From Paenarthrobacter sp. GOM3 (GTDB lineage: Bacteria > Actinomycetota > Actinomycetes > Actinomycetales > Micrococcaceae), in NCBI RefSeq assembly GCF_018215265.2, contig NZ_CP136562.1, positions 1,240,001 through 1,304,000 on the forward strand: a stretch of DNA of 64,000 bases, given 5' to 3'. Shown here one piece after another: positions 1-64,000 of the stretch. The notes under the pieces were generated by a model that was given only the letters and a program-made list of their open reading frames with translations, ran no database searches and had not been told where the DNA came from. Numbering within the stretch: the stretch's first letter is position 1; every line of letters begins with the position of its first letter. Both the position numbers and the translations under genes were made by a program.

Positions 1-63
1 TAAGCTTGAATCACGAAAAGCCCGGGGCTCTCGGATGAGCGTCGGGATGAGGCGAAAACCTAG

Positions 64-915
64 GTGGTAAAGATGCTGCTCTCAGTCCTGCAGGCAAACG
101 CTTCCGTCATGGATGTCGAGGCGAACCTGCGCACCATTGACGACGCCGCGCAGCGAGCCGCCCACGCCGGGGCCGGACTGCTCCTCACACCCGAGCTGTT
201 CCCCCTTGGATACGCGCCCCTGCGACTCCATGCTGAACTTGACCCGGCCACACTGCCTGGCATCCGGGAACGCCTGGCCGGGATCGCCCGGTCCCACGGC
301 ATTGGCCTGGTCTACAGCCTTCCCGCCCTGGCGTCGGGGGAGGAAACGCACGACGGCGGAGAGTCGCCTGTCGCTCATAGCGCCTGGAACATCACGGCTA
401 CTCTGCTGGACGCAACGGGAGCCGAGATCCTCAACTACGCCAAGGTCCACCTCTTCGGCCCGGAGGAACTCAAGGCGTTCGTCGGCGCCCAAGAACCTCC
501 CGCCGTCGTGGATTTCAATGGAATCCGGACATCGATGCTGATTTGCTACGACGTCGAATTCCCGGAAGCAGTCAGGGCCGCCGCAACAAGGGGTGCCGAA
601 CTCCTGCTCGTGCCAACGGCGCTGTCCGCCGGATTCGAGAACGTCCCGCAGGTCCTCATCCGGGCCCGCGCCTTGGAAAGCCAGCTCAACGTGGCCTATG
701 CCAACCACTCCGGGCACGAGGACGTGTACAACTTCCTGGGCGGCAGCGTGGTGGCCGGACCGGACGGTTCATTGCTCGCCGCCGCGGGGGAGTCCGCCGC
801 GCTGCTGTTCGCCGAGGTGGGCACAGAGACGGTCAAAGCTGCCCGGGACGATGTACCGTACCTTCGCGAACGCCGCCCTGACCTCTACAACCGGTGGGAG
901 CAGCGCGGTTCCTAG
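64..915 (+). CDS. Carbon-nitrogen hydrolase, DavA-like 5-aminovaleramidase candidate
   Basis: A 283-residue nitrilase-superfamily amidase. The catalytic triad is visible as E44 (in LLTPELFPLGY), K127 (in NYAKVHLFG) and C161 (in LICYDVEFPE). The NYxKxHLFG and ICYDxEFPE blocks and the C-terminal VPYLRERRPDLY resemble, from memory, Pseudomonas DavA, which hydrolyses 5-aminovaleramide to 5-aminovalerate and ammonia in the lysine monooxygenase route. A DavB-like lysine 2-monooxygenase lies at 10313-12016 on the same strand, which supports this substrate. The enzyme should be cytoplasmic (no signal peptide). The start is GTG at 64; the preceding 60 bases show no clear gene. Alternative: another omega- or aliphatic amidase. 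The family is certain, the substrate is inferred. Confidence 0.8.
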   Translation: MVKMLLSVLQANASVMDVEANLRTIDDAAQRAAHAGAGLLLTPELFPLGYAPLRLHAELDPATLPGIRERLAGIARSHGIGLVYSLPALASGEETHDGGESPVAHSAWNITATLLDATGAEILNYAKVHLFGPEELKAFVGAQEPPAVVDFNGIRTSMLICYDVEFPEAVRAAATRGAELLLVPTALSAGFENVPQVLIRARALESQLNVAYANHSGHEDVYNFLGGSVVAGPDGSLLAAAGESAALLFAEVGTETVKAARDDVPYLRERRPDLYNRWEQRGS

Positions 916-1321
916 ACGGAGTGCTGTGTTGCGTTCGGGAACCGCCCTAAGGGCGCGCTGTTGGAAGTCGCCCCATCAATATCCTGCGTGTTTGTATGGG
1001 GCAGGACTGCCGTCAACGTAGCTAAGGCCCAGGACCTGCCACTCAGTGAAGCTCTTGAGTCATACCGTGCGGCGGAATGGCTTACTTACACGAAGGCCCC
1101 TGCCAATTTAGAAAGTTGTGATCACCGTCGACGAGCCAAAGCAGAAAGCGTTCTACGAAGCGCTCGGCTACACCCAGGCCGAGGAATTCCAAGGAGGATC
1201 GGTCAGAGCCTTCATCAGATTCGACTGACGGCATCCGTCAGCTCATCCCAAAATAGGGATCGATGCTTACGGTCGCGGTGCGTGACTCCGTTTGAGCGGG
1301 TTGGCTTGCTTTACTGGGGGC
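916..1321. other. Gene-poor spacer between davA-like gene and phosphatase
   Basis: About 400 bases without an intact gene. The only recognisable coding content is the acetyltransferase tail at 1112-1228. The first 200 bases show nothing I can assign. The right end (about 1306-1321) carries a possible TTTACT -10 box six bases before the phosphatase ATG. Confidence 0.5.
1112..1228 (+). pseudogene. C-terminal remnant of a GNAT-like acetyltransferase
   Basis: A short open stretch ending in TGA at 1226-1228 encodes a 38-residue peptide containing QKAFYEALGYTQAEEF. The AFYEALGY core is the typical last helix and strand of GNAT acetyltransferases. A TAG lies directly upstream in frame (1109-1111) and no acetyl-CoA binding loop (RxxGxG) is found before it, so only the tail of the gene survives. 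It is a decayed fragment at the left boundary of the accessory stretch. Family assignment rests on this one motif. Confidence 0.5.
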
Positions 1322-2083
1322 ATGGAAAAATCCGTTGGCGAAGACCGCACCCTGCACGCTGACGGGCTACTCAATGGCCGTGACCTAGGAGGGCTCAAGC
1401 GTGCCGACGGGACCCTGACGCCTCGTGGGATATTCTTCCGCAGTGAAAATGTCGACTTGCTCACCGTAAGCGGGTGGCAATCCATCTACGACGCCGGGAT
1501 CCGCACAGTGGTCGACCTGCGCCAACAACGGGAGCGGGAGATGGATATAAAGGAGCGACCCCCATGGCTCACAACCGTCCACGTTGATCTCGACGGCTTG
1601 GAGAACACGGATTTCTGGGCAAGCTACTGGGACAGCGGCTTGGTGGGCACGGCCCTCTATTTCCTGCCATATCTCACGGCAATGCCTGAACGTGCAGGCT
1701 CAGCTCTTTCTTCGATCCTGAATGCGCCATCAGGCGGCGTCCTTTTCCATTGCATGGGCGGCAGGGATAGAACCGGGATTATCTCCATGCTCCTGCTGTC
1801 GGCGGTGGGGGTCCAACACGAGGCTATTGTTCACGATTATCTGGAAACCGTGAGACTTGGGGATATACGTTCTGCCAGCAGCAATCGAAACAGTGCCGAA
1901 CCCGAGCTCAATGAACTCTGCGTGCGCCACGGAACGACCACAGAGGGAGCGTTTCGAGCCGCTCTGGCTGGCTTCGACTTGGACGTTTTTATTACGGCTG
2001 CAGGGCTTAATGACGAAGACCGCGCAGCACTTGCTTCCTGGCGCGGTAGCGTCGACTGCCGTCCTGCAGGATCTGCGATCTAA
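1322..2083 (+). CDS. Tyrosine/serine protein phosphatase, Y_phosphatase3 type
   Basis: A 253-residue cytoplasmic phosphatase. The P-loop HCMGGRDRTG (HC-x5-R, about residues 144-153) is the cysteine-based active site; the N-terminal NGRDLGGL and the GIFFRSENVDLLT strand are hallmarks of the MptpB/IphP-like family (Pfam Y_phosphatase3). It should dephosphorylate phosphotyrosine or phosphoserine proteins, or phosphoinositides. ATG at 1322 is chosen over an in-frame TTG at 1292 because the family normally begins shortly before the NGRDLGG block. A TTTACT box six bases upstream would give a leaderless transcript. It stands alone, followed by the ECF sigma gene, with no known functional link. Confidence 0.85.
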   Translation: MEKSVGEDRTLHADGLLNGRDLGGLKRADGTLTPRGIFFRSENVDLLTVSGWQSIYDAGIRTVVDLRQQREREMDIKERPPWLTTVHVDLDGLENTDFWASYWDSGLVGTALYFLPYLTAMPERAGSALSSILNAPSGGVLFHCMGGRDRTGIISMLLLSAVGVQHEAIVHDYLETVRLGDIRSASSNRNSAEPELNELCVRHGTTTEGAFRAALAGFDLDVFITAAGLNDEDRAALASWRGSVDCRPAGSAI

Positions 2084-2137
2084 AGCTGTGGCAACCGCCT
2101 GAATTCGTCGATCCTTCAGCGATGTTTGTTCGGATTC

Positions 2138-2166
2138 GGGAACTTTTCTGCGGGCATCGGACACTA
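2138..2166 (+). promoter_or_regulatory. Possible ECF-type promoter before the sigma gene
   Basis: GGGAAC at 2138-2143 resembles the GGAAC -35 element recognised by many ECF sigma factors. It is followed about 17 bases later by ACACTA, just ahead of the sigma gene ATG at 2173. This would fit autoregulation, but the -10 is not a typical CGTC/CGTT, so the call is weak. Confidence 0.25.
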
Positions 2167-2172
2167 CTAGGT

Positions 2173-2778
2173 ATGAACGACTTGGGGGAACAGGATGCTG
2201 AGCTTTGGACGAGATGCGTTGATGGGGACGCGGATGCGCTTGGATTGCTGTTCGACCGGCATTCGGATGCTGTCTTTCGATATTGCCTGAGTCGCACGGG
2301 ATCTTGGCACGAGGCTGAAGAGCTCGTCTCGGTCACGTTCCTGGAAGCCTGGCGGCAACGCAGGACTTTGACCTTGCAGCGGGACTCGCTACTGCCGTGG
2401 TTGCTCGGCGTGGCTACGAACGCTGCACGAAACAGCGCCCGTTCCACTCGCAGATACGAACAGTTCCTGGGCCGGCTCCCACACACGCCCTCCGTTCCGG
2501 ACCACTCCACAGCAGCTGACGAGCGGATAGACACCGAGCGGCAAGTCCAGGAGCTGCTCTACGGAACCACAGCCCTCACCGATGGTGAACGGGATGTCTT
2601 GCTGCTGTGTGTGATGAACGGCTACAGCTACGAAGAAACCGCCACCGCACTGGGCATCCGCGTCGGCACTGTCCGCTCCAGGGCTAACCGGGCCAAGAAA
2701 AAACTTCGCTCAGCCGCCCCGCATCTCCTCGCCGACACCCCGGAAAGCCTCACTACCCTGGAATCGAGGTTGTCATGA
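2173..2778 (+). CDS. ECF-family RNA polymerase sigma factor
   Basis: A 201-residue extracytoplasmic-function sigma factor. Region 2 is seen in LLFDRHSDAVFRYCLSRTG followed by EAEELVSVTFLEAW (about residues 24-62); region 4 is the helix-turn-helix YSYEETATALGIRVGTVRSR near residues 156-176. No extra C-terminal domain is present. ATG 2173 is preferred to an in-frame ATG at 2122 because region 2 normally starts within the first 20-25 residues. Its stop overlaps the next ATG by four bases (ATGA at 2775), so it is translationally coupled to the membrane-anchored protein that follows. That arrangement is typical of a sigma factor with its own regulator or sensor. The regulon is unknown. Confidence 0.9.
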   Translation: MNDLGEQDAELWTRCVDGDADALGLLFDRHSDAVFRYCLSRTGSWHEAEELVSVTFLEAWRQRRTLTLQRDSLLPWLLGVATNAARNSARSTRRYEQFLGRLPHTPSVPDHSTAADERIDTERQVQELLYGTTALTDGERDVLLLCVMNGYSYEETATALGIRVGTVRSRANRAKKKLRSAAPHLLADTPESLTTLESRLS

Positions 2779-3434
2779 ACCTTTCAGACGTTCTCTATCC
2801 CGCAGACACCAAACAGGCTGTCCGTAATTTGCTCATTCAAGAAGCCCGCAAACAGCCAAAACGCGTCCCGTGGTGGCGGAAACCCGCGGCGCTGACCTTC
2901 GCCGGCCTGGCCCTCGCAGGCAGCACGGCGGCGGGTGTCTACGTGGCACTGGCACCGGTTGAGGACAAGCGAGACATCCGTTGCTATTTCCACGCCGACC
3001 TCACCACCACCTATCCAGTTGCAGGGTCTCCCGGCGACTTCATGCCTCCGTACATCACCACCGGAATATTTATCACCGGCTTTGACGCCAGAAACAATCC
3101 CTCGCCGGATGACCCCAACGCGGGAATGATGCAGGTCCAAGACCCTATAGCGAGCTGCGCAGCCCTTTGGGACACCAACGCCATGAACCCCGACGGCATC
3201 ACCGATGACCTGATACCTGAGGATTTCCCCAGTCCGGCCGAAGTGCCGGTATCGGAAACATGGACGGGGGATCTGGACGCCGAAGGAAACCCGATGATCC
3301 CCTCGGGAACACGCGTAACTTCCGGCCATTACGTTCCCGAACTCACCGAGTGCGTCGTTGACAATTCCGTTGCTGTCATCCCGGGCAATGCCGAAGTGTG
3401 CGCCAAACTCGGCATCCCGGCCCTCGAAAAATAG
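2775..3434 (+). CDS. Membrane-anchored four-cysteine protein, candidate ECF regulator
   Basis: A 219-residue protein I do not recognise. Residues 1-35 are a charged, presumably cytoplasmic segment, 36-60 a single transmembrane helix (LTFAGLALAG and following), and the rest an exported domain beginning DKRDIRCYFHADL. Cysteines fall at 70, 128, 193 and 209. The topology is that of a short anti-sigma factor with an outside sensor domain, but no HXXXCXXC zinc motif or known anti-sigma fold is visible. The gene overlaps the ECF sigma stop by four bases. The exported domain is paralogous to the next gene. Function is inferred from position only. Confidence 0.75.
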   Translation: MNLSDVLYPADTKQAVRNLLIQEARKQPKRVPWWRKPAALTFAGLALAGSTAAGVYVALAPVEDKRDIRCYFHADLTTTYPVAGSPGDFMPPYITTGIFITGFDARNNPSPDDPNAGMMQVQDPIASCAALWDTNAMNPDGITDDLIPEDFPSPAEVPVSETWTGDLDAEGNPMIPSGTRVTSGHYVPELTECVVDNSVAVIPGNAEVCAKLGIPALEK

Positions 3435-3459
3435 CCGAAACCTACTGAACAGGCAGAAC

Positions 3460-4164
3460 ATGAAGAAGTCCACCACCGCCTTGACCCTGGCAGCTCTTAT
3501 CGCTGCCGGCGGGATCTATTACACCGCCACTACCGCCGCCAGTGCTTTCGCCGCCGCTGGAACTGATCAGCGCGCCCCTGGCGCTGCCTCCTCGACCGGG
3601 CCTGCAACCGCCCCAGTGTTCGTAGCGATACCTGGCGCTTCCTCGGATGCCATGCCCGTCGTCGGCTTGGATCCTGTAGCTGTGGACGACAAGCGCGACA
3701 TCCGCTGCTACTACCGGGCCGACCTGACATCCGAATACCAGAGTCCAGGATTCCCAGAGGCGCCCAGGCCTCCCTTCGTGGGAACCGGTATCGAAGAAGT
3801 CGGATTCGATGCGAAGACCAACCCAACACCCGAAGACGCCAGTTCCGGGCTGCTGCAGGTCAGCGACCCCATCAACCAGTGCAGCCGGGTGTGGGACCTG
3901 GGAGGCATGATCCTGAACGGAATCAACGACGATCTGGTGCCTGAAGACTTCATCGCCGCGCCCCCGGGCGTGCCCGCCGAACATACCCTGGGATCGGGCA
4001 AGGACCAGAACGGCAAACCCCTCTACAACGATCCAAGCATCAGGACCTTCGGCAACTTCATCCCCTTCCTCACCGAATGCGTCGTTGAAGGAAAAGTGAG
4101 CGTCATTCCCGGTACAGCAGACATCTGCCACGAGCTTGGCGTTCCCGCCCTCGCAAAGACCTAG
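3460..4164 (+). CDS. Exported four-cysteine paralog of the preceding protein
   Basis: A 234-residue protein with an N-terminal Sec-type signal or anchor (MKKSTTALTLAALIAAGGIY) and a Pro/Ala/Ser-rich linker to about residue 75. The domain from DDKRDIRCYYRADL is clearly homologous to the upstream protein: shared blocks include GFDA, NGINDDLVPEDF versus DGITDDLIPEDF, and TECVVxxxVxVIPGxAxxC. Cysteines at 83, 141, 207 and 223 keep the spacing of the paralog (58/66/16 versus 58/65/16), suggesting two conserved disulfides. It lacks the cytoplasmic segment of its neighbour, so it could be a secreted partner, decoy or ligand. ATG 3460 is chosen because the signal peptide starts there. No known family is recognised. 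Confidence 0.75.
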   Translation: MKKSTTALTLAALIAAGGIYYTATTAASAFAAAGTDQRAPGAASSTGPATAPVFVAIPGASSDAMPVVGLDPVAVDDKRDIRCYYRADLTSEYQSPGFPEAPRPPFVGTGIEEVGFDAKTNPTPEDASSGLLQVSDPINQCSRVWDLGGMILNGINDDLVPEDFIAAPPGVPAEHTLGSGKDQNGKPLYNDPSIRTFGNFIPFLTECVVEGKVSVIPGTADICHELGVPALAKT

Positions 4165-4165
4165 C

Positions 4166-4199
4166 CCGGGACTCGGGCACGGTCTCCGTGGAGTCCCGG
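4166..4199. terminator. Bidirectional hairpin between convergent genes
   Basis: Arms CCGGGACTC and GAGTCCCGG enclose a second short stem CACGG/CCGTG. It sits in the 37-base gap between the four-cysteine gene and the convergent MFS gene, so it can end both transcripts. No T-tract is obvious. Confidence 0.6.
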
Positions 4200-4201
4200 T
4201 G

Positions 4202-5614
4202 TCAGTGGGAGAAGTCCGCTGAGATCTCGGCGAGGGTGCGTCCCTTGGTTTCAGGCGCGAGCCATTGCGAGAGGATTGCGCCGAGTAACGCAACTCCGGC
4301 GGCTACCACCATGGTTGGGCCCATGCCGAAGGTGCTGATGGACCATGGCAGGGCGAAGGTGCCGAGTGCGGCGCCGATGCGGCTGAAGGCCGCGGCGAAG
4401 CCCATGCCGATGCCGCGCAGGTGGCCTGGGAATACTTCGGCCGGATAGACCTGGGTCATGGTGGTGTAGCCGGCATTGAAGAAGGAGAAAGCGAGGAACA
4501 GGACCAGTACCAGGATCGCTGGTGCGTCCGCCCAAACTCCGATGACCAGCAGGATGCCTGCGCAGAGCCACTGCCCGGGTACGGTGAGGATTCGGCGGCC
4601 CAGCTTGTCGATCAGAAGTACGGTGGTGACAACACCCGCGGCTGCAAGTGCGGACAGTCCGACGCCGCCTGCCCAGCCGCCACCGAGACCGATTTCTTTG
4701 AGCACATCGTCGGCGAAGGTCGCGATTGCGAAGTATGGTGTGACGGCACAGAACCAGAAGCCGGCGGTGAAGAGTGTGGTGCGCCAGTACTGCTTGGAGA
4801 ACAGCATTCCGAAGGAGGCGTTCTTGATTGTGGTTTTGCTCTTCGCGGCTTGCGCCTCCTGGATCATCCTCAGATCCATCTCTTCGGTGATGCTCTCACG
4901 CATCTGGGGCGATTCGACGTATTTGCGTGCGATCGCCAGTGCTTCGTCATGCCGTCCCTTTGTAATGAGCCAGCTCGGTGATTCGGGCAGGCCCAAGCGG
5001 GCGACGAACAGGACGAGCGCGAGTATGGTGCTGGTGCCGATGACGAGGCGCCATGGGGTGCCGGCGTCGTGCAGGAGCGTGCCCACGATGAAGGCCATCA
5101 TGAAGCCGACGTACCAGGCGATCAGGGTCAGCCCGAGCAACCGACCGCGGAGCTTGGGAGGGGAGAACTCCGAGAGCAAGGGCCCGCCGATTGAGTACTC
5201 GCCGCCGATTGCGACGCCCATGAAGAACCGGATGATGGCCAGTTGGATCACGGCTCCGTCTCCGGAGGTTATGAAGAATTGGGCTCCGGAAGCGATCAGG
5301 AACAGGCCCATATCCACCAGGAACATGGGCTTGCGTCCAAATTTGTCTGTAGCCCAGCCGGCCAGCGGGGAGCCTACGAAAATTCCCACCAGCGGACCTG
5401 CTGCGATCATGCCGAGCGATAGTTCGTTGAGCTGGAGGTCTGTCCGCATGAGTCCGGCTACGGGCCCGATGATTCCGAGGATGTAGCCGTCGAGGAACAT
5501 CCCGCCGATGAAGACAGCCACAAGCCGCACCATGAAACGGCGTTTGAACGTGGAGCTGGTCTCTTTTGAGATGGAGGGGTCGACGGCTGCCGTCGCCCTG
5601 CTCGGTTGATTCAT
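4202..5614 (-). CDS. MFS metabolite transporter (sugar-porter/AAHS-like)
   Basis: A 470-residue transporter of about twelve membrane segments. Signature motifs are DKFGRKP after helix 2, the RFFMGVAIGGEYSIGGPLLSEF stretch of helices 4-5 with the following RGR, PESPSWL in the central loop, DKLGRR in the second half and PETKGRTL at the C-terminus. These fit the sugar porter or aromatic/metabolite:proton symporter groups; the substrate cannot be read from sequence. ATG 5614 is chosen over an ATG 45 bases upstream because AAGGGA lies at proper spacing before it. It is convergent with the four-cysteine gene and separated by 247 bases from the pucR gene upstream, so it has its own promoter. Import of a catabolite is a guess from the neighbours. 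Confidence 0.8.
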   Translation of the reverse strand: MNQPSRATAAVDPSISKETSSTFKRRFMVRLVAVFIGGMFLDGYILGIIGPVAGLMRTDLQLNELSLGMIAAGPLVGIFVGSPLAGWATDKFGRKPMFLVDMGLFLIASGAQFFITSGDGAVIQLAIIRFFMGVAIGGEYSIGGPLLSEFSPPKLRGRLLGLTLIAWYVGFMMAFIVGTLLHDAGTPWRLVIGTSTILALVLFVARLGLPESPSWLITKGRHDEALAIARKYVESPQMRESITEEMDLRMIQEAQAAKSKTTIKNASFGMLFSKQYWRTTLFTAGFWFCAVTPYFAIATFADDVLKEIGLGGGWAGGVGLSALAAAGVVTTVLLIDKLGRRILTVPGQWLCAGILLVIGVWADAPAILVLVLFLAFSFFNAGYTTMTQVYPAEVFPGHLRGIGMGFAAAFSRIGAALGTFALPWSISTFGMGPTMVVAAGVALLGAILSQWLAPETKGRTLAEISADFSH

Positions 5615-5861
5615 TGAGATGTGTTCCCTTCTGGCTTCAGCGCAAACCGCTGACGGCACCAGGGCGCCGCTTCCTGACGTTCGGACAGACGCGGTCCTTA
5701 GCGACCTACGGACAAAGCCCGACTGGCACGATGCCAGCCGGTGGCGGGGCCGCGAGGTGAATTACGGCGTGGTCAAAACCCAGAGTCGATGGGGTGGATG
5801 TGACATACGACTCATATATCAGAACTCTAAGTGTGCGATCCGCCACAGTCAAGCTTTTTTC

Positions 5862-7469
5862 CTAAGTGACGATCTCGGGCGAGGACGCCACCAGTTCCTC
5901 CACGTACTGCAACGCGAACCACAGTTCGGCACGAACCTGCGCCTGGTTGAGGTCCATCTCCAGCAGTTCGCCCAGCACGCCGATCTGGCGACGCACGCTG
6001 TTGCGGTGCAGTCCCAGGAGTTTGGCCGAGCCGTCCCAGCTGCCGTTTTCGCTGAGCCACCCCCGCAGCACGCCCAGCAGCGGGTCCCTGCGGTCGGGTT
6101 CCAGTGCCAGCACGGGCCCGAGCAGCCGTGCGGCCAGCATGGTTCCGGCGTCGCGGCCCAGAAGACCAGTCACTGACCACGTCACCTCATCCACGCGTGC
6201 GCTCAGGCCGGTAGAAGCCACGCGTGAACGCAACGAACTGGCCCTCTGGTAGGCCGCCGCGAGCCCGGTCATTTCCGTCGGTTCGCCGATGACCAGGCGC
6301 CAACCGAGCTTCTCGACATCCGCGAGCAGGGAATCGTCAACGCGCAGCCGCGTGATGGCCGCGAAGCCGTACTCGGTGACCTCCACCAGCTTGGTATCGA
6401 ACAAGCGACGCCACTGCAGCACTTCGCGGACCGGGCCGTCGTCAGCTGCGTCCTCCGTCCGGACCCCCTGAATCACGCGCATCGGGGCGGATCGGGTGGA
6501 GGACAGGCTCTGGGCGAGCAGGTCCTTCAAGCCGTTGACATGCTTGGTGCTCCCCGTGGCGAGCGATTCCGGGTGCAGGAGAACCGCCGTCGCCAATTGG
6601 CTGGGGGCAAGCGAGCCGCTGGTCCGCTGCCTCACCAGCAACTCCAGCAACCCCACCGCAGCCTGCACTACGTTGTTCTGCGCAGGCGTCAGGGGCGTGT
6701 CCGAGCCGAGGATCAGCGCCCCGAGGTTCGCGTCCTTGGTGCTGCGCAGCGGATGGCCGAACACCAAGGCAGACCCTGGCTGGTCGAAACTGTCCATTTC
6801 AACGCGCGGGCCGCTCCCGGACAGCAGTCTTCCCAGCATCGGTTCCAGGAGGGAATGTTCGACGCCGGTGCTGCCGCCGGCGTTGTGCCCACGGGCCCGT
6901 ACCCGCCCGTCCGCGCCTACCAGGACAGCCCACACCGGCACGCGCTGGACCAGCGCGGCAAGCAGTTCGTGTTCCGGCCTGGGGGAGAGGACTGCCCGCA
7001 TGAGTTGGCGGTTGGTGTCGGCCAGTTGACGGAACACCCGCGCGTTGTCGGTTTCCAGGAGCTGCGAGAACTCCAACCCGATGGCCGCGAAGGGCACGGA
7101 TTCGGGCACCTCGAACAGGGTGAGGTTCTGCCTGCGGCAAGCGTCCAGCAGCACGTCAGGGACGGCGTCGAAATAGGGCCTGATCCCGAATCCGAGTGCC
7201 GCCACCTTCGCCTCGACCAGCCGTTGGACGTAGGCATCCACCTTCGCCGCCGAGCCACCCTCCCCAAGGAAAGGCAGCCCGGCGGTCAGGAGGAACTCGC
7301 CCTCGGGCAGGTAGGGCGTGGGGTCCTCAAGCTCGCTCGGTTCCACCCACCGCAGCAGCGAGGCGCCGCTGCCGCCGTCGTGAAGCATTTTCAACTCCGG
7401 CGGCAGCTGCTCCACGAACTGTTCGAGCGTGACGAAACTCAGGCGGGCGGTGGCGGGCTCAGGCGACAT
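5862..7469 (-). CDS. PucR-family transcriptional regulator
   Basis: A 535-residue regulator. The N-terminal PucR domain is recognised by RWVEPSELEDPTPYLPEGE and LLTAGLPFL (about residues 40-70); the C-terminal PucR-type helix-turn-helix contains GSAKLLGLHRNSVRRQI. The middle is a GAF-like/GGDEF-derived sensory region with no clear catalytic motif. Such proteins usually activate purine or amino acid catabolic genes on binding a metabolite. The ATG at 7469 lies just before the PucR domain, and overlaps the end of the racemase gene by 11 bases, so the two are translationally coupled. The likely target is the divergent permease-davB operon (inference). Confidence 0.85.
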   Translation of the reverse strand: MSPEPATARLSFVTLEQFVEQLPPELKMLHDGGSGASLLRWVEPSELEDPTPYLPEGEFLLTAGLPFLGEGGSAAKVDAYVQRLVEAKVAALGFGIRPYFDAVPDVLLDACRRQNLTLFEVPESVPFAAIGLEFSQLLETDNARVFRQLADTNRQLMRAVLSPRPEHELLAALVQRVPVWAVLVGADGRVRARGHNAGGSTGVEHSLLEPMLGRLLSGSGPRVEMDSFDQPGSALVFGHPLRSTKDANLGALILGSDTPLTPAQNNVVQAAVGLLELLVRQRTSGSLAPSQLATAVLLHPESLATGSTKHVNGLKDLLAQSLSSTRSAPMRVIQGVRTEDAADDGPVREVLQWRRLFDTKLVEVTEYGFAAITRLRVDDSLLADVEKLGWRLVIGEPTEMTGLAAAYQRASSLRSRVASTGLSARVDEVTWSVTGLLGRDAGTMLAARLLGPVLALEPDRRDPLLGVLRGWLSENGSWDGSAKLLGLHRNSVRRQIGVLGELLEMDLNQAQVRAELWFALQYVEELVASSPEIVT

Positions 7470-8691
7470 TGCCCGGCCCGGCGGCTGCCGGCTCCTGGTA
7501 GTCGGGGCACTGGTAAGCGGTAGTGGCGTAGGCCCGCGGCAGGCGAGGGGCGATCCTGTTGATGATTTCGTCCCCGTGGCTGCCGATGGCGGCGCCCCAA
7601 TCGTCGGCGCTCGCCGCCCCGCATGCAGGGTCACCGAACAGCACCGCGGTGTCGCCGACGTCGATTCCCGTGGCGTCCGGGCCCAGGTCAACCATGAACT
7701 GGTCCATGCAGACCTTGCCGATCACCGGTACGCTGCGGCCTGCGATGTTCACGACGGAGCGTCCGCTGATGCCTTTGGGGATGCCGTCCGCGTAGCCGAG
7801 CGGGATCAGTCCGAGGTACCGGGGTTCGTAGGTGATTGCCTGGTGTTCGTAGCTCACGCCGGTGCCGGCGGGGACCTTTTTGACCATCACCAGCGGGGCA
7901 GTGACGCTGAGAGCGGGCCGCAGCCCGAAGTCTGCCGGGTCCAGGTGGTCGGCGGGGGCGAGGCCGTAGATGGCCAGCCCTGCCCTGACCATGTCGAAGT
8001 GGAATTCGGGCCGTTCCAGGATATTGGCGGAGCTGGATACGTGCCGGAGTTCGGGGGTGAGTCCGGCTTCCCGAGCCTCACGGACGGCATCTTCGAACTC
8101 GGCGACGGCGGTCGCGTTGCCTGGGTGCGCGGGAACATCGGCCCAGGCCAGGTGGGTCCAGAGACCACGAACGCGCAGGGTCCCGTCGAGTTCGGCCTGC
8201 CGCGCCCGGGCCACCAGCTCGGCCCAATCCTCCTTGCGCGCACCGCCGCGGCTCAGGCCGCTGTCCAGTTCCAGGTGTACGACGGCGGGGCGGCCAAGGC
8301 GTCCAGCGATACCTACCAGCACCTCCAGTTGACCGACGCTTCCCAGGGAAACATCCACATCGTTTTCGAGGGCTTCAAGGATGGTGGCACTCGTCTGGGA
8401 TGCCAGATAGAGCCAGGAAAGGATGGGAACCGTGATTCCTGCCTGCCGCAACGCGATGGCCTCGGTGAGCTGGGCGGTTCCCAACCAATCAGCTCCCGCC
8501 GCAACTGCTTCGCGGGCCACTTCCACCAGTCCGTGCCCGTAGGCGTTGCCCTTCACCACGGCCATGAAGCAGGGCGCTTCAGTGCGCTTTTTCAAGGACC
8601 TGACGTTGTCTGAAATTGCGGACAGGTCGACGGTGACCTGTCCGGAAAGGGCAGCCGGGGCTGCCGCTTGATACTGTGCATTACATCTCAT
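7459..8691 (-). CDS. alr: Alanine-racemase family PLP enzyme
   Basis: A 410-residue fold-type III racemase. The PLP lysine is K47 in AVVKGNAYGHG and the second catalytic base is Y281 in GVSYEHQAI; both are intact. The usual role is interconversion of L- and D-alanine for peptidoglycan. Here the gene is coupled to a PucR regulator and divergent from an amino acid permease and a lysine monooxygenase-like gene, so it may instead be a broad-specificity catabolic racemase, for example for D-lysine. The housekeeping role cannot be excluded, since the rest of the genome is not visible. A TATAGT box lies eight bases before the ATG, so the transcript may be leaderless. Confidence 0.85.
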   Translation of the reverse strand: MRCNAQYQAAAPAALSGQVTVDLSAISDNVRSLKKRTEAPCFMAVVKGNAYGHGLVEVAREAVAAGADWLGTAQLTEAIALRQAGITVPILSWLYLASQTSATILEALENDVDVSLGSVGQLEVLVGIAGRLGRPAVVHLELDSGLSRGGARKEDWAELVARARQAELDGTLRVRGLWTHLAWADVPAHPGNATAVAEFEDAVREAREAGLTPELRHVSSSANILERPEFHFDMVRAGLAIYGLAPADHLDPADFGLRPALSVTAPLVMVKKVPAGTGVSYEHQAITYEPRYLGLIPLGYADGIPKGISGRSVVNIAGRSVPVIGKVCMDQFMVDLGPDATGIDVGDTAVLFGDPACGAASADDWGAAIGSHGDEIINRIAPRLPRAYATTAYQCPDYQEPAAAGPGNVA

Positions 8692-8789
8692 GGTTGAACA
8701 CTATAGGTCATTTTGCACCGCAGTGAGAGGTGGCTCACATGCCAGTCTTGTGGAGGGGAAATCGAAACTACTTTGAAGGGACGTCAAGG
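8692..8789. promoter_or_regulatory. Divergent promoter region, racemase/permease
   Basis: The 98-base gap between the racemase and permease starts. It contains the minus-strand TATAGT box (8700-8705) for the racemase. A small dyad GTGAG (8723-8727) / CTCAC (8734-8738) is a possible PucR operator; nothing in the sequence proves it. Confidence 0.45.
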
Positions 8790-10316
8790 GTGACCGTGCC
8801 TGTGAACACCAAAAACGAAGCGGCGGTGAGCGTGACGAGGCCCAGCCTCGGAGCTCAACTTCTGCGCCGCAAGCCCATCGGCCAGATGGTCGATGAAGCC
8901 GGGAGCAGCGAGGGCGGTACGCCGTTGGTCCGCAGCTTCGGCGTACTCCAGCTGACCATGATCAGTGTTGGTGCCACGCTTGGCACCGGCATCCTGGTGA
9001 TCCTCGGCGAGTCCGTGCCCCTGGCGGGCCCGGCCATCTGGATCTCCTTCGTCATAGCCGGCCTGGCCGCCCTCCTCTCCGCTGTTTCCTACGCCGAAAT
9101 GGCCGGACTCGTCCCGGTGGCCGGATCCAGCTATTCCTATTCCTACGCCACCATGGGCGAAGGAATGGCCTGGATCTGTGGCTGGTGCCTGGTGCTGGAA
9201 TACGCGGTCTCTGTGGCAGCCGTTGCCGTAGGTGCGGGCCAGTACGTCAACGAGACGCTGGCGGCCTTTGGGCAGTTCCTGCCTGACGCCGTCAGCCAGC
9301 CCCCAGGCGACGGGGGCGTAGTCAACCTCCCCGCGTTGATCATCGTGGTTCTTGCCATGTTCCTGCTGGTAAGGGGTGCGCGGGAAAGTGCATGGATCAA
9401 CACCACAATCGTCATGATCAAGGTGGGCATCCTGATCTTCTTCTGCGCCGTGGCCTTCACCGCCTTCAACGCAGGCAACTTCGAGCCCCTCATGCCCATG
9501 GGCGCGGCCGGCGTATCGGCCGCAGCGTCCAGCGTCTTCTTCTCCTACATCGGCTTCGATGCCGCCTCCACCGCCGGCGAGGAAGCCAAGAACCCCAAGC
9601 GTGACCTGCCCCGCGCCATCATGCTCTCCATGGTGATCGTCACCAGCATCTACGTCCTGGTTGCCGTTGCCGCCATTGGTGCCCGCCCGTGGGGCTGGTT
9701 CGATGGCACCGAAGCCGCTCTGGTTCAGATCCTCCACGAGATCACTGGCCAGCCGTGGACCGCACTGGTCTTCTCCATCGGTGCCGTGCTCGCGATTGCC
9801 AGCATCGTACTGACCGTCCTCTACGGGCAGACACGCATCATGCTGTCCATGTCCCGCGATGGCATGGTCCCCAAGGTCTTTGGCCGCGTCTCCCGCCGAA
9901 CCGGCACCCCGGTGGCCGGAACCCTGATCATCGGGACCGCCGTCGCCCTCACCGCTGGCTTGGTCCCGCTCGGTGCGTTGGCGGACGCCACCAGCATCGG
10001 TACGCTCTTCGCCTTCGCACTGGTCAACGTCGCCGTCATCTACCTGCGGCGCAACCGCCCCGACCTTGAGCGAAGCTTCCGGGTTCCGCTGTACCCGATC
10101 ACACCCATACTGGGAACCCTGATGTGCGCGTACCTGATGCTCAACCTCGGTGCCGACACGTGGATTACGTTCGGCGTATGGATGCTTGTGGGCATCGCCA
10201 TCTACTTCGGCTATGGACGCCGGAACTCCAAGGTAGCCGCGCTCAGCGAGCAGGACTACCGTGAAATGACCACCAGGGCCATGAGCCCGGAACCTGTGAA
10301 AGCAGACAATCCATGA
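8790..10316 (+). CDS. APC-superfamily amino acid permease, probably cationic amino acids
   Basis: About 508 residues with twelve predicted membrane helices. Helix 1 carries the substrate-binding GATLGTGILV, and SYAEMAGLVPVAGSSYSYSY is typical of helix 3 in the CAT/APC families. FSYIGFDAASTAGEEAKNPK is a hallmark of cationic amino acid transporters. It overlaps the DavB-like gene by four bases (ATGA at 10313), which makes lysine import the best guess. I choose GTG 8790 because GAAGGGA ends eight bases before it; in-frame GTG 8730 and ATG 8739 would add about 20 residues with no ribosome site as good. Expression is probably controlled by the divergent PucR protein. Confidence 0.85.
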   Translation: MTVPVNTKNEAAVSVTRPSLGAQLLRRKPIGQMVDEAGSSEGGTPLVRSFGVLQLTMISVGATLGTGILVILGESVPLAGPAIWISFVIAGLAALLSAVSYAEMAGLVPVAGSSYSYSYATMGEGMAWICGWCLVLEYAVSVAAVAVGAGQYVNETLAAFGQFLPDAVSQPPGDGGVVNLPALIIVVLAMFLLVRGARESAWINTTIVMIKVGILIFFCAVAFTAFNAGNFEPLMPMGAAGVSAAASSVFFSYIGFDAASTAGEEAKNPKRDLPRAIMLSMVIVTSIYVLVAVAAIGARPWGWFDGTEAALVQILHEITGQPWTALVFSIGAVLAIASIVLTVLYGQTRIMLSMSRDGMVPKVFGRVSRRTGTPVAGTLIIGTAVALTAGLVPLGALADATSIGTLFAFALVNVAVIYLRRNRPDLERSFRVPLYPITPILGTLMCAYLMLNLGADTWITFGVWMLVGIAIYFGYGRRNSKVAALSEQDYREMTTRAMSPEPVKADNP

Positions 10317-12016
10317 CCATCGCCACCGAACTCCCCGTCGCTGACGCTTCTGCTGCCGAAGCGGACAATAAAGCACCCATCACGATGCTGAACCCGGACT
10401 TCCCCTTCAGCTATGACCACTATCTGGCTCACCCTGACGGGCTGGGTTCCGTTCCCGAAGAGCTGTACGGCACCGAAGTGGCCATCATCGGTGCCGGCCT
10501 GTCCGGGCTGGTCACCGCCTACGAGCTGATGAAGCTCGGCCTCAAGCCGGTTATCTACGAGGCCGACCAAATCGGTGGGCGCCTCCGCACAGCCAGCTTC
10601 CCGTCCGCCCCCGGCGTCGTGGCCGACCTTGGTGGCATGCGCTTCCCTGTCTCGGGTAAGGCGTTCTACCACTATGTGGACTTGCTCGGCCTGGACACCA
10701 ACGAATTCCCCAACCCCATGGCCCCGGCCACGTCCAGCACCGTCATTGAGCTCGCTGGCAAGAAGCACTACGCGACCACCGCTGATGAGCTGCCGGAGTT
10801 CTTCAGCGAAGTGGCCGACGCATGGAAAGCCGCAGTGAACGACGGCGCAGCCTTCGCCGAAATGCAGGAGGCCATCAAGGCCCGCGACACCCAGCGGATC
10901 AAGGAGCTGTGGAACGCACTCCTGCCGGAACTGGACGAGCAAACCTTCTACGGCTTCATCGCTGCCAGCAAGTCCTTCAAGGAAGCCGGCTTCGCGCATC
11001 GTGAAGCGTTCGGCCAGGTGGGCTTCGGTACGGGCGGTTGGGACACCGACTTCCCCAACTCCATCCTTGAAATCCTTCGGGTCGTTTACACCGACGCCGA
11101 CGATCAGCACCGCTCCATTGCGGGAGGAGCGCAAAGGCTCCCCGAGGCACTTTGGAACCACGCGCCGTCGGGCATTAAGCACTGGCCGGAAGGAACCTCG
11201 CTTTCGTCCCTGCACTCAGGATCCCCGCGCGGAGCCGTGGACAATATCCGCCGCGCAGAAAACGGCGACCTCCTGGTCCGCGAGAACTGGGGACGCGAAG
11301 CGACCTATCAGGCCGTGGTGAGCACCTGCCAGTCGTGGCTGTTGTCGACGCGCATCCACACCGAAGAAGCGCTGTTCCCGGCCGAGCTGTGGACGGCGAT
11401 CGAGCGCTCGCACTACATGCAGTCGTCCAAGACGTTCGTGATGGTGGACAGGCCGTTCTGGAAGGACATCGACCCAGAGACCGGGCGCGAAGTTTTGTCC
11501 ATGACGCTCACCGACCGCCTCAACCGGGCTACATACCTGCTCGACGACGGCCCGGACAAGCCCGCTGTCATCCTCCTGTCCTACACCTGGAACGACGACG
11601 CATTGAAGTGGCTGGCCCTGACCGCAGAGGAGCGCGTCAAGCTGATGCTTCACTCGCTGGAGCAGATCTACCCCGGTGTGGACATCGCAAGCCACATCGT
11701 TGGGCAGCCCATCACGGTGTCCTGGGAAGCGGACCCCAACTTCATGGGCGCTTTCAAGGCCAACCTGCCTGGGCACTACCGCTACCAGCAGCGGCTCTTC
11801 ACGCACTTCAAGCAGGACCAGCTGCCTGAGCACCAGCGCGGCATCTTCCTGGCCGGCGACGACGTGTCCTTCACCGCTGGCTGGGCCGAGGGCGCTGTCA
11901 CTACGGGCCTGAACGCCGTGTGGGGCGTGGTGAACCACCTCGGTGGCTCATCCGTTGCCGGCAACCCGGGTCCGGGCGACCTGCTGGACGAGCTCGGCCC
12001 GATTTCCCTGGACTAG
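10313..12016 (+). CDS. DavB-like lysine 2-monooxygenase (flavin amine oxidase family)
   Basis: A 567-residue FAD enzyme. The dinucleotide site GAGLSGLV begins at residue 60, followed by the ribose-binding E83 and GGRLR. The blocks HPDGLGSVPEE, YELMKLGLKPVIYEA, GGMRFPVSGKAFYHYVD, GQVGFGTGGWDTDFPNS, MQSSKTFVMVDRPFWKD and the C-terminal GIFLAGDDVS match, from memory, lysine 2-monooxygenase DavB of Pseudomonas more closely than tryptophan (IaaM) or phenylalanine monooxygenases of the same family. The reaction would be L-lysine plus O2 to 5-aminovaleramide plus CO2; the amidase at 64-915 would take the next step. It is translationally coupled to the permease. Substrate inferred; family near certain. 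Confidence 0.82.
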   Translation: MTIATELPVADASAAEADNKAPITMLNPDFPFSYDHYLAHPDGLGSVPEELYGTEVAIIGAGLSGLVTAYELMKLGLKPVIYEADQIGGRLRTASFPSAPGVVADLGGMRFPVSGKAFYHYVDLLGLDTNEFPNPMAPATSSTVIELAGKKHYATTADELPEFFSEVADAWKAAVNDGAAFAEMQEAIKARDTQRIKELWNALLPELDEQTFYGFIAASKSFKEAGFAHREAFGQVGFGTGGWDTDFPNSILEILRVVYTDADDQHRSIAGGAQRLPEALWNHAPSGIKHWPEGTSLSSLHSGSPRGAVDNIRRAENGDLLVRENWGREATYQAVVSTCQSWLLSTRIHTEEALFPAELWTAIERSHYMQSSKTFVMVDRPFWKDIDPETGREVLSMTLTDRLNRATYLLDDGPDKPAVILLSYTWNDDALKWLALTAEERVKLMLHSLEQIYPGVDIASHIVGQPITVSWEADPNFMGAFKANLPGHYRYQQRLFTHFKQDQLPEHQRGIFLAGDDVSFTAGWAEGAVTTGLNAVWGVVNHLGGSSVAGNPGPGDLLDELGPISLD

Positions 12017-12021
12017 GTTCC

Positions 12022-12082
12022 GTTGCGAGGCCCGCTCTGCACCCTAAAACCTCACGATAGGGTGCTGAGCGGGCCTCGCATT
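12022..12082. repeat. Long palindrome after davB, shared-arm repeat copy 1
   Basis: Outer arms TGCGAGGCCCGCTC (12024-12037) and GAGCGGGCCTCGCA (12067-12080) pair perfectly, and inner arms GCACCCTA/TAGGGTGC extend the stem. It lies between the convergent davB-like and carbonic anhydrase genes and may terminate both. The outer arms recur at 60175-60235 with a different loop, so it is a repeat as well as a hairpin. Confidence 0.75.
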
Positions 12083-12088
12083 GGTCAT

Positions 12089-12607
12089 TTAAGCGTGCAT
12101 TTCCCGGTGAGCGGCCGCGAGTTCCTTGTAGTGGGCTGCGTTGTGCTTGACGCCCTCAAACTCGTCGTCCGTGAGTTCCCGCCGGACCTTCGCCGGGACA
12201 CCTGCAACAAGTGAGCGTGGGGGAATGACAGTGCCTTCCAGCACCACGGCACCGGCAGCAATGAGGGAGCCCGTGCCAATCACGGCGCCGTTAAGGATCG
12301 TGGCGCTCATGCCGATCAGGCAGTCGTCCTCCACAGTGCAGCCATGGACCACAGCGCTGTGCCCAACCGAGACGCGCTCGCCCACGGTGCAAGGGAAACC
12401 CGGGTCGGCGTGCAGGACTACGTTGTCCTGCAGGTTCGAACCCGCGCCAACCTTGATGGCGGCCGTATCGGCGCGGACGGAAACGCCGTAGAAGGCACTG
12501 GAGTCCTGGGCCAGCGTGGCCTTGCCAATGATGGACGCGGTGGGCGCCACGAAAGCAGATTCATGGATGTCCGGGGTGTCCCCGGCGAAAGTGTAAGAGG
12601 GAGCCAT
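12089..12607 (-). CDS. Gamma-class carbonic anhydrase family protein
   Basis: A 172-residue left-handed beta-helix protein built of hexapeptide repeats. The three metal-binding histidines are present: H66 (NVVLHAD), H83 (VGHSAVV) and H88 (VVHGC). The protein matches the YrdA/PaaY-type of short gamma carbonic anhydrases, trimeric and cytoplasmic. These bind zinc or iron, but carbonic anhydrase activity varies between members. A minus-strand TAAGCT box six bases before the ATG suggests a leaderless transcript. It is separated from purU by 30 bases; each gene seems to have its own promoter. Confidence 0.85.
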   Translation of the reverse strand: MAPSYTFAGDTPDIHESAFVAPTASIIGKATLAQDSSAFYGVSVRADTAAIKVGAGSNLQDNVVLHADPGFPCTVGERVSVGHSAVVHGCTVEDDCLIGMSATILNGAVIGTGSLIAAGAVVLEGTVIPPRSLVAGVPAKVRRELTDDEFEGVKHNAAHYKELAAAHREMHA

Positions 12608-12613
12608 GCGCCC

Positions 12614-12619
12614 AGCTTA
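12614..12619 (-). promoter_or_regulatory. Leaderless -10 box, carbonic anhydrase gene
   Basis: TAAGCT on the minus strand, six bases before the ATG at 12607. No ribosome site fits between. Confidence 0.5.
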
Positions 12620-12637
12620 GTTGGGCGCGCCGGGGCC

Positions 12638-13489
12638 TTAGTTGAACACCACGGTCCGGGTGCCGTCCAGGAGCACCCGGTGTTCAGCATGCCACTGCAC
12701 GGCCTGGGCCAAGGTACGGCCTTCAACGTCGCGGCCCATTTGTACGAACTGTGCAGCCGTACGGGCGTGGTCCACGCGGATGACTTCCTGCTCGATGATC
12801 GGACCCTCGTCGAGGTCGGCGGTCACATAGTGTGCCGTGGCGCCAATGATCTTCACGCCGCGTGCGTGGGCCTGGTGGTACGGCTTGGCACCCTTGAACG
12901 AGGGGAGGAACGAGTGGTGGATGTTGATGGCCTTGCCGTTCAACTCCGTGCACAGATCATTGGAGAGGACCTGCATGTACCGGGCCAGGACGGTCAGTTC
13001 GACGTCGTGCTCGGCGATCAGCTTCAGCAGTGCGGCCTCGGCCTGTGGCTTGGTGTCCGGTGTTACGGGGATGTGGTGGAACGGGATGCCGTAGAACTCG
13101 GCCAGCGACTCCAGGTCGCGGTGGTTCGACACGATGGCCGGAACCTCGATGGGCAGGGTGCCGGTGCGCTGCTGGAACAACAGGTCGTTGAGGCAGTGCG
13201 CGTCCTTGGAGCACAGGATGATGGTGCGGACCTTCTCAGCGACGGGGTTGATCTGCCAGGTCATGCCGAACGATTCGGCCACGGGCCGCAGTGCGGCGGT
13301 CAGGTCCGCCTGGGTGCTCGACGTCGTTGCCTCCACCCGCATGAAGAAGTTGCCGGTGCTGGGGCTTCCGTACTGCTGGGAGTCGGCAATGTTGCAGCCG
13401 GCCTCGAGCAAGGCTCCGGCTACCGCATGGACGATGCCGGGACGGTCGGGGCAGGACAGGGTTACAACGAAAGCGGCGGAGTCAGTCAC
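12638..13489 (-). CDS. purU: Formyltetrahydrofolate deformylase
   Basis: A 283-residue enzyme that hydrolyses 10-formyltetrahydrofolate to formate and tetrahydrofolate, balancing one-carbon pools. Residues about 5-50 form an ACT domain (VVTLSCPDRPGIVHAVAGAL). The C-terminal formyltransferase-like domain carries the active-site INIHHSFLPSFKGAKPYHQA and the later ADLDEGPII with the catalytic Asp. The GTG start at 13489 fits the family length; extending upstream would run into the riboswitch region. A TAGGCT box seven bases before the GTG suggests a leaderless transcript. It is divergent from glyA-folD, with the ZTP riboswitch (for the other strand) between. Confidence 0.92.
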   Translation of the reverse strand: MTDSAAFVVTLSCPDRPGIVHAVAGALLEAGCNIADSQQYGSPSTGNFFMRVEATTSSTQADLTAALRPVAESFGMTWQINPVAEKVRTIILCSKDAHCLNDLLFQQRTGTLPIEVPAIVSNHRDLESLAEFYGIPFHHIPVTPDTKPQAEAALLKLIAEHDVELTVLARYMQVLSNDLCTELNGKAINIHHSFLPSFKGAKPYHQAHARGVKIIGATAHYVTADLDEGPIIEQEVIRVDHARTAAQFVQMGRDVEGRTLAQAVQWHAEHRVLLDGTRTVVFN

Positions 13490-13496
13490 GCGGATA

Positions 13497-13502
13497 AGCC
13501 TA
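13497..13502 (-). promoter_or_regulatory. Leaderless -10 box, purU
   Basis: TAGGCT on the minus strand ends seven bases before the purU GTG (13489), supporting that start. Confidence 0.5.
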
Positions 13503-13527
13503 CCCGTGCTGCCTTGTTGTACTGTTA

Positions 13528-13610
13528 ATGGGTCGCAACTGGCGTTGGGTGGACTACCACCAGGGAGCGGCAATCACGAAGACCACGGATCGTACGCCTG
13601 GGCCGAGGGT
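13528..13610 (+). ncRNA. ZTP (pfl motif) riboswitch upstream of glyA
   Basis: The conserved pfl architecture is visible: GGGTCGCAACTGGCG (from 13530), a stem with GGTGGACTACCACC, then CAGGGAGCGGC, a variable linker, and the second conserved block CGTACGCCTGGGCC (13591-13604). Known ZTP riboswitches bind ZTP/ZMP, the signal of 10-formyl-folate shortage, and turn on folate and purine genes. Here it precedes glyA and folD, classic targets. The 110 bases between aptamer and glyA would hold the expression platform, where I see no strong terminator, so control may be at translation. Confidence 0.88.
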
Positions 13611-13726
13611 CATGTCTTACCGCTGCACGCACGTGACCGATCCCTCCTGTCATCAAGGGGACGCGGGAATGCTGCTGCCGGTAGCCTGACCTGTAGCACC
13701 ACCCGTTGCCTAGCCAGGAGATCTCC

Positions 13727-15022
13727 GTGACTACCTCAACCACTTCCGCGTCTGTCAGCAACCAGTCGCTTGCCGATCTCGATCCCGAGATCGCAGCAGT
13801 CCTCAACCAGGAACTTGGCCGCCAGCGTGGCACCCTGGAAATGATTGCGTCCGAAAACTTCGCTCCCCGCGCTGTCATGGAAGCCCAGGGCTCCGTCCTG
13901 ACCAACAAGTACGCCGAGGGTTACCCGGGCCGCCGCTACTACGGTGGCTGTGAATACGTCGACGTCGCCGAGCAGCTCGCCATCGACCGCGTCAAGGAAC
14001 TGTTCGGCGCCGAGTACGCCAACGTCCAGCCGCACTCCGGTGCCCAAGCCAACGCTGCAGCGCTCTCCGCCATGATCACCCCGGGCGACAAGATCCTGGG
14101 CCTGTCCCTGGCTCACGGTGGACACCTGACCCACGGCATGAAGCTGAACTTCTCCGGCAAGCTCTACAACGTAGCTGCTTACCAGGTTGAAGAAGACAAC
14201 TTCCGCATCGACATGGACAAGCTCCGCGAGCAGGCCATCGCCGAGAAGCCTCAGGTCATCATTGCCGGTTGGTCCGCCTACCCGCGCCATCTCGACTTCG
14301 CTGCGTTCCGCTCCATCGCCGACGAGGTCGGCGCACTCCTTTGGACGGACATGGCACACTTCGCCGGCCTCGTTGCAGCAGGCCTGCACCCGAGCCCCGT
14401 CCCGTACTCCGACGTCGTCACCTCCACGGTCCACAAGACCCTCGCGGGTCCGCGTTCCGGTGTGATCCTTGGCAAGCAGGAGTGGGCCAAGAAGCTCAAC
14501 TCCAGCGTCTTCCCGGGCCAGCAGGGTGGGCCGCTCATGCACGTCATCGCCGCCAAGGCCGTTGCCTTCAAGATCGCCGGCAGCGAAGAGTTCAAGGAGC
14601 GCCAGGAGCGCGTTCTCGAGGGTGCCAAGATCATCGCTGACCGCCTGAACCAGTCCGACGTTGCCGAAGCCGGCGTCTCGGTCCTCACCGGCGGAACCGA
14701 CGTTCACTTGGTCCTGGTCGACCTGCGCAACTCACAGCTGGACGGGCAGCAGGCCGAAGACCTCCTGCACTCCGTGGGCATCACCGTGAACCGCAACGCC
14801 GTTCCGTTCGACCCCCGCCCGCCGATGGTCACCTCCGGCCTCCGCATCGGTACGCCTGCCCTGGCTACCCGCGGTTTCGGTGCCACCGAGTTCACCGAGG
14901 TTGCCGAGATCATCGCCACCGCACTGAAGGCCGGCTCCGCCGCCGACGTCGAAAGCCTCCAGGCCCGCGTCGACAAGCTCGCCGCTGACTTCCCGCTGTA
15001 CCCGCAGCACGAGCAGTGGTAA
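13727..15022 (+). CDS. glyA: Serine hydroxymethyltransferase
   Basis: A 431-residue PLP enzyme converting serine and tetrahydrofolate to glycine and 5,10-methylene-tetrahydrofolate. The PLP lysine is K237 in [13 protein letters not shown]; the substrate-binding [19 protein letters not shown] and PHSGAQAN blocks are all present. AGGAG six bases before it fixes the GTG start at 13727, rather than the TTG at 13706 which precedes the ribosome site. It lies downstream of the ZTP riboswitch and upstream of folD, which uses its product. Confidence 0.97.
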
Positions 15023-15070
15023 CCAGCCCTTTTACGGCTGAACACGCATTACCCGGGCATTGAACCGGAG

Positions 15071-15113
15071 CCGACGGGATCCGCCGCCACATCTTCGGCG
15101 GTGGGTCCCGTTG
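15071..15113 (+). terminator. Strong hairpin between glyA and folD
   Basis: Arms CGACGGGATCCGCCGCC and GGCGGTGGGTCCCGTTG pair across a short ACATCTTC loop, with G-T wobbles. There is no T-tract, so it may attenuate read-through from glyA into folD or stabilise the upstream mRNA rather than end it outright. Confidence 0.5.
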
Positions 15114-15158
15114 GCATGAGCCTCCAAAACAGGTCACCCACCAGAAAGAGCAGATGGA

Positions 15159-16052
15159 ATGACACAGTCCACCGCACAGATCCTTGACGGCAAGGCCACC
15201 GCCGCAGCCATCAAGGCAGAACTGACCACTCGCGTTTCCGTCCTCGCTGCCAAGGGCATCGTCCCTGGCCTGGGCACCATCCTGGTGGGTTCGGACCCCG
15301 GCAGCACCTGGTACGTCGGCGGCAAGCACAAGGACTGCGCCGAGGTTGGTATCCAGTCCATCCGCCGCGACCTCCCCGAGGACATCTCCCAGGAAGACCT
15401 CCTGAAGGTAGTTCAGGAGCTCAACGACAACCCGGAATGCACCGGCTACATCGTGCAGCTTCCGCTGCCCAAGCACATCGACCAGGACGTCATCCTCGAA
15501 GCCATGGATCCCGACAAGGACGCCGATGGCCTGCACCCCATGAACCTCGGCCGCCTGGTGGCCAACGTCAACGGCGAAATGAAGTCCCCGCTGCCCTGCA
15601 CGCCCAAGGGCTGTGTTGAGCTGCTTCGCCGCCACAACATCGAACTCAAGGGCAAGCGCGTCCTGGTGGTCGGCCGCGGCGTCACCATCGGCCGTCCCAT
15701 CGGCTTGCTCCTGACCCGCAAGGAAGTCAACGCAACCGTCATCCTCGCCCACACCGGAACGGTGGACCTGCCCGCGGAACTCAAGCAGGCCGACGTCGTG
15801 ATCGCCGCTGCCGGCGTCCCGCACATGATCAAGGCTGAAGACCTCAAGCCCGGCGCCATAGTGCTCGACGTCGGCGTCAGCCGCGTGGACGACGGCAACG
15901 GTAAGGCTGTTGTCACCGGAGACGTGGACCCGGCAGCTGCCGACGTCGCCGCCTGGCTGTCCCCGAACCCGGGCGGCGTGGGCCCGATGACCCGCGCAAT
16001 GCTCCTCGCCAACGTGGTGGAGAGCGCCGAACGCCAAGCCGGCATCGCCTAG
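15159..16052 (+). CDS. folD: Methylene-THF dehydrogenase/methenyl-THF cyclohydrolase
   Basis: A 297-residue bifunctional enzyme interconverting 5,10-methylene- and 10-formyl-tetrahydrofolate with NADP. The catalytic YxxxK is Y52-V-G-G-K56, the PLPKHIDQ block is the folate site and [13 protein letters not shown] is the nucleotide-binding loop. Length is normal for the family. It follows glyA by 136 bases with a hairpin between, and likely shares the riboswitch-controlled transcript at least partly. Confidence 0.97.
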
Positions 16053-16067
16053 GTTCCCGCGAACACA

Positions 16068-16103
16068 GCAGGGCGCCTACTCCCCACGGAGTAGGCGCCC
16101 TGC
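16068..16103 (+). terminator. Terminator after folD
   Basis: A near-perfect stem with arms GCAGGGCGCCTACTCC and GGAGTAGGCGCCCTGC around CCAC. It closes the glyA-folD unit before the histidine kinase gene. Confidence 0.8.
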
Positions 16104-16139
16104 TCCGTTAACCCGACGACGCCACACAACAACCACGGC

Positions 16140-16145
16140 TAGGCT
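16140..16145 (+). promoter_or_regulatory. Leaderless -10 box, histidine kinase gene
   Basis: TAGGCT ends six bases before the ATG at 16152; no Shine-Dalgarno sequence is present. Confidence 0.5.
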
Positions 16146-16151
16146 CTGTGT

Positions 16152-17330
16152 ATGCAGCCCCGTTCCCCTGAGCCCGCGTGGAGTCCGGGGCCACAGCACA
16201 TCGCAGGCCCCCGCCGTTTCGCGGGCCCGCCCACAAGTTTCATCGTCATCACGGTGGCTGTGATCCAGGTGGTGGGGACGCTGTTCTCTGCAGGCCACCA
16301 GGATGCGCCGCGGCCTTTGGATGCGCTGGCGATCCTGCTGCTCCTCGCCGGTCCGGCCGGGTTGTCGTACCGGAAGCGGGAGCCGCAAGTGATGCTCCCG
16401 GTCGCGCTCGTCGCTACCGGAGCCTACTTGGCGTTCGGCTACGCCTGGGGGCCCATCGTCCTGTCCTTGGCGCTGGCAATCGTGCTCACGGCGGCTGCAG
16501 GGCTGCGTTGGCAAGCGTGGGCGGGCGCCGGTATCGCGGCTGCGGCGGTCGTCGTCGGGGCAGCAATGACCGGCGACGAAAACTGGCCGGTGCGTGCGTC
16601 TGCGGGCGTCGCCTGGGCCGCGATCCTGGTGCTTGTGGGGCAAGGCTTCCGACGGCGGAGCGAACGGTTCGCCGAATACCGACGGCGCCGCGAGGAAGCA
16701 CAGAAGGCGGAACGCGACGAGTACAGGCTCACCTTGGCCCGCGACATCCACGATGTCGTGGCCCATTCCCTTTCCATGATCAACGTCCAAGCGTCCGTGG
16801 CCTTGCATGTTGGTGCCGATGATCCGGAGAAGCTTAGGCCCGCCCTGGAAGCCATCAAGGCCGCCAGCAAGGAGTCATTGACCGAGGTCCGCCAGCTCCT
16901 GGGTGTGCTGCGCGAGGACGTTCCGCTGGCCCCTGCCGCGCGGCCCACGCTGGCCCGTATCCCCGAGCTGCTGCGGAACGCGGAGGTCGGTGGTCTCCGG
17001 GTGACGCTGGAGGACAACGCCGACCATCAACGTGTCGGCCCCGCCCAGCAGGAAGCCATCTACCGGATCATCCAGGAAGCCCTCACCAACGTCGGCAGGC
17101 ACTCAGGCGCCCGATCCGCCGTCGTACGCATTACCCAAACCGGCGGGGCGCTGGCGGTGACCATTGACGACGACGGCGCGGGCATGGGCGCCGCGCTCCC
17201 CGGCAACGGCCTCACGGGGATGCGTGAGAGGGCTGTCGCCTTGGGCGGGGCACTCACCCTTCACAGCCTGGAACCGGGCTTACGCGTCGAAGCCACCTTG
17301 CCGATCCACCAAGAAGGAACCCGCCCATGA
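16152..17330 (+). CDS. Sensor histidine kinase, NarL/DesK-type (HisKA_3)
   Basis: A 392-residue membrane kinase. Residues about 30-165 form four to five membrane segments with little outside domain, so it probably senses something in the membrane. A coiled linker leads to the H-box ARDIHDVVAHSLSMI with the phosphoacceptor H200. The HATPase domain shows IIQEALTNVGRHS (N-box), DDDGAGM (G1) and GNGLTGMRERA (G2). It overlaps the response regulator by four bases (ATGA), so they form a cognate pair. The SHOCT protein and ABC exporter downstream are plausible but unproven targets. Confidence 0.92.
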   Translation: MQPRSPEPAWSPGPQHIAGPRRFAGPPTSFIVITVAVIQVVGTLFSAGHQDAPRPLDALAILLLLAGPAGLSYRKREPQVMLPVALVATGAYLAFGYAWGPIVLSLALAIVLTAAAGLRWQAWAGAGIAAAAVVVGAAMTGDENWPVRASAGVAWAAILVLVGQGFRRRSERFAEYRRRREEAQKAERDEYRLTLARDIHDVVAHSLSMINVQASVALHVGADDPEKLRPALEAIKAASKESLTEVRQLLGVLREDVPLAPAARPTLARIPELLRNAEVGGLRVTLEDNADHQRVGPAQQEAIYRIIQEALTNVGRHSGARSAVVRITQTGGALAVTIDDDGAGMGAALPGNGLTGMRERAVALGGALTLHSLEPGLRVEATLPIHQEGTRP

Positions 17331-17992
17331 TCCGCATCCTCCTGGCCGACGACCAAACCCTCATCCGGGCTGGCTTCCGTGCACTCCTGGACGCCGAACC
17401 GGACATGGAAGTGGTGGGGGAGGCCGGCACCGGCCGCGACGCTGTCCGCCTCGCGACCCGGGACAGGCCCGACGTCATCCTCATGGACATCCGCATGCCG
17501 GACGACGACGGCCTCACCGCCACCCGCAAAATCCTGGGCGACCCGGCCCTGGCAGGCACGCGCGTCATCATCCTCACCACGTTCGAACTGGACGAGTACA
17601 TCGCCGAAGCCGTGCGGGCCGGAGCCGCGGGCTTCCTGGTCAAGGACACTGAGCCGGCTGAGCTCATCCGGGCCGTCCGGGTGGTCCACGATGGGGACGC
17701 GCTGCTCTCCCCGTCGGTCACCCGGCGGATCATGGCCCAGCTCGCATCGCAGAGCCGTGCTGCCAGCAACGTAGTCCCGCTGGAGCAAGTGACCGAGCGT
17801 GAACGCGAAGTCCTTGCCCTGGTGGGCGAGGGCCTGAACAACGCCGAGATCGCCGAACGGCTCTTCATCACGCCGCTCACAGCCAAGACCCATGTTTCGC
17901 GCATCATGACCAAGCTGATGGTCCGCGACCGGTCCCAACTGGTGGTCCTGGCGTACGAATCCGGACTGGTGAGGCCCGGGTGGAGCAGCTGA
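17327..17992 (+). CDS. LuxR/NarL-family response regulator
   Basis: A 221-residue regulator. The receiver domain has the acidic pocket D8/D9, the phosphorylation site D54 (VILMDIRMPD), T and K (LTTFE, LVKDTEP). The C-terminal LuxR helix-turn-helix is LTEREREVL-like: VTEREREVLALVGEGLNNAE then IAERLFITPLTAKTHVSRI. Its ATG overlaps the kinase stop. Phosphorylation by the kinase should drive dimer binding to target promoters, possibly those of the neighbouring genes. Confidence 0.95.
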   Translation: MIRILLADDQTLIRAGFRALLDAEPDMEVVGEAGTGRDAVRLATRDRPDVILMDIRMPDDDGLTATRKILGDPALAGTRVIILTTFELDEYIAEAVRAGAAGFLVKDTEPAELIRAVRVVHDGDALLSPSVTRRIMAQLASQSRAASNVVPLEQVTEREREVLALVGEGLNNAEIAERLFITPLTAKTHVSRIMTKLMVRDRSQLVVLAYESGLVRPGWSS

Positions 17993-18143
17993 CCGACTTG
18001 GAGCGACTCCGCCGGGAGTAGTCCGCCGCCCGAAGGTGACTCCCGACGGCGGACGCCTCACCGGCCGCGCCCGAGCAGACTCGAACCAGAGCCGAAAGAC
18101 GGTTCACGCCGGGCATCGGCGACGCAGAGTTTGGATCATAGAC

Positions 18144-18464
18144 ATGTTCACCGCATTGACCTCGATCGTCGGAGAGACCACCACGCTTGGGGGAGCGCTG
18201 GCCCAGTTGCCGGCCACCGTCGCCGCGCACGGTCCTTGGGGCGACGGGCCGTACTGGCCGTTTTTCATCATCTTCCCGCTGTTCTGGATCATCGTGATCG
18301 GCTTGTTCATTTTCGTGGGCCGGCGTACGTGGCGCCGCAACCATCACTGGGCCGCAACCCAAGGCGCCGAGGGCGTATTGCGGGAGCGGTATGCGCGCGG
18401 CGAGATTGACGAGACCGAGTTCCGCCAGCGGTTGGAGGTGCTGCGCTCGCAACCGGGCAGTTGA
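18144..18464 (+). CDS. Small membrane protein with SHOCT domain
   Basis: A 106-residue protein. One transmembrane helix (about residues 37-58, FFIIFPLFWIIVIGLFIFVG) is preceded by a short outside segment and followed by a basic stretch. The C-terminal SHOCT motif, LRERYARGEIDETEFRQRL, is a short helical oligomerisation module common in bacterial membrane proteins. Its role is unknown. ATG 18144 is taken as start; an in-frame ATG at 18036 would add an implausible basic stretch. It lies between the two-component pair and the ABC exporter. Confidence 0.75.
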   Translation: MFTALTSIVGETTTLGGALAQLPATVAAHGPWGDGPYWPFFIIFPLFWIIVIGLFIFVGRRTWRRNHHWAATQGAEGVLRERYARGEIDETEFRQRLEVLRSQPGS

Positions 18465-18507
18465 GCGGCGCGGCCGGCAGCTGAGCAGCGTGGCCAGCTA
18501 AGCGAGA

Positions 18508-18540
18508 GGGTTCTTGCAGGAATATCTGCAAGAGCCCTTT
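18508..18540 (+). terminator. Hairpin with short T-run before ABC exporter genes
   Basis: Arms GGGTTCTTGCAG and CTGCAAGAGCCC (one G-T wobble) around GAATAT, followed by TTT. Probable terminator of the SHOCT gene. Confidence 0.6.
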
Positions 18541-18560
18541 CACATATTCCCCTGCGCTAC

Positions 18561-18566
18561 TAGTCT
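18561..18566 (+). promoter_or_regulatory. Leaderless -10 box, ABC ATPase gene
   Basis: TAGTCT ends seven bases before GTG 18574. It supports the upstream start for the ATPase gene. Confidence 0.4.
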
Positions 18567-18573
18567 GCTGAGG

Positions 18574-19575
18574 GTGCACAATGAAGCAACCCGCTCTCAG
18601 AAACCGTCACCGACCCAGTCAGAATCGTCGCAAACCAGCTTCGACATGAACCAGCCAACCGTCATCACTGCGCGGAACCTCACCAAGGCCTATGGTGAGC
18701 TCACCGCCGTGGACAACATCTCCTTCGACGTACCTGCGGGGGAGTCCTTCGGCCTCCTTGGACCCAACGGTGCCGGGAAGTCCACCACCATGAGAATGAT
18801 CGGCGGCGTCTCCCAGCGCACCTCCGGCTCGCTCAGCATCATGGGCCTGGATCCCGAATCCCGTGGCCCCGAAGTGAGGGCGCACCTGGGCGTGGTCCCG
18901 CAGCAGGACAACCTGGACGAGGAACTGCGGGTCCGCGAGAACCTGATCGTGTACGGACGCTATTTCGGCCTTCCGCTGAGCTACCTGCGGCCCAAAGCCG
19001 ATGAGCTCCTGGAATTCGCGCAGCTGACGGACAAAGCCAACTCGAAGGTGGATGCGCTGTCCGGCGGCATGAAAAGGCGTCTCACCATTGCGCGGTCACT
19101 CATCAATGAGCCACGCATCCTCCTCCTCGACGAGCCCACCACCGGCCTGGACCCGCAAGCCCGCCACATCCTCTGGGACAGGCTCTTCCGGCTCAAGGAG
19201 AGCGGTGTGACGCTCATCCTCACCACGCACTACATGGACGAGGCCGAGCAGCTGTGCGATCGGTTGATCGTGGTGGACAAGGGCCGCATCATGGCCGAGG
19301 GGTCGCCCGCCAACCTGATCCGCGAGCACTCCTCGCGCGAAGTACTTGAACTCAGATTCGGATCCGAGCGGAACGCGACCATCGGCGTCGAGCTCCAAGG
19401 CATCGGTGAGCGGCTGGAGACGCTGCCCGACCGCGTGCTCATCTACGCGCACGACGGCGAGGCCGCGTTGGAGCAGGTCACTTCGCGCGGGCTGCGGCCC
19501 ATGACGTCGCTGGTGCGCCGATCATCGCTGGAGGACGTGTTCCTGCGGCTGACCGGTAGGAGCCTTGTTGACTGA
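18574..19575 (+). CDS. ABC-2 type exporter ATP-binding protein (DrrA-like)
   Basis: A 333-residue ATPase (309 if started at ATG 18646). Walker A is GPNGAGKST, the signature LSGGMKRR, Walker B ILLLDEPTTGLDP and the H-loop LTTHYMDEAEQL. The C-terminal 90 residues match the accessory domain of daunorubicin-type (DrrA) exporters. GTG 18574 is favoured by a TAGTCT box seven bases upstream, while ATG 18646 has no ribosome site; the extra residues are Ser/Gln-rich and not conserved in the family. It powers the two permeases that follow. Cargo could be a drug, lipid or polysaccharide. Confidence 0.85.
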   Translation: MHNEATRSQKPSPTQSESSQTSFDMNQPTVITARNLTKAYGELTAVDNISFDVPAGESFGLLGPNGAGKSTTMRMIGGVSQRTSGSLSIMGLDPESRGPEVRAHLGVVPQQDNLDEELRVRENLIVYGRYFGLPLSYLRPKADELLEFAQLTDKANSKVDALSGGMKRRLTIARSLINEPRILLLDEPTTGLDPQARHILWDRLFRLKESGVTLILTTHYMDEAEQLCDRLIVVDKGRIMAEGSPANLIREHSSREVLELRFGSERNATIGVELQGIGERLETLPDRVLIYAHDGEAALEQVTSRGLRPMTSLVRRSSLEDVFLRLTGRSLVD

Positions 19576-20431
19576 CGCGGCCAACAAACCAATCACGACG
19601 GCGGCGCCACCGCTGCGGGCCCACTCACCTGAAGTTTCGGCTGCCCGGGCGCGGCGCTGGGGTGCCTTTTTCTACGCGGAGCAGGTGCTCCGCGTCATGC
19701 GCAACTACGGCTGGTCCGTGGTCCTTTACAGTGTGGGCCAGCCGGTGGCGTACCTGTTCGCCATGGGGGTTGGGCTCGCCAGCTTGGTGGACGCCAACAG
19801 CGAAGCGGCATTCGGCGGCGTCAGCTACCTCGAATTCGTGGCGCCGGCGCTGCTGGTATCGGCCGCGGTGATGACGGCGTCGGGGGAGTTCTCGTACCCC
19901 ATCATGGACGGCTTCAAATGGCGCCGAGTGTTCTACGGCCCCCACGCTTCTCCGTTGATTCCGCAACAGATCGCCAGTGGCCACATCATGGCCAGCACGG
20001 TCCGGTTCCTGCTGCAATCGGTGGTCTACTTCGTCGTGGTGGCCCTGTTCGGTGCCTCGCCGAGCCCGTGGGGGTGGGTTTCAGCCCTTGTGGCCACCGT
20101 GTCTGCATTGTCTTTCGGCCTGCCACTGATGGCCTACGCCGCGAGCATCACCCAGGACAAGGGGCAGTTCGCCTTGGTCCAGCGGTTCATCGTGATGCCG
20201 TTGTTCCTTTTCTCGGGCACGTTCTTCCCGCTCGATACCCTGCCACTGGCCGTCCGCTGGATCGGGTGGATCTCGCCTGTTTGGCATGGAACGGAATTGG
20301 GACGCGTCTTCACCTACGGCATGGACCAGGACCCGCTGCTGACCATCACGCACGTGATTTTCCTGCTGGCAACAGCCACCGTTGGATGGGTCCTTGTCCG
20401 ACGCCAGTTCGTACGAAGGATGGGCTCATGA
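19568..20431 (+). CDS. ABC-2 type permease 1
   Basis: About 287 residues with six membrane helices and the ABC-2 pattern. FSYPIMDGFKWRRVFYG forms the coupling region, and LFSGTFFPLDTLP before WISPVWHGTELGR is typical of DrrB-like permeases. The TTG at 19568 is chosen because AGGAG (19557-19561) is six bases upstream; TTG 19565 is too close. It overlaps the ATPase gene by eight bases and the next permease by four, so the three are one operon. Confidence 0.85.
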   Translation: MTDAANKPITTAAPPLRAHSPEVSAARARRWGAFFYAEQVLRVMRNYGWSVVLYSVGQPVAYLFAMGVGLASLVDANSEAAFGGVSYLEFVAPALLVSAAVMTASGEFSYPIMDGFKWRRVFYGPHASPLIPQQIASGHIMASTVRFLLQSVVYFVVVALFGASPSPWGWVSALVATVSALSFGLPLMAYAASITQDKGQFALVQRFIVMPLFLFSGTFFPLDTLPLAVRWIGWISPVWHGTELGRVFTYGMDQDPLLTITHVIFLLATATVGWVLVRRQFVRRMGS

Positions 20432-21261
20432 GTGTCCTCACCGGTGGCCACAGCGCCACGGACCTCGCCCGGGAGCGGAACTTCGGGTCGTTATACTCCC
20501 GCAACGCCAGGGCCGTCGTGGGTCGGGGGCTCATGGCGGCCAAGAGCAGCACCTGGCTGGTGCTGGTGTCCGGGTTCTTCGAGCCCGTGCTGTTCCTGCT
20601 TGCCATGGGCGTGGGCATGGGCTCGATCGTGGGTACGGTTCAGGGCCCTGGAGGCGGTGAGATCAGCTACGCGGCCTACATTGCGCCTGCCCTGTTGGCG
20701 GTCTCGGCCATGAACGGGGCCATCTACGATTCCACCTGGAACGTGTTCTTCAAGATGAACTTCGCCAAGCTCTACCAAGGGATGCTCTACACGTCGCTGG
20801 GGCCACTGGACGTTGCCATCGGCGAGATCTTCCTGGCCCTGCTGCGCGGCTTGCTGTACGCCACCGGCTTTACCGCCGTCATGGGGGTGATGGGGCTGCT
20901 GACGAGTTGGTGGGCCATCCTTGACATCCCGGCGTCCGTGTTGATCGCCTTTGGGTTTGCAAGCTTTGGCATGGGCATTACCAGCTTCATGAAGACCTTC
21001 CAGCAGATGGACTGGATCAACTTCTTCCTTCTGCCCATGTTCTTGTTCAGCGCCACGTTCTACCCGCTGAGCGTCTACCCGCAGGTCATCCAATGGTTCA
21101 TCCAGGCCATGCCCCTGTGGCACGGGGTGGAGTTGCTCCGGCAGATCAGCGTGGGTTCGTTCAGCCCTGCAACGGCCATCCATGTGGCGTATTACGTGGT
21201 GATGATCGGACTCGGGATCATGTTGACTACCGGGCGGCTGCGCCAACTGTTCCTCAAATGA
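20428..21261 (+). CDS. ABC-2 type permease 2
   Basis: A 277-residue membrane protein, six helices, homologous to permease 1: LFSATFYPLSVYP followed by MPLWHGVELLRQ mirrors LFSGTFFPLDTLP and WHGTELGR there. The two probably form a heterodimeric channel with the ATPase of the same operon. The ATG at 20428 overlaps the permease 1 stop (ATGA). The N-terminal 40 residues are cytoplasmic. Confidence 0.85.
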   Translation: MSVLTGGHSATDLARERNFGSLYSRNARAVVGRGLMAAKSSTWLVLVSGFFEPVLFLLAMGVGMGSIVGTVQGPGGGEISYAAYIAPALLAVSAMNGAIYDSTWNVFFKMNFAKLYQGMLYTSLGPLDVAIGEIFLALLRGLLYATGFTAVMGVMGLLTSWWAILDIPASVLIAFGFASFGMGITSFMKTFQQMDWINFFLLPMFLFSATFYPLSVYPQVIQWFIQAMPLWHGVELLRQISVGSFSPATAIHVAYYVVMIGLGIMLTTGRLRQLFLK

Positions 21262-21353
21262 CGGAGATTTTGTACGGCCAAAGCAAAAACTCCCGTGTTC
21301 GCCGTCCGTGGAAGCCGGCACAGGCACCATGGCGCGTTTGAGAGAATGGAGCC

Positions 21354-21920
21354 ATGCAATCTCTCGGTGACCCGCACCCGTCCACGTCCCCCGCCGGCAA
21401 AGGCATGTTCAAGGGCTTCCGCATAGGTGGCCTGGGGATGACTGTCGTCATCATCGCCTTCCTGGTGGCTGTCATCTTCGCGGCCAACCAGAACGACGTC
21501 GTGGGCTGGGTCGTCGCGGTAGTGGCCTTCGGATGGCTGGCTCTGGCCACCTTCGTGGTCCTGAGCATTCGCAAGGCCGCGCAGCGGGCCGGGGCAAAAC
21601 TGAGTGAAGCGCAAGCTGCGTTCAACTCGGCAACCGGCCGCGCGCCGTCGTCGACCGTTACTGACAACGGGGGCACCCGCGTGGTTGCTGAGCGCAGCCA
21701 GGCAGACGAAGTCCGCGACCTCAAGTTGGACCATTCCTTCAAGATCGTGCAGGTGCAGGTACGCGTGGTGGATGAGGAACGCGCCAAGGGCGGCGCGGCA
21801 GACCAGGACACCATCAACCGTGCACTGGAAACCATAGCCATCACGGCAACCAACGCACGGGACATGATCAAGTCCTCCGGTGGCTCGGAGGAGCCCGTAG
21901 CCGGAACCATCATCGACTAG
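21354..21920 (+). CDS. Uncharacterised two-helix membrane protein
   Basis: A 188-residue protein I do not recognise. Two adjacent membrane helices (about residues 28-47 and 52-71) form a hairpin; the long C-terminal part, hydrophilic and probably cytoplasmic, includes a conserved-looking segment DHSFKIVQVQVRVVDEER and the ending DTINRALETIAITATNARDM. GGAG lies just before the ATG. It precedes xth by only ten bases but xth appears to have its own -10 box. Confidence 0.7.
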   Translation: MQSLGDPHPSTSPAGKGMFKGFRIGGLGMTVVIIAFLVAVIFAANQNDVVGWVVAVVAFGWLALATFVVLSIRKAAQRAGAKLSEAQAAFNSATGRAPSSTVTDNGGTRVVAERSQADEVRDLKLDHSFKIVQVQVRVVDEERAKGGAADQDTINRALETIAITATNARDMIKSSGGSEEPVAGTIID

Positions 21921-21923
21921 AGT
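21918..21923 (+). promoter_or_regulatory. Leaderless -10 box, exodeoxyribonuclease III gene
   Basis: TAGAGT ends seven bases before GTG 21931. It covers an in-frame GTG at 21922, which makes 21931 the better start. Confidence 0.5.
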
Positions 21924-21930
21924 GGACCGG

Positions 21931-22764
21931 GTGAGTACGGCATTGAAGAAGGATTTCCTTCGCATCGCATCAGTCAACGTCAATGGCCTGCGGGCTGCCT
22001 ACAAGAACGGCATGGCGGAATGGCTGGAGCCCCGCGAGGTTGACATCCTTTGCCTGCAGGAAGTGCGAGCCCCTGATGACATTGTCAGGAAGCTGATTGG
22101 CGACGGCTGGCACATCCTCCACACCGAGGCTGAAGCCAAGGGCCGCGCTGGAGTAGCCATCGCCTCCCGCGAGGAGCCCACCGCCACGCGCATTGGGATC
22201 GGCGACTCCTACTTCGATACCTCAGGCCGCTGGGTCGAGGCGGACTACACCGTGGAGAACGCTGCCGGTGAATTCACCACCCTTTCCGTCGTCAGCGCCT
22301 ACGTGCACTCCGGAGAAGTGGGCACGCCCAAGCAGGACGACAAATTCCGTTTCCTGGACGCCATGAGCGTCAGGCTGCCCGAGCTCGCCAAGCACAGCGA
22401 CCACGCCTTGGTTGTTGGCGATCTCAACGTCGGACACACAGAACTCGACATCAAGAACTGGAAGGGCAACGTTAAGCGTGCCGGCTTCCTCCCGGAGGAG
22501 CGGGCGTACTTCGACCGCTTCCTCGGCGAAGAGATCGGATGGAGGGATGTCCACAGGGGCCTGGCAGGAAACGTCGCCGGCCCCTACACCTGGTGGTCCC
22601 AGCGCGGTAAGGCCTTTGATACTGACACTGGCTGGCGCATCGACTACCACCTGGCCACCCCGGGCCTCGCAGCAGCCGCTTTCTCGGCTGTGGTTGACCG
22701 GGCGCCTTCGTGGGACACCCGCTTCTCTGACCACGCACCGCTGGTAGTCGACTACCGGCTCTGA
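21931..22764 (+). CDS. xth: Exodeoxyribonuclease III / AP endonuclease
   Basis: A 277-residue enzyme of the EEP nuclease fold that cuts at abasic sites and trims 3' ends in base-excision repair. Catalytic features are VNVNGLRAA (metal-binding Asn), LCLQEVRAPD (metal-binding Glu), the GDLNVGHTELD block with catalytic Asp and Asn, and the C-terminal RFSDHAPLVVDY with the Asp-His pair. GTG 21931 is preferred because the upstream GTG at 21922 overlaps a -10 box. trpS follows 21 bases downstream and may be co-transcribed. Confidence 0.92.
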   Translation: MSTALKKDFLRIASVNVNGLRAAYKNGMAEWLEPREVDILCLQEVRAPDDIVRKLIGDGWHILHTEAEAKGRAGVAIASREEPTATRIGIGDSYFDTSGRWVEADYTVENAAGEFTTLSVVSAYVHSGEVGTPKQDDKFRFLDAMSVRLPELAKHSDHALVVGDLNVGHTELDIKNWKGNVKRAGFLPEERAYFDRFLGEEIGWRDVHRGLAGNVAGPYTWWSQRGKAFDTDTGWRIDYHLATPGLAAAAFSAVVDRAPSWDTRFSDHAPLVVDYRL

Positions 22765-23886
<1,122 letters not shown>

Positions 23887-24001
23887 GCCCATGTGCTCTG
23901 CTGGCCAGCTCAACGTCAAGACCGACGCCCGAAAGGGTGTCGGTCCGGACGATTCTCGCCAGCCTGCTGTCACCGGCGCCGATTGCGGTGCCGGTGACAC
24001 C

Positions 24002-24568
24002 ATGTGCGTGGGTGTTATTCTCGGCTTCCCGCCGGAGATCGCCCGTGAGCTCCAGGAATGGCGGGCATCCTTCGGTGATCCCATGGCCGAGGTCATTCCG
24101 GCGCACATCACGCTGATCACCACCACCCCCACCCAGGACTGGGCAGCTACCCGTGAACACGTGCGCGCGGTCGCCAAAACCCACGAACCCTTCAACATCA
24201 CCATCTCGGGCACCGGTTCCTTCCGGCCTGTCTCACCCGTTGTGTTCGTCAACGTCGAAGAAGGCTTTGAGGAGTGCGTGCAACTACACGAGAAACTACA
24301 AAGCGGCCCGCTCGAGCGGAGGCTTCCCTTCCCCTACCACCCGCACGTCACGGTAGCCCACGACGTCGCCCAGAAAAACCTTGATGAAGCCGAAACGGTG
24401 CTCAGGGATTACCGGGCCACGTTCCCTGTGGTTAGCATGGGACTTTACGAGCACGACACCAATGGAATTTGGCAGCTACGGGAAGAGCTCGACTTTGGCG
24501 GCGATACTGACGAGGAACAGCAAGCGGATACAAGCCACGGAGGCGGACACTCCTCCGCTTCCAACTGA
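24002..24568 (+). CDS. 2H phosphoesterase / 2'-5' RNA ligase family protein
   Basis: A 188-residue protein with the two HxTx motifs of the 2H superfamily: H35-I-T-L in IPAHITLITT and H115-V-T-V in YHPHVTVAHD. Members hydrolyse cyclic phosphodiesters or 2'-5' linkages; the substrate here is unknown. ATG 24002 is chosen because the fold begins at MCVGVILGFPP; an in-frame ATG at 23891 would add 37 residues of low complexity. The acidic His/Ser-rich tail (after about residue 165) is outside the domain. It follows trpS and overlaps the next gene by 74 bases. Confidence 0.8.
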   Translation: MCVGVILGFPPEIARELQEWRASFGDPMAEVIPAHITLITTTPTQDWAATREHVRAVAKTHEPFNITISGTGSFRPVSPVVFVNVEEGFEECVQLHEKLQSGPLERRLPFPYHPHVTVAHDVAQKNLDEAETVLRDYRATFPVVSMGLYEHDTNGIWQLREELDFGGDTDEEQQADTSHGGGHSSASN

Positions 24569-25580
24569 GCTGGCGAAGCTCAAACTGGAGCTTCTCCGTA
24601 AACGGCAGGAATTAGGCCACGCCAAGCGTTCCGGAGCGGGGTTGCCCGCCAGGGCAGGAGCATTTTTCGCTGTCTTCATGGCCAGGCTGAACACCAACCG
24701 CGCCATGCGCTCCTTCCAGCATTACTCGCGGCAGCACGGCCCTTTGCTCAGCGCGGGCATCGGCTTCAACATGTTCTTCTCGGTGACGGGTCTCCTTACC
24801 ACCGGTTTCGCCATCGCCGGAATCGTCCTGGGCGGCAATCCGGTCCTCGAAGACGCCGTTATCAGCAGCGTGGCCTCCGCCGCTCCGGGGCTCCTGCAGG
24901 TCAACGGCGGCGAAGGGCTGGTGGATCCACAGACGCTGCTCAACCCGTCCGGGCTGGGGTGGACGGCGGTCATCGCAGCGGCGGTCACCATTTTCACGTC
25001 CCTGGGTTGGATTGCCAGCGTCAGGGAAGGTCTTCGCGGGGTCATGAACGCAGGCCCCCTGGTGCGAAATGCGCTCCTGCAGAAAGCCATCGACGCCGGC
25101 ACGCTCCTGCTCCTCGGCGTCATCCTGGTGATCAGCGCCGGAGCCTCGCTGATCTTCGGAACAGCCGCGGATTGGTTTATAGGCTTGCTGAAGCTGAACG
25201 AGGAGGTGGCAGCGCCCATCGCCGCCACCGTCAAGATCGTGGTTCCGCTCCTTTTGAACTGCGCGACGGCGGCAGTCCTCTTCCGTGTCGCCGGTGGCCT
25301 GAAGTTGGGGCGCCGTTCCTTCCTCGAAGGGGTGGTGCTGGCCGGGGTCGGAACCACCGTCCTCCAGTTCTTCAGCACCGAGCTCCTGGCCCGTTCCGGG
25401 AACAATCCCGTCCTGGCATCCTTCGCCATCATCATCGGCCTGCTGATCTGGTTCAACCTGGTGAGCCAGGTTTACCTCGTCTCGGCTTCGTGGTCGGCGA
25501 TTCGGGAAGCTGATGCTGAATCGGGGGAGGCACCCCGCAAGAAGGTCCTCGGTTCACGCCGCGTAGCGCCCCGTACCTGA
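24495..25580 (+). CDS. YihY/BrkB-family inner membrane protein
   Basis: About 361 residues with six membrane helices. The FQHYSRQHGPLLSAGIGFNM entry, the central SLGWIASVREGLRGVM, and VVPLLLNCATAAVLFRV followed by GVVLAGVGTTVLQFF match the YihY (formerly ribonuclease BN) family. The function is not established; a transporter or envelope role is assumed. The start is difficult: TTG 24495 has GGAAGAG eight bases upstream, but the gene then overlaps the 2H gene by 74 bases. The N-terminal 60 residues are hydrophilic. Confidence 0.75.
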   Translation: MAAILTRNSKRIQATEADTPPLPTELAKLKLELLRKRQELGHAKRSGAGLPARAGAFFAVFMARLNTNRAMRSFQHYSRQHGPLLSAGIGFNMFFSVTGLLTTGFAIAGIVLGGNPVLEDAVISSVASAAPGLLQVNGGEGLVDPQTLLNPSGLGWTAVIAAAVTIFTSLGWIASVREGLRGVMNAGPLVRNALLQKAIDAGTLLLLGVILVISAGASLIFGTAADWFIGLLKLNEEVAAPIAATVKIVVPLLLNCATAAVLFRVAGGLKLGRRSFLEGVVLAGVGTTVLQFFSTELLARSGNNPVLASFAIIIGLLIWFNLVSQVYLVSASWSAIREADAESGEAPRKKVLGSRRVAPRT

Positions 25581-25607
25581 CTCTTTTCCTGGCCCCGGGA
25601 GGCGCGA

Positions 25608-25760
25608 ATGAACAACCAGCTGTGGATCGCCTGTCTCGTCGGTGCTGCGGCGGGCCTCATAGTCGGGCAACTGATCTTCAATTCGCCGTTCTTGGGCATC
25701 CTCATTGGTGTGGGCCTCGGCGCCCTTGTTGGGGCTGCCGTGGGTCCCCGCCGGAATTGA
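25608..25760 (+). CDS. Small glycine-rich membrane protein, 50 residues
   Basis: A 50-residue protein, starting MNNQLWIACLVGAAAG and ending VGAAVGPRRN. Two glycine-zipper-like hydrophobic segments (about 6-24 and 28-46) flank a short turn. GGGAGG lies six bases before the ATG, an excellent ribosome site, and the gene sits 27 bases after the YihY gene in the same direction, so it is probably translated. Unknown function; similar tiny proteins insert in the cytoplasmic membrane. Confidence 0.65.
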   Translation: MNNQLWIACLVGAAAGLIVGQLIFNSPFLGILIGVGLGALVGAAVGPRRN

Positions 25761-25772
25761 GGCGCTGGCACT

Positions 25773-27983
25773 CTACGGGGACCGCACCAGCCCTTCCCAG
25801 GCAACGGTCCAGTTGTCCGGGAAGCCGGGCGCGTGCCGGTCCGGCCCGTTGTCCCAGCCAGCCGCCATCAGTGCCACAGCAGCGAGCAGCCCACCGTTCC
25901 CCGGCAGGTAGAGGGGGAGCGAGTCCGTCTGGCGGTTGTGCCCGTTGACCAGGAACGTGTTCTTCCCTGCGTCGAAGAGGAGCGCGTCCACTGCAGCTTC
26001 GGGGTTTTCCAGCCGGGCTGCGGTCATGGCCATCACCGGATAATCCCAGCCCCATGTGCTGCCCCAGGCCCAGTCGTCCAGGACATCATCGAGGGTTGCC
26101 CGCATGATGTCCGGATCAACCAGGCTTGTCTGCGGGAGAACTCCGAGGGCACACAGCATGGAGGGGTGGTCGGTGCGGATGGTGAACGGTTCGACGTCGA
26201 TTGCCGCGTAGACGCCGTTGACTACCCGCGGGCGCACCAGGCCCTCGGACACTTCCGACCATTCCTCCACAGGCCCAAGTCCCAGGCGGTCCCGCCACAA
26301 CGCCGCAGTCCTGAGCCCCCACTGCCAGTAGGCCAACTCAAACGTGGGGTTGGTGACGCTGGCCCGGATGGAGCCGTAGCTTTCCTGTGCCGGGATCAGG
26401 GGTGGCCCCAGCTCGAACCTGCGGGGGGTGGGATGGGCGAAGCTGGCCATAAAGGCAGCCGACTCGAACACGATGTCAGCGAACTCCTCCAGCACCTCCC
26501 GGCCTGGGTTTGCCCGGTACACGAGTTCCGCCAAGTAGATGGGGTGCGGTTGTTGCCAGATCAGGAAGGTCCCGATGGGGCTGGGGCTTTCCCGGCCGTC
26601 CGGTCCTACCTGCTTGGGCCACCGTACGCCGTCGAATCCTTGGGTTTTGGCTGTCTGTCCCGATGTCTCCAACACCGTGGAGTACCAGCGCAAGGACGGC
26701 AGGAGGAGCTCCGACCGGTCCCAAAGGGCGAAGTGCGCGGCGTGCCACCAGTGCATCTCCAGATGGAAGCGCCCACGCCACGAATTGCACACCAGCCCGG
26801 TTTCCTGAGGCGGCAGCGAACCGGAACAGTTGATAGCGGTCAAATATTGGGACAGCACAATCCTGCGCTCGAGTTCCTTGGCGCGGAGATCGTCCGTCGC
26901 GTTAAGCTCGACTGCTCCACCAGCTGACCAGAATTGTGGCCAGTGCGCTGCCGCCGCGGCCGTCACCCTGCCTGACGGTGAAAGCCCGACGCCGTGTCCC
27001 GGCGTCGTGCCTCCGCTCGCCTCTGGTGCCGCGCCGGTGGGACGATGGGTGCCCCGTGCGATGCAGTCACCATCGCCGGACGGAATGAAGGAAATGGAGA
27101 AGTCCAGTATGCCTGTGCTGCCCGGGCCACCGGCCGCGGGAGCTATCCGGAGGCGATGCTGCCCGGACTGTTCAACGGCCAGGTCCTGGCCGGTGATTAC
27201 CGTCAGATAGCGCGAATTGTCCAGCTCGCGGTGGACCGGCCAAGCCTCGGCCCCCTCGTGATTGGCCGAGGACGTGGGTTCGCCGAGCACCGTGGTGTGG
27301 GCGTCCGGGCTGTCCCAGTCCGCGGCGTCGTGCCATGCCTCGGAGCCGTACGGGAAATCGACGCCGACCACCAAGCCTGCACCCAGGGCAGGTGACTCAA
27401 CGCGGACGGCGAGTTCGTCGCGGTCCGGGTGGCACGCCGTCGTGACTTTAACAGGCAGCCCGGCCACGGCGAAGAGGCTGGTCACGACGCCCGCCCAGAG
27501 ATCCAGTGTTTGTTTGGTGCCAGTGACGTCGGCTTCTTCGAGTGGGCGCTCCTTACCGTCGGCCACCCAGCGGAAGCCAACGCGGCCCAGGTCCAGCCGG
27601 TGGGCGTTGGCCCGCAGCCACGTTTCGGCCCGGGAGGTGTCCGTCTCGCGGTCGTTGACGATGTCGCCCACCATGTCCACGTACGGCACCGGGCCACGTG
27701 GCGAGTCGTAAAGGACAGTAGAGCCAGCCAGTTCATAGGGCTGCTCCGGGGGTACTGAGTGCCACCCCCACTGTGCCTGGGTACCCAGGAGGGTGCCCGG
27801 CGGCAAGTCGTCGCGGGCCCCGACTGGGTAGGACCCGGGCAATGATTGCAGTCCAGTGAGGTCCATGGTGAACGCGAATTCGCCGTTGCCCACGGATACA
27901 GGGCTCCTTGGATCAAGGTGCTCCTGCCGAACGTTGTGACGCTGGACGAGCACCTTGCGGTCGATAATGTTGGGGTCACGCAT
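25773..27983 (-). CDS. Six-hairpin glycosidase-like protein (GH65/GH95-like)
   Basis: A 736-residue protein. The opening DPRSPVSVGNGEFAFTMDLTG is typical of an N-terminal beta-sandwich in (alpha/alpha)6-barrel glycosidases, and the C-terminal half (CNSWRGRFHLEMHWWHAAHF, ending with NPEAAVDALLF and YLPGNGGLLAAVALMAAG) looks like the catalytic barrel. EMHWWH and GWDYPVMAMTA are probable active-site strands. No signal peptide, so it acts in the cytoplasm on imported oligosaccharides. ATG 27983 is favoured: it overlaps the GH43 stop by eight bases and matches the usual N-terminus; ATG 28022 would overlap by 47. Exact family and substrate unknown. Confidence 0.75.
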   Translation of the reverse strand: MRDPNIIDRKVLVQRHNVRQEHLDPRSPVSVGNGEFAFTMDLTGLQSLPGSYPVGARDDLPPGTLLGTQAQWGWHSVPPEQPYELAGSTVLYDSPRGPVPYVDMVGDIVNDRETDTSRAETWLRANAHRLDLGRVGFRWVADGKERPLEEADVTGTKQTLDLWAGVVTSLFAVAGLPVKVTTACHPDRDELAVRVESPALGAGLVVGVDFPYGSEAWHDAADWDSPDAHTTVLGEPTSSANHEGAEAWPVHRELDNSRYLTVITGQDLAVEQSGQHRLRIAPAAGGPGSTGILDFSISFIPSGDGDCIARGTHRPTGAAPEASGGTTPGHGVGLSPSGRVTAAAAAHWPQFWSAGGAVELNATDDLRAKELERRIVLSQYLTAINCSGSLPPQETGLVCNSWRGRFHLEMHWWHAAHFALWDRSELLLPSLRWYSTVLETSGQTAKTQGFDGVRWPKQVGPDGRESPSPIGTFLIWQQPHPIYLAELVYRANPGREVLEEFADIVFESAAFMASFAHPTPRRFELGPPLIPAQESYGSIRASVTNPTFELAYWQWGLRTAALWRDRLGLGPVEEWSEVSEGLVRPRVVNGVYAAIDVEPFTIRTDHPSMLCALGVLPQTSLVDPDIMRATLDDVLDDWAWGSTWGWDYPVMAMTAARLENPEAAVDALLFDAGKNTFLVNGHNRQTDSLPLYLPGNGGLLAAVALMAAGWDNGPDRHAPGFPDNWTVAWEGLVRSP

Positions 27984-28902
27984 GGAGCGGATCACGTCCC
28001 TGGGATTGTGGGTGGAGGACAACGGTTTCTTCGAGTTCCAGGAGCGGGAAGAATGCGGCGCGCTCGTGAGGGCTCTTGTTGGGTTGATGCAGGGTCAGGA
28101 ACAGGCTGCCGTCGAGGTTCCGGCCGATCATGCCGTGGCCACCATCCGTGCTCCAGAGCGGTTCCTCTTCCTGCACCCACGGGCCCAGGACTGTCCCTGA
28201 TTGGCTGCGCGCTATTCCCATCGCGTAGCCGTCGTCGCCGAAACTGGACCACAGCATCATGAGATTGCCGCTGCGGAGCCGGAACAGGAACGGGCCGTCG
28301 GTGACATACACAGGGAACTCCCGGTCTTTCACCGATGGAACATCCAGGGCGCGGGCCCACGGTGCCTCCGAGGCGCTGAAGAGAAACACGGGTACGCCTA
28401 CGGCTGTACGGAGGTCCGGGCTGAGGCGCTGGGCCATTATGGCGCCGTCGTGCACCTGTTTCCATTCGTGGCAGAACACCATCCACGGAGTCCCTTCACC
28501 ATCCACGTGAAGGGTCCCGTCCAGGCATTGCCAATGTGGAGGTGTCAGAGGGCCGTCGCTCCATGGCTCATAAGGTCCCTCCGGAGCGGCTGCTGAGAGT
28601 ACCTGTGTTCCACGGAAATGGCCCGGCGCGGTGAACGTGGCGAACATGAAGTAGCGCCCCTGGTGTTCGTGGACCTCCGGAGCCCAGTACTGTTCCTGGC
28701 TCCAAAAACCGGGGGACGGGCGGAAGGCCGCCAAGGGTCCCTCCCAGTGGACCAGGTCACTGCTCCCGTAGCAATCGAAACCTGTTGCTTGGCCGGACCA
28801 GATGTTTCCATCGGTGCTGCCGAAGAGCAGATACCGCCCGGAGGCGGGCAGTGTTAGTACGAATGGATCCCTGATGTGAATGTCATCCAAGCTGTGCGAC
28901 AA
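27976..28902 (-). CDS. GH43-like five-bladed beta-propeller glycosidase
   Basis: A 308-residue cytoplasmic protein. IHIRDPFVL near the N-terminus carries the Asp general base of clan GH-F (GH43/GH62) enzymes; WAPEVHEHQGRYFMFATF is the blade with the conserved WAPEV; LDGTLHVDGEGTPWMVF holds the pKa-modulating Asp; a Glu in CHEWKQ is a plausible acid. Likely substrates are arabinosides or xylosides. The start is TTG 28902 with GAGGAAG about six bases before it. It leads the two-gene hydrolase operon, divergent from the solute-binding gene. Confidence 0.78.
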   Translation of the reverse strand: MSHSLDDIHIRDPFVLTLPASGRYLLFGSTDGNIWSGQATGFDCYGSSDLVHWEGPLAAFRPSPGFWSQEQYWAPEVHEHQGRYFMFATFTAPGHFRGTQVLSAAAPEGPYEPWSDGPLTPPHWQCLDGTLHVDGEGTPWMVFCHEWKQVHDGAIMAQRLSPDLRTAVGVPVFLFSASEAPWARALDVPSVKDREFPVYVTDGPFLFRLRSGNLMMLWSSFGDDGYAMGIARSQSGTVLGPWVQEEEPLWSTDGGHGMIGRNLDGSLFLTLHQPNKSPHERAAFFPLLELEETVVLHPQSQGRDPLHA

Positions 28903-28964
28903 GGCGGCTTCCTCTGCTCCAGATATAGTTCATGCCCCAAACTATTGACGAATATACACCGCCT

Positions 28965-28976
28965 TGATACGTTTCA
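28965..28976. promoter_or_regulatory. LacI-type operator candidate
   Basis: TGATACGTTTCA is one change from the perfect LacI/GalR-family palindrome TGAAACGTTTCA. It sits in the divergent gap between the glycosidase operon and the binding-protein gene. No regulator gene is in the window. Confidence 0.4.
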
Positions 28977-29012
28977 GGAACCGTTTTCTTGAGTCTGAAA
29001 GAAGCTTACCCA

Positions 29013-30314
29013 ATGGCGCGTAAATCTCTCCGTAGCATCCGAAAATCAATCGCCTTCGTCACAGCGGTCGGCCTGATGGGCCTCACGGCCGCCTGCTCCA
29101 GCCCGGCCTCCAACCAGCCCGAGGACGGCCCCGTGGAGATCAGGTTCTCGTGGTGGGGCAACGCAACCCGCGCGGACATCACCAACAAGGCCATCAAGGA
29201 ATTCGAGGCCGCAAACCCCAACATCAAGGTCAAGCCCGAATACGGCGATATCAGCGGCTACTTCGACAAGCTGGCAACCCAAGTAGCTGCGAACGACGCT
29301 CCCGACGTCATCACCATGGGCGGTGCGTACCCCGCCGAATACGCCAACAGGGGAGCGCTGCTGGACCTGTCCAAGGTCAAGAACTCCTTGGACCTTTCGA
29401 AGCTGGACCAGGGTGCCCTGGAGAACGGCCAGGTCAAAGGCACGCAATACGGTGTCTCCACCGGCGCCAACGCATTGGCCATAGTGGCCAACCCTGCCGT
29501 GTTCCAAGCGGCCGGCGTGGAACTTCCCGACGACATCAAGTGGACCTGGGACGACTTCGCCAGGATTGCCAAGGATGTTACGGACAAGAGCCCCAAGGGA
29601 ACGTATGGCACGGCCACCGTGCTGACACATGACTCCCTGGATGCTTTCGCCCGCCAGCGCGGCAAATCCCTGTACACCCAGGACGGCCAACTCGGCCTAG
29701 ATAAGGACACCGTGCAGGCCTACTTCGACTATTCGTTGAAACTCAGTGAAACCGGGGCCGCCCCCAGCGCATCAGAGACCGTTGAGAAGCTCAACGTCAG
29801 CACCGAACAGACACTCATGGGCATGGGGCAGGCCGGGATGATGCTCACCTGGAGCAATTCCCTGACTGCACTGAGCAAAGCCTCCGGTGCCGAGCTGAAG
29901 CTGCTCAAGCTGCCTGGCGAAACTCCCACACCAGGCATCTGGCTCCAGTCATCGCAGTTCTACACCATCTCCGCCCGCAGCAAGCACACCGACGCCGCTG
30001 CCAAGCTGGTGAACTTCCTGGTAAACAACGAGGCCGCGGCAAAGATCATCCAGAGCGACCGTGGGGTGCCCAGCAATTCCGGGATGCGCACCGCCATCCA
30101 GGACCTTCTGACACCGCAAGGCAAAGTGGAAGCCGCCTACATTGACCAGATCGGCAAGATGGACTTCGCCCCGACGTTCATTGGCCCCACAGGATCAACC
30201 GCCGTTTCCGAGATCACGGCGCGTATCAACACCGAGGTCCTTTTCAAGCGGTTGACCCCGGAGAAGGCTGCCGAACAGTGGATCAGCGAAAGCAAGGCCG
30301 CGATCGGCAAGTAG
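29013..30314 (+). CDS. Sugar ABC transporter solute-binding lipoprotein (orphan)
   Basis: A 433-residue family 1 extracellular binding protein. The lipobox LTAACSS places the lipid anchor on C28. The mature protein starts with an acidic linker and then IRFSWWGNATRADITNKAI and FEAANPNIKVKPEYGD, typical of sugar-binding members. ATG 29013 is chosen as it begins the basic signal peptide; AAAGAAG precedes it. No permease genes follow: an esterase on the other strand comes next, so the transporter must borrow permeases from elsewhere. The divergent glycosidases suggest an arabinose- or xylose-containing oligosaccharide (inference). Confidence 0.85.
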   Translation: MARKSLRSIRKSIAFVTAVGLMGLTAACSSPASNQPEDGPVEIRFSWWGNATRADITNKAIKEFEAANPNIKVKPEYGDISGYFDKLATQVAANDAPDVITMGGAYPAEYANRGALLDLSKVKNSLDLSKLDQGALENGQVKGTQYGVSTGANALAIVANPAVFQAAGVELPDDIKWTWDDFARIAKDVTDKSPKGTYGTATVLTHDSLDAFARQRGKSLYTQDGQLGLDKDTVQAYFDYSLKLSETGAAPSASETVEKLNVSTEQTLMGMGQAGMMLTWSNSLTALSKASGAELKLLKLPGETPTPGIWLQSSQFYTISARSKHTDAAAKLVNFLVNNEAAAKIIQSDRGVPSNSGMRTAIQDLLTPQGKVEAAYIDQIGKMDFAPTFIGPTGSTAVSEITARINTEVLFKRLTPEKAAEQWISESKAAIGK

Positions 30315-30316
30315 CA

Positions 30317-30382
30317 CCCAACTGGGGGACAGCTATCGCTCTACTGAGGCGTCAGTGGAGCGATAGCTGTCCCCTACTTGGG
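30317..30382. terminator. Very long hairpin between binding protein and esterase
   Basis: Perfect 17-base arms GGGGACAGCTATCGCTC (30325-30341) and GAGCGATAGCTGTCCCC (30358-30374), extended outside by CCCAACT-like/ACTTGGG flanks and inside by ACTGA/TCAGT. It separates two convergent genes and could terminate both, but the stem is much longer than normal. Confidence 0.65.
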
Positions 30383-30394
30383 TGGGCCCGGCTG

Positions 30395-31171
30395 TTAGCC
30401 GGCGTCCCGGACCTCCAGGTACGGATCCGCCCATGCGCCGATGATCCGCGCGACCCGTGCTGCCTGGCCCTTCCCGGTGAGGAGGTGCTCGCTGCCCTCC
30501 AGGGAGATGAAGCTCCGGGGGTGCCGGGCAGTACGGAAAATCTCGCTGGCGTTGTCGATGCCCACGGTGTTGTCCGTGGGGGAGTGCATCACCATGAGCG
30601 GCTTGTGGAGCGTCCGGATGCAATCGCGCAGGTCGGCACTTTCCACGTCTTCCACGAAGTGGCGGCGAACCTCCATCGGACGGCCACCCAGGTCCACCAC
30701 GGCGCTGCCGTCACGAAGGATGGAGTCAATCTCGGCGTCGAACATATGCTCCACGTGCTTGGGTTCGTAAGGCGCCGCCACGGTCACCACGGCGTTGAGG
30801 CCCGGGATGTCGCGGGCAGCGGCAAGGACCGCCGCACCGCCAAAGGAATGACCCACCAGCAGGGAAATGGCCCGTCCCTGTTCCCGCATGAATGCCGCGG
30901 CCAGGATCGTGTCGGCCACCTTCACGCTGAAAGAGCCGGCCGACCACTCGCCGCCGGAACCACCCAGACCGAGGTTGTCGAACCGCAGCATCCCCACGCC
31001 CTGCTCCGCAAGCCCCTTGCAAATGCGCGAGGCTGCCGGGCTGTCCTTGCCCAGTGTCAGGCCGTGCGAATACACGCCCCAGCCGCGAACGGGTCCCTCA
31101 GGGACGTCCACGATGCCGGCCAGCGTGTCGCCGGTGCTTCCCGTGAAGCTGATCTTCTCAGAGCGTGACAC
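30395..31171 (-). CDS. Alpha/beta hydrolase (esterase-like)
   Basis: A 258-residue hydrolase. The nucleophile elbow is GHSFGG (Ser about residue 107), the oxyanion loop YSHGLTLGKDS, the acid is likely the Asp in SPTDNTVG, and the base the His in EGSEHLL. This set resembles the hydrolase half of hydrolase-OsmC fusion proteins, but no OsmC domain is present. Cytoplasmic. GTG 31171 has AAGGAG eight bases upstream. Substrate unknown. Confidence 0.85.
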   Translation of the reverse strand: MSRSEKISFTGSTGDTLAGIVDVPEGPVRGWGVYSHGLTLGKDSPAASRICKGLAEQGVGMLRFDNLGLGGSGGEWSAGSFSVKVADTILAAAFMREQGRAISLLVGHSFGGAAVLAAARDIPGLNAVVTVAAPYEPKHVEHMFDAEIDSILRDGSAVVDLGGRPMEVRRHFVEDVESADLRDCIRTLHKPLMVMHSPTDNTVGIDNASEIFRTARHPRSFISLEGSEHLLTGKGQAARVARIIGAWADPYLEVRDAG

Positions 31172-31217
31172 GCTGGTCTCCTTGTGTTGCGATAACCGGT
31201 TACTGACGGTGATTAAC

Positions 31218-31261
31218 GACGACGGCGCCGGTCACCATATGGGGTGAGCGGCGCCGTCGTC
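31218..31261 (-). terminator. Terminator after sdhB
   Basis: Arms GACGACGGCGCCG and CGGCGCCGTCGTC flank an 18-base loop between sdhB and the esterase gene. No T-tract is clear. Confidence 0.6.
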
Positions 31262-31287
31262 GTGCTGTTCTTTGTGGGAACGGCTAA

Positions 31288-32070
31288 CTAGATCTTGCGT
31301 GCCAGGATGGCCTGCTTGACCTCGGCGATTGCCTTGGTCACCTGGATGCCACGGGGGCATGCTTCGGAGCAGTTGAAGGTGGTGCGGCAACGCCACACAC
31401 CCTCTTTGTCGTTGAGGATTTCAAGGCGCATGTCTCCGGCGTCATCACGGGAATCGAAGATGAAGCGGTGTGCGTTGACGATCGCAGCGGGACCGAAGTA
31501 CTGGCCGTCGGTCCAGAAGACCGGGCAGGACGAGGTGCAGGCGGCGCACAGGATGCACTTGGTGGTGTCGTCAAAGCGCTCACGGTCCTCGACGGACTGC
31601 AGGCGTTCCTTGGTGGGCTCGTGGCCCTTGTTGATCAGGAACGGCATGACTTCGCGGAAGGACTGGAAGAAGGGTTCCATGTCCACGATCAGGTCCTTCT
31701 CCACGGGGAGACCCTTGATCGGCTCGACGGTGATGGGCTTGGACGTGTCCAGATCCTTCAGCAGCGTCTTGCAGGCGAGGCGGTTGCGACCGTTGATGCG
31801 CATGGCATCGGAGCCACAGACACCGTGGGCGCAGGAGCGGCGGAAGGAAACAGTTCCGTCGATCTCCCACTTGACCTTGTGAAGGGCATCCAGCACGCGG
31901 TCCGTGCCGTACATGGTCAGCTTGTAGTCGTCCCAGCGTGCTTCATCCGAGATTTCCGGATCGTAGCGGCGTACCCGGAGGGTGATGTGGAACGTGGGGA
32001 TTTCACCGTCGCCGGCAACGCTTGCCGGGAGCTCGATCTTGGAAGCGGGCTCTGCCATTTCGGTCGTCAT
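31288..32070 (-). CDS. sdhB: Succinate dehydrogenase iron-sulfur subunit
   Basis: A 260-residue electron-transfer subunit. The plant-ferredoxin [2Fe-2S] site is CAHGVCGSDAMRINGRN with a third Cys in LACKTL. The [4Fe-4S] and [3Fe-4S] clusters are bound by CILCAACTSSCPVFW and CRTTFNCSEACPRGI. It passes electrons from SdhA to the membrane anchors. Its ATG overlaps the sdhA stop by one base (TAATG), giving tight coupling. Confidence 0.97.
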   Translation of the reverse strand: MTTEMAEPASKIELPASVAGDGEIPTFHITLRVRRYDPEISDEARWDDYKLTMYGTDRVLDALHKVKWEIDGTVSFRRSCAHGVCGSDAMRINGRNRLACKTLLKDLDTSKPITVEPIKGLPVEKDLIVDMEPFFQSFREVMPFLINKGHEPTKERLQSVEDRERFDDTTKCILCAACTSSCPVFWTDGQYFGPAAIVNAHRFIFDSRDDAGDMRLEILNDKEGVWRCRTTFNCSEACPRGIQVTKAIAEVKQAILARKI

Positions 32071-33869
32071 TAGTACTTACGCTCCATCGGCTCGTAACGG
32101 GTGAAGATCACGGGCTTCGTCTCGAGACGGATGCCCGCAACAGATTCCGCCGAGGATGCGGCGGTGACGGTGTTGTCCAGGTAAGCCATGGAGTGCTTCA
32201 TGAACTTTTCGTCATTGCGGTCCGGGAAGTCCTCGCGGTAGTGGCCACCGCGCGACTCTTCACGGTGCAATGCACCGACGGTCATGACCTTGGCCATGTC
32301 CAGGAGGAAGCCCAGCTCAACGGCTTCCAGGAGGTCCAGGTTGAAGCGCTTGCCCTTGTCCTGGACCGTGACGTTCTTGTACCGCTCTTCGAAGGAAGCG
32401 ATGTCACGGAGGACCTGCTCCAGCGATTCCTTGGTACGGAACACCTGCATGTTGGCGTCCATGGTGTCCTGCAGTTCCTTGCGGATCTGCGCAACACGCT
32501 CGGTGCCGTTGCCGGTGAGCAGGCGGTCAAGGATGCCACGGGTCATGGCTTCGGGGTCAGCCGGAAGCTCAACATAGTCGGCCGTCTTGGAGTACTCCGC
32601 AGCGGCGATACCGGCGCGCTTACCGAACACGTTGATGTCCAGGAGCGAGTTGGTGCCCAGGCGGTTGGAGCCGTGCACGGAAACACAGGCGACTTCACCG
32701 GCTGCATAGAGGCCAGGAACGATTGTGTCGTTGTCCTGTAGCACCTCGGTGGTGATGTTGGTGGGGATGCCACCCATGGCGTAGTGCGCAGTGGGGAACA
32801 CGGGAACGGGGTCCGTGAACGGTTCCACACCCAGGTAGGTGCGGGCGAACTCGGTGATGTCCGGAAGCTTGGCCTCGATGTGCGCCGGCTCAAGGTGGGT
32901 GAGGTCCAGGAGGACGTAGTCCTTGTTCGGGCCACAACCGCGGCCTTCGCGTACTTCGTTCGCCATGGCGCGGGCCACGATGTCACGGGGTGCGAGGTCC
33001 TTGATGGTGGGGGCGTAGCGCTCCATGAAGCGCTCACCTTCCGAGTTACGCAGGATGGCACCTTCACCACGTGCACCCTCGGTGAGGAGGATGCCCAGGC
33101 CGGCGAGGCCGGTCGGGTGGAACTGGAAGAACTCCATGTCTTCCAGGGGGATGCCGCGGCGGAACGCGATGCCCATGCCGTCGCCGGTGAGGGTGTGGGC
33201 GTTGGAGGTGGTCTTGAAGACCTTGCCTGCACCACCGGAAGCGAAGACCACGGACTTGGCCTGGAACACGTGAAGCTCACCGGAGGCGAGGTCGTAGGAG
33301 ACCACACCGGCAACGCGCTTCTGCTTGTACGGGGTACCGTCTTCGCGCACTGCGTCTTCTTCGACGATCAGCAGGTCCAGGACGTAGTACTCGTTGTAGA
33401 ACTCAACGTTGTGCTTGACGCAGTTTTGGTACAGCGTCTGCAGGATCATGTGGCCCGTGCGGTCTGCTGCATAGCAGGCGCGGCGGACAGGAGCCTTGCC
33501 GTGGTCACGGGTGTGGCCACCGAAGCGGCGCTGGTCAATCCGGCCCTCGGGCGTGCGGTTGAACGGCAGGCCCATCTTTTCCAGGTCCAGCACGGCGTCG
33601 ATGGCTTCCTTCGCCATGACCTCGGCTGCGTCCTGGTCAACCAGGTAGTCGCCACCCTTGATGGTGTCAAAGGTGTGCCATTCCCAGTTGTCTTCTTCGA
33701 CGTTGGCCAGTGCTGCACACATACCACCCTGTGCCGCACCAGTGTGCGAGCGGGTGGGGTAGAGCTTGGTCAGTACCGCTGTGCGTGCGCGCTGACCGGA
33801 TTCGATCGCGGCGCGCATGCCGGCGCCACCTGCACCGACAATGACGACGTCGTACTTATGGACCTGCAT
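32070..33869 (-). CDS. sdhA: Succinate dehydrogenase flavoprotein subunit
   Basis: A 599-residue flavoprotein oxidising succinate to fumarate. The FAD site is [14 protein letters not shown] at the N-terminus; [15 protein letters not shown] carries the His that holds FAD covalently; the active-site [16 protein letters not shown] and HPTGL blocks are present. ATG 33869 is chosen over 33890 because GAGAGAGC precedes it and the family starts close to the FAD motif. Third gene of the sdhCDAB operon, 111 bases after sdhD. Confidence 0.97.
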
Positions 33870-33980
33870 ACCAGATGCTCTCTCTTTCAAAAATTCAGAT
33901 GGTCGGCGGAGGCTGCTCCGCTACGTCAGGCGAACCGGCTTACTCCAAGGAGGGGCGGACCGCCGCTGTGGCACAGCCCG

Positions 33981-34457
33981 CTACGGGGCCGGGCAGAATC
34001 CGCCAGGCAGCTGAACGCCGTCGACGACGGGGCACGGGTTGAAGGTGAAGATCACCAGAGTGCCCAGGATGATGATGACCAGGGTGGCCGCGTAAAGAAC
34101 CATCTTGAGCCAGAAGCGAGTGGAATCCTTCTCGGCGTAGTCGTTGATGATGGTGCGGACACCGTTGGTGCCGTGAAGCATGGCAAGCCACAGCATGGCC
34201 AGGTCCCAGAACTGCCAGAAGGGATCGGCCCACTTGCCGGCAACGAAGCCGAAGTCGATGGCGTGGATGCCTTCGCCCACCAGCAGGTTCACGAAGAGGT
34301 GGCCGAAGATCAGCACCACCAGGACGATGCCGGAGAGGCGCATGAAGAGCCAGGCGATCATCTCGAAGTTGCCGCGGCTGGAGCCGGAGCGGTTGTACTT
34401 CGGTGCGATCTTGCCGCTCCCGATTTTCCCGCTGCGCGGGGATTCGATGGTTGTCAT
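33981..34457 (-). CDS. sdhD: Succinate dehydrogenase membrane anchor subunit D
   Basis: A 158-residue subunit with three membrane helices. LHGTNGVRTIINDYAEK is the conserved helix end near the quinone and haem site. The N-terminal 30 residues are basic and soluble. With SdhC it anchors the complex and binds menaquinone. Three bases separate it from sdhC. Confidence 0.92.
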   Translation of the reverse strand: MTTIESPRSGKIGSGKIAPKYNRSGSSRGNFEMIAWLFMRLSGIVLVVLIFGHLFVNLLVGEGIHAIDFGFVAGKWADPFWQFWDLAMLWLAMLHGTNGVRTIINDYAEKDSTRFWLKMVLYAATLVIIILGTLVIFTFNPCPVVDGVQLPGGFCPAP

Positions 34458-34460
34458 GGC

Positions 34461-34841
34461 TTAGTGGCCTCCCAGCGCAAGGGAAAGGTGGCGGATCGCG
34501 AAGCCGGCGAACGTGACCAGCCACAGCGCAAGCACGATCCACAGCAGCTGGCGCTGGTACTTCGCGCCCTTCTTCCAGAAATCGATGGCGATCACACGCA
34601 GGCCGTTGAAGGCGTGGAAGATGATCGCTGCGACCAGGCCCGTTTCACCCAGGGCCATCAGGGGGTTCTTGTATGCGCCGATGACGGCGGTGTAGGCCTC
34701 AGGGGACACGCGCACCAATGAGGTGTCCAGCACATGGACCAACAAGAAGAAAAAGATCACTACACCGGTAATACGGTGTCCAACCCAGGACCACATGCCT
34801 TCACGGCCGCGGTACAAGGTGCCAGCTGGTTTTGTCGGCAC
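34461..34841 (-). CDS. sdhC: Succinate dehydrogenase cytochrome b subunit
   Basis: A 126-residue three-helix protein. WSWVGHRITGVVIF is the typical first helix with the SHRxTG-like motif, and IIFHAFNGLRVI holds the haem-ligating His. GTG 34841 is set by AGGAAGG nine bases upstream. First gene of the sdhCDAB operon; the 253-base gap to the divergent manC gene holds its promoter, which I cannot pin down. Confidence 0.93.
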   Translation of the reverse strand: MPTKPAGTLYRGREGMWSWVGHRITGVVIFFFLLVHVLDTSLVRVSPEAYTAVIGAYKNPLMALGETGLVAAIIFHAFNGLRVIAIDFWKKGAKYQRQLLWIVLALWLVTFAGFAIRHLSLALGGH

Positions 34842-35035
34842 TGATTAAACCTTCCTGCAACACAGCGGCGCTGGCATGGGATCCATGCGGGGGGAACGCC
34901 TGCTGCGAGAGCACTCGTAGCTCACGCCTAAATCTAGGCTTCGCTCACAGCATATTCAATTTAGGACGGGCTTCTCTGCTTGTTAATTCCATGTTTCCTG
35001 CCCGGATTCAGGCGATTTTGGGTATTGCTTGAGAC

Positions 35036-35057
35036 GAACGCCACATGCGTGGCGTTC
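35036..35057. repeat. Palindrome upstream of manC
   Basis: Arms GAACGCCAC and GTGGCGTTC around ATGC, 26 bases before the manC -10 box, in the gap divergent from sdhC. It may be an operator for either gene; no regulator is recognised. Confidence 0.4.
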
Positions 35058-35082
35058 TGCGGGGCTTCCTGCTTGCACAGGA

Positions 35083-35088
35083 TAAAGT
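35083..35088 (+). promoter_or_regulatory. Leaderless -10 box, manC
   Basis: TAAAGT ends six bases before GTG 35095, with no ribosome site between. Confidence 0.5.
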
Positions 35089-35094
35089 GTTGCG

Positions 35095-36228
35095 GTGAGT
35101 ACAGAAGACGCGAAATACCCGGAATCGCCATTGGACCGCTTTCACGCGGTCATTCCGGCGGGCGGTGTGGGGACCCGGCTGTGGCCACTCTCGCGTGCCG
35201 CTGCGCCCAAGTTCCTCCACGACCTGACTGGTTCCGGCAGCACGTTGTTGAGGGCCACCTATGACAGGCTGCAACCGCTGGCCGGGGATAGGGTGCTGGT
35301 GGTGACTGGTGAGGCACACCGTGCTGCCGTGTGCCGCCAACTGCCCGAGGTGGGGGATGACGAGCTCGTCCTCGAAAGCGAGCCCAAAGACTCCGGCGCT
35401 GCCATCGGACTGGCCGCCGCGATCCTGCACCGCCGCGATCCGGAAACCATCATGGGTTCCTTCGCCGCGGACCAGGTCATCAGCCCCGACGATCTCTTCC
35501 AGGAGGCCGTGCGTGAGGCAATCTATACGGCTGCCAAGGGCAAGATCGTCACTATTGGCATCAAGCCCACGCACCCGTCCACGGGTTTCGGCTACATCCG
35601 ATCCGGCGCGGCGCTGAACGTGGAAGGTGCTCCCAACGCCATGACCGTGGCCGAATTTGTTGAGAAGCCCAGCCAGGAAGTGGCTAACAAGTACGTCGAA
35701 GCCGGGGACTACGTCTGGAACGCGGGCATGTTCGTTGCGCCCGTTGCCCTGATGCTGAAGCACCTCGAAGCGAACCAGCCGGTGCTTTTCGCAGGCCTGC
35801 AGGAGATCGCCGAAGCATGGGACACGCCGCAGCGCGACGAGGTCAAGGCGCGTGTCTGGCCAACCCTGCCCAAGATCGCCATCGACTACGCCGTGGCTGA
35901 GCCCGCAGCGGAAGCCGGGGACGTCGCCGTCGTGCCTGGCACTTTCCGTTGGGACGACGTCGGCGACTTCGCCGCAATCGGTCGACTGAACAACGCCGGC
36001 GACGTCGACGAAGTCACCGTCCTGGGCGAGGGCGCACGCGTCTTCGCGGAGAATGCCAGCGGCGTGGTGGTTTCCGATACCAAGCGCGTTATTGCCCTCA
36101 TCGGCATCAAGGACGTGGTCATTGTGGACACCCCGGACGCCCTGCTGGTGACCACGAAGGAACACGCGCAACTGGTCAAGGGCACCGTCGACGCCCTCAA
36201 GGCCAGCGGTGATACGGACGTGCTGTAA
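35095..36228 (+). CDS. manC: Mannose-1-phosphate guanylyltransferase
   Basis: A 377-residue nucleotidyltransferase making GDP-mannose from GTP and mannose 1-phosphate for cell-wall and glycolipid mannosylation. The signature PAGGVGTRLWPLSRAAAPKF is at the N-terminus, FAADQVI is the metal-binding loop, FVEKP contacts the sugar phosphate and WNAGMFV is the second conserved block. There is no C-terminal isomerase domain, so it is the short monofunctional form. The GTG start is supported by the leaderless -10 box. Single-gene unit with a terminator behind it. Confidence 0.92.
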   Translation: MSTEDAKYPESPLDRFHAVIPAGGVGTRLWPLSRAAAPKFLHDLTGSGSTLLRATYDRLQPLAGDRVLVVTGEAHRAAVCRQLPEVGDDELVLESEPKDSGAAIGLAAAILHRRDPETIMGSFAADQVISPDDLFQEAVREAIYTAAKGKIVTIGIKPTHPSTGFGYIRSGAALNVEGAPNAMTVAEFVEKPSQEVANKYVEAGDYVWNAGMFVAPVALMLKHLEANQPVLFAGLQEIAEAWDTPQRDEVKARVWPTLPKIAIDYAVAEPAAEAGDVAVVPGTFRWDDVGDFAAIGRLNNAGDVDEVTVLGEGARVFAENASGVVVSDTKRVIALIGIKDVVIVDTPDALLVTTKEHAQLVKGTVDALKASGDTDVL

Positions 36229-36247
36229 CGCAGCTCCTTATACCGTG

Positions 36248-36310
36248 AGCCACCTCTTTGGTTATCCTGCGCCTGAACGCGGCGTAACCAAGAGGTGGCT
36301 TTCGTTCTTC
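36248..36310 (+). terminator. Terminator after manC
   Basis: Arms AGCCACCTCTTTGGTTA (36248-36264) and TAACCAAGAGGTGGCT (36285-36300), followed by TTCGTTCTT. Confidence 0.8.
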
Positions 36311-36326
36311 GGGGGCCGTGGATGGC

Positions 36327-36332
36327 TACAGT
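36327..36332 (+). promoter_or_regulatory. Leaderless -10 box, amidohydrolase gene
   Basis: TACAGT ends six bases before GTG 36339, which supports that start. Confidence 0.5.
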
Positions 36333-36338
36333 TGTGAC

Positions 36339-37544
36339 GTGCGCAATTACACGACTGAAACCGAGCCCACCCCTGTTGTCGGTCCCTGGGTTGACGAATT
36401 CCTGCCCGGACTCATTGAATTCCGGCGCGACCTCCATGCGCACCCCGAGCTGTCCTTCAAGGAATTCAGGACGACGGACAAGCTTGTAGAGCGCCTCGAA
36501 GCAGCGGGCCTGAAGCCGCGCCGGCTCGAGGGCACCGGGCTCACTGTGGATGTCGGCGAAGGTCCCATTGCCACAGCACTCCGCGGCGACATCGACGCCC
36601 TGCCCATCATCGAGGAGACCGGTCTTCCGTTCGCTTCGAAGAACCACGGTGTAACCCATGCTTGCGGGCACGACATCCACACCACCACCATGCTCGGCAT
36701 TGCCCTGGTGCTGCACCGGATGCACAAGAACAATCCGCTGGGCGGCACCGTCCGCATCATTTTCCAGCCGGCCGAGGAAACCATGCCCGGTGGCGCCTTG
36801 TCGTGCATCGAGCAGGGCGTGCTGGAAGGCGTTCCCCGTATTCTCGCGCTGCACTGCGATCCGCGGATCAACGTAGGCCAGATCGGTACCCGCATTGGTG
36901 CGATCACGTCGGCGTCGGACACCATCAAGATTGAACTGTCCGGGCGTGGCGGACACACCTCGCGGCCGCACCTGACCGAAGACCTGGTTTTCGCTTTGTC
37001 GCAGATCGCCATCAACGTCCCGGCCGTCCTTTCCCGCCGGGTGGACGTCCGAAGTGGCGTGTCCGTGGTGTGGGGCCAGATCTCTGCCGGATCGGCGCCA
37101 AATGCCATCCCCGGGTCCGGCTACATGGCCGGCACCATGCGTTGCCTCGACCGCGATGCCTGGCACAGTGCGGGCGAGTTGCTGGACGACGTCGTGAAGC
37201 AGGTTGCCGCGCCCTACGGCGTGGACGTCCACATGGAGCACACCCGTGGCGTTCCACCGGTGGTGAACTCGGAGCACGAGACCGCGCTCATCGAAGCGTC
37301 GGCCCGTGCCGAATTGGGGGAGCACGCTGTGGTCCTGACTCCGCAGTCCATGGGCGGCGAGGACTTCGCGTGGTTCCTGGCCGACCTCCCCGGTGCCATG
37401 ATGCGGCTTGGTACGCACACGCCCGGCGGCGAGGAGTATGACCTTCACCGCGGCGATTTCATTGTCGATGAGCGTGCGCTTGGATACGCGGTACGGGTCC
37501 TTACCGGCGCTGCCCTGCGGACCATACGCGACCTCGAGTCCTAA
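36339..37544 (+). CDS. M20-family amidohydrolase
   Basis: A 401-residue metallo-amidohydrolase. Metal ligands are visible in ACGHDIHTTTM (Cys, His), PAEETMPGG (Glu-Glu), LALHCDP (His) and GGEDFAWF; the GRGGHTSRPH block belongs to the lid domain. The fold matches N-acyl-amino-acid or hippurate hydrolases and indole-acetyl-amino-acid hydrolases. The substrate is probably an N-acyl amino acid, but it cannot be read from sequence. GTG 36339 is chosen for its -10 box six bases upstream. Cytoplasmic, apparently a single gene. Confidence 0.88.
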   Translation: MRNYTTETEPTPVVGPWVDEFLPGLIEFRRDLHAHPELSFKEFRTTDKLVERLEAAGLKPRRLEGTGLTVDVGEGPIATALRGDIDALPIIEETGLPFASKNHGVTHACGHDIHTTTMLGIALVLHRMHKNNPLGGTVRIIFQPAEETMPGGALSCIEQGVLEGVPRILALHCDPRINVGQIGTRIGAITSASDTIKIELSGRGGHTSRPHLTEDLVFALSQIAINVPAVLSRRVDVRSGVSVVWGQISAGSAPNAIPGSGYMAGTMRCLDRDAWHSAGELLDDVVKQVAAPYGVDVHMEHTRGVPPVVNSEHETALIEASARAELGEHAVVLTPQSMGGEDFAWFLADLPGAMMRLGTHTPGGEEYDLHRGDFIVDERALGYAVRVLTGAALRTIRDLES

Positions 37545-37554
37545 TCCCAACCAA

Positions 37555-37596
37555 GCAGTTGAGCGCGTTCTGAGCCTTCACAACGCGCTCAACTGC
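37555..37596. repeat. Long perfect palindrome after amidohydrolase gene
   Basis: Perfect 15-base arms GCAGTTGAGCGCGTT (37555-37569) and AACGCGCTCAACTGC (37582-37596) with a 12-base loop. It lies ten bases after the stop codon, so a terminator role is likely; the arm starts GTTGAG, faintly like the GTTGCGAG arms elsewhere. Confidence 0.65.
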
Positions 37597-37629
37597 GACT
37601 CCACTGGCTAGCCACTGGCTCATTGAGTT

Positions 37630-37650
37630 GTGCACAATTGAATTGTGCAC
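37630..37650 (+). promoter_or_regulatory. OhrR operator, perfect palindrome
   Basis: Arms GTGCACAATT and AATTGTGCAC meet at one central G. It overlaps the -35 TTGTGC (37628-37633) and fills the 17-base spacer of the ohrR promoter, whose -10 is at 37651-37656. Binding by OhrR would block polymerase directly. Confidence 0.75.
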
Positions 37651-37656
37651 TATCGT
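37651..37656 (+). promoter_or_regulatory. Leaderless -10 box, ohrR
   Basis: TATCGT ends seven bases before ATG 37664 and lies 17 bases after TTGTGC, a standard promoter with a leaderless start. Confidence 0.6.
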
Positions 37657-37663
37657 TTTATTC

Positions 37664-38098
37664 ATGAGTGATGCACCCCGCCTCCGCCACCAGGTCTGCT
37701 TTGCGCTGTATTCGGCTTCCAAAGCAGCGACGGCGGTCTACCGCCCCGTGCTGGAGGACCTGGGCCTGACGTATCCGCAGTACCTGGTGATGCTGGTGCT
37801 GTGGGAGCAGGAGCCGCGAAGCGTCCGCGAACTCGGCGCCGAACTCGGGCTCGATTCCGGCACGCTTTCGCCGCTCCTCAAGCGCATTGAAGGGCTCGGC
37901 CTGGTGGAGCGCCGGCGTTCGGCGGAGGATGAGCGCCGCGTTGACGTGGTCCTCACCGACGCCGGACATGCCCTCAGCGCCAAATCCAAGGCCGTGCCGC
38001 AACGGCTGGCCGATGCCGCCGGACTGTCGAGCGGGGAAATTGAACAACTCCACGCCACGCTGGCCAAACTCACTACGGCCCTGAACAGCTCACTCTAG
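37664..38098 (+). CDS. ohrR: MarR-family organic peroxide sensor OhrR
   Basis: A 144-residue winged-helix repressor. The redox cysteine is C12 in HQVCFALYSASKA, at the position used by one-Cys OhrR proteins; no second Cys is seen. The wing and recognition region is ELGLDSGTLSPLLKRIEGLG followed by DERRVDVVLT. Organic peroxides oxidise the Cys and release DNA. ATG 37664 is preferred since an in-frame ATG at 37628 lies in the operator. The ohr gene 43 bases downstream is the classic partner. Confidence 0.92.
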   Translation: MSDAPRLRHQVCFALYSASKAATAVYRPVLEDLGLTYPQYLVMLVLWEQEPRSVRELGAELGLDSGTLSPLLKRIEGLGLVERRRSAEDERRVDVVLTDAGHALSAKSKAVPQRLADAAGLSSGEIEQLHATLAKLTTALNSSL

Positions 38099-38141
38099 GA
38101 ATTTTCCAAGCCACCCATTACCGAAGAGAAACGGAAGCACC

Positions 38142-38573
38142 ATGAAGACTCTTTACACTGCTGAGGCCCTGGCCTCCGGCGAAGGCCGTGACGGCAACGC
38201 CCGTACCAACGATGGCAAGCTGGACGTCGCCCTCGCCAGCCCCGTGGAACTCGGTGGCAACGGCGAAGGCACCAACCCGGAGCAGCTTTTCGCTGCCGGT
38301 TACGCCGCATGCTTCCACTCCGCCCTCCGCCTGGTGGGCCGCAAGGAGCGGGTCGACCTCAGCGATTCGGCCGTTGCCGCCAAGATCCACTTTGGTGCGT
38401 TGACTGACAGCGAAGGCTACGGACTGGCCGCGGAACTCGAAATTGCCCTGCCGGCACTGGACCGTGAGACCGCAGAACAGCTCATGACCAAAGCGCACCA
38501 GATCTGCCCTTACTCCAACGCCACGCGCGGAAACATGGCAGTGGACCTCAAGCTCGTTGAGTTCGCAGCATGA
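38142..38573 (+). CDS. ohr: Organic hydroperoxide resistance protein Ohr
   Basis: A 143-residue OsmC/Ohr-family thiol peroxidase that reduces organic and lipid hydroperoxides with lipoyl or dihydrolipoyl partners. The peroxidatic and resolving cysteines are C57 (YAACFHSAL) and C122 (QICPYSNATRGN). Length and motifs fit Ohr rather than OsmC. It is in the ohrR operon and overlaps the oxidoreductase gene by four bases (ATGA). Confidence 0.95.
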   Translation: MKTLYTAEALASGEGRDGNARTNDGKLDVALASPVELGGNGEGTNPEQLFAAGYAACFHSALRLVGRKERVDLSDSAVAAKIHFGALTDSEGYGLAAELEIALPALDRETAEQLMTKAHQICPYSNATRGNMAVDLKLVEFAA

Positions 38574-39595
38574 GCGCCGCAACAACGGCCCTGCCCGCCG
38601 AAACCCGCGAAATCCAGCTCGCCTCCCGTCCGGTAGGCCGCCCGGCGCAAGAGAACTTCCGCCTGGCCAAGGCCGAGCTGCCTGAGCTCGGCGAAGGACA
38701 GCTCCTGGTGAAGAACCAGTTCATGTCCGTGGACCCCTACATGCGCGGCCGCATGAACGACGTGAAGTCGTACTCGGCGCCGTTCCGCCTCGATGCAGCG
38801 CTCGACGGCGGTGCCGTAGGTGAGGTGATCGCGTCCCGTTCGGACGCGCACAAGGTGGGTGACGTCGTCGTGCATCAACTGGGGTGGCGCGAACACGCGG
38901 TAGTGGATGCCGCGGCAACCACGCCTGTCCCGGGCGGCCTGGCGCCGACCTCGGCATTCCTCGGTGCGTTGGGCATGACGGGATTGACCGCCTACGCGGG
39001 CCTGCTGAAGGTGGCCGAGTTCAAGGAAGGCGACGTCGTGTTCGTCTCCGGCGCGGCCGGGGCCGTTGGCTCCATGGTGGGCCAGATCGCCAAGGCCATG
39101 GGCGCTTCCAAGGTGATCGGCAGTGCGGGCTCGCCGGAGAAGGTGGCCCGACTCCTGGAGCTTGGCTTCGACTCGGCCTTCAACTACAACGACGCCCCGG
39201 TGCTGGACCAGCTGCGTGAAGCAGCGGGGGAACGTGGCATCGACGTCTACTTCGACAACGTCGGAGGCGAGCACCTTGAGGCCGCCCTGGCGACGCTGAC
39301 TGTCGGCGGACGCGTGGCCATGTGCGGCGCCATCGCCCAGTACAACTCCACCGAACCCCCGGTCGCTCCCCGCAACCTGGCTGTCGCCATCGGCAAGCAA
39401 CTGACGTTGCGCGGTTTCCTGGTGGGCGGACAGCGCCAGCACGCTGCCGAGTTCGCGCAGAAGATGGCTGGCTGGCTTGCCGACGGCAGTGTCAGCTACG
39501 ACGAGACCATCGTCGATGGCCTGGAAAACGCACCCCAGGCCTTCATCGACCTGCTCGACGGAGCGAACACCGGAAAGATGCTCGTCCGCCTCTAA
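38570..39595 (+). CDS. NADP-dependent zinc-independent oxidoreductase (MDR family)
   Basis: A 341-residue medium-chain dehydrogenase/reductase without zinc. It resembles the leukotriene B4 dehydrogenase/CurA group: SVDPYMRGRMND near the N-terminus, SGAAGAVGSMVGQIAKAMGA as the NADP-binding loop and YFDNVGGEHLEAAL. Such enzymes reduce 2-alkenals and other enones. Coupling to ohr suggests it clears reactive carbonyls from lipid peroxides, a plausible extension of the peroxide-defence operon. Confidence 0.87.
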   Translation: MSAATTALPAETREIQLASRPVGRPAQENFRLAKAELPELGEGQLLVKNQFMSVDPYMRGRMNDVKSYSAPFRLDAALDGGAVGEVIASRSDAHKVGDVVVHQLGWREHAVVDAAATTPVPGGLAPTSAFLGALGMTGLTAYAGLLKVAEFKEGDVVFVSGAAGAVGSMVGQIAKAMGASKVIGSAGSPEKVARLLELGFDSAFNYNDAPVLDQLREAAGERGIDVYFDNVGGEHLEAALATLTVGGRVAMCGAIAQYNSTEPPVAPRNLAVAIGKQLTLRGFLVGGQRQHAAEFAQKMAGWLADGSVSYDETIVDGLENAPQAFIDLLDGANTGKMLVRL

Positions 39596-39605
39596 GGTTC
39601 CAACT

Positions 39606-39632
39606 AGCCGGGTGTGACTTGCGCACCCGGCT
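39606..39632 (+). terminator. Terminator after the ohr operon
   Basis: Arms AGCCGGGTG and CACCCGGCT around a nine-base loop, ten bases after the stop codon. Confidence 0.65.
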
Positions 39633-39840
39633 ACTGCTTGGTAACAAAAGGTCAACAATCTGCCCTCCGGGACCGCGATGTGCTATCCGGGTGTGTTTTA
39701 GGACACTAGTGTTGGTTCCATCAATGCGCTTAGGCGCAGCTGCGAGCATCAGTGAAAACAGAATTTCTGCCTCAGGTATAGGAAACGGACACTCATTGAC
39801 CATCCGTCGTAGCGCCAATCACTTTCTTCCTGGAGGAAAA

Positions 39841-40947
39841 TTGAAGAAACCACTGCGTGCCACCCTGAAGCGCGGTTCAATGGCCGGTGTCGCAACCGTC
39901 GGCGCAGCAGCGCTCCTGCTGACCGGCTGTGGCCAGGCTCCCGACGCCGGATCCGGCGCCGCCACCAAGAGCGACTATGTTGGATGCATCGTGTCCGACT
40001 CCGGTGGATTCGATGACCAGTCCTTCAACCAGTCCTCGTTCGAAGGCCTCAAGAAGTCCGAGAAGGACCTCGGCATCACCATGAAGTCCGCCGAATCCAA
40101 GGCCAACAGCGACTTCGAGACCAACCTCAACGGCATGATCTCCGCTGGCTGCAACCTCACGGTAACCGTCGGCTTCCTCCTGGGCGATGCCACTAAGGCC
40201 GCTGCAGAGAAGAACACGGACAAGCACTTCGCGATCATCGACTACACGTACGACAAGCCCATCGCCAACGTGAAGCCGGTTGTCTATGACACCGCGCAGG
40301 CCGCCTACCTGGCTGGCTACGCTGCTGCGGCCACCACCAAGACCGGCAAGGTGGGTACCTTCGGCGGCATCAAGATCCCCACGGTCACCATCTTCATGGA
40401 CGGCTTCTACGACGGCGTGCAGGCCTACAACAAGGCCAAGGGCAAGTCCGTCCAGGTTGTCGGCTGGGACAAGAACACCCAGGACGGCTCGTTCACGGGC
40501 GACTTCGAAAAGCAGGACACCGGCAAGCAGGTCACCATCAACCTGCTGGACCAGGGTGCGGACATCGTGATGCCCGTAGCCGGCCCGGTAGGCAAGGGCG
40601 CCGGTGCTGCGCTGAAGGAAGCCAAGGCTGCCGGTAAGGACGTCAAGCTCATCTGGGTTGACTCCGATGGCTACCTCACGGCTCCCGAGTACAAGGACCT
40701 CATGCTGACCTCCGTGGTCAAGCAGATGGGCGAAGCCGTTGAAACCGTGGTGAAGGACGACAAGGACGGCAAGTTCAGCAACACCGCTTACGTCGGCACG
40801 CTGGAGAACGACGGCGTTGCTATCGCTCCGTTCCACGACCTCGACTCCGCTGTTTCGGCTGACACCAAGACCGAACTCGATGCCCTGAAGGCGGACATCG
40901 TCTCCGGCAAGCTGGTTGTCGAATCGGCAGCGAGCCCCAAGAAGTAA
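39841..40947 (+). CDS. BMP-family nucleoside-binding lipoprotein
   Basis: A 368-residue solute-binding lipoprotein of the BmpA/PnrA family. The signal peptide ends in LLLTGCG with lipidated C30. The BMP core starts CIVSDSGGFDDQSFNQSSFEG; GFLLGDAT and TFGGIKIPTVTIFMDGF are conserved blocks. It should capture nucleosides for the permeases encoded downstream. TTG 39841 is fixed by GGAGG five bases upstream. About 245 bases lie before it and contain the operon promoter, not clearly recognisable. A terminator follows at 40961, so the abundant binding protein can be made in excess. Confidence 0.92.
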   Translation: MKKPLRATLKRGSMAGVATVGAAALLLTGCGQAPDAGSGAATKSDYVGCIVSDSGGFDDQSFNQSSFEGLKKSEKDLGITMKSAESKANSDFETNLNGMISAGCNLTVTVGFLLGDATKAAAEKNTDKHFAIIDYTYDKPIANVKPVVYDTAQAAYLAGYAAAATTKTGKVGTFGGIKIPTVTIFMDGFYDGVQAYNKAKGKSVQVVGWDKNTQDGSFTGDFEKQDTGKQVTINLLDQGADIVMPVAGPVGKGAGAALKEAKAAGKDVKLIWVDSDGYLTAPEYKDLMLTSVVKQMGEAVETVVKDDKDGKFSNTAYVGTLENDGVAIAPFHDLDSAVSADTKTELDALKADIVSGKLVVESAASPKK

Positions 40948-40960
40948 ACAATTCCTGAAC

Positions 40961-41001
40961 GCGCCGCCAGTACCGTGCCCCGGTACTGGCGGCGCGTTTT
41001 T
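40961..41001 (+). terminator. Intrinsic terminator between binding protein and ATPase genes
   Basis: Arms GCGCCGCCAGTACCG and CGGTACTGGCGGCGC, a five-base loop, then GTTTTTG. Textbook rho-independent form; probably lets a fraction of transcripts continue. Confidence 0.85.
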
Positions 41002-41075
41002 GCCCTGACTAGGCTGAACCCAAGCCAACGGCTTGCGGGCAGTAAAGTCCCTCGGACTCACAGAACGGTGGAGTT

Positions 41076-42593
41076 GTGAAACTCGAATTGAAGGGGATCT
41101 CGAAAGCCTTCGGGACCTTCTACGCCAACCAAGATATTGACCTCGTGGTCGAATCCGGCCAGATCCATTGCCTCCTGGGCGAAAACGGGGCCGGCAAATC
41201 GACCCTCATGAACGTGCTCTACGGGCTCTATGAGCCCACCGCCGGCCACATCCTGGTGGATGATAAGCCCGTCAGCTTCCGCGGCCCCGGCGATGCCATG
41301 GCAGCAGGCATTGGCATGGTGCACCAGCACTTCATGCTGGTTCCTGTCTTCACGGTTGCGGAAAACGTGGCCCTCGGCGCTGAACCAACCATGTTCGGCG
41401 GCGTCCTGAGCATGGACGAAACCCGCAAGAAGATTCGGGAGATCTCTGACAGGTACGGTTTCGACGTTGATCCCGACGCCCTGGTGGAGGACCTCCCCGT
41501 GGGCGTCCAGCAGCGCGTCGAAATCATCAAGGCACTGGTGCGCGAAGCCAAGGTGCTCATCCTCGACGAGCCCACGGCCGTGCTGACACCCCAGGAAACC
41601 GATGAACTCCTGGACATCATGCGGCAGCTCAAGGCGAGCGGCACGTCCATTGTTTTCATTTCGCACAAGCTCCGCGAAGTGAAGGCTGTTTCGGACGTCA
41701 TCACCGTCATCCGCCGCGGCAAAGTGGTGGGCGACGCGCCTCCCACAGCGTCCGCCACCGAGCTGGCCTCCATGATGGTGGGCCGACCCGTCAGCCTGAG
41801 CCTGGACAAAGCCCCAGCCCAGCCGAAGGAAACCACGTTCGTGGTGGAGAATTTGACCGTGCGTGCAGCCAACGGCACCAACGTCGTGGATGGCATCAGC
41901 TTCGACATCGCCCAGGGTGAGATCCTGGCCGTCGCCGGTGTTCAAGGCAACGGCCAAACGGAACTGACGGAAGCCATCCTTGGCGTGCAGGAGCACGTCA
42001 CCGGAGCCGTCACCCTGGATGGGAAGCAGTTGCTTGGCCTGCCCGTGAAGGATGTGCTGCGTTCCGGCGTCGGGTTCGTCCCGGAAGACCGCACAGTGGA
42101 CGGACTTGTTGGTCCCTTCTCGGTCGCCGAGAACCTGGTGCTGGACCTTTACGACCAGGCCCCGTTCGCGAGCGGCATCAGCATGAAGCCCGCCAAAGTG
42201 GCCGAGCATGCCAAGGCCAAGATCGAGGAGTTCGATATCCGGACCCCCTCGGCCGGTTCCGCTGCAGGAACACTGTCCGGCGGCAACCAGCAGAAAGTCG
42301 TCATGGCGCGGGAATTGTCCCGCCCGTTGCGGCTGTTCATCGCAAGCCAGCCCACGCGCGGCGTGGACGTGGGCTCCATCGAGTTCCTGCATAAGCGCAT
42401 CGTTGCCGAGCGCGATGTGGGAACACCGGTGATGATCGTTTCCACTGAGCTCGATGAAGTCATTGAGCTCGCAGACCGGATCGCGGTGCTGTACAAGGGC
42501 AAGCTCGTGGGCATTGTGCCTGCGGGAACTCCCCGGGACACCCTCGGCTTGATGATGGCCGGCGTCGGCCCGGAAGGAGGCTCCGATGACTGA
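41076..42593 (+). CDS. Nucleoside ABC transporter ATP-binding protein, dual NBD
   Basis: A 505-residue ATPase with two nucleotide-binding domains, as in RbsA/NupO. First domain: Walker A GENGAGKST, Walker B VLILDEPTAV; second: AVAGVQGNGQTE (degenerate Walker A, as usual) with SGGNQQKVVMARELSR. A further DEPT-like Walker B of the second half appears as FIASQPTRGVDVG. Start GTG 41076 with GGTGGAG before it. It drives the two permeases that follow; overlap with the first is eight bases. Confidence 0.92.
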   Translation: MKLELKGISKAFGTFYANQDIDLVVESGQIHCLLGENGAGKSTLMNVLYGLYEPTAGHILVDDKPVSFRGPGDAMAAGIGMVHQHFMLVPVFTVAENVALGAEPTMFGGVLSMDETRKKIREISDRYGFDVDPDALVEDLPVGVQQRVEIIKALVREAKVLILDEPTAVLTPQETDELLDIMRQLKASGTSIVFISHKLREVKAVSDVITVIRRGKVVGDAPPTASATELASMMVGRPVSLSLDKAPAQPKETTFVVENLTVRAANGTNVVDGISFDIAQGEILAVAGVQGNGQTELTEAILGVQEHVTGAVTLDGKQLLGLPVKDVLRSGVGFVPEDRTVDGLVGPFSVAENLVLDLYDQAPFASGISMKPAKVAEHAKAKIEEFDIRTPSAGSAAGTLSGGNQQKVVMARELSRPLRLFIASQPTRGVDVGSIEFLHKRIVAERDVGTPVMIVSTELDEVIELADRIAVLYKGKLVGIVPAGTPRDTLGLMMAGVGPEGGSDD

Positions 42594-43926
42594 TAAGGAT
42601 CAGGCAAAGAGCGATCAGACCCCCGCTGAGTCCACGGCGGAGGTACGCGCGGCGGACGTCGCCCTCGATACTGCCGGCGGAATGCTGGAACCGTCCATTG
42701 TCCCGGTGTCCTCCCAAAGCGGAGACTCGGGCCACCAGCAGGGCAGCGTGATGCGCCGCATCGTTATGGGAAACGGCTTCGTGTCCGTCCTGGCGGTCAT
42801 CGTCGCGCTCTTCCTTGGCGGCTTGCTGATTGCCAGCACGGACAGCCAGGTCGCCAGGACCGCAGGCTACCTCTTCGCGCGGCCCACGGACTTCCTGAGT
42901 GCCTTGTGGGCGGCAATGACCGAGAGTTACGGCGCCCTCTTCCAAGGCTCCGTTTTTAGCCCTCGTGAAGGCTTCAAGCCCATCCTGGAAACCATGACCG
43001 TTGCCACCCCGCTGATCTGTGCGGGCCTCGGCGTCGCGCTGGCGTTCCGTGCGGGCCTGTTCAACATCGGTGCCCAGGGACAGATCATTATCAGCGCAAC
43101 GCTGGCGGCCTACGTCGGCTTCGCGTGGCACCTGCCGTTCGGCCTGCACCTGCTGGTGGTCATCATCATGGGTGTCCTGGGTGGTGCAGTGTGGGGCGCG
43201 ATCGTTGGCATCCTCAAGGCCCGGACCGGCGCCCATGAAGTGATCGTGACCATCATGCTGAACTATGTGGCGTTGTTCCTGCTGGACTTCCTCCTGAACA
43301 CCGCGGCATTCCGTCGTCCGGGGGATAACAGCCCCATCTCGCCGCGCCTTGACGAGACGGCCGCATACCCCGTGCTCATCCCGGGTTCCAGGCTCCACCT
43401 TGGCTTCCTCGTGGCAGTGGCACTGACCTTCGGCGTGTGGTGGCTGCTCAACCGGTCCACCATCGGCTTCGAATTCCGTGCCGTGGGCGCGAATCCCATC
43501 GCAGCACGGACCGCCGGCGTCAAGGTATCCCGCGCCACCATCCTGGTGATGGCCATGGCCGGTGCGCTGGCTGCCTTCGGCGGTGTCGCCCAGGTGGCCG
43601 GTACCGAAAAGGTATTGACCGGTGGCGTCGCAGCCCAGATCGGCTTCGACTCCATCACTGTCGCCCTGTTGGGCCGCAGCACGCCGTGGGGAACGTTCTT
43701 CGCTGGCCTGCTGTTCGGTGCGTTCCGCGCCGGAGCCGTGCAAATGCAGATCCAAACGGGTACGCCTATCGACATCGTGCTGGTGGTGCAATCGCTGATC
43801 GTCCTGTTCATTGCGGCGCCGCCCCTGATCCGGTCCATCTTCAGGCTTGAACCCAAGAAGAAGAACAAGACACCTAAAGCGGCCCCGAAGGCTGCCCTTG
43901 CCAACGCCACCGGAGGTGCCAAGTGA
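42586..43926 (+). CDS. Nucleoside ABC permease 1 (NupP-like)
   Basis: A 446-residue permease, about ten membrane helices after an 80-residue soluble N-terminus. AFRAGLFNIGAQGQIIISAT is the hallmark of BMP-type nucleoside permeases; GAHEVIVTIMLNYVALFLLD follows. The lysine-rich tail (PKKKNKTPKAAPKAA) is soluble. It overlaps both neighbours. Confidence 0.9.
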   Translation: MTDKDQAKSDQTPAESTAEVRAADVALDTAGGMLEPSIVPVSSQSGDSGHQQGSVMRRIVMGNGFVSVLAVIVALFLGGLLIASTDSQVARTAGYLFARPTDFLSALWAAMTESYGALFQGSVFSPREGFKPILETMTVATPLICAGLGVALAFRAGLFNIGAQGQIIISATLAAYVGFAWHLPFGLHLLVVIIMGVLGGAVWGAIVGILKARTGAHEVIVTIMLNYVALFLLDFLLNTAAFRRPGDNSPISPRLDETAAYPVLIPGSRLHLGFLVAVALTFGVWWLLNRSTIGFEFRAVGANPIAARTAGVKVSRATILVMAMAGALAAFGGVAQVAGTEKVLTGGVAAQIGFDSITVALLGRSTPWGTFFAGLLFGAFRAGAVQMQIQTGTPIDIVLVVQSLIVLFIAAPPLIRSIFRLEPKKKNKTPKAAPKAALANATGGAK

Positions 43927-45212
43927 GCGCTACAACCACCGCTCCCAGGTCGGGAGCAACGGCCCTGCCTGCGTTCCGGCCTTCCATGAAGGTCCCCATT
44001 TCACTTGGAGTCCTGGCGCTGATTGCGCTGGTCTTCTTCGGTTTCCTGGGCCCGGACCAGACCGCCGAGATGAAGATCAGCGATTCCGGTGATGCTGTTG
44101 CCGTGCCGGCCTTGATGATCCCGGGCCAGGTGGGTGGGGTTGTCCTGGGCATCCTCCTGCTGGCCATGGCAGCGTATTCGATCTACCTGTGGACGCGGGG
44201 TGAGCGCTCACCGAAGTGGCTGCCCATCGCGTTTGCCGTGGTGTTCGTGTTTGCCTTGCTGGTGTGGATTGTGGCCGGTGCACGTCAGCCGTCCATCTCT
44301 TTGGCTGGCCTTGTTGCCGGTTCGGTAACGCTGGCCGTGCCCCTGGTTTTCGGTTCGTTGTCCGGCGTCCTGTGTGAGCGGGTTGGCGTGGTCAACATCG
44401 CGATCGAAGGTCAACTCCTGGGCGGCGCATTTACCGCCGCACTGGTGGCCACCATGACCGGCAGCCCCTACATCGGCCTGATCGCTGCCGCCGCCGCAGG
44501 CGCTGCAGTGTCCATGGTCCTGGCCGTGTTCAGTATCAAGTACCTGGTCAACCAGATCATTGTTGGCGTGGTCCTGAACGTGCTGGTCTCCGGCCTCACC
44601 GGCTTCCTCTACGGGACGCTGATGGTGCCGAACAAGGAACAGTTCAACACCCCGGGCCGCCTGGACATCCTGCCGATTCCGCTCCTCTCGGACATCCCCA
44701 TCATCGGACCGATCCTGTTTGAGCAGTCCATCGCCGGCTACCTGATGTACGTTGCGGTCGCCGTGGTCTGGTTCGGCCTGTTCAAGACCCGGTGGGGACT
44801 CCGCGTCCGCGCCGTCGGCGAACACCCGCAGGCGGCTGACACGTTGGGCATCAACGTCAACGCCACCCGTTTCTGGAACGTCACCCTGGGCGGTGCCATC
44901 GCCGGTATCGGCGGTGCGGTGTTCACCCTGGTCACCATCGACTCCTTCACCAAGGACATCTCCGGTGGCCGTGGCTTCATCGCCTTGGCCGCGCTGATCT
45001 TCGGCCGTTGGAATCCGATCGGTGCCTTCCTGGCTTCGCTGCTGTTCGGCTTCGCCTACAACCTGCAGTCCATCCTGGGGATCATCGGTACGCCGGTTCC
45101 GAGCCAGTTCATGGCCATGCTGCCGTATCTGGTGACCATCTTCGCCGTCGCCGGTTTGGTGGGTAAGTCGCGGCCACCGGCCGCCAGCGGCATACCGTAC
45201 GTGAAGGGTTGA
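43923..45212 (+). CDS. Nucleoside ABC permease 2 (NupQ-like)
   Basis: A 429-residue permease with ten or so helices. LCERVGVVNIAIEGQLLGGAF is the counterpart of the block in permease 1; NQIIVGVVLNVLVSGLTGFL and GRGFIALAALIFGRWNPIGA are also typical. GTG 43923 overlaps the permease 1 stop by four bases. Together with permease 1 it forms the channel. Confidence 0.9.
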   Translation: MSATTTAPRSGATALPAFRPSMKVPISLGVLALIALVFFGFLGPDQTAEMKISDSGDAVAVPALMIPGQVGGVVLGILLLAMAAYSIYLWTRGERSPKWLPIAFAVVFVFALLVWIVAGARQPSISLAGLVAGSVTLAVPLVFGSLSGVLCERVGVVNIAIEGQLLGGAFTAALVATMTGSPYIGLIAAAAAGAAVSMVLAVFSIKYLVNQIIVGVVLNVLVSGLTGFLYGTLMVPNKEQFNTPGRLDILPIPLLSDIPIIGPILFEQSIAGYLMYVAVAVVWFGLFKTRWGLRVRAVGEHPQAADTLGINVNATRFWNVTLGGAIAGIGGAVFTLVTIDSFTKDISGGRGFIALAALIFGRWNPIGAFLASLLFGFAYNLQSILGIIGTPVPSQFMAMLPYLVTIFAVAGLVGKSRPPAASGIPYVKG

Positions 45213-45214
45213 CC

Positions 45215-45619
45215 ATGCCGGCAAACGACGTCGACTGGCAAGCCCTTGAAGACGCGGCAAAACAGGCCATGGAACGGGCCTACGCGCCCTATTCGAAGTT
45301 CCCGGTAGGGGCTGCGGCCCTTACCGAGGACGGCCGGATTGTCAGCGGCTGCAACGTGGAGAATGCCAGCTATGGCCTGACCCTCTGTGCCGAATGCGCC
45401 CTGGTGGGCCAGCTCCACATGACCGGTGGGGGCCGGATCGCTGCGTTCTATTGCGTGGATGGCCAGGGCAACGTCCTCATGCCGTGTGGGCGCTGCCGCC
45501 AGCTGCTGTACGAGTTCCGGGCACCGGGCATGCAGCTCATGACAACGCAGGGCATCAAATCCATGGACCAGGTGCTTCCTGACGCCTTCGGTCCCGAAAA
45601 CCTGGAGGAAACCCCGTGA
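45215..45619 (+). CDS. cdd: Cytidine deaminase
   Basis: A 134-residue zinc enzyme deaminating cytidine and deoxycytidine to uridine forms. The zinc and proton-relay motif is CAECAL (Cys and Glu) with a second pair MPCGRCRQ; NVENASYG binds the nucleoside. ATG 45215 is chosen over TTG 45209 because GAAGGG lies at good distance from the former. Directly follows the transporter, so imported cytidine is processed at once; overlaps deoA. Confidence 0.95.
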   Translation: MPANDVDWQALEDAAKQAMERAYAPYSKFPVGAAALTEDGRIVSGCNVENASYGLTLCAECALVGQLHMTGGGRIAAFYCVDGQGNVLMPCGRCRQLLYEFRAPGMQLMTTQGIKSMDQVLPDAFGPENLEETP

Positions 45620-46926
45620 CCAGCACTGAAGCGTTCGACGCCGTCCAGGTCATTTCCATCAAACGGGACAAGGGCACGCTCACTCCCGAACAGATCGACT
45701 GGACCATCGACGCCTACACGCGCGGCGTCATCGCCGAGGAGCAGATGGCGGCGCTGAACATGGCCATCCTGCTCAACGGCATGGACCGTGCCGAGATTTC
45801 ACGGTGGACTTCCGCCATGATCGCTTCGGGCGAGCGGATGGACTTTTCGTCGTTGACAACGCCCGACGGCGGCCGGAAGGCTACCAGCGACAAGCACTCC
45901 ACCGGTGGGGTGGGGGACAAGATCACCCTGCCGCTGGCGCCGCTTGTGGCAGTCTTCGGCGTCGCGGTTCCGCAGCTCTCGGGCCGCGGCCTTGGCCACA
46001 CGGGCGGCACCTTGGACAAACTTGAGGCCATTCCCGGGTGGCGGGCCAACTTGAGCAATGACGAGATCATGGCGCAGCTCCAGGACGTGGGTGCGGTCAT
46101 TTGCGCGGCAGGTTCCGGGCTCGCGCCGGCGGACAAGAAGCTGTACGCGCTGCGCGATGTCACGGGCACCGTGGAAGCCATCCCGCTGATTGCTTCCTCG
46201 ATCATGAGCAAGAAGATCGCCGAGGGCACTGGTTCGCTGGTGCTGGACGTCAAGGTGGGCTCGGGTGCCTTCATGAAGGATGAGGCGCGGGCACGTGAGC
46301 TGGCCGAGACCATGGTGGCCCTGGGGAAGGATGCCGGCGTCCACACCGTTGCGCTGATCACGGACATGTCCACTCCGCTGGGCCTGACCGCTGGCAATGC
46401 GATCGAGGTTGAGGAGTCGGTGGAGGTCCTTTCCGGTGGTGGTCCGGAAGACGTCGTCGAACTGACTGTCCGGCTGGCCGAAGAGATGCTCGCCGGTGCC
46501 GGTATCCACGACGCCGATCCGGCCGCGGCCCTTAAGGACGGCCGGGCCATGGACGTGTGGAACAGGATGATCGAAGCCCAAGGTGGCGACCCGCGGGCAG
46601 CCCTGCCCGTGGCCAGGGAGTCGGAGGTTGTCTACGCACCCGCCGACGGCGTCCTGGTGGAGCTGGACGCCCTCTCGGTGGGTGTCGCCGCCTGGCGCCT
46701 TGGTGCCGGACGGGCCCGCAAGGAGGACCAGGTCCAGGCCGGGGCAGGCGTCCGCTTGCATGCCAAGCCGGGTGCGCTGGTGCGTGCCGGTGAACCCCTG
46801 ATGACGTTACTCACGGACACACCGGAAAAGTTCGACCGCGCCAAGGAAGCACTCCAGAACGCCGTGGTGATTGCGCCGGAGGGATCACGCCCGGCGCATC
46901 AGCTCATCATCGACCGCATCGCCTAG
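45616..46926 (+). CDS. deoA: Thymidine phosphorylase
   Basis: A 436-residue enzyme splitting thymidine and deoxyuridine to base and deoxyribose 1-phosphate (or pyrimidine-nucleoside phosphorylase, accepting uridine too). The phosphate loop KHSTGGVGDKITLPLAPL and the SGRGLGHTGGTLDKLEAIPG block are intact; the C-terminal domain is complete. GTG 45616 overlaps cdd by four bases. Last gene of the nucleoside operon. Confidence 0.95.
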   Translation: MTSTEAFDAVQVISIKRDKGTLTPEQIDWTIDAYTRGVIAEEQMAALNMAILLNGMDRAEISRWTSAMIASGERMDFSSLTTPDGGRKATSDKHSTGGVGDKITLPLAPLVAVFGVAVPQLSGRGLGHTGGTLDKLEAIPGWRANLSNDEIMAQLQDVGAVICAAGSGLAPADKKLYALRDVTGTVEAIPLIASSIMSKKIAEGTGSLVLDVKVGSGAFMKDEARARELAETMVALGKDAGVHTVALITDMSTPLGLTAGNAIEVEESVEVLSGGGPEDVVELTVRLAEEMLAGAGIHDADPAAALKDGRAMDVWNRMIEAQGGDPRAALPVARESEVVYAPADGVLVELDALSVGVAAWRLGAGRARKEDQVQAGAGVRLHAKPGALVRAGEPLMTLLTDTPEKFDRAKEALQNAVVIAPEGSRPAHQLIIDRIA

Positions 46927-46932
46927 GCTTAA

Positions 46933-46969
46933 GTGTTCCGGGCTGTTCGTCAGGGACAGCCCGGAACAC
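46933..46969 (+). terminator. Terminator after the nucleoside operon
   Basis: Arms GTGTTCCGGGCTGT and ACAGCCCGGAACAC, nine-base loop, seven bases after the deoA stop. Confidence 0.8.
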
Positions 46970-47014
46970 CAGCCATCCGGCGCCCCAGGTGGAGCCGGCT
47001 ACCGTAAGGAAACC

Positions 47015-47665
47015 GTGCAGGGCATCAACGATTTCATCCTCGCCGCGGCAGGGCAGCCCTGGGTGTTGTTCCTGGTGTTGGCGTGCTGCGTGATCGATGG
47101 CTTCTTTCCACCGATCCCCAGCGAATCGGTGGTGGTGGGCCTCAGCGCCGTATCCGGCAGCAGCGGCTTACCCAATGTCTGGCTGCTGGGTCTGATGGCG
47201 GCCTTGGGCGCTTTCGCGGGGGATAACATCGCCTACATCATTGGCCAACGGATTGGCATCCAGCGCTGGCGATGGATGCGTACGCAGCGGATGCAGGGCG
47301 CCTTCCGCTGGGCGGGCAAGGAACTCCGACGCCGGGCGGCGTCCCTGATCATGGTGGCGCGGTTCATCCCGATCGGGAGGGTGGCGGTCAACCTGACAGC
47401 GGGCGCCACGCACTTCAACCACCGGCGCTTCGTGGGCCTCACCGCCATGTCCGCGATCCTGTGGGCCTCGTACTCGGTGGTGCTTGGATACTTCTTCGGA
47501 GTCTGGTTCGAACACAACCACTTGCTGGGCGCAGTCATAGCGATCGTCGTGGCCGTGATCCTGGGCGTCATCATTGATCGCATCATCAGCAGGGTCCGCG
47601 GATCCGTGCCGCTGGACCGAAAAAACATTCCCGGGGAAGGCGCCCCACCTCCACCCGCGGTATGA
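47015..47665 (+). CDS. DedA-family membrane protein, copy 1
   Basis: A 216-residue polytopic protein of the DedA/SNARE-associated family, thought to flip polyprenyl-phosphate or phospholipid carriers. Helical hairpins flank FFPPIPSESVVVG (the E/D-x3 loop), GDNIAYIIGQRIG and VARFIPIGRVAVNLTAG, which carries the conserved FIPxGR. GTG 47015 is set by AAGGA five bases upstream. A paralog follows 176 bases downstream. Confidence 0.88.
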   Translation: MQGINDFILAAAGQPWVLFLVLACCVIDGFFPPIPSESVVVGLSAVSGSSGLPNVWLLGLMAALGAFAGDNIAYIIGQRIGIQRWRWMRTQRMQGAFRWAGKELRRRAASLIMVARFIPIGRVAVNLTAGATHFNHRRFVGLTAMSAILWASYSVVLGYFFGVWFEHNHLLGAVIAIVVAVILGVIIDRIISRVRGSVPLDRKNIPGEGAPPPPAV

Positions 47666-47740
47666 CGTTGATGGCTCCACAAGATCAGTCCCGCGGCTGA
47701 CGACGGAACGGGGACCCCACCGGTAGCGTTAAACGCGTGA

Positions 47741-47782
47741 TCCCAAGGCTGGGACGTAGCGAACGACGTCCCGGCCGTGGGA
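47741..47782 (+). terminator. Hairpin between the two DedA genes
   Basis: Arms TCCCAAGGCTGGGACGT and ACGTCCCGGCCGTGGGA with two mismatches and a short loop. Probable terminator of the first DedA gene. Confidence 0.5.
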
Positions 47783-47840
47783 CACTAAGAGCGACTTTGG
47801 TCACAGTGTCAAGTCATATTCATCTAGGAGCTACCACCGC

Positions 47841-48542
47841 GTGGAGTCTTTGAACCAAATGCTCGAGCATGCAGCCGGGCAGCCCTGGATTTACCCGGTA
47901 CTCCTGGTCTTCTTCTTTATTGACGGATTTGCCACCATCCTGCCCAGTGAAACGGCCATCGTTGGCCTCTCGGCGCTGTCCCTTCACAGCGGAGAGCCCA
48001 ACCTGTGGATCCTTGGGGCCACAGCACTGGTCGGTGCCATGGCCGGCGACAACATGGCATACATGCTGGGCCGCAAAATCGGCCTTACCCGCTGGAAGTG
48101 GATGCGACGACCCAAAGTCCAGAAGATGTTCGCCTGGGCCCAATACGAGCTGGATAAGCGCGGAGCGGTCCTCATCTTCACGGCCCGCTACATTCCCTGG
48201 GGACGCGTCGCGGTGAACTACGTGGCAGGCCAGACCGGCTTCCGTCACCGGACCTTCTTCCTCCTGGACGCCTTCGCGTGCGTCACCTGGGTGGGATACT
48301 CCATCGGCATCGGCCTCCTCGCCGGCCAGTGGGTACACAACAACCCACTGCTCGGTGTCGGCATTGCGGTGGCATTCGCGGTGGTCCTCGGCATCGTGGT
48401 TGACCACGCATTGCGCTGGTGGCACAAGTACCTGGAGAGGAAAGACCACGCCCGCGAGGCTGCGGCATCTGCGCAGGCAACCAAGCCGGACCCGCAGCAA
48501 AACGCAGTTGCCGGCGTCGACCTCTCCAAGCCGGCCGGCTAA
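47841..48542 (+). CDS. DedA-family membrane protein, copy 2
   Basis: A 233-residue paralog of the preceding protein. It shows the same blocks in order: AAGQPWIYPVLLVFFFIDGF, LPSETAIVGLSALS, GDNMAYMLGRKIG and TARYIPWGRVAVNYVAG. The C-terminal 40 residues are soluble and Ala/Lys-rich. GTG 47841 has AGGAG ten bases upstream. The pair probably arose by tandem duplication and may have different lipid substrates. Confidence 0.88.
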   Translation: MESLNQMLEHAAGQPWIYPVLLVFFFIDGFATILPSETAIVGLSALSLHSGEPNLWILGATALVGAMAGDNMAYMLGRKIGLTRWKWMRRPKVQKMFAWAQYELDKRGAVLIFTARYIPWGRVAVNYVAGQTGFRHRTFFLLDAFACVTWVGYSIGIGLLAGQWVHNNPLLGVGIAVAFAVVLGIVVDHALRWWHKYLERKDHAREAAASAQATKPDPQQNAVAGVDLSKPAG

Positions 48543-48567
48543 GCGGCCCGCACCCGCCGGTGGGGAC

Positions 48568-48573
48568 TAGTCT
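48568..48573 (+). promoter_or_regulatory. Leaderless -10 box, add
   Basis: TAGTCT ends six bases before GTG 48580. Confidence 0.5.
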
Positions 48574-48579
48574 TAGTAC

Positions 48580-49722
48580 GTGACTGAGCCCATACTTGAC
48601 GCCGCCCCTGCCCTCGACTTCGACCTGAAGAGCCTTCCCAAGGTTTCCCTCCACGATCATTTGGACGGAGGTCTCCGCCCAGGCACCATCATTGAACTGG
48701 CGGAAGCCGTCGGCCACACCCTGCCCTCCACCGACCCCGTGGCCCTGGGCGAATGGTTCCGCGAGTCCGCCGACTCCGGCTCCCTGGTCCGCTACCTTGA
48801 AACGTTCGACCACACCATCGCCGTCATGCAGACCAAGGAAGGCCTGTTCCGGGTCGCCAAGGAATTCGTGGAAGACCTCGCCGAGGACGGCGTGGTGTAC
48901 GGCGAAGTCCGCTGGGCTCCCGAGCAGCACCTCCAGAAGGGCCTGACCCTGGACGAAGTGGTAGAGGCCGTCCAGACTGGCCTGGAAGCCGGCGTGGACG
49001 CGGCCGAGGAGCGCGGGCAGCAGATCCAGGTGGGTCAGCTGATCACCGCCATGCGCCACGCTGACCGCGGCCAGGAGATCGCCGAACTCGCCGTCCGTCA
49101 CCGGGCCAACGGCGCCGTGGGCTTCGACATTGCCGGCGCCGAAGACGGTTTCCTGCCGTCCCGGTTCAAGGACGCCTTCACCTACCTCGCCGAAAACAAC
49201 TTCCCGGCAACCGTCCACGCCGGTGAGGCTGCAGGCCTGGACAGCATCCAATCGGCACTGGTTGACGGCCGGGCCCTGCGCCTGGGCCACGGCGTGCGGA
49301 TCGCCGAGGACATCTCGGTAGAGTTTGAGGACAACTCCGACGACGACGGCGAAGACACCATCGGGATGGTGACCATCGGCAGCGTGGCCGCCTGGGTCCG
49401 CGACCGCGGCATCGCCTTGGAAATCTGCCCCTCATCGAACCTGCAGACGGGTGCGATCTCGAGCTTCGGGGAGGGCATCGAAAGCCACCCCGTGGACATG
49501 CTGTTCCAGCTCGGCTTCAACGTGACCATCAACACGGACAACCGCCTCATGAGTGGGGTCACCTTGACGGACGAGTTCGAACTCCTGGTGGAAACCTTCG
49601 ACTACGACCTCGACGATTTGCTCGAACTGACCCTCAACGCCGCGGAGGCAGCTTTCCTGCCGCTGGACGAGCGTGAAGCCCTGGTCGAGTACATCAACGA
49701 TGCCTACGCCAACCTCGGCTGA
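48580..49722 (+). CDS. add: Adenosine deaminase
   Basis: A 380-residue zinc enzyme converting adenosine to inosine. Metal ligands H25 and H27 lie in KVSLHDHLDGGLRP; TVHAGEAAG and LRLGHGVRIAED hold the catalytic His and Glu; the metal Asp is in TINTDNRLMSG, where the usual second Asp is Asn, as I recall for actinobacterial forms. CPSSNLQTGAI is present. The protein is longer than E. coli Add by an acidic insert near residues 245-262. It complements the nucleoside operon nearby. Confidence 0.93.
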   Translation: MTEPILDAAPALDFDLKSLPKVSLHDHLDGGLRPGTIIELAEAVGHTLPSTDPVALGEWFRESADSGSLVRYLETFDHTIAVMQTKEGLFRVAKEFVEDLAEDGVVYGEVRWAPEQHLQKGLTLDEVVEAVQTGLEAGVDAAEERGQQIQVGQLITAMRHADRGQEIAELAVRHRANGAVGFDIAGAEDGFLPSRFKDAFTYLAENNFPATVHAGEAAGLDSIQSALVDGRALRLGHGVRIAEDISVEFEDNSDDDGEDTIGMVTIGSVAAWVRDRGIALEICPSSNLQTGAISSFGEGIESHPVDMLFQLGFNVTINTDNRLMSGVTLTDEFELLVETFDYDLDDLLELTLNAAEAAFLPLDEREALVEYINDAYANLG

Positions 49723-50413
49723 CAACTCCGCACTCCCGGGCCGGGCTGGTGACGTGGGGGAGCTGCTGGGGACCATCGCTGCCCTGCGTGAGCACTGTCC
49801 CTGGATGGGGGCGCTGACCCACGAGTCGCTGGTGGAGTATTTGATCGAGGAAGCCTACGAAGTGGTGGACTCGATCGAAGCGGGCGACTCACCCGCGAGG
49901 GACGACGAGCTTCGCGGCGAGCTGGGCGATGTACTGCTTCAGGTAGTACTTCACGCCCGGCTCGCCGAGGAGCGCGGCAGTTTCACTTTCGACGACGTAG
50001 CCCGGTCCATCAACGCCAAGATGGTCCGGCGGAACAGCCACGTTTTCAAAGCGGACGGTTCCCTGCAGGAGAGTTTCCCGGCCAGTGTCGAGGAAATCAT
50101 CGTGAAATGGGACGCCGCCAAACGCGCCGAGAAGCCTGAGCGGAAGGACCCCTTCGAGGGCATTCCGCCGCACCTTCCGGCGCTGGCAGCGGCGCAGAAG
50201 TCCTTGGATCGGGCAGTCCGCGCCGGGCTGGACGTCGACGCGGAAGGCGCGCTGGCCGCCGTCGGACTTCCAACCGTCCCGGACTCGGAAGAGGCGCTCG
50301 GTGAGCTGCTGCTCGCCGTCGTCGCCGCGGCCCGGGAGCAAGGACTCGACGCCGAACGAGCCCTCCGCGCGACCGTTCGATCGTTTCAGAACGGCCAGGC
50401 CCAGGCTTCATGA
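49700..50413 (+). CDS. mazG: MazG-family nucleoside triphosphate pyrophosphohydrolase
   Basis: A 237-residue all-alpha NTP pyrophosphatase that removes aberrant dNTPs. The catalytic EExxE (LIEEAYEVVDSIE) and ExxD (RGELGDVLLQVV) motifs are intact. The opening REHCPWMGALTHESL corresponds to the usual CPWD-x-x-QTH motif but has Met in place of Asp. ATG 49700 overlaps add by 23 bases. Only one full MazG domain; the second half is shorter and degenerate. It precedes eno, a common actinobacterial order. Confidence 0.9.
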   Translation: MPTPTSADNSALPGRAGDVGELLGTIAALREHCPWMGALTHESLVEYLIEEAYEVVDSIEAGDSPARDDELRGELGDVLLQVVLHARLAEERGSFTFDDVARSINAKMVRRNSHVFKADGSLQESFPASVEEIIVKWDAAKRAEKPERKDPFEGIPPHLPALAAAQKSLDRAVRAGLDVDAEGALAAVGLPTVPDSEEALGELLLAVVAAAREQGLDAERALRATVRSFQNGQAQAS

Positions 50414-50445
50414 CGTGAAAGGTTGGAAGTCGTTCCGTAACCTGA

Positions 50446-51810
<1,365 letters not shown>

Positions 51811-51941
51811 CATTCCGCGAAAACAGCTGACCGGTGGCTATGGTGGAAAGACCATGGCCACCGGTTCTGTTTAACGCTGGCCACCTCGAACAAGCGAGCG
51901 CAGCAACCCGCCAGGCAAGCACCGGGCATTACAGGAGTGTC

Positions 51942-52721
51942 ATGGCCACCCGTCGTCCGAAGGTACCCAGGGCCGACGCCTTGGGCTCCGGCTCCAGCGC
52001 AGCCCGGCCGTCCACCCCGGCTCCCCGTCCCGGCACGGCCGGACCAGGCAGCGCGGGCAACAGCGGGGCCGACGTCATCAAGGCAGAGTTCGGTGCAACA
52101 CGCACTGCTTCGAAACCGTCGACGGCGGCAGCGCCCACCAAGGCGGCCGGCAGCGGCAACAAGAGCGCACACAAGCCTGCGGAGTCCGGAAAAAGCCAGG
52201 CCACCGGAAAAAGCCAGACCGCCGGCAAAAGCCAGTCTGCTGGAAAGAAGCCTGCCGCGTCTGCGAAACCGGCGTCCGGCGGGTCCGGACGGACTGTTCC
52301 GTCGGCCAAGGAGGGACGTGACACCGATCCCGTTCCCGCCAAAGCGTTCTCTGGACGCATGCTGGCGCTGGCGGTCGTCATGATTGCGATCACCATCATG
52401 TTGGCTCCCACGGTGAAGATCTTCCTGGAGAAACGTGCCGAGATCTCGGCATTGGAGGGCGAGATTGCCAGCCGCAAAGCTGAGCAAACCGAGCTGAACA
52501 AGCAGATCTCCCGCTGGCAGGATCCCAACTATGTGAAACAGCAGGCCCGAGACCGCATTAACATGGTTATGCCGGGTGAAACGGGCTACTGGGTGTTTGG
52601 CGGGGAAGAAGCCGCTGGCACGCCGGGTGGCCGCACCGGCTCCGGATCGTCTGCAAACCCGGAGAATCTGCCCTGGGTAGATGCTCTTTGGGAGTCAATC
52701 AGACGGTCGGCAACTGACTAG
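51942..52721 (+). CDS. FtsB/DivIC-like septum formation protein
   Basis: A 259-residue bitopic protein. The N-terminal 135 residues are disordered and Ala/Ser/Lys-rich, including three near-repeats of GKSQ(T/S)AG (about residues 84-104). One transmembrane helix (about 144-164, MLALAVVMIAITIMLAP) is followed by a short coiled coil, KRAEISALEGEIASRKAEQ, and the DPNYVKQQARDRINMVMPGE motif typical of the septum formation initiator family. It likely joins the FtsL-FtsQ divisome complex. CAGGAG precedes ATG 51942. It follows eno. Confidence 0.88.
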   Translation: MATRRPKVPRADALGSGSSAARPSTPAPRPGTAGPGSAGNSGADVIKAEFGATRTASKPSTAAAPTKAAGSGNKSAHKPAESGKSQATGKSQTAGKSQSAGKKPAASAKPASGGSGRTVPSAKEGRDTDPVPAKAFSGRMLALAVVMIAITIMLAPTVKIFLEKRAEISALEGEIASRKAEQTELNKQISRWQDPNYVKQQARDRINMVMPGETGYWVFGGEEAAGTPGGRTGSGSSANPENLPWVDALWESIRRSATD

Positions 52722-52788
52722 ACGCGGTGCCCGCCGCCGTCGTGCCCGCCTGGGACACGACTAACGGGCAGGAAGGTTGGCAACGCAC

Positions 52789-53517
52789 GTGGAAGAGTAC
52801 ACGGCAGCCCCGCCGCAGGAATCCCGCCAGCCGTCAGCACACGATCTCGAGGTCCTCAGCCGCCAGCTCGGCAGGCCGGTCCGGGACGTCGTTGAGATCC
52901 CCGCACGGTGCGTCTGCGGCACCCCGCTGGTCGCGGCCACAGCGCCCCGGCTGAGCAACGGAACACCGTTTCCCACGACGTTCTACCTGACCCACCCGGT
53001 CATCACCTCGGCGGTGTCGCGGCTGGAAGCGGGCGGGCTCATGAACCGGATGAACGACCGACTGACCGCAGACGGGGAACTTGCTGACTTCTACCGCGGT
53101 GCGCACGAAGCTTACCTCCAGGCACGCAACGAGATCGCTGACCGTTCCGGAACCGGGGCTGTGCCCGAAATCGACGGCATTTCCGCCGGCGGCATGCCCA
53201 CCCGGGTCAAGTGCCTGCACGTGCTGGTAGGCCATTCGTTGGCTGCTGGGCCGGGCGTCAACCCCTTGGGGGACGAAGCCTTGGAAGCAATCGCCGAGTG
53301 GTGGACCAAGGACCGCTGCTACTGCGACGGCGCGTGGGACACTGCGGGGGAGGCCCCTTCCCGTGATCTCAGCCGCCACGGTCCGCAGGGCCTGCCCGAC
53401 ATCGTGGGCCGCCCCGCGCCCGTACGGAAGCCGAAGACTGAAGCTGTTGGCGAACAGTCCGCCAGTGAACAGTCCGCCGGCGAGCAGTCCGCCGGGGACC
53501 AGGACGGCACGGCATGA
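52789..53517 (+). CDS. DUF501 protein
   Basis: A 242-residue protein of the actinobacterial DUF501 family, unknown function. Family blocks: LGRPVRDVVEIPARCVCGTPLV, TFYLTHPVITSAVSRLEA and VKCLHVLVGHSLAAGPGVNPLGDEA; RCYCD follows. Cysteine and histidine spacing might bind a metal. The C-terminal tail has repeats of EQSASEQSAG. GTG 52789 (GGAAGG 12 bases upstream) is preferred to TTG 52777. Overlaps ppx by four bases, as is common. Confidence 0.85.
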   Translation: MEEYTAAPPQESRQPSAHDLEVLSRQLGRPVRDVVEIPARCVCGTPLVAATAPRLSNGTPFPTTFYLTHPVITSAVSRLEAGGLMNRMNDRLTADGELADFYRGAHEAYLQARNEIADRSGTGAVPEIDGISAGGMPTRVKCLHVLVGHSLAAGPGVNPLGDEALEAIAEWWTKDRCYCDGAWDTAGEAPSRDLSRHGPQGLPDIVGRPAPVRKPKTEAVGEQSASEQSAGEQSAGDQDGTA

Positions 53518-54470
53518 GCCGCGTCGCCGCGATCGACTGTGGTACCAATTCCATCCGCCTGCTCATCGCGGACACCTCAGTCGAGGGGGCTGCGGGGCCA
53601 TTGACGGACGTCGTGCGTGAAATGCGCGTGGTGCGGCTTGGCCAAGGCGTTGACGCCACCGGCGAGCTCGCTCCTGAAGCCCTGGAACGCACGTTCGCCG
53701 CCGCTGGGGACTACGCAGCCCTCATCAAGGAGCATGGTGCCGGGCGCGTCCGTTTCGTGGCGACATCAGCCACCCGCGACGCCCGCAACCGCCAGGTTTT
53801 CGTGGACGGGATCCGGGACCTCCTTGGCGTCGAGCCCGAAGTGATTTCCGGGGATGAGGAAGCCGCGCTCTCGTTCGCCGGGGCCAGCAGTGTCCTTCCA
53901 GTAACAGGGGAGGACGCCGTCCTCGTCGTGGACCTCGGCGGAGGCAGCACGGAATTCGTCCTGGGGGACTCCTCCGGCGTCATCGCTGCCCGTTCCGTGG
54001 ACATCGGATGCGTGCGGCTGACCGAACGCCACCTGCGCAGCGATCCGCCCACTGCCGCCCAGATCGCCGCAGCAGAGGCCGACGTCGATGCCGCCCTTGC
54101 GCTTGCCGCCCAGGCAGTGCCGCTGAACCGCGCCACGGCCGTTGTTGGCGTCGCCGGGTCGATCACCACCATCACCGCGCACGCGCTTGGCCTGAGCGAG
54201 TACCAGCCAAGCCGGATTCATGGTGCCTCCCTCGACCTGGAAACGATCAGCGACGCCGCCACCAACCTGCTCGAAATGACCCGTGCGGAACGGGCAGCGC
54301 TTCCCTACATGCATCCAGGCCGCGTGGACGTCATCGGTGCCGGTGCCTTGGTGTGGCGACGCATCCTGGCGCGCCTGACCGAGGTCAGTGAAGGTGCCAT
54401 CAGCGCTGCTGTCTCCAGCGAGCACGACATCCTGGACGGTATTGCGTTGAGTATCCGGGGAGCGGAATGA
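53514..54470 (+). CDS. ppx: Exopolyphosphatase / guanosine pentaphosphate phosphohydrolase
   Basis: A 318-residue ASKHA-fold phosphatase, the short actinobacterial form. N-terminal phosphate-binding AAIDCGTNSIRLLIAD, the metal/catalytic VVDLGGGSTEFVLGD and GVAGSITTITAHAL are seen. It breaks down polyphosphate or pppGpp. Overlaps both DUF501 and the protease gene by four bases, so all three are translated together. Confidence 0.93.
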   Translation: MSRVAAIDCGTNSIRLLIADTSVEGAAGPLTDVVREMRVVRLGQGVDATGELAPEALERTFAAAGDYAALIKEHGAGRVRFVATSATRDARNRQVFVDGIRDLLGVEPEVISGDEEAALSFAGASSVLPVTGEDAVLVVDLGGGSTEFVLGDSSGVIAARSVDIGCVRLTERHLRSDPPTAAQIAAAEADVDAALALAAQAVPLNRATAVVGVAGSITTITAHALGLSEYQPSRIHGASLDLETISDAATNLLEMTRAERAALPYMHPGRVDVIGAGALVWRRILARLTEVSEGAISAAVSSEHDILDGIALSIRGAE

Positions 54471-55858
54471 CGTTGCGACGCCGCCGTTCCCTTTCGGTCG
54501 CGCTGGCCACCACCCTGGCTGGCGGGACCCTTGCAGGCGCGCTGCTGACCGCTCCTGCTGCCAACGCCGATGCCTGGCGGGACAAGGAGTTCTGGCTTAA
54601 GGATTCCGGGGTTACCAACGCCTGGCAGGTCTCCAAGGGAGCAGGCGTCAAAGTCGCCATCATCGACAGCGGCATTGACGGCACCCACCCGGACCTCAAC
54701 GGCGTCGTGGTCGGAGGGACCGACGTATCCGGTGCCGGCGCGCCCAACGGACAAAAGAGCATTGGCGCCAAGACAGAGCACGGGACCCTGGTTGCAAGCA
54801 TGCTTGCCGGCCGGGGACACACCACGCCCACGGCTTCTCCTTCAGCGTCCGCTTCGGCCCCACCGCCCGTGCCGCCCACTACTCCTCCTGCCGGAGGGCC
54901 TGACGGAATCGTAGGTGTCGCGCCCGAGGCCCAGATCCTCTCGGTTTCCACCTGGCTCGGCTCCCCGAACCCTGGCGGCAAGTCGGACCAGGAACAAATC
55001 CCCGACGCCGTTCGCTGGGCCGTGGACAACGGTGCCAAGGTCATCAACATTTCCTTGGGCAGCACCTCGCCGGACTGGCCCCAGAGCTGGGACGCGGCGT
55101 TTCTTTACGCCGAGCAAAAGGACGTTGTCATTGTGGCCGCCGCCGGTAACCGGGTTGGTGGCAACATCCAGGTGGGTGCCCCCGCCACCATTCCCGGTGT
55201 CCTGACCGTCGCCGGGCTGGACGGCGAGGGACGCGCCAGCGTGGATTCCTCGTCCCAAGGCATCAGCATTGGGGTCGCAGCCCCGGCGGAGAAGTTGGTG
55301 GGTGCCATGCCAGGCGCCGGCTACGCCGAGTGGGCCGGGACGTCCGGAGCGGCACCCATCGTGTCCGGTGTGGCCGCCCTCATCCGTTCCAAGTGGCCTG
55401 AGATGAGCGCCAACCAGGTCATCAACAGGATCGTCAGCACCGCCAAGGATGCAGGCGCCCCCGGCAAGGACCCGCTGTACGGGTACGGCATCCTCAACGC
55501 CGAAGCTGCACTCAAGGACGACGTGCCCGCGGCGGCCAGCAATCCCTTGGGCTCCATCGCGGACTGGATCCGCGTGCATCGGCGCGGTGACTTCAGCGAG
55601 CCTTCGCAGGCTCCGGTCGCGAGTCCCACCAGCGCCGCGCCCACCTTGGCCGATCCCACCGTCCCCGTAGCCAAGACGCCGGCGACCATGGACGACGCCC
55701 TTCCTGCCGCCGTCGTCCTTGGTTTTGGTGGCCTGTTCCTCGCCCTCATCGTAGGTGCCGCGATTCAGCTGCGAAGGGTTTCCAAACGTCCCGGTCCGGT
55801 GGTCGAGGAAGCCGAAACCGGAGTGATGGAGACGGTGGATCCACCAAGCAAGAAGTAG
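54467..55858 (+). CDS. Membrane-anchored S8 subtilisin-family protease
   Basis: A 463-residue exported protease. Signal peptide to about residue 35 (APAANA), then the S8 domain with catalytic D67 (IIDSGIDGTHPDL), H105 (TEHGTLVAS) and S293 (GTSGAAPIVSG), and oxyanion N228 (AAGN). A Pro/Ser/Thr-rich insert (about 118-147) interrupts the domain after the His. A single helix at about 412-434 anchors the C-terminus, as in mycosins of type VII secretion, but no ESX genes are nearby. Coupled to ppx by a four-base overlap. Substrate unknown. Confidence 0.9.
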   Translation: MTLRRRRSLSVALATTLAGGTLAGALLTAPAANADAWRDKEFWLKDSGVTNAWQVSKGAGVKVAIIDSGIDGTHPDLNGVVVGGTDVSGAGAPNGQKSIGAKTEHGTLVASMLAGRGHTTPTASPSASASAPPPVPPTTPPAGGPDGIVGVAPEAQILSVSTWLGSPNPGGKSDQEQIPDAVRWAVDNGAKVINISLGSTSPDWPQSWDAAFLYAEQKDVVIVAAAGNRVGGNIQVGAPATIPGVLTVAGLDGEGRASVDSSSQGISIGVAAPAEKLVGAMPGAGYAEWAGTSGAAPIVSGVAALIRSKWPEMSANQVINRIVSTAKDAGAPGKDPLYGYGILNAEAALKDDVPAAASNPLGSIADWIRVHRRGDFSEPSQAPVASPTSAAPTLADPTVPVAKTPATMDDALPAAVVLGFGGLFLALIVGAAIQLRRVSKRPGPVVEEAETGVMETVDPPSKK

Positions 55859-55878
55859 TTAGTGAAGATTTTCACAAA
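55859..55878 (+). promoter_or_regulatory. Rex-type operator upstream of ndh
   Basis: TTAGTGAAGATTTTCACAAA: arms GTGAA and TTCAC with a four-base spacer match the TTGTGAA-N4-TTCACAA consensus of the NADH-sensing repressor Rex at nearly all positions. It overlaps the -35 region of ndh. Confidence 0.65.
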
Positions 55879-55884
55879 GTACTG

Positions 55885-55890
55885 TACTCT
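55885..55890 (+). promoter_or_regulatory. Leaderless -10 box, ndh
   Basis: TACTCT ends six bases before ATG 55897. Confidence 0.5.
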
Positions 55891-55896
55891 GGTGTC

Positions 55897-57351
55897 ATGG
55901 CAACCACCCCAGAGCTCATTGACCGTCCCCGGGTTCTCGTCGTCGGCGGCGGTTACGTCGGCTTGTACGTAGCCCTCAAACTGCAGAAGAAGATCGCGAA
56001 CGCCGGCGGCATCGTCACCGTCGTAGATCCACTGCCGTACATGACCTACCAGCCCTTCCTTCCGGAAGTTGCAGGCGGCAACATCGAGGCACGTCACGCC
56101 GTCGTCTCCCACCGCCAGCACCTCAAGCAGACTGAGCTCATCCAGGGCCGCGTCACTGGCATCGACCACGCCAACCGCACCGCGGTTGTTGCCCCCTCCG
56201 ATGGTGGCGAGCCGTTCGAGATTCCTTACTTCGACGTCGTGATTGCTGCTGGCGCCATCACCCGTACCTTCCCCATCAAGGGCCTCGCGGACAAGGGCAT
56301 CGGCCTGAAGACCATCGAGGAAGCCGTTGCACTGCGCAACAAGCTCCTGGAGCGCATCGAAGCTGCTTCCACCATGACCGACCCCGCAGAGCGCGCCAAG
56401 GCCCTCACGTTCGTGGTTGTCGGTGGCGGTTTTGCCGGCATCGAGTGCCTCACCGAAATGGAAGACCTCGCCCGCGCCGCAGTTCGCAACAACCCGCGCA
56501 TCCGCCAGGAAGAAATCCGTTTCATCCTGGTCGAAGCCATGGGACGCATCATGCCCGAGGTCACCGCCTCGCAGGCAGAATGGGTTGTTGAGCACCTTCG
56601 CAGCCGCGGCATCGAAGTTCTCCTCAACACCTCCCTGGACAGCGCCGAGGGCACCCTCAAGCTCATCAACCTCCCGGACAAGACCCCGGCGCAGGAAGTT
56701 GAAGCTGACACCCTGGTGTGGGCTGCCGGTGTGCAGGCCAACCCGATGATCCGCTCCACGGACTTCCCGCTGGAACCCCGTGGCCGCGTTCGCGTCCTCC
56801 CGGACCTGCGCATCGCAGGCGACGAAGGCATCGTCGAGAACGCCTGGGCCGCTGGCGACATCGCCGCTGTTCCGGACCTCACGGGCAAGGGCCTGCCGGA
56901 CGGCACCTGCGTCCCCAACGCCCAGCACGCACTTCGCCAGGCCAAGAAGCTCGCCAAGAACCTGTGGGCTTCCCGCTGGGACAAGCCGCTGCACGACTAC
57001 AAGCACAAGAACCTTGGTGCTGTTGCCGGCTTCGGCGAGTGGAAGGGTGTTGCAAACATCAACCTGCTCGGCCGCATCGGCCTCAAGGGCGGCCTCGCCT
57101 GGCTGGCACACCGTGGTTACCACGGCATGGCGATGCCCACCGTTGAGCGCAAGTTCCGCGTGATCTTCGGCTGGATCCTGGCCTTCTTCGCAGGCCGCGA
57201 CACCACGCAGCTGATAGATCTCGACAACCCGCGCGGTGCCTTCGTGGCCGCGGCAACGCCGGCCCCCAAGCCCGCAGCTGCCCCGGCGCCCGTTGAAGCC
57301 AAGCCTGCTGCCGAGGAAGCCAAGACTCCGGTAACGGCTGACGCCAAGTAG
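55897..57351 (+). CDS. ndh: Type II NADH dehydrogenase
   Basis: A 484-residue peripheral membrane flavoprotein passing electrons from NADH to menaquinone without proton pumping. FAD site VLVVGGGYVGLYVALKL at the N-terminus, NADH site VVVGGGFAGIE near residue 170, and AAGDIAAVPDL closing the FAD site. The hydrophobic FRVIFGWILAFFAG near the C-terminus is the membrane-binding part; the last 35 residues are Ala/Pro/Lys-rich. Rex-like and leaderless promoter elements precede it, so it is probably repressed at low NADH/NAD ratio. Confidence 0.94.
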   Translation: MATTPELIDRPRVLVVGGGYVGLYVALKLQKKIANAGGIVTVVDPLPYMTYQPFLPEVAGGNIEARHAVVSHRQHLKQTELIQGRVTGIDHANRTAVVAPSDGGEPFEIPYFDVVIAAGAITRTFPIKGLADKGIGLKTIEEAVALRNKLLERIEAASTMTDPAERAKALTFVVVGGGFAGIECLTEMEDLARAAVRNNPRIRQEEIRFILVEAMGRIMPEVTASQAEWVVEHLRSRGIEVLLNTSLDSAEGTLKLINLPDKTPAQEVEADTLVWAAGVQANPMIRSTDFPLEPRGRVRVLPDLRIAGDEGIVENAWAAGDIAAVPDLTGKGLPDGTCVPNAQHALRQAKKLAKNLWASRWDKPLHDYKHKNLGAVAGFGEWKGVANINLLGRIGLKGGLAWLAHRGYHGMAMPTVERKFRVIFGWILAFFAGRDTTQLIDLDNPRGAFVAAATPAPKPAAAPAPVEAKPAAEEAKTPVTADAK

Positions 57352-57361
57352 TACACGCACG

Positions 57362-57396
57362 ACGGCGGCCATCCCCTTTGCGGGGGTGGCCGCCGT
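57362..57396 (+). terminator. Terminator after ndh
   Basis: Arms ACGGCGGCCATCCCC and GGGGGTGGCCGCCGT with a five- to six-base loop. Confidence 0.75.
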
Positions 57397-57429
57397 CGGC
57401 GTTTAACCAGTCGCGTTTCCGCGGGCCCC

Positions 57430-57435
57430 TAGACT
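57430..57435 (+). promoter_or_regulatory. Leaderless -10 box, ACT-GNAT gene
   Basis: TAGACT ends six bases before ATG 57442. Confidence 0.5.
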
Positions 57436-57441
57436 GTTGGC

Positions 57442-58362
57442 ATGTCCGGTGAAACTGACCTGAAGACGCTCCTGCAGTCCCTGCATCCCGTGGTCCGCGA
57501 CGGCGAGTACGTGTACGCCCTATGGCCGCATGGGCGTCCGCTGGAGGGCGAGGTGGAGGCGGCTGTGCGCGAGGCCGAGGGGCTGACCGTTGTCCTGCAC
57601 CGGGACGAGGCAGATCGGCTGGGCCTTGCTTATGATTTTGTGGCCTCGTGGATCACCCTCCAGGTCCACTCCGCCCTCGAAGCCGTGGGTCTCACGGCAG
57701 CGGTGAGCGCGGCCCTGACTCACGCGGGGATCAGTTGCAACGTCCTCGCTGGGTTCCACCACGACCACCTGTTGGTGCCCACTCCAGATGCGGGCCGTGC
57801 CATGGAGGTGCTCCGGCTGCTGGCTCGTGGCGTCGTGCTGCGTTCCGAACGGCCGGAGGACCGGGACGGGATCCTGGACCTGACGGCCCGCGCATTCTCC
57901 GTCTCGCCCGTCACGGGTGAACCGGTGGAGGGAACGCCCATTGAGGTTGGCCTGCTGCGGGAGCTGTTCGAATGCGCGGAGTACATTCCCGAACTCAGCA
58001 TTGTTGCGGAGATCGGTGGAGAGATCGTAGGCCACGCCATCACCACCCGGGGCTGGATCGGCGAACTGCCCGCTTTGGGTTTGGGCCCCATCGGTGTGCT
58101 GCCGACGTTCCAGCGGCGCGGTGTCGGATCGGCGTTGATGCGTGAAACCACAGCGCGGGCAACAGCCATGGGGGAGCGCGGCATAGCGTTGCTCGGCAGC
58201 CCCGCCTATTACCCTCGTTTCGGTTACGTGCCGGCCTCGTCCCTGGGCGTTGAACCGCCGGAGGCGGCGTGGGGTGACCACTTCCAGTTGCTCCCCTTGC
58301 CGGAATGGCCCGACGGCGTTCGGGGCACCTTCCGCTATGCCGAACCCTTCAACAGGCTGTAG
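57442..58362 (+). CDS. ACT-domain / GNAT acetyltransferase fusion
   Basis: A 306-residue two-domain protein. Residues 1-130 resemble stand-alone double ACT proteins: LKTLLQSLHPVVRDGEYVY, LGLAYDFVASWITLQVHSAL and AGISCNVLAGFHHDHLLVP. Residues 135-306 form a GNAT domain with the acetyl-CoA loop in IGVLPTFQRRGVGSALMRE and the GYVPAS end. ACT domains usually bind amino acids, so the acetyltransferase may be regulated by or act on one. Both halves are colinear with no stop, and the fusion is clean. Target unknown. Confidence 0.85.
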   Translation: MSGETDLKTLLQSLHPVVRDGEYVYALWPHGRPLEGEVEAAVREAEGLTVVLHRDEADRLGLAYDFVASWITLQVHSALEAVGLTAAVSAALTHAGISCNVLAGFHHDHLLVPTPDAGRAMEVLRLLARGVVLRSERPEDRDGILDLTARAFSVSPVTGEPVEGTPIEVGLLRELFECAEYIPELSIVAEIGGEIVGHAITTRGWIGELPALGLGPIGVLPTFQRRGVGSALMRETTARATAMGERGIALLGSPAYYPRFGYVPASSLGVEPPEAAWGDHFQLLPLPEWPDGVRGTFRYAEPFNRL

Positions 58363-58383
58363 CTGGGATACCATGGTCCGGGC

Positions 58384-58457
58384 GCCCCAGTAGCCCAATT
58401 GGCAGAGGCAGCGGACTTAAAATCCGCGTGTTGTGGGTTCGAGTCCCACCTGGGGCA
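58384..58457 (+). tRNA. tRNA-Leu (anticodon UAA), short variable loop
   Basis: A 74-base cloverleaf: acceptor GCCCCAG/CTGGGGC, discriminator A at 58457, anticodon stem GCGGA/TCCGC with loop CTTAAAA (anticodon at 58418-58420) and T arm GTGGG-TTCGAGT-CCCAC. The anticodon decodes UUA leucine, but the variable loop is only five bases (GTGTT), whereas leucine tRNAs normally carry a long variable arm. CCA is not encoded (CGG follows). Confidence 0.9.
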
Positions 58458-58459
58458 CG

Positions 58460-58490
58460 GCGGAAGGTGAGAGCGGTTTCTTCCTTCCGC
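58460..58490 (+). terminator. Hairpin after tRNA
   Basis: Arms GCGGAAGG and CCTTCCGC with a 15-base loop containing TTTCTT, three bases after the tRNA. Confidence 0.5.
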
Positions 58491-58564
58491 GACGCGGGTG
58501 TTGTGTTCGGTGCCGTTTCCCAGCAACCTCGTAGATTTCCCACAGGCAACGAGTGTTATAGGGA

Positions 58565-58580
58565 TGTGACCTGAATCACT
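58565..58580 (+). promoter_or_regulatory. CRP/GlxR-like operator
   Basis: TGTGACCTGAATCACT differs from the TGTGA-N6-TCACA consensus only at the last base. About 100 bases upstream of the branched-chain amino acid binding protein gene. Confidence 0.5.
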
Positions 58581-58679
58581 TATGTTCGCCGATCAATTGC
58601 ATTAGTTTGAGTCTTAATCAGGAACACCTGAGTAATCGCATCAAAGGCAGTTCGCACCTTTCGATCGAGGAGACAACGA

Positions 58680-60038
58680 ATGTTTGATCTTTCCCCGGCG
58701 GCGCCCCGAGCCGCCAAGCTAACCGCGCTTGGCATTGGGGTCGCCCTCTTGGCCACAGCTTGTGGTGGGTCTTCGACGCCAACCCAAACTGGGTCTTCAT
58801 CCGCCGCGGCCGCAGCAGGAATCTCCTGCCCGGCGCCAAGTGCGGGGGCGGGAGCCGGCAACAGCCAGGCTGCCACCAACTCTGGACCTGTACCTCCCTC
58901 GACCACCACTACTTCCACGCCGCTCAAGCTTGGATCGCTCCTGCCGACAACGGGGTCGCTGGCGTTCCTTGGCCCGCCCGAAATCGCCGGTGTCAACCTC
59001 GGAATCAAGGAAGTCAACGACGCCGGTGGCGTGTTGGGTGCCCCTGTTTCGGTGGTTCACCGTGACTCCGGTGATACCAAGACAGACATCGCCACCCAGT
59101 CCACCACGGCCCTCCTCGGCCAAGGCGTCAGCGCTGTCATCGGTGCGGCTTCGTCGGGCGTTTCCAAGACGGTTATCAACCAGATCACCGGTGCCGGTGT
59201 CATCCAGTTCTCGCCTGCGAACACGTCGCCTGACTTCACCACGTGGGACGACAAGGGCCTGTACTGGCGAACAGCACCGTCCGACGTCCTGCAGGGCAAG
59301 GTGCTCGGTAACTACATGGCTACTTGTGGAGCCCAGACCGTTGGCATGATCGTCCTCAACGACGCTTACGGAACCGGCCTGCAGAAGAACGTCAAGGAAG
59401 CCTTCGAGGCAGCCGGCGGAAAGGTTGTGGCCGAGGAACTCTTCAACGAAGGTGACTCCCAGTTCAGCAGCCAGGTGGACAAGGTACTGGCCGCCAAGCC
59501 GGACGCCATCGCACTGATCACCTTCGACCAGGCCAAGAGCATCGTCCCCCTGATCACCGGCAAGGGCATCAAGCCCACGCAGCTGTTCATGGTTGACGGC
59601 AACACCTCGGATTACAGCAAGGACTTCCAGCCGGGCACCTTGAAGGGCGCGCAGGGAACCATTCCCGGTACGTTCGCCAAGGATGACTTCAAGAAGAAGC
59701 TCCTGGCAATCGACCCGGCCCTGAAGGATTACAGCTACGCAGGTGAATCCTACGACGCCGTGAACCTGATCTCCCTGGCCTCCGAGGCAGCCAAGAGCAC
59801 CAAGGGTACGGACATCGCAGCCAAGCTGAAGGAAGTCTCTGAAGGCGGCGAGAAGTGCAACAGCTTCGCAGCCTGCGTCACCCTGCTCCGCCAGGGCAAG
59901 GACATCGACTACGACGGCCAGTCCGGTCCTGTCACGTTCTCCGACGCCGGTGACCCCACCGAGGCGTACATCGGTATCTACCAGTACCAGGATGACAACA
60001 CCTACAAGCCGGTCCGCGAAGAGTTCGGCAAGCTCTAA
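58680..60038 (+). CDS. Branched-chain amino acid ABC transporter binding lipoprotein
   Basis: A 452-residue family 1 periplasmic-type binding protein (LivJ/K group). Lipobox LLATACGG, lipidated C28, then a Ser/Thr-rich linker with PSTTTTST. The ligand-binding core begins LKLGSLLPTTGSLAFLGPPE and continues VIGAASSGVSKTV. It is a single-gene unit whose transporter operon is convergent (livF end at 60329). A CRP-like site and a terminator flank it, so it is controlled apart from the permeases. Confidence 0.9.
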   Translation: MFDLSPAAPRAAKLTALGIGVALLATACGGSSTPTQTGSSSAAAAAGISCPAPSAGAGAGNSQAATNSGPVPPSTTTTSTPLKLGSLLPTTGSLAFLGPPEIAGVNLGIKEVNDAGGVLGAPVSVVHRDSGDTKTDIATQSTTALLGQGVSAVIGAASSGVSKTVINQITGAGVIQFSPANTSPDFTTWDDKGLYWRTAPSDVLQGKVLGNYMATCGAQTVGMIVLNDAYGTGLQKNVKEAFEAAGGKVVAEELFNEGDSQFSSQVDKVLAAKPDAIALITFDQAKSIVPLITGKGIKPTQLFMVDGNTSDYSKDFQPGTLKGAQGTIPGTFAKDDFKKKLLAIDPALKDYSYAGESYDAVNLISLASEAAKSTKGTDIAAKLKEVSEGGEKCNSFAACVTLLRQGKDIDYDGQSGPVTFSDAGDPTEAYIGIYQYQDDNTYKPVREEFGKL

Positions 60039-60061
60039 ACTCCAGAGACCGTAGCAACGCA

Positions 60062-60096
60062 ACAGGTCCCCTTCCTCACGGAGGAAGGGGACCTGT
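60062..60096 (+). terminator. Terminator after binding protein gene
   Basis: Perfect 15-base arms ACAGGTCCCCTTCCT and AGGAAGGGGACCTGT around CACGG, followed by TTGC. Confidence 0.8.
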
Positions 60097-60174
60097 TTGC
60101 GTCGATATTGCAGTGAGTGGTGTGGTGGGGTCCGGTTGCTGTTCGGCTACGACCCTCTTTGACCCCGTGGCGGT

Positions 60175-60235
60175 GTTGCGAGGCCTGGTATGCAGGCTTG
60201 TGCGTCCATTTGGGGCGCAGAGCGGGCCTCGCAAC
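60175..60235. repeat. Palindromic repeat, shared-arm copy 2
   Basis: Arms GTTGCGAGGCC (60175-60185) and GGCCTCGCAAC (60225-60235). The right arm with its flank, AGCGGGCCTCGCA, is identical to the one at 12068-12080, while the 39-base interior differs. It lies between two other hairpins in the convergent gap. Confidence 0.7.
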
Positions 60236-60270
60236 GCAGGGCCAGGCCGGCACTTCTCCCGACACATAAG

Positions 60271-60302
60271 GAGGGCCCTTGGACATGAATCCAAGGGCCC
60301 TC
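60271..60302 (-). terminator. Terminator after livF
   Basis: Perfect arms GAGGGCCCTTGGA and TCCAAGGGCCCTC around CATGAA, 26 bases past the livF stop. Confidence 0.75.
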
Positions 60303-60328
60303 TCGATGGTGCTGTCCGGAAATTGAGG

Positions 60329-61099
60329 CTAGACCTCGTCCGCCAGGGTGCCCAAGTACAACTGGATCACCTTCGGGTCCTTCATGAGCTCGCGGCCCGT
60401 ACCCGTGTACGCGTCCTTGCCCTGGTCCAGGACGTAGCCGCGATCGCAGATCTGAAGGCAGCGGCGGGCGTTCTGTTCCACCATGATCACGGAGACGCCT
60501 GCGCGGTTGATCTCGTGGACGCGGAGGAACGTCTCGTCCTGTTTGACGGGGGAGAGGCCGGCCGACGGTTCATCCAGCAGCAAGACAGCCGGGTCCATCA
60601 TCAGGGCCCTTCCCATGGCCACCATCTGGCGTTCGCCACCCGAGAGGGAACCGGCGCGTTGGGCACGTCGCTTGCCCAGTTCCGGGAACAGGCTGGTGAC
60701 AAAGTCGAAGCGCTCGGCGAAGACCTTGGGCCGCTGGAACATGCCCATCTGGAGGTTCTCTTCAATGGTCAACGTAGCGAAGACGTTGTTGGTCTGCGGA
60801 ACGAAGCCCACGCCCTGGGTCACCAGCTTGTTGGCCTTCAAACCTGTGAGGTCCTGCCCGCGAACCACAACGGTGCCGGAGTGCACCTTCACCAGGCCGA
60901 ACATGGCCTTGAGCAGGGTGGACTTGCCGGCGCCATTAGGGCCGATAATGCCGATCAGCTCGCCCTTGCGTGCCTCGATGCTGCAGCCGTTGAGGATGTT
61001 GACGCCCGGGATGTAGCCCGCCACCAGGTTGGTGACTTTGACGACGGAATCGCTTGCCGGGGCGGCTGCCGAGGCGGGCATTGCAGCGGGACTGCTCAT
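60329..61099 (-). CDS. livF: Branched-chain amino acid ABC ATPase (LivF)
   Basis: A 256-residue ATPase. Walker A GPNGAGKSTLLKAMFG, signature LSGGERQMVAMGRALM, Walker B AVLLLDEPSAGLSP, and H-loop MVEQNARRCL match the LivF subgroup. The N-terminus (20 Ala/Ser/Pro residues) is longer than usual. The ATG at 61099 overlaps livG by four bases. Pairs with LivG under the LivHM permeases. Confidence 0.94.
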   Translation of the reverse strand: MSSPAAMPASAAAPASDSVVKVTNLVAGYIPGVNILNGCSIEARKGELIGIIGPNGAGKSTLLKAMFGLVKVHSGTVVVRGQDLTGLKANKLVTQGVGFVPQTNNVFATLTIEENLQMGMFQRPKVFAERFDFVTSLFPELGKRRAQRAGSLSGGERQMVAMGRALMMDPAVLLLDEPSAGLSPVKQDETFLRVHEINRAGVSVIMVEQNARRCLQICDRGYVLDQGKDAYTGTGRELMKDPKVIQLYLGTLADEV

Positions 61100-62079
61100 T
61101 TCCCGTCCTCCTTCTTGGGTTCTTCGATGTCGGACAGAATGCCGGCATCTTCCGTTCCGACAACCGACTCGTCATCGGCTACGAGTTCCGCTTCGAGTTC
61201 CTTGATGCCTTCAGCGTCGCCAAGATCGACGTCGTGGTGGGCGCCAAGGTAGGCGTCGATGACGGCGGGATTCTTCATCACTTCTCCCGGAGGTCCCTCA
61301 GCCACCACCTTGCCTTCGGCCATGACCACCACCCAGTCAGCGATGTGGCGGACCATGTTCATGTCGTGCTCAACGAAGAGCACGGTCATGCCTTCGGCTT
61401 TGAGGTTCTTGATGTGATCCAACAGCGACTGCGTCAGGGCCGGATTCACGCCTGCCATGGGCTCATCGAGCATCACGAGCTTGGGCCGGACCATCAGCGA
61501 GCGTGCCATTTCCAGGAGCTTGCGCTGGCCCCCGGAGAGCGACGCAGCGTAGTCGTCCTTCTTGGCATCAAGCTTGAACTTCTGCAGCAGGATGTCAGCC
61601 TGGGCGGTGATTTCCTTTTCCCGGCCACCCCACATGCCTTTGAACAGGGCCTTAGAAAGCCGCTCACCAGGCTGGTCGGCAGCGCCGAGGCGCATGTTTT
61701 CCATGACCGTCAGCTTGCCCATCACCTTGGTCAGCTGGAAGGTGCGGACCATGCCCATACGTGCCACTTTGTAGGAGGAAACACCGGCGATGCTGTTGCC
61801 CTCGAACTGCCACTTTCCCGTGTTGGGGGTGTCGAAGCCCGTGAGCAGGTTGAACAGCGTGGTCTTGCCTGCACCGTTGGGACCGATCAGGGCCGTGATC
61901 TTGTGGCGGGGAATTTCGAGGTACTCGACGTCCACGGCATTGATGCCGCCAAAGGAACGGGTAACGTCCTCTGCCACCACGATCGGGTCGCGCTTCTTGC
62001 AGCCGGGCAGGTTCTCCCCGACGGCGATCGGCCGCGAATCGGTCATGTAGTCGATGTCTTGTTCGTTCATTTCACTCAT
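61096..62079 (-). CDS. livG: Branched-chain amino acid ABC ATPase (LivG)
   Basis: A 327-residue ATPase, longer than typical LivG (about 255) because of an N-terminal 27 residues and an acidic C-terminal tail (DVDLGDAEGIKELEAELVAD). Walker A GPNGAGKTTLFNLLTGF, signature LSGGQRKLLEMARSLM, Walker B KLVMLDEPMAGVNP and H-loop LFVEHDMNMV are present. It overlaps livM by four bases. Confidence 0.94.
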   Translation of the reverse strand: MSEMNEQDIDYMTDSRPIAVGENLPGCKKRDPIVVAEDVTRSFGGINAVDVEYLEIPRHKITALIGPNGAGKTTLFNLLTGFDTPNTGKWQFEGNSIAGVSSYKVARMGMVRTFQLTKVMGKLTVMENMRLGAADQPGERLSKALFKGMWGGREKEITAQADILLQKFKLDAKKDDYAASLSGGQRKLLEMARSLMVRPKLVMLDEPMAGVNPALTQSLLDHIKNLKAEGMTVLFVEHDMNMVRHIADWVVVMAEGKVVAEGPPGEVMKNPAVIDAYLGAHHDVDLGDAEGIKELEAELVADDESVVGTEDAGILSDIEEPKKEDGK

Positions 62080-63044
62080 GCGAATGCAAGCTCCTTCTTA
62101 TTGCCGAAGACGCCTTGCGGGCGGAAGATCATCAGGAGCATCAGGGCCACACCCACCAGGATGTAGCGGAGCTGGCCTGCCTGGACGGTGGTAAGCCAAG
62201 TGATGACCCCCGATTCGATGAGGCCGTACAGGAGGCTCTGGGTCAGTGAGAGCACTACCCAGAAGATCATGGCTCCAATGACGGGTCCCAGGACAGTGGC
62301 CATGCCACCGAGGAGGAGGCAGGTCCACAGGAAGAACGTCAGCTCCGTGCCGTAGTTGGATGGCTGGACAGCGCCGCGGGGCAACGTGAAGATCATGCCG
62401 GCAAGTGCGCCGAGCACACCGCCGATGACCAGTGCCTGCATCTTGTAGGAGTAGACGTTCTTACCGAGTGATCGAACGGCGTTCTCGTCTTCACGGATGC
62501 CCTTCAGTACCCGACCCCAGGGGCTGCGCATGAGGAGCCAGACCAACAGGCAGCAAACGATGACCAAGGCCCATCCCACCACGCGGATGAAGAAGTCCCT
62601 GTTGTTCATGCCCATATAGGAGCCCTCAGGGAAAGGGTTCATGGCGTAGAAATCGCCCTCAAAGGCGGCCAGGCCATTTGCCGAACCGGTGACGCTGGTC
62701 AGCTGGTTGGTGGTGACGACGTAGCGCACAATTTCGGCGGCTGCAATGGTCACGATGGCTAGATAGTCGGCCCGTAGCCTCAGTGTGGGAATGCCGAGGA
62801 TGAAGGCGAAGATCACCGAACACAAGATGGCGATCAGCAGGCCAATGAAGAACGGAGCCTTGAACGTCAGGGTGGAGATGGCAAAGCCGTAAGCACCCAC
62901 TGCCATGAAACCTGCCTGGCCGAAGTTCAGCAGGCCTGAGTAGCCGAAGTGGACCGCAAGGCCCAAAGCGGCAAGTGCGTAGGCCGCCGTCGTCGGACTG
63001 AAAAGTTCGCCAAGGGCGCTGGAGAGAATAAATCCGAAATCCAT
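62076..63044 (-). CDS. livM: Branched-chain amino acid ABC permease (LivM)
   Basis: A 322-residue permease of about eight to nine helices. NFGQAGFMAVGAYGFAIS near residue 40, LGIPTLRLRADYLAIVTIAAAE in the middle and GRVLKGIREDENAVRSLGKN (the cytoplasmic coupling loop) are family hallmarks. AGGAGC lies five bases before ATG 63044, nine bases after the livH stop. Confidence 0.93.
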   Translation of the reverse strand: MDFGFILSSALGELFSPTTAAYALAALGLAVHFGYSGLLNFGQAGFMAVGAYGFAISTLTFKAPFFIGLLIAILCSVIFAFILGIPTLRLRADYLAIVTIAAAEIVRYVVTTNQLTSVTGSANGLAAFEGDFYAMNPFPEGSYMGMNNRDFFIRVVGWALVIVCCLLVWLLMRSPWGRVLKGIREDENAVRSLGKNVYSYKMQALVIGGVLGALAGMIFTLPRGAVQPSNYGTELTFFLWTCLLLGGMATVLGPVIGAMIFWVVLSLTQSLLYGLIESGVITWLTTVQAGQLRYILVGVALMLLMIFRPQGVFGNKKELAFA

Positions 63045-63053
63045 GGCCCGCTC

Positions 63054-64000
63054 CTAACCCACACGCTCACGCCGGCCGAGGATACCCTGCGGTCGGAACA
63101 GAAGGACAACAATCATGATGAACAGGGCACCGACGTATTTGAGGTCGGCGGGGAGGCCGAACACGGTTGTCAGTTCCACGAAGACGCCGACGACGATCGA
63201 GCCGATCAGTGCGCCGAAGACGGTTCCCAGGCCACCGAGGGTCACACCGGCGAAGATGAGCAGCAGGATCTGCGAGCCCATGTCGAAGGTGACGCCTGGC
63301 CGGTAGTACGCCCACAGGATGCCGCCGAGGGAAGCAAGGACACCGCCAACGATCCACACCAGCCTGATTACGGAGTCGACGTCGATGCCTGACGCCGCTG
63401 CCAGTGCGGGGTTGTCCGCCACGGCGCGGGTTGCCTTGCCGAGCCGCGTTTTCAGCAGGACGATGCCCACCAGTGCGATGACCACGGCACTGATGATCAG
63501 TGACCAAAGGTTGTTCGGCGTGATGGACACGGGCCCGATCTGGATCTCGGCGCTTTGGGCTCCGGGCAGCTGCTGCGTGGCGCCGCCGAAGAAGAACTGG
63601 ATGACGTACCGGATCGCCAAGGCAAGGCCGATGCTGACGATCATCATGGGGACCAGGCCTGAGCCGCGGTTACGCAGCGGGCGCCACAGTCCCGCGTCCT
63701 GGACGTAGCCGAAGAGTCCGCCGCCAACCAGTGCCAGCAGGATGGCCAGCCAGAAGGGGAGCCCCATGCCGTTGAACATGAACACCAGGACCGCGCCCAG
63801 TGTGACCATCTCGCCGTGGGCGAAGTTGGTGAGGCCGGTGGTTCCGAAGATCAGGGACAGGCCAACAGCGGCAAGGGCCAGGAGCAGGCCAAAGCTCAGG
63901 CCCGCGACGAGGCGGTTGAGCAGGTTCTGTCCGAAGTCCTGTTGCTGGATCACGATGCCTTTGCCAAAGGCGAAGATCACCGACAGGTTGGAGGTCTGGC
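63054..64000 (-). CDS. livH: Branched-chain amino acid ABC permease (LivH), 5' end off window
   Basis: At least 308 residues, a membrane permease. LTNFAHGEMVTLGAVLVFMF, the coupling loop KTRLGKATRAVADNPALAAASGIDVD and GTVFGALIGSIVVGVFVE identify LivH. The frame stays open past GTG 63980 to the window edge (Q-T-S-N-L-S precede it), so the real start lies beyond base 64000; actinobacterial LivH proteins often carry a longer N-terminal region. First gene in the window of livHMGF. Confidence 0.9.
   Translation of the reverse strand, partial: QTSNLSVIFAFGKGIVIQQQDFGQNLLNRLVAGLSFGLLLALAAVGLSLIFGTTGLTNFAHGEMVTLGAVLVFMFNGMGLPFWLAILLALVGGGLFGYVQDAGLWRPLRNRGSGLVPMMIVSIGLALAIRYVIQFFFGGATQQLPGAQSAEIQIGPVSITPNNLWSLIISAVVIALVGIVLLKTRLGKATRAVADNPALAAASGIDVDSVIRLVWIVGGVLASLGGILWAYYRPGVTFDMGSQILLLIFAGVTLGGLGTVFGALIGSIVVGVFVELTTVFGLPADLKYVGALFIMIVVLLFRPQGILGRRERVG

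Follow-up and report, generated by a model that had tools for sequence, protein, structure and literature searches.

The pairing of an ECF sigma factor with a membrane anti-sigma factor is already a known kind of bacterial regulatory system. In Clostridium thermocellum, RsgI, the anti-sigma factor of sigmaI, has outside sensor domains similar to modules that are found in secreted proteins. SigmaI is not counted among the ECF sigma factors, and its targets are many enzymes, unlike the one sensor copy found at the locus described here. DUF3298 is among the domains of RsiV-type proteins. RsiV, the membrane anti-sigma factor of sigmaV in Bacillus subtilis, binds lysozyme directly through its outside domain and is then cleaved (PMC6066255, PMC4598750); it is described as lacking cysteines of its own and as carrying DUF4179 (PMC6066255). 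With regard to how the sigma factor is held, class I anti-sigma domains (ASDI), some of which carry a zinc motif, are cytoplasmic four-helix domains with a mean length of about 100 amino acids, and at least 50 amino acids in the published set (PMC7406223), and class II anti-sigma factors such as CnrY and NepR embrace sigma2 and sigma4 with a short two-helix part (PMC8103513). For the CU044_5270 family (NF038083), the closest analogue of the protein studied here, the open-licence PMC papers searched describe no function.

Here we analyse an ECF sigma factor locus in Paenarthrobacter sp. GOM3, the genome of which is a single contig of 4.46 Mb. Coordinates refer to the window, the whole stretch of 64,000 nucleotides that was analysed.

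Results

The locus is a unit of three genes, all on the + strand. The first (2173–2778; 201 amino acids) is joined to the second (2775–3434; 219 amino acids), which encodes a bitopic four-cysteine protein (P0002), by a four-base ATGA overlap. The third gene (3460–4164; 234 amino acids) begins 25 bases downstream in the same operon and encodes a secreted paralog (P0003). The overlap and all coordinates given in the initial annotation of this DNA were exact to the base. The product of the first gene is an ECF sigma factor that combines regions 2 and 4 in one short protein: Pfam Sigma70_r2 (PF04542) matches residues 26–94 (E = 4.8e-14), Sigma70_r4_2 (PF08281) matches residues 134–178 (E = 1.4e-13) and TIGR02937 scores 75.5 bits against a cut-off of 42.9. 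In a tree, the protein stands with related sigma factors. A tyrosine-phosphatase-like gene (1322–2083, + strand; PF13350, E = 3.2e-37) lies directly 5' of the cassette, and a sugar-transporter-like gene (4202–5659) follows 3' on the opposite strand. Plasmid and phage collections yielded no match to the cassette, so a mobile-element reading finds no support there.

P0002 has a single hydrophobic stretch, at residues 42–60 (2898–2954; Kyte–Doolittle maximum of 1.64 over 19 residues), with about 41 residues ahead of the membrane. Its cytoplasmic start (residues 1–36; 2775–2882) is the probable sigma-binding segment, as judged from gene linkage, a natural chimera and a structural model that are described below. 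The domain outside the membrane (residues 62–219; 2958–3431) carries cysteines at positions 70, 128, 193 and 209. P0003 begins with a Lys-Lys N-terminus, followed by a hydrophobic peak at residues 8–26, where the Kyte–Doolittle value of 1.32 falls short of the 1.6 required for membrane spans, and by Ala-Phe-Ala, recognised by eye as a typical signal-peptide site; residues 1–31 (3460–3552) are therefore a probable signal peptide. Its own four-cysteine domain (residues 75–234; 3682–4161), defined by alignment with P0002 and by cysteine conservation, has cysteines at 83, 141, 207 and 223, and both sets of positions agree with those noted earlier. In a single pairwise comparison, P0002 and P0003 were 45% identical over 196 amino acids (E = 2e-53), so that their likeness is not due to chance and the second protein is, as had been proposed, a paralog of the outside part of the sensor.

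Domain databases gave little to place these proteins. Neither P0002 nor P0003 matched a Pfam family, and the four-cysteine domain matched no Pfam or NCBIfam family. The N-terminus of P0002 gave a sub-threshold match of 13.7 bits to the NCBIfam family CU044_5270 (cut-off 100). The initial annotation had seen no known anti-sigma motif, which is borne out by the empty Pfam result for both proteins and by that sub-threshold match as the only NCBIfam match of the bitopic protein; the domain database search that it had suggested matched no known enzyme or binding family. Among PDB sequences, no match was found for P0002 at E = 1, and the best match of profile A1 had an E value of 0.78.

A search of 5.8 billion proteins returned 94 relatives. 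Profile searches, both of which scored only the 8,000 candidates sharing most words, returned 124 relatives (the best 120 of the 124 were listed) and, with divergent members included in the profile, 148 (the best 120 of the 148 were listed). No precomputed Pfam domain was found among the matches listed in the protein searches, and the named hosts among the matches listed were mostly Arthrobacter, Pseudarthrobacter, Paenarthrobacter and Sinomonas; the nearest relative bearing an organism name was a protein of Paenarthrobacter nitroguajacolicus (84%). Counted by genome, with GOM3 included each time, the family was present in 6 of 59 genomes of relatives, 31 of 395 in a family-level sample, 3 of 297 in an order-level sample and 5 of 396 in a phylum-level sample that was searched with the divergent profile. 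The distribution is therefore patchy. On the plasmid pE5100 of Pseudarthrobacter sp. NamE5 (L012), a stretch of about 4 kb holds two sigma/four-cysteine cassettes, and the four-cysteine gene of the first is split over two frames. At the Sinomonas humi locus (L031/L048), the sigma gene and the four-cysteine gene each lie in several frames, which marks a decaying cassette.

An ECF-type promoter motif, GGGAACYT-N12-BGGACACTA, is located at 2138–2166 on the + strand, six bases 5' of the sigma ATG. The motif is conserved 5' of related sigma genes, with a variable middle, and its only exact match in the GOM3 genome is the one ahead of the cassette sigma gene. One to four mismatches to it are seen at the divergent loci L047, L053–L055 and L058–L061 and at L056, the locus of the chimera; at L037 the spacing is one shorter, and at L065 the best motif has five mismatches, which is noise level. 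We searched 20 genomes, picked for carrying the family, for near-exact sites (at most one mismatch) and found 23 sites in 17 of them. In 22 cases an intact sigma gene follows, its ATG set off from the site by exactly 6 nt, and the 23rd site preceded a truncated sigma gene (L135). The three genomes that had no near-exact site (G016, G434 and G437) contain only sigma-less members of the family. Because a backward control of the same search gave 22 hits versus 23, the promoter argument rests on the position of the sites and not on their number. Three of the 23 sites (L135, L150 and L151) belong to a related sigma factor. At L150 and L151 (genome G221; 1501–3028), the near-identical promoter and the related sigma gene are followed by a gene whose bitopic product has an outside domain of a third type, for which no match was found; this arrangement is present in two copies in this one genome.

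Relaxed searches of the GOM3 genome showed no excess: 49 hits at up to three mismatches versus 76 in the backward control, and eight versus eight for the motif core at one mismatch. Thirty of the 49 hits were inspected. They comprised the cassette's own operon, a site 5' of the sigma gene of a CU044_5270 cassette (L078) and an intergenic site (L088), and the remainder fell inside open frames of at least 80 amino acids on either strand. Similarly, six of seven one-mismatch core sites were in long open frames, and the seventh was the window site at 47759. This intergenic site (L088; 47759–47787) has three mismatches and lies 53 bases 5' of an open reading frame (47841–48542) that is DedA-like (named by eye); 0.47 three-mismatch sites are expected per window by chance. 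The CU044_5270 cassette is a second ECF cassette of GOM3 (G000:C1:400248–401864; L078, L108 and L153) and consists of a sigma gene and a CU044_5270 gene; three positions distinguish its promoter from the four-cysteine promoter. No sigma-type promoter was found within five mismatches 5' of the sigma-less genes L005, L007, L029, L030, L049 and L050, and sigma-less L028 had one site at five mismatches, again noise level. Because a sigma gene follows the single exact site in GOM3 as well as each of the 23 near-exact sites, the detectable regulon would, so far as the motif tells, be the cassette itself, as judged by a strict motif that misses weak promoters. We infer that transcription is leaderless and autoregulated. 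With the detectable regulon equal to the cassette, the secreted paralog would be its sole non-regulatory product.

Of 36 cassettes, 7 (L001, L010, L011, L013, L018, L032 and L040) have the secreted gene directly behind the membrane gene, and the other 29 lack it there. We analysed mosaicism in 12 complete pairs, leaving out P0015/P0121 in which P0121 is truncated. Identity within an operon was 33–84% in the middle part and 56–70% in the C-terminal part, and the nearest neighbour was of a protein's own class for the C-terminal part in 22 of the 24 proteins, for the middle part in 18 and for the first part in 19. This pattern suggests that in some lineages the two genes have swapped middle parts whereas each class has kept its own end, and such an exchange would fit two proteins that face a common partner. 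The sensor and the secreted copy of GOM3 are of opposite sequence type, but we discarded this as a general rule, as same-type pairs exist among 13 aligned pairs. We hold it plausible, if not quite probable, that the secreted paralog functions within this sigma circuit, acting as a decoy or scavenger. It could also lie outside the circuit, as a duplicated cell-surface protein left beside its parent. Its presence behind only seven cassettes and the existence of secreted or lipoprotein-like relatives without a sigma gene would suit such a bystander; however, every paralog that directly follows a membrane gene belongs to the sole operon that the motif detects, and several pairs appear to have exchanged middle parts with the membrane gene, which makes this explanation rather unlikely.

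The presence of the cytoplasmic start is tightly linked to the sigma gene. A sigma gene was found directly upstream, on the same strand, of all 36 non-redundant four-cysteine genes or gene pieces that have the start, and no copy with the start was found to lack one, an outcome that favours the initial annotation as regards the membrane protein. Among 24 stretches without the start, several of which are fragments and seven of which come second in a cassette, as its secreted gene, only the divergent L065 was behind a sigma gene. Start-less relatives are secreted, lipoprotein-like (L028 and L030) or equipped with another start (L005, L029 and L049), and the flanking DNA examined beside these five loci contained no sigma gene. 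In L028/L046 and L030, which have no adjoining sigma gene, a lipobox-like cysteine follows the hydrophobic stretch (by eye). Across 22 named loci, viewed with up to 5 kb per side, the four-cysteine gene was present in 22 and a sigma gene in 18; other shared frames were mostly overlapping antisense frames, a resolvase-like gene recurred in a few loci, and L023, L025 and L026 have their entire neighbourhood in common. We found no support for the N-terminal segment as the mark of a wide superfamily, as a sigma gene was near only 3 of 15 weak, mostly N-terminal matches (L114–L128). L112, a partial match, has no sigma gene nearby, and L113 has one.

A natural domain swap bears on the same segment. 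At locus L056 (genome G417; 523–2231, minus strand), residues 1–34 of the encoded protein are 71% identical to the four-cysteine protein P0032, and residues 79–333 are 69% identical (256 columns) to the CU044_5270 protein of GOM3. The adjoining sigma factor is 56% identical to the cassette sigma factor and 35% identical to that of the GOM3 CU044_5270 cassette, and it groups with 15 four-cysteine sigma factors in the tree (support 96/99). The protein reaches 100 bits against CU044_5270 (cut-off 100), the sole protein with a four-cysteine-type start to do so, and is one case in 395 genomes. The alignments of the other CU044_5270-type matches listed start at residue 35 or later, with the exception of G298 (residue 20), and the listed matches that start at residue 1 are four-cysteine genes. 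Such a fusion is what would be expected if residues 1–34 must fit the sigma factor.

The linkage in all 36 cases and this one domain swap make it very probable that P0002 senses at the membrane and regulates the sigma factor, which upholds the initial proposal of a membrane sensor or anti-sigma factor, and P0002 is probably an inhibitor, that is, an anti-sigma factor. It might instead be mainly an activator or modulator in the manner of RskA, which is reported both to inhibit and to activate SigK (PMC7509140), and the linkage would serve this role equally well; however, membrane anti-sigma inhibitors are described as the commonest ECF regulators (PMC8103513). We consider a predominantly activating role improbable and retain inhibition as the preferred reading. 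Autoregulated operons often contain cargo genes, and sigma binding by P0002 is a prediction, so that P0002 might be a mere target of the sigma factor with the ATGA overlap providing translational coupling alone; this is very unlikely, as cargo need not have a cytoplasmic start that tracks the sigma gene in 36 of 36 cases, and the start was kept in L056 although the remainder of the protein was replaced.

Outside the membrane, C70, C128, C193 and C209 are invariant in 105 of 105 proteins of an alignment (A3) that we picked from among the relatives and that includes membrane-bound, secreted and lipoprotein-like forms. Because the cysteines are invariant in all three forms alike, structural disulfides would be a better fit than a switch. 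The initial annotation had suggested that disulfides could be the switch, and four invariant cysteines outside the membrane might suggest redox control of sigma release, but secreted and lipoprotein-like forms, which have no access to the sigma factor, conserve them just as strictly and the consensus shows no additional reactive cysteine, so that invariance regardless of location speaks against this idea and leaves it with a very low probability.

The AlphaFold2 model of P0002 has 109 of 219 residues at a pLDDT of at least 90, and mean values for ten-residue blocks range from 74 to 98 over residues 61–219, which span the outside domain. In the cytoplasmic start, one helix of at least four residues is predicted (residues 10–25; modest confidence). 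For L060, a shorter and divergent relative, the model (mean pLDDT of 75) shows a core in which strands are joined by two short helices, and two helices are predicted in the cytoplasmic start (12–28 and 31–38; modest to low confidence).

Discussion

We consider it fairly likely that the locus is a self-contained ECF signalling cassette that works in four steps, of which we infer the second and the fourth. The comparison of relatives suggests that the short start of P0002 (about 35 residues) binds the sigma factor and so retains it at the membrane in an inactive state. Outside, the four-cysteine domain, stabilised by what would be structural disulfides, would bind an extracellular ligand, and binding would expose P0002 to proteolysis or alter its shape and thereby free the sigma factor, in an RsiV-like manner. 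To judge from the promoter sequence, the free sigma factor would transcribe its own promoter and thus yield more sigma factor, sensor and, where present, secreted paralog. The paralog may then bind and mop up the ligand of the sensor, or one related to it, providing both protection and negative feedback as a soluble decoy receptor; alternatively, it may work together with the sensor. A broader reading, which we advance only tentatively, is a closed-loop receptor cassette: a sigma factor that targets only its own operon, an exchangeable short start that is combined with several unrelated outside domains (four-cysteine, CU044_5270 and the third type at L150), and a soluble decoy copy of the sensor domain as the sole output.

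In the open-licence PMC papers searched, we found no description of such a sensor domain, of an exchangeable start, of the single-target promoter or of a soluble copy in tandem. The locus adds an outside sensor domain that has no family model, and a candidate sigma-binding segment of very short length, to the ECF repertoire of soil actinobacteria. The swap at L056 points to residues worth testing, the precise promoter is suited to reporter use, and the sharpness of that promoter together with the small size of the operon makes the sensed signal directly testable. If the secreted copy does share the ligand of the sensor, the bacterium would respond to a signal by shedding its own receptor in soluble form, of which few cases exist.

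Among known systems, the closest analogue is CU044_5270, in which a bitopic protein is likewise encoded directly behind an ECF sigma gene, in 12 of 13 loci (L099–L111). The N-termini resemble each other (E ≤ 0.1 for 9 of the 37 four-cysteine proteins, best 7.5e-5), the two types are naturally fused in L056, and their promoters in GOM3 are somewhat similar (three mismatches). The outside domains, in contrast, are unrelated, and P0002, at 13.7 bits against a cut-off of 100 for the whole protein, is not a member of the family. P0002 is unlike class I, with about 41 residues before the membrane and no Pfam match, and its cytoplasmic start has no HxxxCxxC motif because the first cysteine is residue 70. 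Its predicted sigma-binding part is very short, like that of CnrY and NepR of class II; the start of L060, the divergent relative, has two predicted helices (modest to low confidence), whereas that of P0002 itself shows one predicted helix (10–25). By the length of this predicted part, P0002 resembles class II rather than class I, as these classes are described in PMC8103513 and PMC7406223; we assign it to neither class, nor to the RsiV type. RsiV differs in other respects: P0002, P0003 and the scanned relatives are without RsiV-type Pfam domains (the UniRef name of P0113 says 'DUF3298', with which the Pfam scan of P0113 disagrees), P0002 has four cysteines, and the tandem secreted copy found here has no counterpart mentioned in the accounts of RsiV considered (PMC6066255, PMC4598750). 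By analogy, RsiV nevertheless offers the best works-like model for P0002.
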